Assembly: GCA_030655145.1 (NCBI GenBank)
Contig: JAURWD010000097.1
Coordinates: 1 to 35,654, forward strand
Length of the DNA stretch: 35,654 nt
From: Ferruginibacter sp.
GTDB lineage: Bacteria; Bacteroidota; Bacteroidia; Chitinophagales; Chitinophagaceae
Reading direction: 5' to 3'
The notes below the pieces were generated by a model. The model did no database searches. It was not told where the DNA came from and was given only the letters and a program-made list of their open reading frames with translations. Numbering within the stretch: the stretch's first letter is position 1; every line of letters begins with the position of its first letter. The position numbers and the translations under genes were made by a program. Shown piece after piece: positions 1 to 35,654 of the stretch.

Positions 1-1878
1 GCCCATGCGAAACTTCTTACCAGTTTTCGAACCAACAAGAGCGTAATCGGCTTCGTCCAATTTGAATTCATCGTATTCACTCAGATCGCGAAGCGTTACC
101 ATGCCCTCACATTTGTGCAGTACTGTTTCCACGAAGAATCCAAAGCCCGCAACACCACTGATGATACCGTCAAATTCTTCGCCGAGGTAATCCCGCATGA
201 ATTCAACCTGTTTGTATTTATTACCCGCTCTTTCGGCTTCCATCGCCTTGCGTTCCTTATCGCTACAATGCTTGCACTTTTCCTCCATCTTCTTGTCAAC
301 CTTCAATTCCTTATCCAGGCATTCCTGCAGGATCCGGTGCACGAGTACATCAGGATAACGACGGATCGGTGAGGTAAAATGACAGTAATGTTCAAACCCG
401 AGGCCATAGTGACCAATATTTTTCGACGTATACACCGCCTTCGCCATGGTGCGGATACCTAATTGCTCCAGCACATGTTGCTCGGGCTTACCGCTAACAT
501 CTTTGAGTAAATTATTGAAGGATGAGGCAACAGCCGCCTCATCATGAATGTCGAAACTGTACCCGAATTTTTTCGCAAAGGCGGCAAACGGTTTCAGCTT
601 TTCATCATCAGGGTTGTCATGAATGCGATAAGGAAAGGGAACCGGCTCCTTATTGATCTTGATCTTCGACACATACTCGGCAATGGTGCGATTAGCAAGC
701 AACATAAACTCTTCAATGAGCTTGTGTGCGTCCTTGCTTTCTTTAATAACAATTCCTATCGGCTTCCCGTTTTCATCCAGGGTGAATTTCACTTCCTGGG
801 AAGAGAAATTGATGGCCCCGTTATCAAATCTTTCCTGCCTGAAATGTTTGGCAAGCTTATCCAATAATAAAATCGGCTTATAATGCAGGCCATCTTTTGT
901 TTCAATGATCTCCTGCACGTCTTCGTAAGTAAAGCGATGATCGCTGTGAATGATCGTACGCCCGATCCATTTGTGCTTGATCTCCCCACGATTGGTGATC
1001 TGGAAAATAACGGAGAATGTGTATTTATCTTCATTCGGCCGCAGGGAACAAAGTTCGTTGCTGATCCGTTCGGGCAACATTGGGTTTACACGATCAGGAA
1101 GATAAACTGAGGTCGCCCGTTCGTAAGCGGTTTTGTCGAGGATGCTATCCGGCTTAACAAAATGACTTACATCGGCAATATGCACCCCGATCTCATAATT
1201 TCCATTGTCAAGGTTCCTGATAGAAATGGCATCATCAAAATCCTTCGCGTCGACGGGATCAATTGTGAATGTTAAAATGTCGCGGCAATCCTTTCTCTTT
1301 TTTAGTTCTTCACGACTAATCGTTTCCGATAGTCCCATGGCTTCGGCGAGCACTTCCTTTTCGAATTCCAACGGGAAACCAGCCTCGATCAGGATCTCCT
1401 TCATGGCCATGTCGTTGATGTCTTCAGCTTTTAAAATGCTTACGACTTCACCTTCAGGCTTTTTATCTGACTTGGCCCATTTTACCAGTTTTGCCACTAC
1501 GCGGTCGCCATCAACGGCACCATTCAATTTATCCGGAGGAATAAAAAAATCTGGTATCGCTTTTTCGGAGGCAGCAATGAAAAAAGCGATGTTCTTATTC
1601 AGTTGAATATTTCCAATGAAAGTTGTGCGCACACGCTCTGTAACGTCTACCACCTTGCCTTCGGTCCGCCGTCCCCGGCCACTATCCTTGTTCACTTCTA
1701 CTTTTACCGTATCTCCATGAAATGCCCGGTTAAAATCGTTTGGCCGCACCAATACATCCTGGTCGAGCCCTTCCACGATCACGTATCCCATTCCGCCTCT
1801 TGAAATATCGAGCTTGCCTTTTAAGGTTTGCGTTTGAGGACTCGATTTTTTACTACTTGTTTTTTTCTCTTTATTCAT
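1..1878 (-). CDS. rnr: Ribonuclease R, 3'-5' exoribonuclease (C-terminus beyond the left edge)
   Basis: RNase R degrades structured RNA processively from the 3' end in the cytoplasm. Reading from the ATG complement at 1876-1878, 626 codons are open to the window edge. A lysine-rich start (MNKEKKTSSKK) leads into an OB-fold cold-shock region (GGMGYVIVEG, DVLVRPNDFNRAFHGD). The RNB catalytic domain carries the metal-binding motif DPVDAKDFDDA at residues 207-217 (Asp213, Asp215, Asp216), then GVHIADVSHFV, and later FTSPIRRYPDVLVHR. An S1 domain begins near residue 570 (EEFDGIISGVAGFGFFVET) and is still open at base 1. The helix-turn-helix region found before the OB domains in enterobacterial RNase R is absent, which is usual for Bacteroidota. 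Only the last part of the S1 domain and the tail are missing. Identification is firm from motif order. Confidence 0.95.
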   Translation of the reverse strand, partial: MNKEKKTSSKKSSPQTQTLKGKLDISRGGMGYVIVEGLDQDVLVRPNDFNRAFHGDTVKVEVNKDSGRGRRTEGKVVDVTERVRTTFIGNIQLNKNIAFFIAASEKAIPDFFIPPDKLNGAVDGDRVVAKLVKWAKSDKKPEGEVVSILKAEDINDMAMKEILIEAGFPLEFEKEVLAEAMGLSETISREELKKRKDCRDILTFTIDPVDAKDFDDAISIRNLDNGNYEIGVHIADVSHFVKPDSILDKTAYERATSVYLPDRVNPMLPERISNELCSLRPNEDKYTFSVIFQITNRGEIKHKWIGRTIIHSDHRFTYEDVQEIIETKDGLHYKPILLLDKLAKHFRQERFDNGAINFSSQEVKFTLDENGKPIGIVIKESKDAHKLIEEFMLLANRTIAEYVSKIKINKEPVPFPYRIHDNPDDEKLKPFAAFAKKFGYSFDIHDEAAVASSFNNLLKDVSGKPEQHVLEQLGIRTMAKAVYTSKNIGHYGLGFEHYCHFTSPIRRYPDVLVHRILQECLDKELKVDKKMEEKCKHCSDKERKAMEAERAGNKYKQVEFMRDYLGEEFDGIISGVAGFGFFVETVLHKCEGMVTLRDLSEYDEFKLDEADYALVGSKTGKKFRMG

Positions 1879-2207
1879 AATTATTTGAACTTTCCAATAC
1901 ATGCAAAATCAGGGACGGCAGGCTCAAATGCTACTTCGAAAAATGATGCCAATCCTTTGCAGATAAGGTTCTATAGTGCAATGTACCAACTTATTACAAC
2001 AATCCTATGCAGCCAACACCGGTGAACGCGGCTGCCTTGTGTTAAAAGATGGACGTAAAACTTCAGCGTGATCCCGAATGAAAAGTATCTACCATCATGA
2101 AAATTAGCGGCCTGGCTAAACTCAGTATCACCTCTACAATCCGGCAACGTGTTTCGAAAACCCCGTTGCTAAAAAGAGTTTCATAACTTTATTTAAAATA
2201 TCAACGA
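1879..2207. other. Intergenic region between divergent rnr and the small protein gene
   Basis: This 329-base stretch separates two divergent genes and should hold both promoters. No perfect TAnnTTTG box is visible toward rnr. Toward the right-hand gene, TAACTTTA at 2184-2191 is one mismatch from the box, and a TTG lies at 2166-2168, with a spacing shorter than usual. A 29-codon frame at 2097-2186 (starting MKISGLAKL) is open but shows nothing I recognise. I see no RNA gene or long repeat. Confidence 0.4.
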
Positions 2208-2510
2208 ATGGAAAATTATGATACAGTAGTCGCCGCTTTGGCGGGATTAAAATCCCGGGGATATGAACTTGATTTTAACCTGGCTTTTGACAACATCATT
2301 TGTAAAGACAACGATATCTGCCTGAATCCAAATGAGTTTGAAATTACAGAGGTCTACCGGTTTGAGGGGCAGACGAACCCGGACGACGAAGACATCGTAT
2401 ATGGTATTGCTTCCTTTGATGGAACAATTAAAGGAAGTCTAACGAGTGCGTACGGCATGTATGCGGACGGGCTTAGCACAGAGATGATCCAGAAACTTGC
2501 ACATCACTAA
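2208..2510 (+). CDS. Small conserved Bacteroidota protein, function unknown
   Basis: The 100-residue acidic protein has no signal peptide and no membrane segment, so it should be cytosolic. The segments LKSRGYELDFNL, LNPNEFEITEVYRFEG, DDEDIVYGIAS and a C-terminal AYGMYADGLSTEMIQKL match a small family I recall as widespread in Bacteroidota. Members of that family are often labelled phosphoribosylpyrophosphate synthetase in databases. The protein is far too short for that enzyme and shows no PRPP-binding loop, so I do not accept that name. The start ATG is preceded by an A-rich stretch (TATCAACGA) without Shine-Dalgarno sequence. It sits 54 bases before the glycosylasparaginase on the same strand, so the two could share a transcript. 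No function can be inferred from the sequence. Confidence 0.8.
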   Translation: MENYDTVVAALAGLKSRGYELDFNLAFDNIICKDNDICLNPNEFEITEVYRFEGQTNPDDEDIVYGIASFDGTIKGSLTSAYGMYADGLSTEMIQKLAHH

Positions 2511-2564
2511 TTTTTTCTAATCTCCAGGCTTTATTTGGCCTATAACCTCACAGGAATTCCTAAT

Positions 2565-3575
2565 ATGAACAGACGAAATTTTTTACACCTATCAGCATTA
2601 ACGGCTCCGGCACTTGCCACTCAAAACTCATTTGCCTCAAAACTGGCACCAACTAAACCTATTGTTTTGTCTACCTGGGATAGCGGGATGGCAGTAAATG
2701 CCGAAGCCTGGAAAGTGCTTGTGAAAGGTGGAAGGTCAATCGACGCAGTTGAAGCAGGTGCCAGGCAAATTGAGGACATGCAAAACTGTTGTGTTGGTTT
2801 GGGCGGTTACCCCGATCGGGATGGAATCGTAACGCTCGATGCCTGTATCATGGACCATAATGCAAACTGCGGTGCTGTAGCCGGGCTCGAAAGGATCAAG
2901 CACCCGATCTCCGTTGCCCGTAAAGTAATGGACACTACTCCGCATGTGCTGTTGGTGGGCAATGGCGCACAACAGTTTGCCCTTCAAAACGGTTTTCCAA
3001 AAGAGCCTGATCAACTATCAGATGATGCAAAAAAAGCTTATGCAGATTGGTTGAAAACAAGTGAATACAAGCCCCAGATTAATATAGAGAACCAACCGAA
3101 GGGCGGACCATTTGCCCCGGCCTTTTTTCCGGATGGAAGTCCAAACCATGACACCATGGGTTTGTTCGCAATGGATGCAGCGGGCAATATTTCCGGCGGT
3201 GTTACAACAAGTGGAATGGCTTTCAAGTTGCATGGCCGGGTCGGTGACTCAGCCGTAATTGGCGCGGGCTTATTTGTTGACAATGCGGTGGGCGCTGCTA
3301 CCAGCAGTGGGGTTGGTGAAGAAGTAATTCGCATTTGCGGCACGCACCTCGTGGTTGAATTCATGCGCCAGGGGCTGTCGCCGGAAATGGCATGTAAAAA
3401 AGCAGTAGAAAGAATTGTGAAACGCGATAGGGTAAAGGCAAAAACGCTGCAGGTGGGCTTTTTAGCAATGAATAAAAAAGGTGAGTATGGTGCGTATGCA
3501 GTTCAAAAAGGTTTCGTGTTCTCCGTTAAGAGTGCGAATGAGAATAAAATTCATCCCTCAAAATTCCTGCTTTAA
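2565..3575 (+). CDS. N4-(beta-N-acetylglucosaminyl)-L-asparaginase (glycosylasparaginase), exported
   Basis: The enzyme cleaves the GlcNAc-asparagine bond of degraded N-glycoproteins; it is an N-terminal-nucleophile hydrolase that matures by self-cleavage. The conserved HDTMG motif places the nucleophile at Thr197. It is followed by GGVTTSGMAFKLHGRVGDS, GAGLFVDN and GAATSSGVGEEVIR, all typical of this branch rather than of plain L-asparaginases. An upstream TTG at 2535 extends the frame by ten residues, but the ATG at 2565 gives a natural signal peptide, MNRRNFLHLSALTAPALA. Its twin arginine followed by NFL resembles a Tat signal, so export as a folded protein to the periplasm is likely. The 336-residue length fits the family. 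The role is probably scavenging of glycopeptides. Confidence 0.92.
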   Translation: MNRRNFLHLSALTAPALATQNSFASKLAPTKPIVLSTWDSGMAVNAEAWKVLVKGGRSIDAVEAGARQIEDMQNCCVGLGGYPDRDGIVTLDACIMDHNANCGAVAGLERIKHPISVARKVMDTTPHVLLVGNGAQQFALQNGFPKEPDQLSDDAKKAYADWLKTSEYKPQINIENQPKGGPFAPAFFPDGSPNHDTMGLFAMDAAGNISGGVTTSGMAFKLHGRVGDSAVIGAGLFVDNAVGAATSSGVGEEVIRICGTHLVVEFMRQGLSPEMACKKAVERIVKRDRVKAKTLQVGFLAMNKKGEYGAYAVQKGFVFSVKSANENKIHPSKFLL

Positions 3576-3651
3576 CTAAGACGATTGCTTCCATGCCAAC
3601 CAAACTGACGAAGCAATAGAATTTAAGATCAACCCCAAGCTTTGATTTGAA

Positions 3652-4212
3652 ATGGCCTTACCAACTTTCGATCTCGAGTCCGAAATACTAAGAGAACACT
3701 CAAAGCGTCAGTGCGACAATATCGCGACCTGGGTTGGGAACAACCCTAAACGCTTTGATCAATTGCTGCAGTTGGTTTTGAAAGGTATGCCGGTTGTACA
3801 ACAACGAGGCAGCTGGCCCTTAAGCAATGTTGCCATTGCGCATCCCGAATTGTTGACAAAAAGTTTGGAGCCGCTAATTGCAAATCTTCAAACGACTGGG
3901 TTGCACAATGGCATCAAGCGGCATACGATGCGTATCCTCGAAGATATGGCGATACCGGAAAATGTTGAAGGCGATGTGATGAATATTTGCTTTAACTTTT
4001 TGCAATCCCCTACCGAAGCGATCGCGGTGAAAGCAATTTGTTTGACCGTGTTGGGAAAACTTGCAAGAATTTACCCTGAAATAATTCCTGAAATTAAATT
4101 GCTCATCGAAGAAGATCCTCATCAAACTCCCGCGCTCAAAAGCAGGGCAACTAAGCTGCTGAAAACTTTCAGCAAGTCAAAGCGATCTCTTTTGAAGAAT
4201 ACTAACGGGTGA
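3652..4212 (+). CDS. HEAT-like helical repeat protein, function unknown
   Basis: The 186-residue protein is predicted to be wholly alpha-helical and soluble, with no signal peptide. Successive helical pairs (residues about 45-75, 80-105, 110-135, 140-165) contain segments such as LSNVAIAHPELL, NGIKRHTMRILEDM and AIAVKAICLTVLGKLARIYPEI, which read like HEAT/ARM-type repeats. Such folds usually bind protein partners. The C-terminus is basic (KLLKTFSKSKRSLLK). No catalytic motif is visible. Its last 36 bases overlap the 3' end of the convergent DUF2071 gene, and no terminator separates the two. I recognise the fold class but not a named family. Confidence 0.75.
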   Translation: MALPTFDLESEILREHSKRQCDNIATWVGNNPKRFDQLLQLVLKGMPVVQQRGSWPLSNVAIAHPELLTKSLEPLIANLQTTGLHNGIKRHTMRILEDMAIPENVEGDVMNICFNFLQSPTEAIAVKAICLTVLGKLARIYPEIIPEIKLLIEEDPHQTPALKSRATKLLKTFSKSKRSLLKNTNG

Positions 4213-4890
4213 ACCTTTTGCTACAAAAACTGAATTGGGTGTGGCATCTTGCAACATTGAAAAATCTTTTCCATATAGCGCAGGGAAATCTACATCAACC
4301 AGGTAATTTTTAACAGCAAAGACCTTCCAGGCCGGGTGAACAACCTCATATTCGTAGGTTGTTTCATGCGTGTACTTTGAGTAACCCCAGTAATGCTCTG
4401 CAATGAATTCTTCTTCGCTGCCTTCAACCATCGGCAATTCATTCCGATCGATCGTAGCCTCAATGCGATTCCATTTCTGGCGGTGTTTCCAATGATAACC
4501 CAGTGAGATATCAGTTGGGGTTTCATAATAAAAATGCTTCATTGGCATTGTGCTGTACTTCTCATTATAAAAGTTATTCGCAACAAAACTAATGGCGCTT
4601 CTTGGCACGATCTCTTTGATAAAAACAGTTCCCCGCTTCCACGTACCCGCATCATTGTACCGGATATAAAAGCGTAGGTTGACTTCTTCAAAATTTACGT
4701 GGAAAGGTATTTTAACTCCAAGTACGCGGGTATTCGCGAACATAAATCCTACCAGACTAACGAATACATGGCCATTAAAAATATCAAGGGAGGTTTTGTT
4801 GGGAAGATATGGGGCGAGCACAGCAGGATCGACGACATAGTTGGCCATGACCAGGTTTTTCCAATCTGCTGTTAAAAAAGTTTTCTTCAT
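4177..4890 (-). CDS. DUF2071 / YqjF family protein
   Basis: The 237-residue soluble protein opens with FLTADWKNLVMANYVVDPAVL, followed by LAPYLPNKTSLD, a pattern typical of the DUF2071 family whose Bacillus member is YqjF. Further family-like parts are VSLVGFMFANTRVLG, NLRFYIRY and RGTVFIKEIVPR. The family belongs to the acetoacetate-decarboxylase-like fold group, but no catalytic lysine role can be claimed here, and the biochemical function is unknown. It reads in the same direction as serA, yet a good intrinsic terminator lies between them, so it may have its own promoter just upstream, where I see no clear box. Its 3' end overlaps the opposing HEAT-like gene by 36 bases. Confidence 0.85.
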   Translation of the reverse strand: MKKTFLTADWKNLVMANYVVDPAVLAPYLPNKTSLDIFNGHVFVSLVGFMFANTRVLGVKIPFHVNFEEVNLRFYIRYNDAGTWKRGTVFIKEIVPRSAISFVANNFYNEKYSTMPMKHFYYETPTDISLGYHWKHRQKWNRIEATIDRNELPMVEGSEEEFIAEHYWGYSKYTHETTYEYEVVHPAWKVFAVKNYLVDVDFPALYGKDFSMLQDATPNSVFVAKGSPVSILQKRSL

Positions 4891-4942
4891 ACGCTTGCAA
4901 CAATTAACTGTTTCAAGAAGTTCAGCACAAGCAATTAACTCA

Positions 4943-4971
4943 ACAAAAAATGGGTAAGAAACCTACCCATT
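4943..4971 (-). terminator. Intrinsic terminator of serA
   Basis: An 8-base perfect stem, AATGGGTA (4949-4956) with TACCCATT (4964-4971), closes a 7-base loop. Read on the minus strand it is followed by a run of six T. It lies 28 bases past the serA stop codon and before the DUF2071 gene. Confidence 0.8.
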
Positions 4972-4998
4972 AAATACCATATATGGTTACAGTTTTCT

Positions 4999-6237
4999 CT
5001 AATAAAGCATACGCACCTTGATGGTTTCTTTCACACTTTTCAACAACTCCAGCGCATTTTTGCTTAACCCTTTGTCCACGTCCAAAACAACGTATCCAAT
5101 GTCTTCATTTGTTTTCAAATATTGACCAAGTATGTTGATCTTATTTTTAGAAAGCGTGGTATTGATTTCGCTCAACACACCCGGAACGTTATTGTGTATA
5201 TGCAGGATGCGGTGGGTTCCCTCCTGCGGAGGAAGGCTTAATGCCGGGATGGTATGTGATCCAAAACTTATTCCCTTTTCGAGGTAGTTAAACAATTTTC
5301 CGCTCACGTCGCCACCAATATTATGTTGAGCTTCCTGGGTACTTCCGCCAATGTGAGGAGTCAGTAAAACGTTTGGCAAGCCCTGCAACGGAGACGTAAA
5401 TTTGTCGCCATTTTTTTCCGGTTCCCAAGGGAAAACATCAATCGCGGCCCCACCAAGATGGCCGTCAGACAATGCCTTTGCTAACGCATCAATATCGACA
5501 ACTTCTCCTCTCGCATAGTTGATCAGGATACTTCCTTTTTTAAAATTTTTCAACACCGCTTTGTTGATCATATTTTTTGTGGAAGGAAGTTCAGGAACGT
5601 GGAGCGAAATGATATCTGCCCTTCCCACAAGATCTTTCAAGGATTTACTATCGACCGCATTACCTAAAGGCAGTTTGGTTTCTGTGTCGTAATACATCAC
5701 TTTCATACCGAGTCCTTCCGCAAGCACGCTTAACTGACTGCCGATATTTCCGTAACCAATGATGCCCAGTGTTTTGCCACGTAGTTCGTAACTGCCCGTT
5801 GCTTCTTTTAACCAAACACCTTCATGAGCAGCCCTGTTTTTATCAATGATCTTCCTAATAAGTAAAATTGATGCGCCGATAACAAGTTCAGCAACACTCC
5901 GCGTATTTGAATAGGGTGCATTAAAAACAGCGACACCGTGAGCCGTAGCAGACTCAAGATTAACCTGGTTGGTGCCAATACAAAAGCAACCAATGGCCTG
6001 TAGCTTTTCTGCAGCAGCGATCACCTTGTCGGTCAGTTGTGTTTTGCTCCTGATGCCGACCAAGTGTACATTCTTTATTTCTTTGATCAATTGCTCCTCG
6101 CTCAAGGCACCATTCAATTTCCGCACATTGGCATATCCCGCATCATTGAAAAACTTCACGGCAACGTCACTTATATTCTCTAAAAAAAGAATATTGATCC
6201 TCTCCTTCGGGTAACTTGTTAATTTTTTGTCTGCCAT
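4999..6237 (-). CDS. serA: D-3-phosphoglycerate dehydrogenase, SerA type with ACT domain
   Basis: SerA oxidises 3-phosphoglycerate to 3-phosphohydroxypyruvate with NAD, the first step of serine synthesis in the cytosol. At 412 residues it matches the short E. coli-type enzyme (about 410). The substrate domain contains IGCFCIGTNQVNL and FNAPYSNTRSVAELVIG. The Rossmann nucleotide motif GIIGYGNIGSQ lies near residues 158-168. The catalytic region shows NYARGEVVDIDAL, the AAIDVFPWEPE segment, and TPHIGGSTQEAQ with the active-site His. A C-terminal ACT domain (residues about 340-412, HIHNNVPGVLSEINTTLSKN) is the usual serine-binding allosteric site. A perfect -7 box lies 23 bases upstream and an intrinsic terminator follows. 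Serine is also the head-group precursor for sphingolipids, relevant to the desaturase further right, though the two are not linked genetically here. Confidence 0.96.
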   Translation of the reverse strand: MADKKLTSYPKERINILFLENISDVAVKFFNDAGYANVRKLNGALSEEQLIKEIKNVHLVGIRSKTQLTDKVIAAAEKLQAIGCFCIGTNQVNLESATAHGVAVFNAPYSNTRSVAELVIGASILLIRKIIDKNRAAHEGVWLKEATGSYELRGKTLGIIGYGNIGSQLSVLAEGLGMKVMYYDTETKLPLGNAVDSKSLKDLVGRADIISLHVPELPSTKNMINKAVLKNFKKGSILINYARGEVVDIDALAKALSDGHLGGAAIDVFPWEPEKNGDKFTSPLQGLPNVLLTPHIGGSTQEAQHNIGGDVSGKLFNYLEKGISFGSHTIPALSLPPQEGTHRILHIHNNVPGVLSEINTTLSKNKINILGQYLKTNEDIGYVVLDVDKGLSKNALELLKSVKETIKVRMLY

Positions 6238-6259
6238 GATTATAACGCCTTATTTTGCA

Positions 6260-6267
6260 CAAATATA
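6260..6267 (-). promoter_or_regulatory. serA promoter, -7 box
   Basis: The minus strand reads TATATTTG, a perfect match to the Bacteroidota -7 consensus TAnnTTTG, 23 bases before the serA ATG. This implies a short leader of roughly 15 bases. No convincing -33 TTG is present at the usual spacing. Confidence 0.6.
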
Positions 6268-6291
6268 TTCTATCTAAGTCTTAATATTTTT

Positions 6292-7656
6292 ATGAACCAT
6301 TCTTTTTGTTCAAACCGGAACAAGGTACTATCCGTGCCTGCCTTCATTTCCAGCGCTTTCCACTCCCGTTTTTTTCTATATTCTACGCTACTTACCTCGA
6401 TCATAATTCTTGGCGCCTGTGGATCATCGCCAAAAAACAAACAGGAATTACCAGGTACAAATAGTGTCCAGATATTAATGAATGAACCACAACCCATCAG
6501 TCCGTTGGAGATCCAGCGATTGAAAAATGCAGCTGAGGCCTGGTACGATTCGTCGTTGGGTAAGAGGGGGTTCAATGGAGGAATGATCGTCGCGAAAAAT
6601 GGCCACATTGTTTTCGAAGTGTATAATGGAAATGCGCATGTTGGAGGAAACGATCCGATCACCGACAGTACTTCATTGCACATCGCTTCGGTTTCTAAAA
6701 CAATTACGGCCATGGCTGTTTTAAAATTAGCACAGGATGGCAAGCTTAACATCGATGATGAGTTGGGTAAATACCTGGTTGGCTTTGATTACCCGGGCGT
6801 CACTATCCGCACCTTGTTAAATCATCGCAGCGGGTTACCGAACTATGTTTACTTTATGGAAGAATTAGGTTGGGATAAAAAAACGTTTATCACAAATGCA
6901 GACGTGTTGGCTTACCTGATCAACCGCAAGGAAGATTTAAAAAAACACATTGGCCTACCAAATGCACGTTTCACTTATTGCAATACCAACTATGCATTAC
7001 TTGCCTTACTAATTGAAAAAGTAGCAGCGAAGAAATACCCCGATTATTTGAAGGAAACGTTTTTTGTTCCGCTCGGCATGAAGCACACGTTTGTGTATAA
7101 TGAGCAACAAGCCGCAACAGTGATCCCGAGTTATGATCCAAGAGGACGGGTAATTCCGATGAATTTTCTTGATGTAGTTTATGGAGACAAAAATATTTAT
7201 AGTACACCCCGGGACCTATTTATTTGGGACCGGGTACTAACAAGCGGCATTCTCTTTAATGAAAAAACTTTGGCAGAAGCGTATGCCCCTTACAGTAATG
7301 AAAAACCGGGAGTAAGAAATTATGGTCTTGGGTGGAGAATGAACTTATACCCGAGCGGCAAAAAAATGGTGTATCACAACGGTTGGTGGCATGGGAATAA
7401 TGCTTCTTTCATCCGCCTTATGCAAGACACAGCAACAATCATTGTATTAGGCAATAAGTATAATCGCAGCATTTACCATGTAAATAAACTGTCCAACATT
7501 TTCGGCCATTACCTTGACACGCCCGATGAAGAAGAGAGTGATGCGAGGCAACCGGAAGCACCTGCGAAGCGAATTGTGAGACCAAAAAAAGCAACGGTAG
7601 TGAAGAAAACTACAGTAAAGACTACCACAAAGAAAAAACGGGCTAATAAAAAGTAA
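6292..7656 (+). CDS. Lipoprotein serine hydrolase of the beta-lactamase / class C fold
   Basis: A penicillin-binding-protein-like serine hydrolase, probably anchored in the cell envelope. A hydrophobic N-terminal helix ends in a lipobox, LGAC, with the lipidated Cys at residue 43. The N-region before it is long (about 25 residues), so a start internal to the called ATG cannot be excluded. Catalytic motifs are in order: SVSK (Ser133, Lys136), YCN (Tyr229, Asn231) and a late HNG in YHNGWWHG. The segment LNHRSGLPNYV is typical of the family. The last 40 residues are a very basic tail rich in Lys and Thr (KKATVVKKTTVKTTTKKKR), unusual for the fold and possibly an envelope-polymer contact. The substrate could be a peptidoglycan peptide or an ester; this cannot be told from sequence. 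Confidence 0.88.
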   Translation: MNHSFCSNRNKVLSVPAFISSAFHSRFFLYSTLLTSIIILGACGSSPKNKQELPGTNSVQILMNEPQPISPLEIQRLKNAAEAWYDSSLGKRGFNGGMIVAKNGHIVFEVYNGNAHVGGNDPITDSTSLHIASVSKTITAMAVLKLAQDGKLNIDDELGKYLVGFDYPGVTIRTLLNHRSGLPNYVYFMEELGWDKKTFITNADVLAYLINRKEDLKKHIGLPNARFTYCNTNYALLALLIEKVAAKKYPDYLKETFFVPLGMKHTFVYNEQQAATVIPSYDPRGRVIPMNFLDVVYGDKNIYSTPRDLFIWDRVLTSGILFNEKTLAEAYAPYSNEKPGVRNYGLGWRMNLYPSGKKMVYHNGWWHGNNASFIRLMQDTATIIVLGNKYNRSIYHVNKLSNIFGHYLDTPDEEESDARQPEAPAKRIVRPKKATVVKKTTVKTTTKKKRANKK

Positions 7657-7752
7657 AAGGGCGTCAGCGCGAAATAACTGGTTAGAATATTTACTTGCAG
7701 CCTGTGCGGCGATTTGAAAATAAATGTAAGGAGAAAACACGTGCCGGGGTTA

Positions 7753-10578
7753 CTAACGGATCAATACAACGCTTCCGGCTTTTGTAACCTTTTGCCCTTG
7801 TTCACCAACGGCTTCTACCAAATACAAATATGCCCTTGGCGGCAACTTGCTGCCTTTATACTCTCCTGTCCAGGCCAACGAGCGGCTTGCAGCCGGCGTA
7901 AAATTTCTCGCTTCGTAGATGAGCGCACCTTCACGGTTATAAATTGAAAACCGCGCTATTAAGGTAACACCCCTGGCTATGGGATAATAAACGTCATTCA
8001 AATTATCATTGTTTGGCGTAAATGCATTTGGCAATGAAATGACAGGATTCAATTCCTTAATGGTTATTGTCAGTGAATCACTGGCAATGCATCCACTATC
8101 AGAGGTTACCGTTATTTTATATGCCTGGGCCTGTAAACTTATCCCGCCTGTGTTAGCGCAGCTTGTGCAGGTTAACCCCATCGCTGGCGTCCATAAATAG
8201 CTTGCAATGTTGCTGCCGTAAACGGGTGCTATCGTAAATGGCGTATTGATCAAAATATGTTGATCAGGACCAGCTTCAACAGTTGGTAGTGGATTCAGAA
8301 ACACAGTGATAACGGTAGAAGTTGGCACCGAGCAGCCACTGGAATCCTGCAACGTCGCTGTGTACACGGTCGTTTGTGTCGGCTTCACTACCGGGTTATA
8401 AACATTGATATCGGTGGATCCTGTTGAAGATGTCCAGGTAACCTTTTTGTCTTTGGGATTTACATCCAGCGTAACCTGCTCTCCAGGGCAAATGTATTGA
8501 TCAGAAATTCCAGGTGAAGCTGTAAACGCGGACTGAATGCTTACCAAAACACTATCACGTATACTGCAATTCCTGGGACTGGTTCCAACCGCATAATAGT
8601 AGGAAGTGCTGGTTGGCCTGGCGACGACACTATCACATGTTGTGCAGGAAAGACCCGCTGATGGTGACCAGGTGATGGGGTCACTGTGAAAGGCTATGAG
8701 TGTGTCTGCCTGCCCAACACACAGTGTGTCTCCGGTATGAATCAACCGCAAAAATGGTAAAGGATTTACGGTTATTTTTTTTGAGATATCATCTTTACAT
8801 CCGTTAATATCCTCTGCCGTAAGTTTTACGATAAAATCCCGGGGAGCACTATAATAAAAAGCTGCGGGCTGAAAAACGCGGTCGATGCTGGCATTGATAC
8901 CATAATTCCACTCCCACTTAACAATGGAATCTCCCGGCACAAAGGCCCTGGAGTTGTTAACGATCAACACCGAATCCGCAAAACACGAACTGGTTGGCAG
9001 GGTAAAATCCAGTTGCGGACCACGGACCAAAATTTTATGATCGAGGTAGATCGTATCCCGGCAGAAACCGGATCCATTTCGAATGATGACGTAGTTATCA
9101 AAGTTGCCGACGGTCTGGGCGGTAAGGGTGCTTTTGGGAACCAACCTGGTATCTACCTGCCTACCGACCAGTCCCCACGTATATGTTGCAGCGGGGTTGT
9201 TGTAATTGTCCGCAATTGTAAAATTGGTGACCGTGTTGATACAGATAGATTGGTCGGGGTTAACAAGCGACGGCCTTGCGGTAAAAATGGGTCGGGAAAA
9301 AGTGTCCAGGCAACCAGTGAGGGTATCCGTTACAGTTAGTTGAGTTATGAAGGTGCCAACTATGGGGAAACTATGGTTTGCATTATTCGTAAATACGTCA
9401 GGGCTGCCATCGCCGAAAGCCCATTGAATGATCCGTTTGTTTCCCAGCGATAAATTAGTGAAAGCGAATGTTTGTTTTTCGAGACAATTATTCAAAAACT
9501 GAAAGCGGGCAATTACACCGATCACACGGATATTGAAAGTTATTGGAGCTCCGGGGCAACCGTTGAATAATGGAGTAACCGTAACTTTTTTTAATCCTAA
9601 GGTGGTGTATTTATGTTTGGCAATGGTGTCAAAGACCGTTTCGGTGGTTCCATCTCCAAAATTCCAGGTGTAGCCCGTAGCATTGGGAGCAATTGCAACA
9701 AACTCGGGAGTTTCTGATCCACAAACAGTATCCTTCACAGGATAAGCAATCATCGTCCCTGGTGTGAAGCCAAACGCAGCGGCCGGGAAATTAACGGTAT
9801 CCACACACCCTTCATTTGTGGTTACCTTAAGCGATGGCCGAACGCTATCCGTGGTGTTGTAGCTGTAATTGACACTATTCGTTTGGGTGGTCACGGGTGC
9901 AGTCCCATCTCCAAAATCCCAGGTATAACTGGCAACTGTTCCAGTTAGCGGCAATTGGACACTTGATTGAAAGCGGACATTCGCAGGAAGACAACCTGCA
10001 CTGGTGTCCATTTTCGCGATGATCGGCGTTTTTTTCACGAATACTTTCAATGTATCTCGTGCAAAGCAGCCTAAAGAATCATTAACTCTTAGAATAACGC
10101 GAAAACTATCATAAGTTGAAAAAGTATGGGTGGTGGTTCGGGTGGTGTTGTTTTCCTTTATCCCGTCTCCATAATCCCAGGCGTAATTGGTGATCTTGCC
10201 CGAACTGGTAGCAGTAAGGTTTATGGCGCCCGGCTGACAAATGTAATCCCTGTCGACAGTGAGGTTAACAGTAACGGCGGGTGCAATGGTTATGGTCTTG
10301 GAAATGTCTAGTGAGCCTTCAGCATAAATGGCTGTTAGCTTTACAATGTATGTTCCGGCACTATTGTAACTCGTAGAGGGATTGGCAACATAACTTTTAA
10401 GTCCATTACCTAAATTCCAGATATAGCCAACAGGGTTACCAGTAGTCTTCTGCGTAAACTGTATGGTTGCTGGATTACAAAATATTCCATTAGATGCCTG
10501 GAAAGTGAAATCAACGGATTGAGAACTGGCAAATAGTGATAAACATAAGAGGGGTAAAATGAATAAGATTTTACTCAT
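7753..10578 (-). CDS. PKD-repeat secreted protein with T9SS type B (CHU_C) sorting domain
   Basis: A 941-residue surface or secreted protein. I place the start at the ATG complement 10576-10578 because it gives a clean signal peptide (MSKILFILPLLCLSLFASSQ); the longer frame from 10701 adds 41 polar residues. The body has about six PKD domains, each marked by the W-x-x-G-D-G core or a variant: WNLGNG, WDYGDG, WDFGDG, WNFGDG, WAFGDG and WNYG. Ig-like segments follow, two of them containing a C-x-x-C pair (LSCTTCDS, LTCTSCAN). The last 90 residues begin SLPNAFTPNNDNLNDVYYP, the hallmark of the gliding-motility-associated C-terminal domain that directs secretion by the type IX system. No enzymatic domain is seen, so an adhesin or matrix role is likely. 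It converges with the serine hydrolase gene, with 96 bases between. Confidence 0.92.
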   Translation of the reverse strand: MSKILFILPLLCLSLFASSQSVDFTFQASNGIFCNPATIQFTQKTTGNPVGYIWNLGNGLKSYVANPSTSYNSAGTYIVKLTAIYAEGSLDISKTITIAPAVTVNLTVDRDYICQPGAINLTATSSGKITNYAWDYGDGIKENNTTRTTTHTFSTYDSFRVILRVNDSLGCFARDTLKVFVKKTPIIAKMDTSAGCLPANVRFQSSVQLPLTGTVASYTWDFGDGTAPVTTQTNSVNYSYNTTDSVRPSLKVTTNEGCVDTVNFPAAAFGFTPGTMIAYPVKDTVCGSETPEFVAIAPNATGYTWNFGDGTTETVFDTIAKHKYTTLGLKKVTVTPLFNGCPGAPITFNIRVIGVIARFQFLNNCLEKQTFAFTNLSLGNKRIIQWAFGDGSPDVFTNNANHSFPIVGTFITQLTVTDTLTGCLDTFSRPIFTARPSLVNPDQSICINTVTNFTIADNYNNPAATYTWGLVGRQVDTRLVPKSTLTAQTVGNFDNYVIIRNGSGFCRDTIYLDHKILVRGPQLDFTLPTSSCFADSVLIVNNSRAFVPGDSIVKWEWNYGINASIDRVFQPAAFYYSAPRDFIVKLTAEDINGCKDDISKKITVNPLPFLRLIHTGDTLCVGQADTLIAFHSDPITWSPSAGLSCTTCDSVVARPTSTSYYYAVGTSPRNCSIRDSVLVSIQSAFTASPGISDQYICPGEQVTLDVNPKDKKVTWTSSTGSTDINVYNPVVKPTQTTVYTATLQDSSGCSVPTSTVITVFLNPLPTVEAGPDQHILINTPFTIAPVYGSNIASYLWTPAMGLTCTSCANTGGISLQAQAYKITVTSDSGCIASDSLTITIKELNPVISLPNAFTPNNDNLNDVYYPIARGVTLIARFSIYNREGALIYEARNFTPAASRSLAWTGEYKGSKLPPRAYLYLVEAVGEQGQKVTKAGSVVLIR

Positions 10579-10897
10579 GGCAAGCCAGTCAGGGTTAAAG
10601 AGGTTTCTTCTTTTGTAAAAATCAACAATTAAGCCAATTTCATTGCGATATTTTTTTCCTTTGGAGTTGTGTCTCATAAGCAGCAATGCTGAAGAACCCA
10701 AGCAGGCTCCAAATTACTGAAAGTTTTCAACCCGTTGAATATTAACGCAGGGAAATTAAACCTGGTTATTTAAGATAATTCTTAATATGAATGGTGGGGA
10801 AATACTTGCTCCGTAAGGAAAAAATAGGTACAACATTTTCAGATCTAACAACGACTAAACCAGTAGATACAAAAAATGTAGAAGGCTTGGGGCATGT
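10579..10897. other. Intergenic region upstream of the PKD protein gene, with two small palindromes
   Basis: This region lies after the SpmA-SpmB gene and before the PKD gene, both on the minus strand, so it should contain the PKD promoter. No perfect -7 box was found. Two short palindromes are present: TTCAAC-CC-GTTGAA at 10726-10739 and TTAAGA-TAAT-TCTTAA at 10770-10785. Either could be a regulator site. I see no clear intrinsic terminator for the upstream gene. Confidence 0.35.
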
Positions 10898-12385
10898 TTA
10901 CCCGAAAAATATATAACATAGAATGATGGAAGTGATGATACCGACCAAATCTGCCAGTAGCATCGCTCCTACTGCATACCGCGTGTTTTTGACTGACACT
11001 GCTCCGAAGTATACAGCGATCACATAAAAAGTTGTGTCGGAAGAACCTTGTAAGATGCAAGCCAGCCTTCCCGCAAAAGAATCCGGACCAAAAGTGCGCA
11101 TGCTGTCTACCATCATTCCGCGTGCACCGCCCCCGCTAAAAGGTTTAATGAGTGCGGTGGGAAGCCCATCAACAAAGCGGGTATCCGTTCCCAAAGCAGC
11201 AAACATCGTTTTAAGCCCGTTGATAAGGATGTCAAAAGCGCCGCTGTTTCGCAGCATGCTGATAGCCACCAACATGCCAACCAGGTAGGGGATAATTCTA
11301 ACAGCAACTTCGAAGCCCCCTTTTGCACCATCGATAAATGCATCGAACACGTCAATTTTTTTATATAAAGCGCCAAGGATTATGAGGATAAATATCAGCA
11401 AGATCAACCCATTGCTTAAAACGCCTGAGAACGATTGTACCTCATCAGTGTTTAGTGATTTGATGTAAAGGACCAGCAGCGCTATCACGGATGAAATGCC
11501 CAGCACCCAACCCATGATCACAGGTGTAAAGACGTTTATTTTTTGTTTAAAAGAGACAATGAACATTGCTGCCATCGTAGCCACAAAGGTTGCGATCATG
11601 CACGGAATGAAAATATCCGTGGGATTTGCTGCCCGCGTTGTAGCCCTTAAGGCGATGATACTAACAGGTATAAGTGTAAGCCCCGAAGCATGAAGGCAGA
11701 GAAACATGATCTGCGAATTTGAAGCCCTGGCTTTATCAGGATTCAACTCCTGCAAACTCTCCATAGCCTTTATCCCAAAGGGCGTGGCAGCGTTATCCAG
11801 GCCAAGCAGGTTGGCAGAGAAATTCATCATCATATGTCCCATGGCAGGGTGCCCTTTAGGCAGGTCAGGAAAAATGCGGGAAAAGAACGGACCAATTATC
11901 CGCGACAACATCCGGATACCGCCGGCCCTTTCAGCAATTGTCATAAAACCCATGAATAATGCCATGATGCCAATAAGCCCGAGGCAAATATTTACTGCAC
12001 TCTTACAAGTTTCAATGATGCCATCCACCGGGCGCTGGTTTCTGTTCATCGCCTGCTGGTAGGTGAACACTTTTAGCGTAGGGTAGAGCGTTTTTAAAAT
12101 CCTGACTGAGTCGGCCTGGGACGCATCAGCGATCAGGGTGTTGGCTTCTGAGATCTTCTCTTTCTTTTTGAACCCAAAATTTTCTACCGCCCGGGAAAAA
12201 CTATCAACGGATGTAAATCCTCCCGCTGCCGGAGATCCCAAGGCATAAAAGATATAAGAATCATCGGCCTTACCGGTTACCATCCGGCTGAAAATATCTT
12301 GCTGTCCATCAACAAAAAAACATTTAAAAGACGCCAGGACAATTGCAATAATGATGAAAGCCGACCAGATTCTGCTCAATGCCAT
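10898..12385 (-). CDS. SpmA-SpmB fusion, nucleoside-recognition (Gate) domain membrane protein
   Basis: The 495-residue inner-membrane protein joins the two halves that are separate spore maturation proteins SpmA and SpmB in Bacillus. The first half contains LIGIMALFMGFMTIAERAG, GHPAMGHMMMNFSANLLGLDNAATP and CLHASGLTLIPVS, typical of SpmA. The second half contains GGFEVAVRIIPYLVGMLVAI, FSGGGARGMMVDSM, LQGSSDTTFYVIAVYFGAV and a terminal membrane helix, typical of SpmB. Each half carries one Gate domain. A first helix (residues 1-25) is followed by about 105 soluble residues (FFVDGQQDIF to QRPVDGIIETCK) before the membrane region resumes. Fused forms are known from non-sporulating Gram-negatives; their substrate is not established, so this is probably a transporter or channel component of unknown ligand. 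Confidence 0.9.
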   Translation of the reverse strand: MALSRIWSAFIIIAIVLASFKCFFVDGQQDIFSRMVTGKADDSYIFYALGSPAAGGFTSVDSFSRAVENFGFKKKEKISEANTLIADASQADSVRILKTLYPTLKVFTYQQAMNRNQRPVDGIIETCKSAVNICLGLIGIMALFMGFMTIAERAGGIRMLSRIIGPFFSRIFPDLPKGHPAMGHMMMNFSANLLGLDNAATPFGIKAMESLQELNPDKARASNSQIMFLCLHASGLTLIPVSIIALRATTRAANPTDIFIPCMIATFVATMAAMFIVSFKQKINVFTPVIMGWVLGISSVIALLVLYIKSLNTDEVQSFSGVLSNGLILLIFILIILGALYKKIDVFDAFIDGAKGGFEVAVRIIPYLVGMLVAISMLRNSGAFDILINGLKTMFAALGTDTRFVDGLPTALIKPFSGGGARGMMVDSMRTFGPDSFAGRLACILQGSSDTTFYVIAVYFGAVSVKNTRYAVGAMLLADLVGIITSIILCYIFFG

Positions 12386-12518
12386 ACGTGGAGGTGGTTG
12401 TAAGATTTACCTTGAAAAGATAAATCGTCAATCTTAAATAAATGTTGTGCTAATGAGAAATTATCAAGGGCTTGAAATTAGTGTTTTATAGCGGAATAAC
12501 TTATTTGAACGCAAACCT

Positions 12519-12526
12519 TACCTTTG
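12519..12526 (+). promoter_or_regulatory. ychF promoter, -7 box
   Basis: TACCTTTG matches the Bacteroidota -7 consensus perfectly and lies about 100 bases before the ychF ATG, implying a leader of about 90 bases. No TTG is found at the usual -33 spacing, so the call rests on the -7 box and location. Confidence 0.5.
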
Positions 12527-12625
12527 CAGCCTGAAAAATTTTCGCAGGTTGCGAAGCGGGTTCCAAGATGGACTGAGATCATCACCCGGCGCCGCAGCAG
12601 CATCAATGAATATTAAATCAACAAC

Positions 12626-13726
12626 ATGGCATTACAAGCAGGCATCGTAGGATTACCGAACGTTGGAAAATCAACCTTATTCAACGCAGTGAGTAGTAGT
12701 GCAAAAGCACAGGCAAGCAATTATCGTTTTTGTACCATTGAGCCAAATACCGGGTTGGTAAATGTACCAGATCCCCGCCTCGACAAACTGACTGAACTGG
12801 TGCAACCAAACAGGACGGTACCAACGCAGATTGAAATTGTTGATATTGCCGGGCTGGTCCGGGGTGCAAGTAAAGGTGAAGGATTGGGAAATAAATTTTT
12901 GGCAAATATCCGCGAGGTTGATGCCATCATTCATGTTATCAGGTGTTTCGAAGATGAAAATATTTTGCGGGATGAAGGCCCCATCAACCCGGTGAGTGAT
13001 AAAGAGATCATTGAGACCGAATTGCAACTGAAAGATTTGGACAGTATAGAGAAAAGGTTGTCCCGTGCAGAAAAAATGCTGAAGATCGGAGACGCCAAAC
13101 TGAAACTGGAATATGATGTGCTGGTAAAGTGCAAAGATCAATTGAACAGGGGCAAAGGAATTCATTCACTCGGACTCACAAAAGAAGAAAAAGCAGCGAT
13201 TGCCGATAGCTTCCTGCTGAGTGATAAACCAGTTTTGTATGTCGCTAATGTTGACGAAGCGTCTATGCATACCGGTAACAAGTATTCCGCTGCATTGATC
13301 GAGGCGGTGAAAAACGAGGGTGCGGAAGTCATCATCATGACAAATGCCATTGAAGCGCAGATCGCGGAATTTGATAATCCCGATGATAAGGCGATGTTCA
13401 TGGAAGAATACAAAATGACCGAGCCGGCGCTCGACAGGCTCATCCATTCAGCCTATAAGTTATTAAATCTTTCCACTTATTTCACGGCGGGTGTGCAGGA
13501 AGTCAGGGCCTGGACCATTCATCATGGCTGGAAGGCACCGCAAGCCGCAAGTGTTATTCATACAGATTTTGAAAAGGGCTTTATCAAGGCTGAAGTTATT
13601 TCTTACCAGGATTTCATCACCTATAAATCAGAAGCTGCCTGCAGAGAGAATGGCAGACTGCGAATTGAAGGTAAGGAGTACCTGGTGCAGGATGGAGACG
13701 TAATGCATTTCCGTTTTAATGTCTAA
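12626..13726 (+). CDS. ychF: Ribosome-associated ATPase YchF (Obg/Ras-like)
   Basis: YchF is a translation-associated P-loop ATPase that binds the large ribosomal subunit; despite GTPase ancestry it prefers ATP. The 366-residue length equals that of E. coli YchF (363). The P-loop GLPNVGKSTLFNAVS is at residues 8-22. Switch II reads DIAGLVRGASKGEGLGNKF. The nucleotide-specificity motif is NVDE, which replaces the NKxD of true GTPases and explains ATP use. A coiled-coil insert lies around residues 130-190. A C-terminal TGS domain follows from about residue 275, with AWTIHHGWKAPQAA and the final VQDGDVMHFRFNV. The start is preceded by an A-rich region (ATCAACAAC) without Shine-Dalgarno sequence, normal for the phylum. 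A long hairpin begins at the first base after the stop codon. Confidence 0.97.
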   Translation: MALQAGIVGLPNVGKSTLFNAVSSSAKAQASNYRFCTIEPNTGLVNVPDPRLDKLTELVQPNRTVPTQIEIVDIAGLVRGASKGEGLGNKFLANIREVDAIIHVIRCFEDENILRDEGPINPVSDKEIIETELQLKDLDSIEKRLSRAEKMLKIGDAKLKLEYDVLVKCKDQLNRGKGIHSLGLTKEEKAAIADSFLLSDKPVLYVANVDEASMHTGNKYSAALIEAVKNEGAEVIIMTNAIEAQIAEFDNPDDKAMFMEEYKMTEPALDRLIHSAYKLLNLSTYFTAGVQEVRAWTIHHGWKAPQAASVIHTDFEKGFIKAEVISYQDFITYKSEAACRENGRLRIEGKEYLVQDGDVMHFRFNV

Positions 13727-13762
13727 TTGGTTGACACTGTACTGGAAACAGATGTCAACCAA
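13727..13762. repeat. Perfect inverted repeat directly after ychF
   Basis: TTGGTTGACA (13727-13736) pairs exactly with TGTCAACCAA (13753-13762). The stem continues inward as CTGT with ACAG after one bulged base, leaving a 7-base loop. No T run follows, so it is not a classic intrinsic terminator. It may protect the 3' end of the ychF mRNA or be a protein-binding palindrome. Confidence 0.6.
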
Positions 13763-13913
13763 CAATGTATTCCTTGAATTTTTCGGCTATGCCTAACTGT
13801 TAGGAAGTATTTGGCAACGTTCTTTTGTTTTAGGAAAGTTGAAGATTCCGCCTGCAACCGTAGCCAAATCAATTCGCAAAAATAAAATATTAAATTTTTC
13901 GACCAAAGCAAAA

Positions 13914-13949
13914 CAGGCTTCACTGGGTAGTGAAGCCTGATTGTTTTTT
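13914..13949. terminator. Bidirectional intrinsic terminator between ychF and the thiolase gene
   Basis: A 10-base perfect stem, CAGGCTTCAC (13914-13923) with GTGAAGCCTG (13930-13939), closes a 6-base loop. It is followed on the plus strand by ATTG and six T. A-rich sequence on the other side (AAAGCAAAA) gives a weaker T run on the minus strand. The position between convergent genes fits use by both. Confidence 0.85.
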
Positions 13950-14009
13950 ACATACTCATTTATTTTGACAGCCTTGCCTTCCTGCTGACTGAATCAATAT
14001 TTTCGGAGG

Positions 14010-15191
14010 CTATTGTAGGTTTTCGATCACCATTGCTGAAGCTCCGCCGCCGCCATTACAAATTCCGGCAGCGCCAAACTTTCCACCATTTTCTTTCAAC
14101 ACATTCAGGAGCGTTACGATGATCCTTGCGCCACTACATCCCAGTGGATGGCCGATCGAAACCGCACCTCCATGAACATTCACCTTTGCAGGATCAAGCT
14201 TCATTCGTTTTGTATTTTCGATACCCACTACAGCAAAGGCCTCGTTCAATTCCCAGTAATCAATATCATCCATCGTCAGCCCGGCTTTTGCAACAGCTTT
14301 CGGCACAGCGAGCGAAGGCGTTGTCGTAAACCATTCAGGGGCCTGCTCCGCATCGGCGGCGCTCAATATTTTTGCCAGGGGTTTTAATCCAAGTTCTTCA
14401 GCCTTTTCCTTGCTCATGAGTAATACAGCCGCTGCGCCATCATTCATCGTGGATGCGTTGGCGGCAGTCACTGTACCATCTTTTTTAAACGCTCCTTTCA
14501 GCGCAGGAATCTTCTCAAACTTTACATTGAATGGCTCTTCATCTTTTGTGATCAGCAAAGGATCACCTTGTCGCTGTGGTATGGCAACAGGCACAATTTC
14601 ATTTACAAATTTCCCGTCATTGCTTGCAGCCTGGGAACGTTTGTAGCTCTCGATTGCGAACGCATCCTGGTCTTCGCGACTGATGCCGCAGGTAGTGGCG
14701 CACATCTCCGCTGCATTGCCCATGGCCAAACCGTCATATACATCTGTAAGGCCATCCTTGGCCAACCCATCGATCAGTTGCGTGTTCCCATACTTGTTAC
14801 CCCAGCGCATACTATCCACGTAAAAAGGCACATTACTCATACTCTCCATCCCACCAGCGATCACGACATCGGCATCGCCGAGCAAAATGCTTTGGGCACC
14901 AAGAGCAATCGATTTCATCCCGCTTGCGCAGACTTTATTAATAGTAGTGCAGTTCACTTCGTTTGGAAGACCCGCAAGTTTTGCAGCCTGCCGGGCAGGG
15001 GCCTGGCCCAGGTTTGCCTGTATAACAGCGCCCATGAGGACATCATTCACAACATCACCAGCAACTCCTGCTCTTTCCAATGCACCTTTTATAGCGATTG
15101 CCCCAAGCTGGGTAGCTGTGAGTGTTTTCAAGGCGCCGCCGAAACTTCCTATCGGGGTACGCACAGCGGATATTATATAAACTTCTTTCAT
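14010..15191 (-). CDS. Acetyl-CoA C-acetyltransferase (thiolase)
   Basis: This thiolase condenses or cleaves acyl-CoA and acetyl-CoA units (acetoacetyl-CoA, beta-oxidation or ketone metabolism) in the cytosol. The 393 residues start with KEVYIISAVRTPIGSFGGAL. The nucleophile is Cys88 in NKVCASGMKS. His348 lies in HGGAVSIGHPLGCSG and the second active-site Cys378 in GICNGGGGASAM. These three positions equal those I recall for the Zoogloea ramigera biosynthetic thiolase, so there are no insertions. NEAFA, which helps form the active site, is present. A biosynthetic acetoacetyl-CoA thiolase is the best guess; a degradative role cannot be excluded because no beta-oxidation partner gene is adjacent. 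A perfect -7 box lies 45 bases upstream and a shared terminator lies past the stop. Confidence 0.95.
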   Translation of the reverse strand: MKEVYIISAVRTPIGSFGGALKTLTATQLGAIAIKGALERAGVAGDVVNDVLMGAVIQANLGQAPARQAAKLAGLPNEVNCTTINKVCASGMKSIALGAQSILLGDADVVIAGGMESMSNVPFYVDSMRWGNKYGNTQLIDGLAKDGLTDVYDGLAMGNAAEMCATTCGISREDQDAFAIESYKRSQAASNDGKFVNEIVPVAIPQRQGDPLLITKDEEPFNVKFEKIPALKGAFKKDGTVTAANASTMNDGAAAVLLMSKEKAEELGLKPLAKILSAADAEQAPEWFTTTPSLAVPKAVAKAGLTMDDIDYWELNEAFAVVGIENTKRMKLDPAKVNVHGGAVSIGHPLGCSGARIIVTLLNVLKENGGKFGAAGICNGGGGASAMVIENLQ

Positions 15192-15235
15192 AAATAATTA
15201 AGCATTAAGCAATCTTCAAGAACTATTTTAATTTC

Positions 15236-15243
15236 CAAAATTA
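15236..15243 (-). promoter_or_regulatory. Thiolase promoter, -7 box
   Basis: The minus strand reads TAATTTTG, a perfect TAnnTTTG match 45 bases before the thiolase ATG. A TTG on the minus strand at 15268-15270 could be the -33 element, although the 24-base spacing is a few bases longer than usual. Confidence 0.55.
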
Positions 15244-15383
15244 AGCATTCGAATCTATGCATGCGGGCAATAGCCGATTGCCTCTATTTTGCCTACGCAC
15301 GGAATTTTTGATTAGCAATCCCAGGATGATGCAATCATAACAAACAAAGATCATGAGAATGGTATTGCCCAACGTCTTCGGGA

Positions 15384-16619
15384 TTATTTCTCGCGTAATA
15401 AGTCTCCCACCAGTTTGGTAAACTCATCCTTAAAATTCTGGTAATGGATCCCCGTACCGGGACCGGTAAACCCACTGTGGATCTTGCGCACTTTCCCTTT
15501 TCGATCAATAACGATGAGCGTTGGAAAGGCATGGATCTTTTGCAACTGGGGAAGCGTTTTCTCTGTACGCTGTGTATCAGCTACGGTCACACCCGTAACA
15601 AGCAATGGATATTTTACATCAAACCGTTTTTGAAACAAGCGGATGTTCTTAGTTGATCTTTCAAAATCTGTCGAGCGTTCATACGCTAAACCAACAACCT
15701 CTACTCCGCGGCCCCGGTGCTTTTTGTAAAACTCACTCAAAAAACTGGTCTCATCCATGCAGTTCGGACACCAGGAACCCATGATCTGCACGAGTACCAC
15801 CTTATTTCTAAACCGGACATCTTTGATTCCGACCATGTCGCCATCAATACTTTTAAACCTGAAGTTTAGCTCGCTGGAATCTTCCTTTAGCTTCGTGATC
15901 GCATATTCATCCGCGAGAGCCGCGGTCGGATTCTTTTTGGCAAACCAGTTTTCTGTGTACCGGGCGCCGGAGTGGAAACGTCCATCGACCAGGGACTGGT
16001 CATCCCGAACGAATGCAGTAAACAGGTACGCATGCCCCCCGTCGAAACAACTCATTTTTAAACTGTCACCGTCAATCACTCCTTCCAGGAACCGATAATC
16101 CCCCGTTGGATTTAAAAATGTCCCGGTCACCTTATTGCCTGATTGTTGAAACTCACCCACCGAGTGAGTGGTGTCTTTTTTTCCGTCTACAAACTTCACT
16201 TCCCACCTTCCGCTAATTGAGGTTTTCGAAAGTGGTGCAGCAGCTTTAAAACGCGGGCCGGCGTTTAATTCAGCTCTGAAAGGAATTGCGCTTTCCGTGC
16301 TTTCCAGTCTTCTAACCCATTCTCCTACCAACTTGTTTCCACCCGTTACAATCGCACGAATATAAGAATCAAAAAATGGCATTTGCACGAGGACCGAATC
16401 CCCTTTTACAGTAACATTATCCACCCAAAGCCTTTCCCCGGCATTACGCACAAACCAGGCTGCCTTACCCGCGCTGTCTTTTGCTTCAATGATAAATGGA
16501 ATGGTTTTGCCGTCCTCACGAATAAGCTCCGCTCGCCAGGTACCTTTGGGGAAAGCAGGCTGTGCCTGGAGAGAAACAACAAATAATGAAATAAATAGTA
16601 CAAGGAAAAATTTTCGCAT
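15384..16619 (-). CDS. Exported TlpA-like thiol-disulfide oxidoreductase
   Basis: The 411-residue protein has a signal peptide (MRKFFLVLFISLFVVSLQAQ) and should act in the periplasm. Residues about 25-230 form a beta-rich N-terminal region with two lipocalin-like halves (KGTWRAELIREDGKTIPFII and SGRWEVKFVDGKKDT), seen in many Bacteroidota TlpA proteins. A thioredoxin domain from about residue 250 carries the redox motif W-C-P-N-C (Cys284, Cys287), and the cis-Pro loop reads HAFPTLIVIDRKG. The final helix ends LVGDLLREK. The usual TlpA motif is W-C-x-x-C, so this one should be redox active. Its likely role is reduction or folding of exported proteins; no cytochrome maturation genes are adjacent. 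It appears monocistronic. Confidence 0.9.
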   Translation of the reverse strand: MRKFFLVLFISLFVVSLQAQPAFPKGTWRAELIREDGKTIPFIIEAKDSAGKAAWFVRNAGERLWVDNVTVKGDSVLVQMPFFDSYIRAIVTGGNKLVGEWVRRLESTESAIPFRAELNAGPRFKAAAPLSKTSISGRWEVKFVDGKKDTTHSVGEFQQSGNKVTGTFLNPTGDYRFLEGVIDGDSLKMSCFDGGHAYLFTAFVRDDQSLVDGRFHSGARYTENWFAKKNPTAALADEYAITKLKEDSSELNFRFKSIDGDMVGIKDVRFRNKVVLVQIMGSWCPNCMDETSFLSEFYKKHRGRGVEVVGLAYERSTDFERSTKNIRLFQKRFDVKYPLLVTGVTVADTQRTEKTLPQLQKIHAFPTLIVIDRKGKVRKIHSGFTGPGTGIHYQNFKDEFTKLVGDLLREK

Positions 16620-16684
16620 ACGCGAAGGTAGGACAGCACAAAGAAAAAGAAATCCTAAACAATCGGCTTAGGCCGGGTGGGTCT

Positions 16685-16709
16685 GCCGCACCACTTTCTT
16701 TAGTGCGGC
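16685..16709. repeat. Short inverted repeat downstream of the cupin gene
   Basis: GCCGCAC (16685-16691) pairs perfectly with GTGCGGC (16703-16709) around an 11-base loop. There is no T run on either side. It lies past the 3' end of the cupin reading frame on the minus strand and could end that transcript weakly. Confidence 0.4.
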
Positions 16710-16729
16710 CCTTCCATTACTTTAATAAA

Positions 16730-16843
16730 TCAGCGTGCACCCGTAATCGTGATCTTATCACCGAAGTGATCGATCACCTTGAAGGTTAAAATAGTGTGAT
16801 CGTAAAAAGCAGTTTCACTGCCGCGCCAAAGGCAGGCACTCCC
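16730..16843 (-). pseudogene. Possible coding remnant, in frame after the cupin stop codons
   Basis: Directly after the cupin stop (TAA, then TAG) the same minus-strand frame stays open for 37 codons and ends in TGA at 16730-16732. The predicted residues alternate like beta-strands: SETAFYDHTILTF, then KVIDHFGDKITITGAR. There is no start codon. It reads like the C-terminus of an exported beta-rich protein, but the family is not recognisable. It may be a decayed gene tail or chance. Confidence 0.3.
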
Positions 16844-16846
16844 CTA

Positions 16847-17257
16847 TTATACGTTCTGCCGGTCACCGTGAGATGGCGGCTCTGAGATTACGAGGAACTC
16901 CAGATCGCAAGTCGAGTTGTTGCTGATCTTATGGACGTCGCCGGGTGGTATATGGATTGATTCCCGCGGGCCGACCACCACTTCGGATCCGTTCAATTCA
17001 AATGTCGCTGTGCCTTCCAGGATAAAAAACAGTTGCTGCGCTGTTGCATGAAAATGTATTTGCTCGAAAGTGCCTGGTGGCATCTTCTCTTGTATTACGC
17101 TGAGGCGTTCGTTTTTAAGTAAGTGCCATCCATCACAATCCATTCCCCATTTATAATGCCCGGAATTTCCAGGTGTAATTTTTTCCAAACTTTTACCTTT
17201 TAATGTTGTTGATCCATAAGGGGCAAAGTGCCCGGTGTTTTGAAAGCTAAAAAACAA
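16847..17257 (-). CDS. Cupin domain protein
   Basis: A small beta-barrel cupin, probably metal-binding, cytosolic. The first cupin motif is GTFEQIHFHATAQQLFFILEG (Gly to Gly, with the two His and Gln typical of metal ligands), and the second is HIPPGDVHKISN with its His. The segment MDCDGWHLLKNERLSVIQEKM just before is typical of a subgroup with unknown substrate. The frame has no ATG before residue 38; the called start is a TTG at 17257. Another TTG at codon 24 (17188) would give MEKITPGNSGHYKWG and resembles the start of homologues as I recall them, so the true start is uncertain. The gene is divergent from the PNPOx-like gene, with 55 bases between. Confidence 0.82.
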   Translation of the reverse strand: MFFSFQNTGHFAPYGSTTLKGKSLEKITPGNSGHYKWGMDCDGWHLLKNERLSVIQEKMPPGTFEQIHFHATAQQLFFILEGTATFELNGSEVVVGPRESIHIPPGDVHKISNNSTCDLEFLVISEPPSHGDRQNV

Positions 17258-17312
17258 TATCGGCGCAACAAAATTTTTATTTAACTTCCTCCTTTCAGTT
17301 GTAAATGCGTTA

Positions 17313-17876
17313 ATGCTTATGGGAAAATTTCATCCTGCTATTTCACCTGCTCACCAACGTTTCATAGAAAATCAACAGATATTTTTTGTAAGTACTGCAC
17401 CGCTTTCAGCGGATGGTCATATTAATCTTTCACCTAAGGGCCTTGATTGTTTTCGGGTATTGTCATCTTCAAAGGTTGCATACATGGACCTGGTAAGCAG
17501 CGGAAACGAAACTTCTGCACACACCCTGGAAAACGGACGGATCACCATGATGTTTTGTTCATTTAAAGGTGCACCGAACATCCTGCGGTTGTATGGCAAG
17601 GGAACCACTGTTTTACGCGGAAGCAAAGAGTGGGATGAGCTTGCACCACAATTCACCATCCATCCGAGCACACGCCAAATTATATCAGCAGAGATCGACC
17701 TGGTACAAACCTCCTGTGGTTATGGAGTACCATTGTATAATTATGTGGGCGAACGCGATATCCATTTCGAATGGGCAGAAAAAAAAGGACCGGAAGGTCT
17801 CAAAGAATATGTTGCGTCGAAAAACCTAGTGAGCCTCGATGGGTTACCAACCTCAATTGCCTTACAAAACGATTGA
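17313..17876 (+). CDS. Pyridoxamine 5'-phosphate oxidase-like flavin-binding protein
   Basis: The 187-residue protein has the split-barrel FMN-binding fold. Family-like segments are FIENQQIFFVSTAPLSADGHINLSPKG near residues 17-43, then VAYMDLVSSGNETSAHTLENG and RITMMFCSFKGAPNILRLYG. It lacks the C-terminal part of true PdxH enzymes, so a role in vitamin B6 synthesis is unlikely; this subgroup is generally of unknown substrate. A second ATG six bases on (17319) is equally good. It reads into the sugar-porter gene with a 43-base gap, so the two are probably co-transcribed, but no functional link is evident. Confidence 0.87.
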   Translation: MLMGKFHPAISPAHQRFIENQQIFFVSTAPLSADGHINLSPKGLDCFRVLSSSKVAYMDLVSSGNETSAHTLENGRITMMFCSFKGAPNILRLYGKGTTVLRGSKEWDELAPQFTIHPSTRQIISAEIDLVQTSCGYGVPLYNYVGERDIHFEWAEKKGPEGLKEYVASKNLVSLDGLPTSIALQND

Positions 17877-17919
17877 TAAATTTCTTCTTTGTCATCTGAT
17901 CAAAACTAAAACGTTGCTT

Positions 17920-19233
17920 ATGCTCTCTTACCCGGTTCGAATTGCGCTAATTGCTGCCCTTGGCGGTTTTCTTTTTGGATTTGAAACTGCTGTGATTTCC
18001 GGTGCAGAGAAAACAATTCAAGAGCTGTGGGAACTGAGTTCCTTTTGGCAGGGATTCACGGTTGCATCCAGTTTGATCGGTACAGTACTTGGATCTCTCA
18101 TTGCCGGCCAGCCCGCTAAATTATACGGGCGAAAAAAAGTGTTAATCGCAATCGCCATCCTTTACCTGTTATCTGCCATCGGGTGTGCGTCTGTTTCCGC
18201 GTGGATCCTCTTCGTAAGCTTCAGGTTCATTGGGGGCATCGCGGTTGGTGCATCCTCCGTGGTGGGACCGATGTACATTTCGGAAATAGCACCGGCACAT
18301 TTAAGAGGACGCCTGGCGGGATCTTTTCAATTGAATATTGTTGCCGGAATTTTTGTTGCCTATCTCACCAACTTTTTGTTTGCCGGCATTGGGGAAGATT
18401 CCTGGCGGTGGATGCTAGGTGTGATGGTAATTCCTGCAAGTGTTTTTGCTTTGCTGGTCCGCACGATCCCCGAAAGTCCACGTTGGTTAATCTTGAATGA
18501 TCGTGATGCAGAAGCAATTCCGATTATGAACCGCATAGGAGAAACGAATGCACAACAAGCAATTGATGATATCCGGAATTCGGTAAGCCATCATGCAGAA
18601 AAATTGTTTCAGCCAAAATTTCGGAAGCCCATTACCTACGCGGTGATTCTTGCAATGTTCAACCAACTGTCAGGTATAAACGCTATTATCTACTATGCAC
18701 CGCGGATTTTTGAAATGGCCGGTTTCGATAAGGCGCAAGCTTACCTGCAACCGGTCTATATTGGCGCAGCAAATTTATTGTTTACCCTGTTGGCAATGAC
18801 CATGATCGATCGCTTCGGAAGAAAAACCTTGTTGCTGATCGGTTCGGTTGGAATGATCGTATTCCTGGGGTTGACAGCCATGGCGTTTAGTAGCTCGGCG
18901 CCCGACAGCAACGTTGTTATTTACCTGATAGGATTTATCGCCTTCTTTGGATTTTCACAGGGAGCGGTGATCTGGGTTTTTATCTCCGAAATATTTCCAA
19001 ACTCTGTTCGCTCGCAAGGAGGCTCACTTGGTAGCTTTACGCATTGGATCATGGCTGCCATCATTTCGTGGACCTTCCCTATCATTGTTGAAGGAAGTGA
19101 GAGAGGTGGGTTTTATTCATTCCTTTTTTATAGCCTCATGATGTTATTACACCTGGTATTCGTTTGGAAAGTCTTGCCTGAAACAAAAGGCAAATCATTG
19201 GAAGCCATTCAAAAAGAATTGGGTATCGATTAG
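17920..19233 (+). CDS. Sugar porter family MFS transporter
   Basis: A 12-helix inner-membrane transporter that imports a hexose or pentose, probably by proton symport. I use the ATG at 17920, which begins MLSYPVRIALIAALGGFLFGFETAVISGA as the family does; the earlier ATG at 17839 would overlap the previous gene and add 27 polar residues. Hallmarks: FGFETAVISG in helix 1, GRKK in loop 2-3, GRLAGSFQLNIVAG near helix 4-5, PESPRWLI before the central loop, FNQLSGINAIIYY in helix 7, RFGRKTLLLIG in loop 8-9, and PETKGKSLEAIQ at the C-terminus. The QLSGINAIIYY pattern is the sugar-binding site of the xylose and glucose transporters. The exact sugar cannot be read from sequence. Confidence 0.93.
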   Translation: MLSYPVRIALIAALGGFLFGFETAVISGAEKTIQELWELSSFWQGFTVASSLIGTVLGSLIAGQPAKLYGRKKVLIAIAILYLLSAIGCASVSAWILFVSFRFIGGIAVGASSVVGPMYISEIAPAHLRGRLAGSFQLNIVAGIFVAYLTNFLFAGIGEDSWRWMLGVMVIPASVFALLVRTIPESPRWLILNDRDAEAIPIMNRIGETNAQQAIDDIRNSVSHHAEKLFQPKFRKPITYAVILAMFNQLSGINAIIYYAPRIFEMAGFDKAQAYLQPVYIGAANLLFTLLAMTMIDRFGRKTLLLIGSVGMIVFLGLTAMAFSSSAPDSNVVIYLIGFIAFFGFSQGAVIWVFISEIFPNSVRSQGGSLGSFTHWIMAAIISWTFPIIVEGSERGGFYSFLFYSLMMLLHLVFVWKVLPETKGKSLEAIQKELGID

Positions 19234-19348
19234 GTCGTTTTGACATTGCCCAGAAACCACACTTAGAAATCAATCCTCTGATTTTCATTCATCAATCGGC
19301 TTTGTCGGCTGGATGAATGCAGGAAGCAACTCCAAAAAAATTTGTGGC

Positions 19349-19356
19349 TACTTTTG
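19349..19356 (+). promoter_or_regulatory. Promoter -7 box for the DUF1456 gene
   Basis: TACTTTTG is a perfect TAnnTTTG match 29 bases before the ATG at 19386. No clear -33 TTG lies at the expected distance. Just upstream, CATTCATC (19286-19293) pairs with GATGAATG (19312-19319), a weak candidate for the end of the MFS transcript. Confidence 0.5.
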
Positions 19357-19385
19357 TGTTTCACCACTTATTAAATTAAAGATCT

Positions 19386-19670
19386 ATGCTGAGCAACAAC
19401 GATATCCTCAAGAAACTTCGCGTTGCGCTTTCCCTAAGAAATGAAGACATTGTCGAGATCCTTGAACTGGTAAACTTCAAAATAACAAAAGGAGCTTTGG
19501 GTGACATATTTCGGAACGAGGACCACCCGGGTTATGTTGAAGCGGGCGATCAACTATTGCGGAATTTTCTGAATGGGCTGATCATTCACAAACGTGGCAA
19601 GCTCCCGTCTCCAAAAGCAAATCTGAAAGACGAGGACAGGTATCCTGATGAAACTTCGGGTGCGAACTAA
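19386..19670 (+). CDS. DUF1456 (YehS-like) protein, single repeat
   Basis: The 94-residue protein contains one copy of the DUF1456 unit: NNDILKKLRVALSLRNEDIV at the start, then FRNEDHPGYVEAGDQLLRNFLNGLIIHKRG. E. coli YehS, about 156 residues, carries two such units. Here the single unit ends in a polar tail (KLPSPKANLKDEDRYPDE). The stop codon is well inside unbroken sequence and no second unit is found downstream in any frame, so this looks like a natural one-repeat form rather than a frameshift. It is predicted helical, cytosolic and of unknown function. A perfect -7 box is close upstream. Confidence 0.85.
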   Translation: MLSNNDILKKLRVALSLRNEDIVEILELVNFKITKGALGDIFRNEDHPGYVEAGDQLLRNFLNGLIIHKRGKLPSPKANLKDEDRYPDETSGAN

Positions 19671-19737
19671 AGGATTTCAAGAGAACGCGAGAAGAGCTTA
19701 GGCAACTTTCAAATATGCTTCGTGGTCAAGGTCAACT

Positions 19738-20316
19738 TCAGAGTTTATCTAACTTGAAATACCCCAGGTGAATGATATCAGGGCTCTTTTCCAGTGCCGG
19801 CGTCAATTGAATTACATATTGCTCCTTATAACCTTTTGGAAGAATATCTGCCAATTCATACAAATCGTCTACATCAATTCCATACTTATCATCTACGTGT
19901 GAAGTCGCACCTTTGAAACCAGTGTGTTTATAAAAAGCAGTTTCTTTTGACGTACGAATGGCCGCTCCTTTGTCGGGGGCAGCAACGATCATTTTGTAAT
20001 GAAATTCTTCAAACTCTCCTCGCTTGTAACCACCGAGGTTGATAAAAAAAAGTTTGGTATTATTTAAGGAAGAGGCTTCGCTTATCGGAGCAATTGAAAT
20101 ATCAAATCCGTCCACCTGGTTTACTTCCCGCCATCCATCAACATGAATTTTACCCTTGCTTTCGGGCCAGAACTGGATCAATTCCGGCACCAGGTCTTTC
20201 ATCGATGGTGCGATCCCAAAGAACGTATCATGTTGCTCCGTATGACGCCCGGGTGGCTTACAGCCAAGGAGAACCATGAATAACTTCAATGAATTTGAGT
20301 ACAGAGGAGGAACCAT
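19738..20316 (-). CDS. DUF1543 domain protein
   Basis: The 192-residue soluble protein begins LKLFMVLLGCKPPGRHTEQHD, matching the DUF1543 family start. Other family-like parts are FNGL-free acidic stretches around WPESKGKIHVDGWREV, NLGGYKRGEFEEFHYK and SHVDDKYGIDVDDLYEL. The function is unknown. The called ATG at 20314-20316 adds nine residues to the usual beginning; a TTG at codon 10 (20289) would give exactly MKLFMVLLG, so the true start may be there. It is divergent from the histidine kinase gene, about 160 bases away. Confidence 0.83.
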   Translation of the reverse strand: MVPPLYSNSLKLFMVLLGCKPPGRHTEQHDTFFGIAPSMKDLVPELIQFWPESKGKIHVDGWREVNQVDGFDISIAPISEASSLNNTKLFFINLGGYKRGEFEEFHYKMIVAAPDKGAAIRTSKETAFYKHTGFKGATSHVDDKYGIDVDDLYELADILPKGYKEQYVIQLTPALEKSPDIIHLGYFKLDKL

Positions 20317-20477
20317 GATAAATTGATTTAAATAATTGTGCCGAAGAATTGAAATAAAGAAATAAAAACGTTCAACAAACCTCTTTTACAGGTACTTCCT
20401 GGGCAATTTCTAAAGATATATTATCCGTATTATTCTTGTATATTGTTTTGATAACACCCTTATCAGAATCCCATCGA

Positions 20478-21827
20478 ATGAAAGCATCATTACCAAAATT
20501 ATTGAATCTTGATCCTTTCGATCGGACGGTTGCTTTGGATGACCTCATCACCCGGCAAAGATTTCGCCTTTTTAAAAAAGCTACCCTTATCACCATACTC
20601 GTCTTTGTTGTTTTTGCCATACAAATTTGGGTTGTCGCACCGCGCCACCTTTTACTTATCACCACAATGGCTGCACTCTTTGTCGCAGCTGTCATCAATT
20701 ATTTCTCCTTAAACAAGCACCGTTCATTGAAACGCTCATCAGTGAGCTTGCTAACGATCTGGTGCATCCTCATTCATATAGACACCTACTATTCTGGCGG
20801 CATCAGGAACTCGGCCAATTTTTATTTTGCCGTATTTATCCTCAGCGCCTACATGTTACTTGGAAAGCGTGCAGGCAAACTAATGGCCGGCTTCGCGATC
20901 CTGCACCTGGTTTACTTTTATATTATTACCGCCCAAACTAACTGGGTAAACTACGACCTTGTTGGCAATGATCCCTGGTTAGTTAACCTGTATTTTTTTC
21001 TATCAACTGCTACCGGAGTTTTTGCCCTTACATTTCAATCACTTTACATCGAAGCAAATAAAAAGGAAGTAGTTAATAACATTGAAGCTGCAAGGTCGGA
21101 GCTTGAAAGATCAAGCGAAGACCTCGAAGAAAAAAACAAAGAACTGGAACGAAAAAATATTGACCTGGAAGAGTTTGCTTACCTGGCTTCCCATGATCTG
21201 CAGGAACCATTAAAGACTTCCTCCGGGCTTGCCCAACTTTTGAAAAGACAATACCAGGGAAAACTGGATGACAAGGCCGACCAATACCTGAGCTTTATCG
21301 TCGATTCTGCAGGCCGGATGAAAAAACTGATCCAGGATCTTCTGGATTACTCGAGGATCGGCTACCAGGGCAAGGTTGCCTTCATTGATTGCAACGAATT
21401 GATCCAGGAATTGCTTTCAGATCTCAACCAGTTGATCACTGAAACCAACGCATCCGTTAACCAGCAACACCTCCCGGTTATCAAAGGTTACGCCACTGAA
21501 ATCAAATTATTATTTTTAAATTTAATAGTGAACGCGATCAAGTTTAGAAAACATGGAGAAACTCCCGTGGTAAATATCACCGGCATGGAGAAAGGTAATT
21601 GCTGGGAGTTCGCTGTTTCCGATAATGGTATCGGAATTAAAAAAGAAAACTTCGAAAAAATTTTCCTGATATTTCAACGGCTTCAGGGCGGCCCAGATTC
21701 ACGCGGCTCCGGAATTGGGTTAGCGCATTGTAAAAAAATCGTCGACTTACACCAGGGAAAAATCTGGGTGGAATCAACACCAGGCCAGGGAACAACTTTT
21801 CATTTTACCATTCATGATGTTTCTTAA
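20478..21827 (+). CDS. Membrane sensor histidine kinase
   Basis: A 449-residue inner-membrane kinase that should phosphorylate the response regulator that follows. I use the ATG at 20478; the earlier one at 20436 adds 14 residues. About six membrane helices (residues 35-190) form the sensor without a large periplasmic domain. A coiled coil (residues about 198-232, ELERSSEDLEEKNKELERKN) leads to the H-box FAYLASHDLQEPLK with phospho-acceptor His239. The N-box contains NLIVNAIKF (Asn352), the G1 box SDNGIGI (381-387), the F-box FLIFQRL, and the G2 box GSGIGLA (410-416). The SHDLQEPL type of H-box is that of phytochrome-like kinases. The signal is unknown. Its stop codon shares a base with the next start. 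Confidence 0.94.
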   Translation: MKASLPKLLNLDPFDRTVALDDLITRQRFRLFKKATLITILVFVVFAIQIWVVAPRHLLLITTMAALFVAAVINYFSLNKHRSLKRSSVSLLTIWCILIHIDTYYSGGIRNSANFYFAVFILSAYMLLGKRAGKLMAGFAILHLVYFYIITAQTNWVNYDLVGNDPWLVNLYFFLSTATGVFALTFQSLYIEANKKEVVNNIEAARSELERSSEDLEEKNKELERKNIDLEEFAYLASHDLQEPLKTSSGLAQLLKRQYQGKLDDKADQYLSFIVDSAGRMKKLIQDLLDYSRIGYQGKVAFIDCNELIQELLSDLNQLITETNASVNQQHLPVIKGYATEIKLLFLNLIVNAIKFRKHGETPVVNITGMEKGNCWEFAVSDNGIGIKKENFEKIFLIFQRLQGGPDSRGSGIGLAHCKKIVDLHQGKIWVESTPGQGTTFHFTIHDVS

Positions 21828-22252
21828 TGAGCCGAAAAATTAACTGCATTTTATTGATCGATGATGATGAAGCAACGAACTTCCTCAGCAACATAATTTT
21901 GGAGGACGCAGGTGTTGCCGAACACATAAAAACCAAGCAGACCGCAAAAGCTGCGTTGAACTATATCGAGGATAGCGCTCACCTGAACGGCAACCCAAAC
22001 ACGCTTCCGTTTCCTGACCTTATCTTCCTGGATATGAATATGCCCGCAATGGATGGGTGGGAATTTGTTGAAGTTTACCGTGAACTAGCAGCGAGGATCC
22101 GCAGGCAATCTGTTATTGTGATGCTCACAACATCATTAAACCCCGATGACCGTCTCCGGGCCATGGCGATTCCCGAGATCCTAAGCTTTGAAAACAAACC
22201 GCTCACCCTCGACATCGTCGAATCGGTCATCTCCAGATTTTTTCCAACCTAA
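21827..22252 (+). CDS. Single-domain response regulator
   Basis: The 141-residue protein is only a receiver domain. Acidic pocket residues are Asp12, Asp13 and Asp14 (LLIDDDEATNF), the phospho-acceptor is Asp69 in LIFLDMNMPAMDGWEF, the switch Thr/Ser pair is in MLTTSLNPDD (residues 99-108), and the conserved Lys124 is in ENKPLT. There is no output domain, so it probably passes phosphate on or acts by protein contact, as in CheY/Rcp1-like regulators. Its ATG overlaps the kinase stop by one base (TAATG), implying coupled translation and a cognate pair. Confidence 0.93.
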   Translation: MSRKINCILLIDDDEATNFLSNIILEDAGVAEHIKTKQTAKAALNYIEDSAHLNGNPNTLPFPDLIFLDMNMPAMDGWEFVEVYRELAARIRRQSVIVMLTTSLNPDDRLRAMAIPEILSFENKPLTLDIVESVISRFFPT

Positions 22253-22408
22253 CCTTACCGTGTGAACGCAGTCAACCTCTCAAGATTTCAAATTTTAGTT
22301 CGTGATACCGCTTGTTTCGATTTTTACAGTTTGAACTAAAAAATTTTGACGCGGGAACTTTCCTTCCGGTTTTGATGCATATTGCAGGTTGAATCAATGG
22401 TTGGTAAA

Positions 22409-23833
22409 ATGGCAAAAAAAGACTTCGACGCAGTTGTGGTAGGATCCGGTCCGAATGGACTGGCAGCAGGAATATTTTTACAACAGAAGGGCCTTTCTGT
22501 TTTGATCATCGAAGGAAAAGACACCATTGGTGGAGGTTTACGCTCTGCGGAGCTAACCCTGCCAGGTTTTACGCACGACATCTGCTCCGCCATTCACCCA
22601 CTGGCATTGGGTTCACCATTTTTTAAAACGCTGCCACTGCATGAGCATGGCCTTCAATATGGGTTTCCTACGCTTGCAGCAGCACATCCTTTCGATGATG
22701 GTACTGCTGCGGTATTACATAAAACCGCTGCTCAAACTGCGCAGGCATTGGGTGTAGATGGACAAGCCTACCTGGACCTGATGCAGCCGCTGGTTGAAGA
22801 CTGGCCCCTACTTGCCCCTGACGTACTAGGGCCACTGAAGTTTCCCAAACACCCGTTGCTGATGGCAAAATTTGGGCTTAATGCACTGACTTCTGCCAGT
22901 TATCTTGTCAAAAAATTTAAACAGAAAGAGGCTCGTGGACTTTGGGCGGGCATGGCAGCGCATTCCATTCAACCGCTTTCAAATCTTACGACTTCTGCTA
23001 TCGGGTTGGTATTAATGGCAGCAGGGCATCTTGGCGGCTGGCCCATACCCATGGGTGGTTCTCAAAAAATAGCCAACGCCTTAGCTGCCTATTTCGAATC
23101 GTTGGGTGGTAAGATCCAGACCGGGAAACCCATTAACTCGCTAAAACAACTACCATCAGCAAATGCGTTACTGTTTGATATTACGCCACGGCAACTCTTG
23201 AAACTGGGAGGCATTAATTTTTCCGCCCTGTACAAATGGCAATTACAAAACTACCGGTATGGCATGGGCGTCTTCAAGATGGACTGGGCGCTTGACGGAC
23301 CAATTCCTTTTACCGCCCACGAATGTCAACAAGGAGGCACCATTCATTTAGGTAACACGTTCGAAGAAATTGCTGCCGGGGAAGCACAGATTTGGGACGG
23401 CGGCCATCCCGACAAACCTTATGTATTGGTTGCGCAACAAAGTCTATTTGACCCGTCACGAGCGCCTGAAGGCAAACATACTGCCTGGGCTTATTGCCAT
23501 GTACCCTTTGGGTCAACCCGGGATATGACGGCAGCAATCGAAAACCAGGTTGAACGATTTGCCCCGGGATTCAAAGATCGTATCCTGGCTAAACATACAA
23601 TGAATACTGCCCAGATTGAAAAATACAATCCCAACTATGTTGGTGGCGATATCAATGGGGGCGTTATTGATATAACCCAGTTGTATACAAGGCCCGCTCT
23701 TCGGCCTTCGCCGTACCGTACTTCGGTAAAGGGGGTATATATCTGCTCTTCGTCTACCCCTCCGGGTGGTGGCGTCCATGGCATGTGTGGCTATCACGCT
23801 GCCTCAAGGGCCTGGAAAGATATCTTCAGGTAA
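22409..23833 (+). CDS. Phytoene desaturase-like FAD-dependent oxidoreductase
   Basis: A flavoprotein of the phytoene dehydrogenase/NAD(P)-FAD oxidoreductase superfamily (COG1233 type). The dinucleotide motif AVVVGSGPNGLAAGIFLQQ is at residues 7-25, followed by IIEGKDTIGGGLRSAELTLPG. The C-terminal flavin motif is ICSSSTPPGGGVHGMCGYHAA. I start at the ATG at 22409 (MAKKDFDAVVVG); an ATG at 22397 and a TTG at 22382 are also in frame. Length (474 residues) is normal. No carotenoid synthesis genes (phytoene synthase, cyclase) lie nearby, so the substrate is uncertain and the name should not be read as evidence of carotenoid production. Codon use does not differ visibly from neighbours. Confidence 0.88.
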   Translation: MAKKDFDAVVVGSGPNGLAAGIFLQQKGLSVLIIEGKDTIGGGLRSAELTLPGFTHDICSAIHPLALGSPFFKTLPLHEHGLQYGFPTLAAAHPFDDGTAAVLHKTAAQTAQALGVDGQAYLDLMQPLVEDWPLLAPDVLGPLKFPKHPLLMAKFGLNALTSASYLVKKFKQKEARGLWAGMAAHSIQPLSNLTTSAIGLVLMAAGHLGGWPIPMGGSQKIANALAAYFESLGGKIQTGKPINSLKQLPSANALLFDITPRQLLKLGGINFSALYKWQLQNYRYGMGVFKMDWALDGPIPFTAHECQQGGTIHLGNTFEEIAAGEAQIWDGGHPDKPYVLVAQQSLFDPSRAPEGKHTAWAYCHVPFGSTRDMTAAIENQVERFAPGFKDRILAKHTMNTAQIEKYNPNYVGGDINGGVIDITQLYTRPALRPSPYRTSVKGVYICSSSTPPGGGVHGMCGYHAASRAWKDIFR

Positions 23834-23859
23834 AACCTGTTTTATGAAACTGCATGATT

Positions 23860-23882
23860 CTTGTTTTAAAATCAAAAACAAG
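23860..23882. repeat. Inverted repeat just before the alpha/beta hydrolase start
   Basis: CTTGTTTT (23860-23867) pairs with AAAACAAG (23875-23882), leaving a 7-base loop, 2 bases before the hydrolase ATG. It could be an operator or an RNA hairpin that covers the start site. It has no T run beyond its own arm. Confidence 0.35.
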
Positions 23883-23884
23883 AC

Positions 23885-24838
23885 ATGCGCAAAGCTTTCA
23901 TTTTCCTCACAGTATTTATTGCGATCGCGGTTTCTTCGATGCAGGGTCAGAAAGTCGTATACCCTTACCCGTTACATTATGTTTCTTTGAAGTTGGAACA
24001 GCAAGATGTGCGTATGGCCTATATGGACATCGCACCTTCCGTGGCAAATGGAAAGACGATCATTCTTTTCCATGGAAAAAATTTCAATGGATTTTATTGG
24101 AAAGATGTTATCCCTGTGTTAAGTGCCAAAGGCTACCGGGTAATTGTTCCCGACCAGGTTGGCTGGGGCCGCTCCGACAAACCAAACCTGCATTACAGTT
24201 TTCACATGCTGGCTGCAAACACCAAATACCTTCTCGATTCACTTGGGCTCGACAAAGTGTCGGTGCTAGGTCATTCGATGGGTGGCATGCTGGCTGTTAG
24301 ATTTTGCCTGATGTATCCTGCCGGCGTAGAGAAACTTGTGCTGGAAAATCCAATCGGGTTAGAAGATTATCAAACATTCATTCCTTATCAACCCCTGCAA
24401 AAGTTATTCGAAAAAGAAAGTGGTGCCACTTATGAATCGTATAAAAAATATCAACAATCCTACTACCCTACCTGGAAGACTGCCTATGAAGCCTACGTGC
24501 AGGCGCAGGCTGAAGCACTGGCGGATCCGGACTTTCAGCAAATTGCTTTTGTAAACGCCCTCACCTACCAGATCATTTACGAGCAACCGATAGTTTACGA
24601 ATTAAAAGATCTTCGTTTGCCTACGCTGCTGATCATTGGGCAGGAAGATAGAACGGTCCTGGGCAAAGACCTGCTTGATGCCAGTAAAAAATCAGTGTAT
24701 GGAAACTACCCGCAACTCGGAAACAAGACTAAGCAACTAATTCCAAATTCAAGGTTGGTAGCACTGCGAGGCGTTGGGCATATTCCACACATTCAAAGCA
24801 CGGAGGCTTTCAACAAACTGGTAACAGATTTTTTGTAA
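23885..24838 (+). CDS. Exported alpha/beta hydrolase
   Basis: A 317-residue hydrolase with an N-terminal signal peptide (MRKAFIFLTVFIAIAVSSMQG), expected in the periplasm. The nucleophile is Ser131 in VLGHSMGGM, the oxyanion region is LFHGKNFNGFYW (about residues 61-72), the Asp is in IIGQEDRTVLG and the His in GVGHIPHIQS. A helical lid region (residues about 165-225, YQSYYPTWKTAYEAYVQAQ) sits between core strands 6 and 7. The fold suggests esterase, lipase or C-C hydrolase activity; substrate is not readable. It is preceded by a small inverted repeat and follows the FAD oxidoreductase by 51 bases on the same strand, so co-transcription is possible. Confidence 0.9.
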   Translation: MRKAFIFLTVFIAIAVSSMQGQKVVYPYPLHYVSLKLEQQDVRMAYMDIAPSVANGKTIILFHGKNFNGFYWKDVIPVLSAKGYRVIVPDQVGWGRSDKPNLHYSFHMLAANTKYLLDSLGLDKVSVLGHSMGGMLAVRFCLMYPAGVEKLVLENPIGLEDYQTFIPYQPLQKLFEKESGATYESYKKYQQSYYPTWKTAYEAYVQAQAEALADPDFQQIAFVNALTYQIIYEQPIVYELKDLRLPTLLIIGQEDRTVLGKDLLDASKKSVYGNYPQLGNKTKQLIPNSRLVALRGVGHIPHIQSTEAFNKLVTDFL

Positions 24839-24889
24839 TACCGTGGCACCATTTTAGCAATTTTCGATCAAACGATTAAAACTTTTTCC

Positions 24890-26206
24890 ATGCAAAAAAT
24901 GGGTTTAAAAACTTTCTTTCTTTCCCTGGCCCTTGCAGGAATTTCAGTGGTTTCTTTTGCAGTAGAAGCTTCTGCAATAATTACTACCGCGGATACTTTA
25001 CCTCCACCATTTCATACAAAATCGAAGAAAAACTTTAGCAAGGTCATTGGCTGGAAAGACGGCAGCAAGCCTATGGCGCCCGAAGGTTTTACCGTCACCC
25101 AATTTGCAGATAATCTTGAACATCCACGCTGGATCTACGTGGCAGACAATGGTGACATTTTCGTCGCAGAATCCAATACTGTATTAAAAGGCATCCTGAA
25201 ACTTGGGGCGAAAATTTCCCGAAAGATCAAAACCCATCATTTTGGAGAAAGCGCCAATCGCATTACATTATTTCGTGACGCGAATAAAGATGGCATCCCG
25301 GAAAAGCGATTTGTTTTTGCAGAAAATTTGAACCAGCCCTTTGGAATGTTGATCCTCAACAACCATTTCTATGTTGCAAATACGGATGGTCTTTTGCAGT
25401 TTGATTATACCTTGGGCGATTCGGTACTTCGCGGGCCGGGTAAAACAATCACTACCTTATCTGCTACGAAACCCAACCGGCACTGGACAAAAAATATCAT
25501 CGCGAATCAGAAAGGAGACAAGATTTACATCGCCGTGGGATCTGCCTCCAATGTGGCGGAAAAAGGCCTGGACAAAGAAGTTAATCGGGCAGCCATTCTT
25601 GAGGTAAACACAGACGGAAGCGGACAAAGAATTTACGCAAGTGGACTTCGCAATCCCGTTGGAATGGATTGGGCTCCCGGCACCGGCGTTTTGTGGACAG
25701 CCGTAAATGAACGGGACCTATTAGGCGATGAATTAGTGCCAGATTATTTGGTGGGCGTTAAAGAAGGTGGTTTTTATGGTTGGCCATTTGCATACTTCGG
25801 ACAGAATGCCGACCCAAGGATGAAAGAGGATCCCCGCCCCAACTTAGTGAGCAAAACACTGGTGCCCGATGTTGACCTAGGATCGCATACAGCTTCCCTT
25901 GGACTCAAATTTTATAAAGCAAAATCCTTTCCTGCGAAATACTCGGAAGGCGCGTTTATAACCCAACATGGTTCCTGGAATAAAACCGCACTGAGCGGAT
26001 ACAAAGTGGTGTTTGTGCCTTTTCAGAATGGGAAGCCTTCCGGACCCGTCCAGGATTTCCTGACCGGGTTTATTGTGCAGGGTTCAAATGACAGTGAAGT
26101 CAGGGGGCGCCCTGTAGGGCTGGAAATCTTGTCTGATGGATCGATGCTTGTATCCGATGATGTCAATAACATTATCTGGCGGGTGAGTGCTGCAAAAAAT
26201 AAATAA
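24890..26206 (+). CDS. PQQ-type sugar/sorbosone dehydrogenase-like protein, exported
   Basis: The 438-residue protein has a signal peptide (FFLSLALAGISVVSFA) and a beta-propeller body. Typical segments are PEGFTVTQFADNLEHPRWIY, GDIFVAES, RITLFRDANKDGIPE, IYIAVGSASNV, YASGLRNPVGMDWAPGTG and FITQHGSWNKTALSGYKV. These match the L-sorbosone dehydrogenase branch of soluble glucose dehydrogenase-like proteins, which use pyrroloquinoline quinone. No PQQ synthesis genes are in the window, so the cofactor may come from elsewhere in the genome or from outside. A second ATG nine bases on is possible. It follows the alpha/beta hydrolase by 51 bases. Confidence in the fold is high, in the actual substrate low. 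Confidence 0.87.
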   Translation: MQKMGLKTFFLSLALAGISVVSFAVEASAIITTADTLPPPFHTKSKKNFSKVIGWKDGSKPMAPEGFTVTQFADNLEHPRWIYVADNGDIFVAESNTVLKGILKLGAKISRKIKTHHFGESANRITLFRDANKDGIPEKRFVFAENLNQPFGMLILNNHFYVANTDGLLQFDYTLGDSVLRGPGKTITTLSATKPNRHWTKNIIANQKGDKIYIAVGSASNVAEKGLDKEVNRAAILEVNTDGSGQRIYASGLRNPVGMDWAPGTGVLWTAVNERDLLGDELVPDYLVGVKEGGFYGWPFAYFGQNADPRMKEDPRPNLVSKTLVPDVDLGSHTASLGLKFYKAKSFPAKYSEGAFITQHGSWNKTALSGYKVVFVPFQNGKPSGPVQDFLTGFIVQGSNDSEVRGRPVGLEILSDGSMLVSDDVNNIIWRVSAAKNK

Positions 26207-26275
26207 GATTATTTAGGTTGGGGCTTCAAGTTTTCCTGGGTTTATGGAAACGAAATTTAAGCAGTACATTTCGGA

Positions 26276-27166
26276 ATGTTTGTTTCAGCTATCGAAAAAA
26301 TTCAACAGTTTACCCGCCCGGTACACAGCATTTCGCGAACATATGGAGGCCTTATTCTTCCCGGCACGGCCACCATATTTTTTGTAAACAATGAAGGCGT
26401 TGCGATCACATGCAAACACGTCGCTGCCATGATACCTTCGGCAGAAAAAATAAATGCTGCTTACCAATCTTTCCGCCTGGAAAAAAACAGGATAGCCTCT
26501 GATGGCAAGCAACACAAACACCTAACAGGATTGGAGGTTAAATACAGTTACACGAAGGAAGCGACCATCCAACTCAAAAATACTTTCCTCAATTGCTTCG
26601 ACAAACTTGAAGCCATCACCACGCATATCCATCCGACGCTAGAGCTGGCTATACTCGTGTTCAAAGGTTTTAATAAAATTTTGTACAATGGCCACGCCAC
26701 GTTTGTAAATGAGCAGGCTTCTATCAAGCAGGGGCAATACCTCTGCCGCATCGGATTTCCTTTTCCTGAGTTTAATAATTTCCGGTATAATAAAGATGTT
26801 GATGATATTGAATGGACCAATACAGGAAACCCTAATTCTCCAAGTTTCCCTATCGATGGAATCATCACCCGCTTCCTGGGGGATGCGGGGGGTATTTCGG
26901 GGATAGAGATGAGTACGCCCGGATTGAAAGGCCAAAGCGGGGGGCCTCTTTTTGACACCAGCGGGCATATATATGGAATGCAATTTGCGACCAATCATTT
27001 GCACCTGGGTTTCGATTTGAGGGATAAGGAGATCATGAACAATGGAACAAAAACAAAGGTTTCCAACTACCCGTTTCTTCATGTTGGTCTTTGCGTACAC
27101 GTTGAAAGAATAAAAGCTTTTCTTCGGGAAAACGGCATTCAATTTACCGAGGCACCCATAAATTAA
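26276..27166 (+). CDS. Trypsin-like serine peptidase domain protein, cytosolic, unusual acidic residue
   Basis: A 296-residue protein with the chymotrypsin/HtrA-like protease fold and no signal peptide or PDZ domain. His48 lies in AITCKHVA, equivalent to the catalytic TAaHC-type His. Ser221 lies in GLKGQSGGPLFD, the classical G-x-S-G-G-P. At the place where the triad Asp normally stands (D-L-A-x-L), the sequence reads TLELAILVF with Glu123. If this alignment holds, the triad is His-Glu-Ser, which might lower activity. Similar domains are found in stand-alone stress or defence proteins, but no partner gene is next to it. It is followed 115 bases later by a small helical protein. Confidence 0.8.
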   Translation: MFVSAIEKIQQFTRPVHSISRTYGGLILPGTATIFFVNNEGVAITCKHVAAMIPSAEKINAAYQSFRLEKNRIASDGKQHKHLTGLEVKYSYTKEATIQLKNTFLNCFDKLEAITTHIHPTLELAILVFKGFNKILYNGHATFVNEQASIKQGQYLCRIGFPFPEFNNFRYNKDVDDIEWTNTGNPNSPSFPIDGIITRFLGDAGGISGIEMSTPGLKGQSGGPLFDTSGHIYGMQFATNHLHLGFDLRDKEIMNNGTKTKVSNYPFLHVGLCVHVERIKAFLRENGIQFTEAPIN

Positions 27167-27281
27167 GCGGGAGCCATTTTAATGATTCCCAGCCGTACCT
27201 AATTGTCTTAGCCGCATTGCATCGATCTAATGCTTAAGCGATACTTAGTTAAATAAAATTTTAAACTTCTAAATAAAAAGT

Positions 27282-27470
27282 ATGGATCACAAAATCAAAT
27301 TGGAAGAACTTAACCGGGAAGCCCTGGAGAAGCTGGAAGCATACATGAAGGAACGGGGCGCCAATGCTGAAGGCGATCACGACAAGATAAATGTGGCTAA
27401 AGACGACTGGCAAGTTGCCTGGAACAAGCTGATGGAAACTCTTCTGGTGCTGGAAAGGCTTGAAATATAG
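27282..27470 (+). CDS. Small charged helical protein, function unknown
   Basis: The 62-residue protein is rich in Glu, Lys and Asp and predicted as two helices (LEELNREALEKLEAYMKERG and VAWNKLMETLLVLERLEI) joined by a polar turn. It has no signal peptide, Cys or membrane segment. The start lies after an A-rich stretch without Shine-Dalgarno sequence. I do not recognise the family. A helical pair of this size could be a small partner or regulator protein. Codon use and length make it a likely real gene rather than a chance frame. Confidence 0.6.
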   Translation: MDHKIKLEELNREALEKLEAYMKERGANAEGDHDKINVAKDDWQVAWNKLMETLLVLERLEI

Positions 27471-27544
27471 CGGTTCGGGGAAAGATTATAGTTAAATCTG
27501 CTTGTAATTTATTAACACTTAGGGCAAATTTTTTAGATTTCCCT

Positions 27545-27552
27545 TAGTTTTG
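27545..27552 (+). promoter_or_regulatory. Promoter -7 box of the mini-ORF leader transcript
   Basis: TAGTTTTG is a perfect TAnnTTTG match. Transcription would begin near 27558, about 28 bases before the mini-ORF ATG. No -33 TTG is found at the usual spacing. Confidence 0.55.
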
Positions 27553-27585
27553 CGCTGTAATTCACCAAATAAAAAGGAGGTATTC

Positions 27586-27633
27586 ATGCAATCTACAGAT
27601 CAATCATGGAACACTCCGGTAACTTTTAGTTAA
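27586..27633 (+). CDS. 15-residue mini-ORF with perfect Shine-Dalgarno sequence
   Basis: AAGGAGG at 27574-27580 sits 5 bases before the ATG at 27586. The peptide is MQSTDQSWNTPVTFS, with three Ser and three Thr in 15 residues. Other genes in this window start after A-rich sequence and show no such site, so this start is out of character for the genome. The ORF is too short to be found by gene callers. It is best seen as a leader peptide or the coding part of a dual-function small RNA; it does not resemble PqqA, lacking its Glu and Tyr. Translation has not been shown. Confidence 0.45.
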   Translation: MQSTDQSWNTPVTFS

Positions 27634-27675
27634 CCGAAATGTCCACAAAATATCTGCCGGCGTAAGCTGCCGGGG

Positions 27676-27702
27676 GCCATCGGTTTTGACCGGTGGCTTT
27701 TT
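27676..27702 (+). terminator. Intrinsic terminator of the leader transcript
   Basis: An 8-base stem, GCCATCGG (27676-27683) with CCGGTGGC (27690-27697) containing one G-T wobble, closes a 6-base loop. Five T follow at once. It lies about 100 bases before the desaturase ATG. Confidence 0.85.
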
Positions 27703-27805
27703 CTTGAAAATTTACTTTGAAGTTTGGTGGGTTATAAAGCTTTCGTAAGGTTGAGATTCAGCCTAGAATCCAACTATTTGATCAATTAATCTATATATTT
27801 CCTGT

Positions 27806-28807
27806 ATGAAGAGAAAAGATTCCTTTGTTTTTTCCAGTGCGTCGGAACCCCATCGCATTAGGACAAAAGAAATACTTAAGAGCCATCCCCACATCAGGAA
27901 ACTGATCGGCAAAAATCCATTGACAATCTTCGCCATTATCGGCCTGGTTGCCTTGCAGGTAGGGTTAGCTTTTGCAGTTGCCGAACAATCCTGGTGGATC
28001 GTTATCGGGGCAGCCTATCTTATTGGCGCCTTTGCGGACCATGCGCTATTTGTAATGATCCATGAATGTGCACACAGGCTGTTGTTTAAGAAACCAGAGG
28101 CAAATCGCCTGGCAGGAATATTTGCAAACATTCCGCAACTTTTCCCAAGCTCTGTATCATTTGAAAGATATCATATTAAACACCATTCTTTCCAGGGAGT
28201 ACATGAACTAGATGCGGATCTTCCAAACAAATGGGAAGCAAAGCTGATCAACAATTATTTCATAGGCAAGGTTATCTGGCTTTTCTTTTACCCCATTTTC
28301 CAGGTTTTCAGAATCAGCCGTTTAAAAGAGATCAAACCATTTGATGGCTGGGTTGCATTGAACTGGGGTGTGCAGATCGCATTCATTGTCTTAGTTACTG
28401 TGTTTCTTGGTCCAAAAGCGATCATTTTTTTGTTGCTGAGTTTCTTCTTTTCAGTTGGTCTCCATCCATTAGGTGCTCGCTGGATACAGGAACATTATTT
28501 AACGCATGGTGAACAAGAAACTTATAGTTATTATGGTCCATTGAATAATGTCGCTTTCAATGTAGGCTTTCATAATGAACATCATGATTTCCCTTCTGTG
28601 CCCTGGAACAGGCTACCGCAGATCAGGGCTGGAGCACCTTCATTTTACAATACGCTTTTTTACCATAAATCATGGACCAAATTATTTTTTCGCTTCCTGT
28701 TTGACAAAGAGATTTCCCTCTTCTCAAGGGTCGTTAGAAATGACCGAGGCAAGGTTAAACTGACTGATGAATCAAAGCCTGATGTTGAATTGGTGGCTAT
28801 GAAGTAA
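27806..28807 (+). CDS. Fatty acid/sphingolipid desaturase resembling dihydroceramide delta-4 desaturase (DEGS)
   Basis: A 333-residue membrane di-iron desaturase. The three His boxes are HECAH (residues 86-90), HIKHH (123-127) and HNEHHDFP (256-263), with EHY at 229-231. Beyond the boxes, the N-terminal FSSASEPHRIRTKEILKSHP, the YHIKHHSFQG context, GLHPLGARWIQEHY, ETYSYYGPLNNVAFNVGFHN and the end KEISLFSRVVRNDRGKVKL follow, in order, the pattern I recall for animal and plant DEGS enzymes (about 323 residues), which put the delta-4 double bond into dihydroceramide. Four or more membrane helices lie at residues 38-85 and 150-220. Bacteroidota make sphingolipids, so a ceramide substrate is plausible, but an ordinary acyl chain cannot be excluded. 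A terminator-bearing leader precedes it and a strong terminator follows. Confidence 0.85.
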   Translation: MKRKDSFVFSSASEPHRIRTKEILKSHPHIRKLIGKNPLTIFAIIGLVALQVGLAFAVAEQSWWIVIGAAYLIGAFADHALFVMIHECAHRLLFKKPEANRLAGIFANIPQLFPSSVSFERYHIKHHSFQGVHELDADLPNKWEAKLINNYFIGKVIWLFFYPIFQVFRISRLKEIKPFDGWVALNWGVQIAFIVLVTVFLGPKAIIFLLLSFFFSVGLHPLGARWIQEHYLTHGEQETYSYYGPLNNVAFNVGFHNEHHDFPSVPWNRLPQIRAGAPSFYNTLFYHKSWTKLFFRFLFDKEISLFSRVVRNDRGKVKLTDESKPDVELVAMK

Positions 28808-28833
28808 GTTTGGCGTCGATCATAAAAGTAAGG

Positions 28834-28890
28834 CTGGTATAATGTTTCTGGGAAATCATTTTTTCCCGAAGCCTTATACCAGTTTTATTT
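28834..28890 (+). terminator. Terminator of the desaturase gene
   Basis: CTGGTATAA (28834-28842) pairs exactly with TTATACCAG (28874-28882). Inside, GGGAAA (28850-28855) pairs with TTTCCC (28862-28867). A T-rich run (TTTTATTTTT) follows directly. It begins 27 bases past the stop codon. Confidence 0.88.
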
Positions 28891-29672
28891 TTATGTCTCT
28901 CTCGAAATTGTTATCAGCTTCACAAGTTCATTTCTTCTCGCAAACTTTACCAAATTTTACTTGTCTCCGCAGAACTAAAAAATGCAAATAATAATTGTTA
29001 AACAATTGCGCCATACTATTGCATTTAAATAACACATTATCTAGTTTTACTCCAATTGTTCCAGCACTATAATCCAATGTTCGTTCCGAAACCGGCAGAA
29101 TAAAATCCTGATAACTCTAATAAATTCCTCGTTTTAAAATCGGTTTTGCTTTCTTCATTTCTCATTGATAAGTGAAACATTTTGGTGTGTTAAAACCCAA
29201 TCCTCGAAAATCTTCAACTTAATAAATTTTTTGTTTGCTTAAATCCCGCAGATGCGCCAGGATTTATTTCCCTCCGCAACTCGCCTGGTTTAGGCTTACC
29301 GCATGATCGCTTGCACGCGACTGTTGTAAGTCCACACATTAATTTTGACCTACCCGCGAAACACTTTTTCAAAATCAAGATATCGTTTGAGTTAAACTAC
29401 CTACTCTAGTGGATTATGTGATCCATTACCTGATTTTTCTCATGACCCAGGGGAGATCAACCTATTTAAGTTGATGTTTAACTACTTCACGAATTTTTAA
29501 TAACCATTAGGTTAAACATCTGATATCTCCTCCACTTCTGCCATTCCAATTTTCGAAAACCACCAACAACGTCCAACTTTTATGACCACCCACTTTAGTT
29601 GATCGAATACAAACCTCACAGAATCGCCGGAAAATGTTCAGTGTCTATTTTTCATCTTTAAAACAAATTATT
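28891..29672. other. Long AT-rich non-coding region before the T9SS type A gene, with repeats
   Basis: Almost 800 bases with no supportable gene. A compound fold spans 28980-29026: outer arms AAATGCAAATA (28980-28990) and TATTGCATTT (29017-29026) enclose AATTGTT-A-AACAATT (28993-29007). GATGTTTAAC (29473-29482) pairs perfectly with GTTAAACATC (29511-29520). The heptamer GTTAAAC occurs at 28997, 29391 and 29511 and, inverted, within 29473-29482. A smaller hairpin is TGGAT/ATCCA at 29410-29425. No perfect -7 box was found. This could be a long 5' leader or a multi-site control region for the secreted protein. Confidence 0.45.
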
Positions 29673-32051
29673 ATGAAATCAATTTTCACCAGCGGGCGCC
29701 CAGTCTATCGCAGCATTTTTAAGCAACTTTCCTTGTTTTTATTGGCAGGTTTGTTGTTTGCTTCTTCGCAAACCTATAGCCAGACAATCGATTTTCAGCA
29801 AGCACAAAACGGAGATCCCGCGGCATTTCCGATAACCTTTACAAATGGTATTTTAAATGCCACTCAAACCACTTATTATGAAGGGTTGGGAATTCCGCAA
29901 CGATTAATTTTTACAGGGTTGGACCCCGCAGCGGCCAAATACACGGTGTATTTTAATTTCTTAGCAGGTATCCCCAGCAAGGGTGTCCATGCTTATGACT
30001 TTATAATGTCGTGGGAGCAGGCTGTTTTAACCGCCCGGAAAATAGGTGGCGCACTTTCAGGTTCCGAAACCGAAAACGAACTGGCCAATTTATTTTCAAC
30101 GGCCTGTCAAAACGCGCCGGCAGCATGTGCAGGTTTGAGTGGTGCACTGCCGGCGGCTAATATAAAAAGACCTAACGTGCCAGATATGCCTGGAGGCGGT
30201 GCTTTTTACAGTGGTGTTCCCGCCAACATTACCTGTTTCGAGGGTACGTTTGGAGACAGAGACATTGAAATAAGAGGTAACCAGGCTATAACTTCAGCAG
30301 TTATGACCTTTGTGGGGTATACGGGGGATTATGCCAATTTCAAATTAGAATGGGTTTCCACCTCTACAAGTGTTATGATTCGGTATGCCAGCCGCGCTGC
30401 GGTAGGTGATGGTGGAGCTGGGAACTTTGCCTGCGGTTATGGGATCGGCAAAGGAGCTGGCTCAATTAACGGTGGTAACTATCACAACATATTTGAAAAA
30501 CTGGTTAAGAATAACAATACAGGAAATGAGATCCAGGGTTCACGTGACAACCAATTGAGTGCCGGAGCCATTATGCCCGTATCCCCTCCTTCCTGCCCGA
30601 CAGTTGCTTCACAGTCCGTTTGCGCTTCTGCCACTTCAATTCCATTCTCGTTTACAGGAGTAACTGGAACCACCTACAAATGGTCCCTTACAAATGGCAC
30701 CCCGTCTGCGGGAGCAAAACTTAGTGGCGCCGATGCAAATGGTTTTGTAACCGGAACATCTGTTTCTGTAGTACCTATTGGAGCCAATTTCTTACCAGGA
30801 GGCACATTCAGCCTAACCATCGTCGCTAGTAAAACGGGTACTGCTGATGTAACGTGCAGTTATCCAAATGCGGGAACTATAATAAACGTTGAAGCCACTG
30901 CAGCCGCGAATCCGACATCTATAGATATAAGGACTGCGGCCCATAATACGACGCTAACGGCCAACATTGGTGCAAATTCGACTTTCACCGACAATACACT
31001 TTATACCTATGCCTGGTCCATTGTGGGAACTGCCGCAGGTTCATTAACGAATTCAAATCAGAGAATAGCTACGTACACAGCAGACATTGCCGACGCGTCG
31101 CAAACTATTCACTTTAAAGTAATTGTAACACAGATAGCATCGCCCAACTGCTCCACTGAAGCGCTTGTTGATGTGCCTGTTGGTACCGTGGGAGAATGTA
31201 CGGTTACCGAGCAGGGACCTGTTTGCCAGGGCAGTATAACTTCACACACTGCGAATGTGATTGAAGGTGGTGCTGTTTATACCTGGACTGTACTTCCATA
31301 TCCCGGCGCGTTATCGACTACTGCAAGTTTAGCCAGTGGTCAGGGTACTGCATCAGTAACTGTCAACGCAAGCCAGAGTTACAGGATTGAAGTCCAGCAA
31401 GCATATCCAAATAGTGCAGCAAATAAAACCTGCGGTCAAAACGTAGTAGTGGTACCTGGTCCAACAGTAGCCGCATTGTATGTGGCACCAACAACCTGTG
31501 ACGCAACTACCTATAGCCTGACAGTTACTGCTTCCGGTGGTGCGGCTACATCACCAACCAATAACTACAGGGTAACCCAGGGAAGTGCACCAAACTTTAG
31601 CTATGACCAAACGCTGCCAGGCAATAATGGCACCCTGACGTTTAGTGGCCTAACTCAAGGTGTCGGGTTTGATGTGACTGTAACTACTCAAACTGCAAGT
31701 TGTACTTCCAGTGCTAATTGTGGAAGTGCTGCTCGAACCGAAGTAAGTGCTCAATCTTTCAACATAACCCTCAATGCCTTAACAGAGACAAAAGCCACCA
31801 GGGTCAAAGCTGCGCCAAATCCTTTTACTGATAAAGTGAGGTTTAATCTGGTTTCAGCCGTGTCAGGGAACGGAAGTTTGGAATTGTACAATGTACTAGG
31901 ACAAAGGGTAAGTACAGTATTTACTGGTTATGTACAGGCAGGAGTGGAATTTCAGAAAGAATACAGTGTTCCTGTTGCACAAAGAAATACTCTTATCTAT
32001 GTCTTCAGAGTAGGTAATCAAAGAGCTACCGGGAAATTGTTAAAACAATAA
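29673..32051 (+). CDS. Secreted protein with T9SS type A sorting domain
   Basis: A 792-residue exported protein. I use the ATG at 29673, which gives a signal peptide ending LLFASSQTYSQ (residue 37); the ATG at 29634 adds 13 residues. Residues about 38-290 form a unique N-terminal region with several Cys (FSTACQNAPAACAG, FACGYGIG). From about 295, Ig/PKD-like repeats with paired Cys follow (TVASQSVCAS, TEQGPVCQGSITSH, TTCDATTYSLTVTA). The final 80 residues (AAPNPFTDKVRFNL, LELYNVLGQRVS, IYVFRVGNQRATGKLLKQ) are a type A sorting domain recognised by the type IX system, so the product is likely anchored on the cell surface or released. No catalytic motif is visible. A strong terminator follows. 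Confidence 0.9.
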   Translation: MKSIFTSGRPVYRSIFKQLSLFLLAGLLFASSQTYSQTIDFQQAQNGDPAAFPITFTNGILNATQTTYYEGLGIPQRLIFTGLDPAAAKYTVYFNFLAGIPSKGVHAYDFIMSWEQAVLTARKIGGALSGSETENELANLFSTACQNAPAACAGLSGALPAANIKRPNVPDMPGGGAFYSGVPANITCFEGTFGDRDIEIRGNQAITSAVMTFVGYTGDYANFKLEWVSTSTSVMIRYASRAAVGDGGAGNFACGYGIGKGAGSINGGNYHNIFEKLVKNNNTGNEIQGSRDNQLSAGAIMPVSPPSCPTVASQSVCASATSIPFSFTGVTGTTYKWSLTNGTPSAGAKLSGADANGFVTGTSVSVVPIGANFLPGGTFSLTIVASKTGTADVTCSYPNAGTIINVEATAAANPTSIDIRTAAHNTTLTANIGANSTFTDNTLYTYAWSIVGTAAGSLTNSNQRIATYTADIADASQTIHFKVIVTQIASPNCSTEALVDVPVGTVGECTVTEQGPVCQGSITSHTANVIEGGAVYTWTVLPYPGALSTTASLASGQGTASVTVNASQSYRIEVQQAYPNSAANKTCGQNVVVVPGPTVAALYVAPTTCDATTYSLTVTASGGAATSPTNNYRVTQGSAPNFSYDQTLPGNNGTLTFSGLTQGVGFDVTVTTQTASCTSSANCGSAARTEVSAQSFNITLNALTETKATRVKAAPNPFTDKVRFNLVSAVSGNGSLELYNVLGQRVSTVFTGYVQAGVEFQKEYSVPVAQRNTLIYVFRVGNQRATGKLLKQ

Positions 32052-32091
32052 TCCAGGCAACACCGAGATTTTTCGAACTACCTTTAATTAC

Positions 32092-32124
32092 AAAAAAGGC
32101 ACTTAGAAATAAGTGCCTTTTTTT
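32092..32124. terminator. Bidirectional intrinsic terminator between convergent genes
   Basis: GGCACTTA (32098-32105) pairs perfectly with TAAGTGCC (32110-32117) around a GAAA tetraloop. It is flanked by six A on the left and seven T on the right, so it works as a terminator on both strands, for the T9SS cargo gene and for the C1 peptidase gene. Confidence 0.93.
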
Positions 32125-32141
32125 ACACGGGTGGATCACGT

Positions 32142-33656
32142 TTATTGGATCACATAAGTATTATAGGAAGACTTTTGTACGAAAAAATCATAATCGATCC
32201 AGCTAAAGCCTCCATCACCCCACAAGGTTCCCCAGGAACTCATGACTTTATACGCATGTTTAGCATCATCATACCCGCAAATAAGAACCGCATGTGGTAA
32301 ACTTCCTGAGCCTGAATATGATTTCCAGATAAATCCGGGGCCGGCGCCAATGAAACTATTATCCGCGGTGATGTTAACAATTACAGGATGTTTGGTGGAA
32401 ATCATCGTTTTAATTGCAACTTCATCGGAATTAAGAATTGACGCATAGGAAGCGATTTTATATTGAGCGGCATTGGCAGTCTGTACTGCATCAGGCTGAA
32501 GAGAACAACCATTCGTACCGCTGTATGGCATGGCCTGCCAGGTACAAACACCTTGATTTTTTAATAGATTTAAGGCTAATGTAAAAGCTGTCCCAGAGCC
32601 ACAGTCACTCAATTTGGTTTGGTTATACACATATTCCGGGCTGAAAATATTTGAGTTGAATTCGTAACTGGTTGCATTGGTCCTATAATACTGTTCAATG
32701 GACCGGGCGCCGTAAGCAATTGCAAAAGCGACGCAACTTCCTTCACCGGCCTGGTTAGCAGGAGTCGGCGTTGTGAGTTGATACGAAGAAGGAACAGGCA
32801 CCGGTGAAATCACGGTTGTATTTACGGTTACCTGTATACTGCCTGAATTTGAATTGCCTGCCGCATCGGTTGCTGTTGCCGTCAGGCTATGAATACCTGC
32901 AGCGACGGTAGTTGTGTTCCAGGAAATACTATACGGCGCAGTATTATCTGTGCCTATCACGACACCGTCGACTTTAAAACCTACTGAGCTAACACCAATA
33001 TTATCACTGGCAGCCACTGCTACGGTAACAGTCGAACTAACTGAAGCACCATTGGTGGGTGAAGTAATAGCTACAGTTGGCGGGGTTATGTCTGCACCTG
33101 CAGGCGTATTGTATCCAACTTGTATGGTACTTATTTTTAAATTACCTGCAGCATCATTTGCCGTAGCGGTAAGTGTGTGAGTGCCGCTGGTAAGGCCGGT
33201 GGTGTTCCAGCTAAAACTGTAGGGAGCAAGGTTGTCGGTACCAATAACAATTCCATCTACTTTTAAGACAACCGAACTCACACCAACATTATCAGTTGCA
33301 GTTACCTGGACATTTACTGTGCTATTGACAGTTGCCCCTGTTGCAGGGCTAACAAAGCTAACGTTAGGAGTCGTCCGGTCCCTTCCTGTACTGCCGCCGC
33401 CCGCAGGTTTTGCATTTTCAGATTGTGCTTGGGAAAAATAATTACTGATGTTGTCAGCCATAAAGTCTGCAGAAGTCATCATTGGAACTTTTGCAACCAA
33501 AGCGGAATCGTCTGGCACCACACCAGCTAACCTTGAGTTGTTGGATGTAGCGTCAGCAGGTGTGTCGTTGAATGAGTTTTCTTTGTTACAGGAGGCGAGT
33601 AGTGCGGTTAGGGTTATACATAGAGTTACCCCTGCACGGAATGGAAATAATTTCAT
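32142..33656 (-). CDS. C1 (papain-like) cysteine peptidase lipoprotein with two Ig-like domains
   Basis: A 504-residue lipoprotein; the lipobox LLASC puts the lipid on Cys23. After a linker, two Ig-like domains of the Big_9 type follow (residues about 95-183 and 190-280), each with DNxGVSSVxxKVDGxVIGTDN and a DAAGN turn. The C1 domain starts near 290. Gln302 and Cys308 stand six apart as Gln19 and Cys25 in papain (QAGEGSCVAFA). The Cys that pairs with a disulfide in papain is Glu here. His455 lies in LPHAVLICGYDD. Where papain has Asn-Ser-Trp-Gly, this protein has SSWG (Ser473), so the usual catalytic Asn is replaced. Activity is therefore doubtful or altered. It has a divergent partner to the right. 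Confidence 0.88.
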   Translation of the reverse strand: MKLFPFRAGVTLCITLTALLASCNKENSFNDTPADATSNNSRLAGVVPDDSALVAKVPMMTSADFMADNISNYFSQAQSENAKPAGGGSTGRDRTTPNVSFVSPATGATVNSTVNVQVTATDNVGVSSVVLKVDGIVIGTDNLAPYSFSWNTTGLTSGTHTLTATANDAAGNLKISTIQVGYNTPAGADITPPTVAITSPTNGASVSSTVTVAVAASDNIGVSSVGFKVDGVVIGTDNTAPYSISWNTTTVAAGIHSLTATATDAAGNSNSGSIQVTVNTTVISPVPVPSSYQLTTPTPANQAGEGSCVAFAIAYGARSIEQYYRTNATSYEFNSNIFSPEYVYNQTKLSDCGSGTAFTLALNLLKNQGVCTWQAMPYSGTNGCSLQPDAVQTANAAQYKIASYASILNSDEVAIKTMISTKHPVIVNITADNSFIGAGPGFIWKSYSGSGSLPHAVLICGYDDAKHAYKVMSSWGTLWGDGGFSWIDYDFFVQKSSYNTYVIQ

Positions 33657-34645
33657 GGTTTTTCTATTGATATTGAATAATGATTCTACAAAAGCAACGC
33701 TAATTAAGGCTTACCGTTTTATTTTTAAACGATTAACTAACTAGAAAAGGCAATCTACCATCGACGTTTTGTCGGAATAACAAGAACCAGTTTATAATTT
33801 AAAATGAATATTTTTTATCTGGCTGCAGCCAACAATTTCCGGACCACCCTTCTCCAAGGATCCGCATCAATCAAATAACTATATCCTGGTTGAAGTTTAA
33901 AAGTTGGCGCAAGTGTTTTAACGTTAAGGAGTTACTTAATAGTTTTTTGTGATAAGTATTTTATTTGCAATTATTGAGAATTCAAAATGAAATATTCGCT
34001 TCGCTTGAAACCTAATTTATCTTTTGAAAGAATTGTCCGTAAAAAAGCTGGTGGGTCAAGAATGCAATTGTATGAGTAAACCAAATCCATCCTGCACTGA
34101 ATCCACATCGATTAATTCAACAAGAATTATAGGCTGGACAAGGCAGCAAAACTAACTTCATAAATGAAAAAATTACAACCCGGCCATTTTTGCAAACGTA
34201 ATACCAGTCTTATTTTCCCTGAATTCCAGTGAAGCCTACTCCTCAGGAATATTATATATAATAATTATTGAATATCAATAAAATTAGTTATGGTTATTAA
34301 ATGCTTGATTAGGAACCAGTTCGTTCAGTTTATATGGAAACATGCAGATATATCCGGACAGAGGGCATAATTATTGTTCCATGGCGATCGTTAAAAAAGC
34401 GAAATAATTCAGGTGTTCTGAATTATAAATTAACAGATGACATTCCATATCCACCCCCAAAGAAGAACCGCCACCCAGGCACGATAAACTAGTGCCAAAT
34501 TCTTCTAAACATACATATTCAATCTGCCAACCAATGTTGAATTGGTCAATGATCGACATTTTGGCAAAATGAACGGGATAGGTCCATGAAATTTTTAAAT
34601 CGAACAATAACCAATCACATTTTAAACCAAATCAAAAACATAAAC
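33657..34645. other. AT-rich intergenic region between divergent C1 peptidase genes
   Basis: Nearly 1 kb without a convincing intact gene. It should hold promoters for both peptidase genes, but no perfect TAnnTTTG box was found near either start. Features seen are a 12-base palindrome, TGGCTGCAGCCA (33820-33831), a gene-tail remnant at 33815-33931, and a tract at 34240-34300 that is almost only A and T. A 30-codon plus-strand frame lies at 33987-34079 and a 78-codon minus-strand frame at 34371-34607; I support neither as a gene. Confidence 0.4.
33815..33931 (-). pseudogene. Possible C-terminal gene remnant
   Basis: A 38-codon minus-strand segment between two stop codons reads like the tail of a real protein: TLAPTFKLQPGYSYLIDADP followed by WRRVVRKLLAAAR and a stop. 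It has no ATG, and a stop codon lies directly upstream. Residue choice (a polar-aromatic beta stretch and then a basic helix) is better than chance sequence in this AT-rich region. The family is not recognised. It may be what is left of a deleted gene. Confidence 0.35.
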
Positions 34646-35654
34646 ATGATCCAATTAAAATCCAAATTGAATGTTGCGCTAGTCGCAATGACCATCCTAT
34701 GGACCTCCTGTCAAAAAGAAACCTCCAATCCTACCCAAATCGAACAACCGGAACAGACCGGTAAGGCAATGGGTGCTGATGCCGTTGACCTGGTTGCATT
34801 AAACAATGTACCACTGATCATCTCGACGGAGTTTGGCCAGGAAAAAGAATCTGATGCCACAATCGCCGGCCGCAGAGTGAAACCTCCGACCTCCACCGCG
34901 GATCTGACCGCCCCGGTAGTTTCAATTCCGTCGCCAACGAGTGGCGCTACAGTGTCAGGAACCGTAGCCATCCAGGTGAGCGCCTCAGATAATGTTGGTG
35001 TCACCTCGGTGGTACTCACAATCAATGGTGCCCAGGTTGCTGCTTTTGCTGCTGCCCCATTTAGTTATTCATGGAATACCACTAACCTGGCCAACGCAAA
35101 CTACACGATTACGGCTACTGCTAAAGATGCTGCCGGCAATACAAAATCCGCAAGCAACGTTGTATCGAAAAACACGGTTATTGTAGTGACCCCTCCACCA
35201 ACAACGCTTCCAACCAGTTTCACGTTGGCTATGCCTCCTGTTGTTAACCAGGGAAGCGAGGGCGCTTGTATTGCCTTTGCGGTTGCTTATGCAAGATCAT
35301 ATGAGGCATTTAAAGCTACAAACGCAACTGCCTATAGCACTTCAGCAAACATCCTCAGCCCGGAATACCTTTTTAATCAAACCAAAAGCAGCACGACCTG
35401 CTCGGGATCTGCATTGCTTACGTCTTTAAATTTTGTACGTGACAATGGCATCTGTACCTGGGCTTCGATGCCATACACCTGGACCGGATGTAGTCTTATG
35501 CCAACCTCGTCTCAAACAACCGAAGCTGGTAAATACAGAATTTCAAGCTACTCGCAGATCTATGCATCTGACATCACAGCCATCAAAACCATGATTGCTG
35601 CCAAGCGTCCGCTGGTGTCTCAATACTCTGTAGACAATCAGTTTTATAATGCTA
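34646..35654 (+). CDS. C1 (papain-like) cysteine peptidase lipoprotein with one Ig-like domain (cut by right edge)
   Basis: The frame opens at the ATG at 34646 and stays open for 336 codons to the window end. A signal segment (LNVALVAMTILWTSC) suggests a lipoprotein with Cys22, though Trp at position -3 departs from the common lipobox. One Ig-like domain lies at residues about 88-170 (DNVGVTSVVLTINGAQVAAF, DAAGN). The C1 domain starts near 190: Gln202 and Cys208 lie in NQGSEGACIAFAVAYARS, with Glu at the place of papain's disulfide Cys, as in its neighbour. SPEYLFNQTK and NGICTWASMPYTWTGCSL match the neighbouring peptidase closely, so the two are paralogues. The part with His and Asn is beyond the edge. 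Confidence 0.88.
   Translation, partial: MIQLKSKLNVALVAMTILWTSCQKETSNPTQIEQPEQTGKAMGADAVDLVALNNVPLIISTEFGQEKESDATIAGRRVKPPTSTADLTAPVVSIPSPTSGATVSGTVAIQVSASDNVGVTSVVLTINGAQVAAFAAAPFSYSWNTTNLANANYTITATAKDAAGNTKSASNVVSKNTVIVVTPPPTTLPTSFTLAMPPVVNQGSEGACIAFAVAYARSYEAFKATNATAYSTSANILSPEYLFNQTKSSTTCSGSALLTSLNFVRDNGICTWASMPYTWTGCSLMPTSSQTTEAGKYRISSYSQIYASDITAIKTMIAAKRPLVSQYSVDNQFYNA

What the first reader, a model, noticed from the sequence alone, without database searches (positions are those of the whole stretch)
27806..28807. Bacterial homologue of eukaryotic dihydroceramide delta-4 desaturase
The protein resembles DEGS enzymes not only in the three His boxes but along its whole length, including the N-terminal PHRIRTKEILKSHP region, the ETYSYYGPLN segment before the third box, and the ISLFSRVVR end. 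Generic bacterial desaturases do not share these. Bacteroidota make dihydroceramides, usually thought to be saturated at carbon 4. A true delta-4 desaturase would let this bacterium make eukaryote-type ceramides, and its origin (transfer or ancestry) would be of interest. The similarity is judged from memory of DEGS sequences.
Basis: partly seen in the sequence, partly recalled or inferred. Interest (0 to 1): 0.72.

Follow-up and report, generated by a model that had tools for sequence, protein, structure and literature searches.

The report
Bacterial cousin of human ceramide desaturase
A bacterium of the phylum Bacteroidota carries a gene that is related, from end to end, to the human enzyme that finishes ceramides by adding a double bond; its genome also holds starter enzymes for two ceramide-like lipids, so which lipid it acts on is a sharp, testable question.

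Summary
The 333-aa frame at 27806-28807 matches Pfam Lipid_DES (sphingolipid delta-4 desaturase) at 44.8 bits, cut-off 23, plus FA_desaturase. It aligns with human DEGS1 (letters recalled) at 38% over 318 residues with 4 gap positions. Of 53 residues invariant in 35 aligned bacterial proteins, 48 are shared with recalled DEGS1, against 17-24 in four non-family proteins. It is a solitary, single-copy gene.

The family is not rare: 40 of 395 Bacteroidota genomes, 0 of 14 controls. The own genome encodes serine palmitoyltransferase (SPT) over its curated cut-off and the sulfonolipid enzyme CFAT/SulA. All 40 carriers have an SPT-like or CFAT gene (17 both, 17 SPT-like only, 6 CFAT only), against 257 of 355 non-carriers. 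I read it as a delta-4 desaturase of long-chain-base amides, acting on dihydroceramide, sulfonolipid or both. Activity and substrate are inferred, not shown.

In the tree, recalled human DEGS1 groups with four bacterial proteins (100/99), not with the acyl desaturases used as outgroup. New member of a known kind; no characterised bacterial member turned up in ten searches of an open-licence library.

The parts
27806..28807 (+). DES-family desaturase gene, 333 aa, stop included
   Evidence: ORF; single match; Pfam
27818..27919 (+). Lipid_DES domain (PF08557), residues 5-38, the N-terminal stretch named for sphingolipid delta-4 desaturases
   Evidence: 44.8 bits, cut-off 23
27989..28633 (+). FA_desaturase domain (PF00487), residues 62-276
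   Evidence: 90.9 bits, cut-off 29.7
28061..28075 (+). His box 1, HECAH, residues 86-90 (H86, H90 invariant in the 35-row alignment)
28172..28186 (+). His box 2, HIKHH, residues 123-127 (H123, H126, H127 invariant)
28463..28465 (+). H220, invariant histidine of GLHPLG, likely further metal ligand (role inferred)
   Evidence: invariant; shared with recalled DEGS1
28517..28546 (+). ETYSYYGPLN family signature, residues 238-247
28571..28585 (+). His box 3, HNEHH, residues 256-260 (all five invariant)

Best explanation
The gene encodes an integral-membrane di-iron desaturase of the sphingolipid delta-4 desaturase (DES/DEGS) family. It most likely removes two hydrogens at C4-C5 of the long-chain base of an N-acylated sphingoid-type lipid, next to the C3 hydroxyl, giving a 4-trans double bond. 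In this organism the candidate substrates are dihydroceramide, made from the SPT product, and the sulfonolipid (N-acyl capnine), made from the CFAT product; I think dihydroceramide or both more likely than sulfonolipid alone. Shown here: family membership, intact His boxes, presence of SPT and CFAT genes. Inferred: activity, double-bond position, substrate, metal centre, electron donor.
For: Lipid_DES over cut-off. 38% identity over 318 residues, 4 gap positions, to recalled DEGS1; 48 of 53 family-invariant residues shared with it against 17, 21, 22 and 24 in four non-family proteins. Family profile: recalled DEGS1 366 bits, next non-family protein 42. In 30 non-carrier genomes that I picked (of 355) only 3 gave a match to the profile at E 0.001, partial and at 27-31 bits. 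Own SPT 667 bits with NF047600, cut-off 640, best PDB match Sphingobacterium-type SPT 546 bits; own CFAT best PDB match cysteate C-fatty acyltransferase 600 bits against 214 for SPT, with the diagnostic Lys (K280 by my count) where SPT has Ala (residue named in passages of PMC9304779). All 40 carriers have SPT-like or CFAT, against 257 of 355 non-carriers, Fisher p 8.5e-6.
Against: No experiment. The co-occurrence test is not corrected for relatedness and the background is already 72% (257 of 355). No pathway gene was seen near it: no SPT, CFAT, KBL or GNAT match at 1e-8 in the contexts of 120 loci, no neighbour family in more than 15 of 120. Of nine SPT-like proteins from carriers scanned, three (f1, f3) pass the SPT model's cut-off of 640, but six from f17, f24, f35 and f43 fit it best and stay below it at 486-505 bits, so SPT there is likely, not sure. 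Six carriers lack any SPT-like gene.
Confidence: 0.72

Rival explanations
1. Sulfonolipid desaturase only: the enzyme works on N-acyl capnine (or capnine) and leaves ceramides saturated.
For: Six carriers (G146, G150, G249, G371, G387, G391) have CFAT and no SPT-like gene; their best matches to own SPT are at 37-39% identity and class as KBL (five) or CFAT (one). Two of the six, G391 and G150, are in the window's own family and their desaturases are 77% and 73% identical to the window's. The own genome has CFAT. A 4-ene sulfonolipid (flavocristamide A) and an unsaturated Salinibacter sulfonolipid are recalled, not read.
Against: 17 carriers have an SPT-like gene and no CFAT at E 1e-110. CFAT is in 139 of 395 genomes, and 116 of those 139 lack the desaturase.
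Confidence: 0.18
2. C4-hydroxylase or dual enzyme like DEGS2: it makes 4-hydroxy (phytosphingosine-type) bases instead of, or besides, the double bond.
For: Animal DEGS2 of the same family does both (recalled). The fold and His boxes are compatible with either (inference).
Against: No sequence test separating the two activities was made; nothing here favours it.
Confidence: 0.12
3. An acyl-chain desaturase or hydroxylase of another lipid that merely shares ancestry with DES.
For: The FA_desaturase superfamily is diverse; no activity data. NCBIfam gives no match over a cut-off; its weak best hits are GntB, CrtW and DesA at 28-32 bits.
Against: Lipid_DES domain, 48 of 53 shared invariant residues with recalled DEGS1, tree placement. 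The own genome has seven other PF00487 matches, so acyl chains can be served by other enzymes.
Confidence: 0.1

Closest known systems
Eukaryotic sphingolipid delta-4 desaturase family (DES; human DEGS1, DEGS2), Pfam PF08557 + PF00487
   Same: Both domains over cut-off, full-length alignment, three His boxes, ETYSYYGPLN, C-terminal R308 and R311
   Different: 38% identity; N-terminal MGSRVS of DEGS1 (myristoylation signal, recalled) absent; bacterial host; substrate untested; possible sulfonolipid substrate
Bacteroidota sphingolipid pathway (SPT, PDB 3a2b/8guh)
   Same: Own genome has SPT over the curated cut-off with a GNAT-family gene next to it
Sulfonolipid pathway (SulA/CFAT, PDB 7u7h, 28eh)
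   Same: Own genome has CFAT with the diagnostic Lys
   Different: No desaturase in the pathway papers as far as seen: 'desaturase' 0 times in PMC9304779, twice in PMC11211663, in an introduction passage on eukaryotes
Solved membrane di-iron enzymes: Chlamydomonas FtsHi-complex chains 8xks_K and 8xqw_M, AlkB (8sbb, 8f6t), stearoyl-CoA desaturase 4zyo
   Same: Overall fold, TM-score by query 0.60, 0.63, 0.47, 0.46, 0.32; that the two Chlamydomonas chains are desaturase-like is my inference
   Different: 16-18% identity; no PDB relative by sequence at E 1 or by profile beyond chance-level hits of 12 bits

Membership tests
Sphingolipid delta-4 desaturase (DES/DEGS) | N-terminal Lipid_DES domain over curated cut-off | tested here: met
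   44.8 bits, cut-off 23; recalled DEGS1 74.3 bits
Sphingolipid delta-4 desaturase (DES/DEGS) | FA_desaturase domain with three intact His boxes | tested here: met
   90.9 bits; HECAH, HIKHH, HNEHH
Sphingolipid delta-4 desaturase (DES/DEGS) | Groups with DEGS rather than with acyl desaturases | tested here: met
   one recalled eukaryotic sequence only, outgroup split 89/94 (not starred), long outgroup branches
Sphingolipid delta-4 desaturase (DES/DEGS) | Host makes a sphingoid-type base | tested here: met
   Gene level only: own SPT over cut-off, CFAT; no lipid data
Sphingolipid delta-4 desaturase (DES/DEGS) | Converts dihydroceramide to ceramide (4-trans) | not testable with these tools
   Needs expression and lipid analysis
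Acyl-lipid/acyl-CoA desaturase | NCBIfam desaturase equivalog over cut-off | tested here: not met
   DesA model 27.7 bits against 500; no model reached its cut-off
DEGS2-type C4-hydroxylase | C4-hydroxylated product | not testable with these tools
   No product data
Sulfonolipid (capnine) desaturase | Acts on sulfonolipid | not testable with these tools
   Only indirect: CFAT-only carriers 6 of 40

The most novel reading that the evidence does not exclude
The Bacteroidota enzymes form a bacterial branch of the DES family that desaturates both ceramides and sulfonolipids, according to which base the host makes, and the eukaryotic delta-4 desaturase arose from, or was passed to, one of these bacterial lineages (the four f24 proteins L002-L005, 43-49% identical to recalled human DEGS1).
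Probability: 0.25. Interest if true: 0.82.

Novelty: new member of a known kind. Interest (0 to 1): 0.56.

Why it matters
If true, some bacteria can make the 4-sphingenine-type ceramides, or 4-unsaturated sulfonolipids, that are usually credited to eukaryotes. A bacterial sulfonolipid triggers development in a choanoflagellate (passages of PMC3463246), and the double bond is a known switch of ceramide bioactivity in animals (recalled). It also gives a simple bacterial system for an enzyme family for which I found no solved structure, and makes the origin of the eukaryotic desaturase a question for a tree.

Tried and rejected
Rejected: 'generic acyl desaturase'; 'no sphingolipid pathway in the genome'; 'plasmid- or virus-borne gene' (no plasmid match at 1e-5 with the divergent relative L002; 29 viral pattern hits, none a relative); 'part of a lipid operon' (the window's nearest genes are a trypsin-like protein, a GSDH-like protein, a hydrolase and a large frame without Pfam match). 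Led nowhere: PDB sequence and profile searches, Rfam (0 matches), promoter scan (6 found, 6.8 expected; terminators 4 found, 2.0 expected), NCBIfam for the GNAT next to SPT (0 matches at 1e-20).

Literature: searches listed no paper that I could recognise from title and abstract start as describing a characterised bacterial delta-4 desaturase. Several lists were capped (20 of 30, 20 of 205, 20 of 3,248, 20 of 55), and the library is open-licence PubMed Central only. PMC6148460, a review of sphingolipid biosynthesis in man and microbes, has 0 word-start uses of 'desaturase' in the held text. Passages of PMC12075507, PMC8311935, PMC9324278, PMC11765627 and PMC5591296 gave no double-bond position for a bacterial base.

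A first reading that the 217 SPT hits might be mostly KBL was dropped: in the 23 carrier genomes proteins classed as KBL fall at 1.2e-86 or weaker, below the 1e-110 limit.

Caveats on counts: the AU test did not reject bacterial DES as one clade with DEGS1 outside (p 0.08), so nesting of the eukaryotic enzyme inside the bacteria is not shown; only its grouping with L002-L005 is well supported. The alignment and tree hold the window, 5 named relatives and 29 of the other 39 carriers; 10 carriers and 75 of the 80 named loci were left out. By crude gene calling the desaturase was found in 118 of 120 context loci; the misses are L149, hidden by an opposing frame, and L110.

Full report
WHAT IS THERE. 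The frame 27806-28807 (+) encodes 333 aa and is the only match to itself at E 0.001 in the 5.3-Mb, 340-contig assembly. Pfam gives FA_desaturase (90.9 bits, cut-off 29.7) and Lipid_DES, the N-terminal domain named for sphingolipid delta-4 desaturases (44.8 bits, cut-off 23). NCBIfam has no model over cut-off. The gene stands alone, about 640 bp after a trypsin-like gene and about 830 bp before a large frame without a Pfam match. No Rfam match lies in the window.

WHO ELSE HAS IT. The one scan of named genomes allowed found 293 relatives among 312 pattern hits and kept the best 80, 71-89% identical, in Ferruginibacter, Chitinophaga, Sediminibacterium, Puia, Flavisolibacter, Mucilaginibacter and others, many unnamed; the window is therefore most likely from Chitinophagaceae near Ferruginibacter (inference). 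A Lipid_DES search over 395 Bacteroidota genomes drawn evenly gave 40 with a match, all over the cut-off, in 25 of 170 genera; 0 of 14 control genomes. Other phyla were not searched apart from those controls. The neighbourhood is not conserved: no neighbour family occurs in more than 15 of 120 loci, and no SPT, CFAT, KBL or GNAT match at 1e-8 lies in those contexts.

IS IT A DES-FAMILY ENZYME? An alignment of 35 proteins (the window and 34 others at 41-86% identity to it) has 53 invariant residues, among them histidines of all three boxes and H79, H220 and H230. Recalled human DEGS1 shares 48 of the 53; four non-family proteins, added to the alignment the same way, share 17, 21, 22 and 24. Two of the four (L213, L214) are own-genome PF00487 proteins; the other two (L221, L222) are the best profile matches from non-carriers and were not scanned with Pfam. 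With the profile of the 35, recalled DEGS1 scores 366 bits and the best non-family protein 42. In 30 of the 355 non-carrier genomes, picked by me across families, the profile found three partial matches of 27-31 bits. So there is a wide gap and I saw no intermediate. The recalled DEGS1 letters were checked only by Pfam, where they give Lipid_DES 74.3 and FA_desaturase 91 bits.

TREE. With 35 bacterial members, recalled DEGS1 and four outgroup proteins (IQ-TREE, LG+C20+F+G4), DEGS1 groups with four proteins of family f24 (L002-L005) at 100/99, with or without the outgroup. L002 is 48.7% identical to recalled DEGS1 and 42.2% to the window protein; for L003-L005 the difference is slight (43.1-43.3% against 42.3-42.9%). 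Family f24 holds a second type, L027-like, in other carriers including G077 and G069 (79% and 61% to L027), which does not group with DEGS1. The split of DES from the outgroup has 89/94, outgroup branches are very long, and a tree with all bacterial DES together and DEGS1 outside is not rejected (p-AU 0.08). The grouping argues for transfer between a Bacteroidota lineage and eukaryotes, or deep shared ancestry; direction is open.

PATHWAY IN THE GENOME. Three strong AOS-family matches were found, a fourth was marginal. L033 is SPT: 667 bits with NF047600, cut-off 640, best PDB match SPT of the 3a2b/8guh type, 546 bits, followed on the same strand by a GNAT-family gene. L034 is cysteate fatty acyltransferase (CFAT/SulA), the sulfonolipid starter: PDB CFAT 600 bits, SPT 214, with Lys at the position that separates SulA from SPT (K280 by my count; Lys281 against Ala in passages of PMC9304779). 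L032 is KBL, 686 bits with TIGR01822, cut-off 493. So both lipid classes could be started.

CO-OCCURRENCE. Over the same 395 genomes, 217 have an SPT-like match and 139 a CFAT match at E 1e-110. Of 40 carriers, 17 have both, 17 SPT-like only, 6 CFAT only, 0 neither; of 355 non-carriers 257 have at least one (Fisher p 8.5e-6). Taken singly: SPT-like 34 of 40 against 183 of 355 (p 3.7e-5), CFAT 23 of 40 against 116 of 355 (p 0.003). These p-values ignore relatedness. The 17 SPT-like-only genomes were searched with TIGR01825: each has a protein nearer to own SPT (46-50%) than to own KBL or CFAT, with Ala at the diagnostic place; a homologue of the GNAT gene stands next to 16 of these 18 SPT-like genes (none seen beside L159 and L175). 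Six proteins scanned from f17, f24, f35 and f43 fit the SPT model best but stay under its cut-off; three from f1 and f3 pass it. The six CFAT-only carriers were searched again at 1e-30: their best match classes as KBL in five and CFAT in one. In the window's own family (14 sampled genomes) all have CFAT, 5 an SPT-like gene, 6 the desaturase, so the gene is patchy even among relatives; two of the six are CFAT-only, with desaturases 77% and 73% identical to the window's.

STRUCTURE. AlphaFold2 on the 35-row alignment gives mean pLDDT 85.7, pTM 0.86. Best PDB folds are two chains of Chlamydomonas FtsHi complexes, AlkB and, weakly (E 0.17), human stearoyl-CoA desaturase; the six best viral ones are mostly named desaturases, of giant viruses. 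This fits a membrane di-iron desaturase or hydroxylase and does not discriminate further.

HOW IT PROBABLY WORKS. A membrane scaffold holds a di-iron centre with the conserved histidines (inferred from the class); with O2 and an electron donor it removes hydrogens at C4-C5 of a long-chain base, next to the C3 hydroxyl. Dihydroceramide and N-acyl capnine are alike around that bond and differ at C1 (hydroxyl or sulfonate). That genomes with only one of the two starter enzymes carry the gene suggests that the enzyme reads the C3-C5 region and the amide and tolerates different C1 groups. This is inference.

WHAT IS KNOWN. Ten literature searches listed no characterised bacterial delta-4 sphingolipid desaturase that I could recognise; lists were partly capped. 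Passages seen of sulfonolipid papers and a review name no desaturase of sphingolipids or sulfonolipids in bacteria (PMC9304779; PMC11211663; PMC10191378, where 'desaturase' occurs only in plasmalogen references). Black Sea sphingolipids vary in unsaturation, without 'desaturase' in the text (PMC11334938 passages). RIF-1 is a capnoid with a 5-hydroxy group (PMC3463246 passages). That flavocristamide A and the Salinibacter sulfonolipid carry a double bond near the hydroxyl is recalled and was not confirmed in the passages seen. Pfam's own model already reaches these bacterial proteins, so their membership can be had from any domain scan; what I add is the pathway split and the tree position.

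Noticed in passing
L002-L005 (genomes G191, G089, G262, G187): Four DES proteins of family f24 group with recalled human DEGS1 in the tree and have HFISEHY and IPGSRLP segments, near the HFIAEHY and IPGKSLP of recalled DEGS1; other f24 carriers have a different type.
   Followed up: partly
G254:C158, G219:C210, G179:C1: CFAT-like matches lie in open frames of 1113-1171 aa, so the acyltransferase seems fused to further domains in families f45, f42 and f40.
   Followed up: no
L033:356-1474 and homologues in L158, L160-L174: A GNAT-family gene stands next to SPT in the own genome and next to 16 of 18 SPT-like genes in f17, f35 and f43 carriers; candidate N-acyltransferase (inference), Pfam Acetyltransf_1 at 25.5 bits, cut-off 20.7.
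   Followed up: partly
L009 (G253): A second, divergent type in the window's own family: 56% identical, with a 4-residue insertion near residue 60 and an apparent N-terminal extension that may be a start-codon artefact; it stands apart in the tree.
   Followed up: no
window 32142-33656 (-): Papain-family protease with bacterial Ig domains.
   Followed up: no
window 26276-27166 (+): Trypsin-like peptidase domain protein just over its cut-off (29.4 against 27.6 bits), without further known domain.
   Followed up: no
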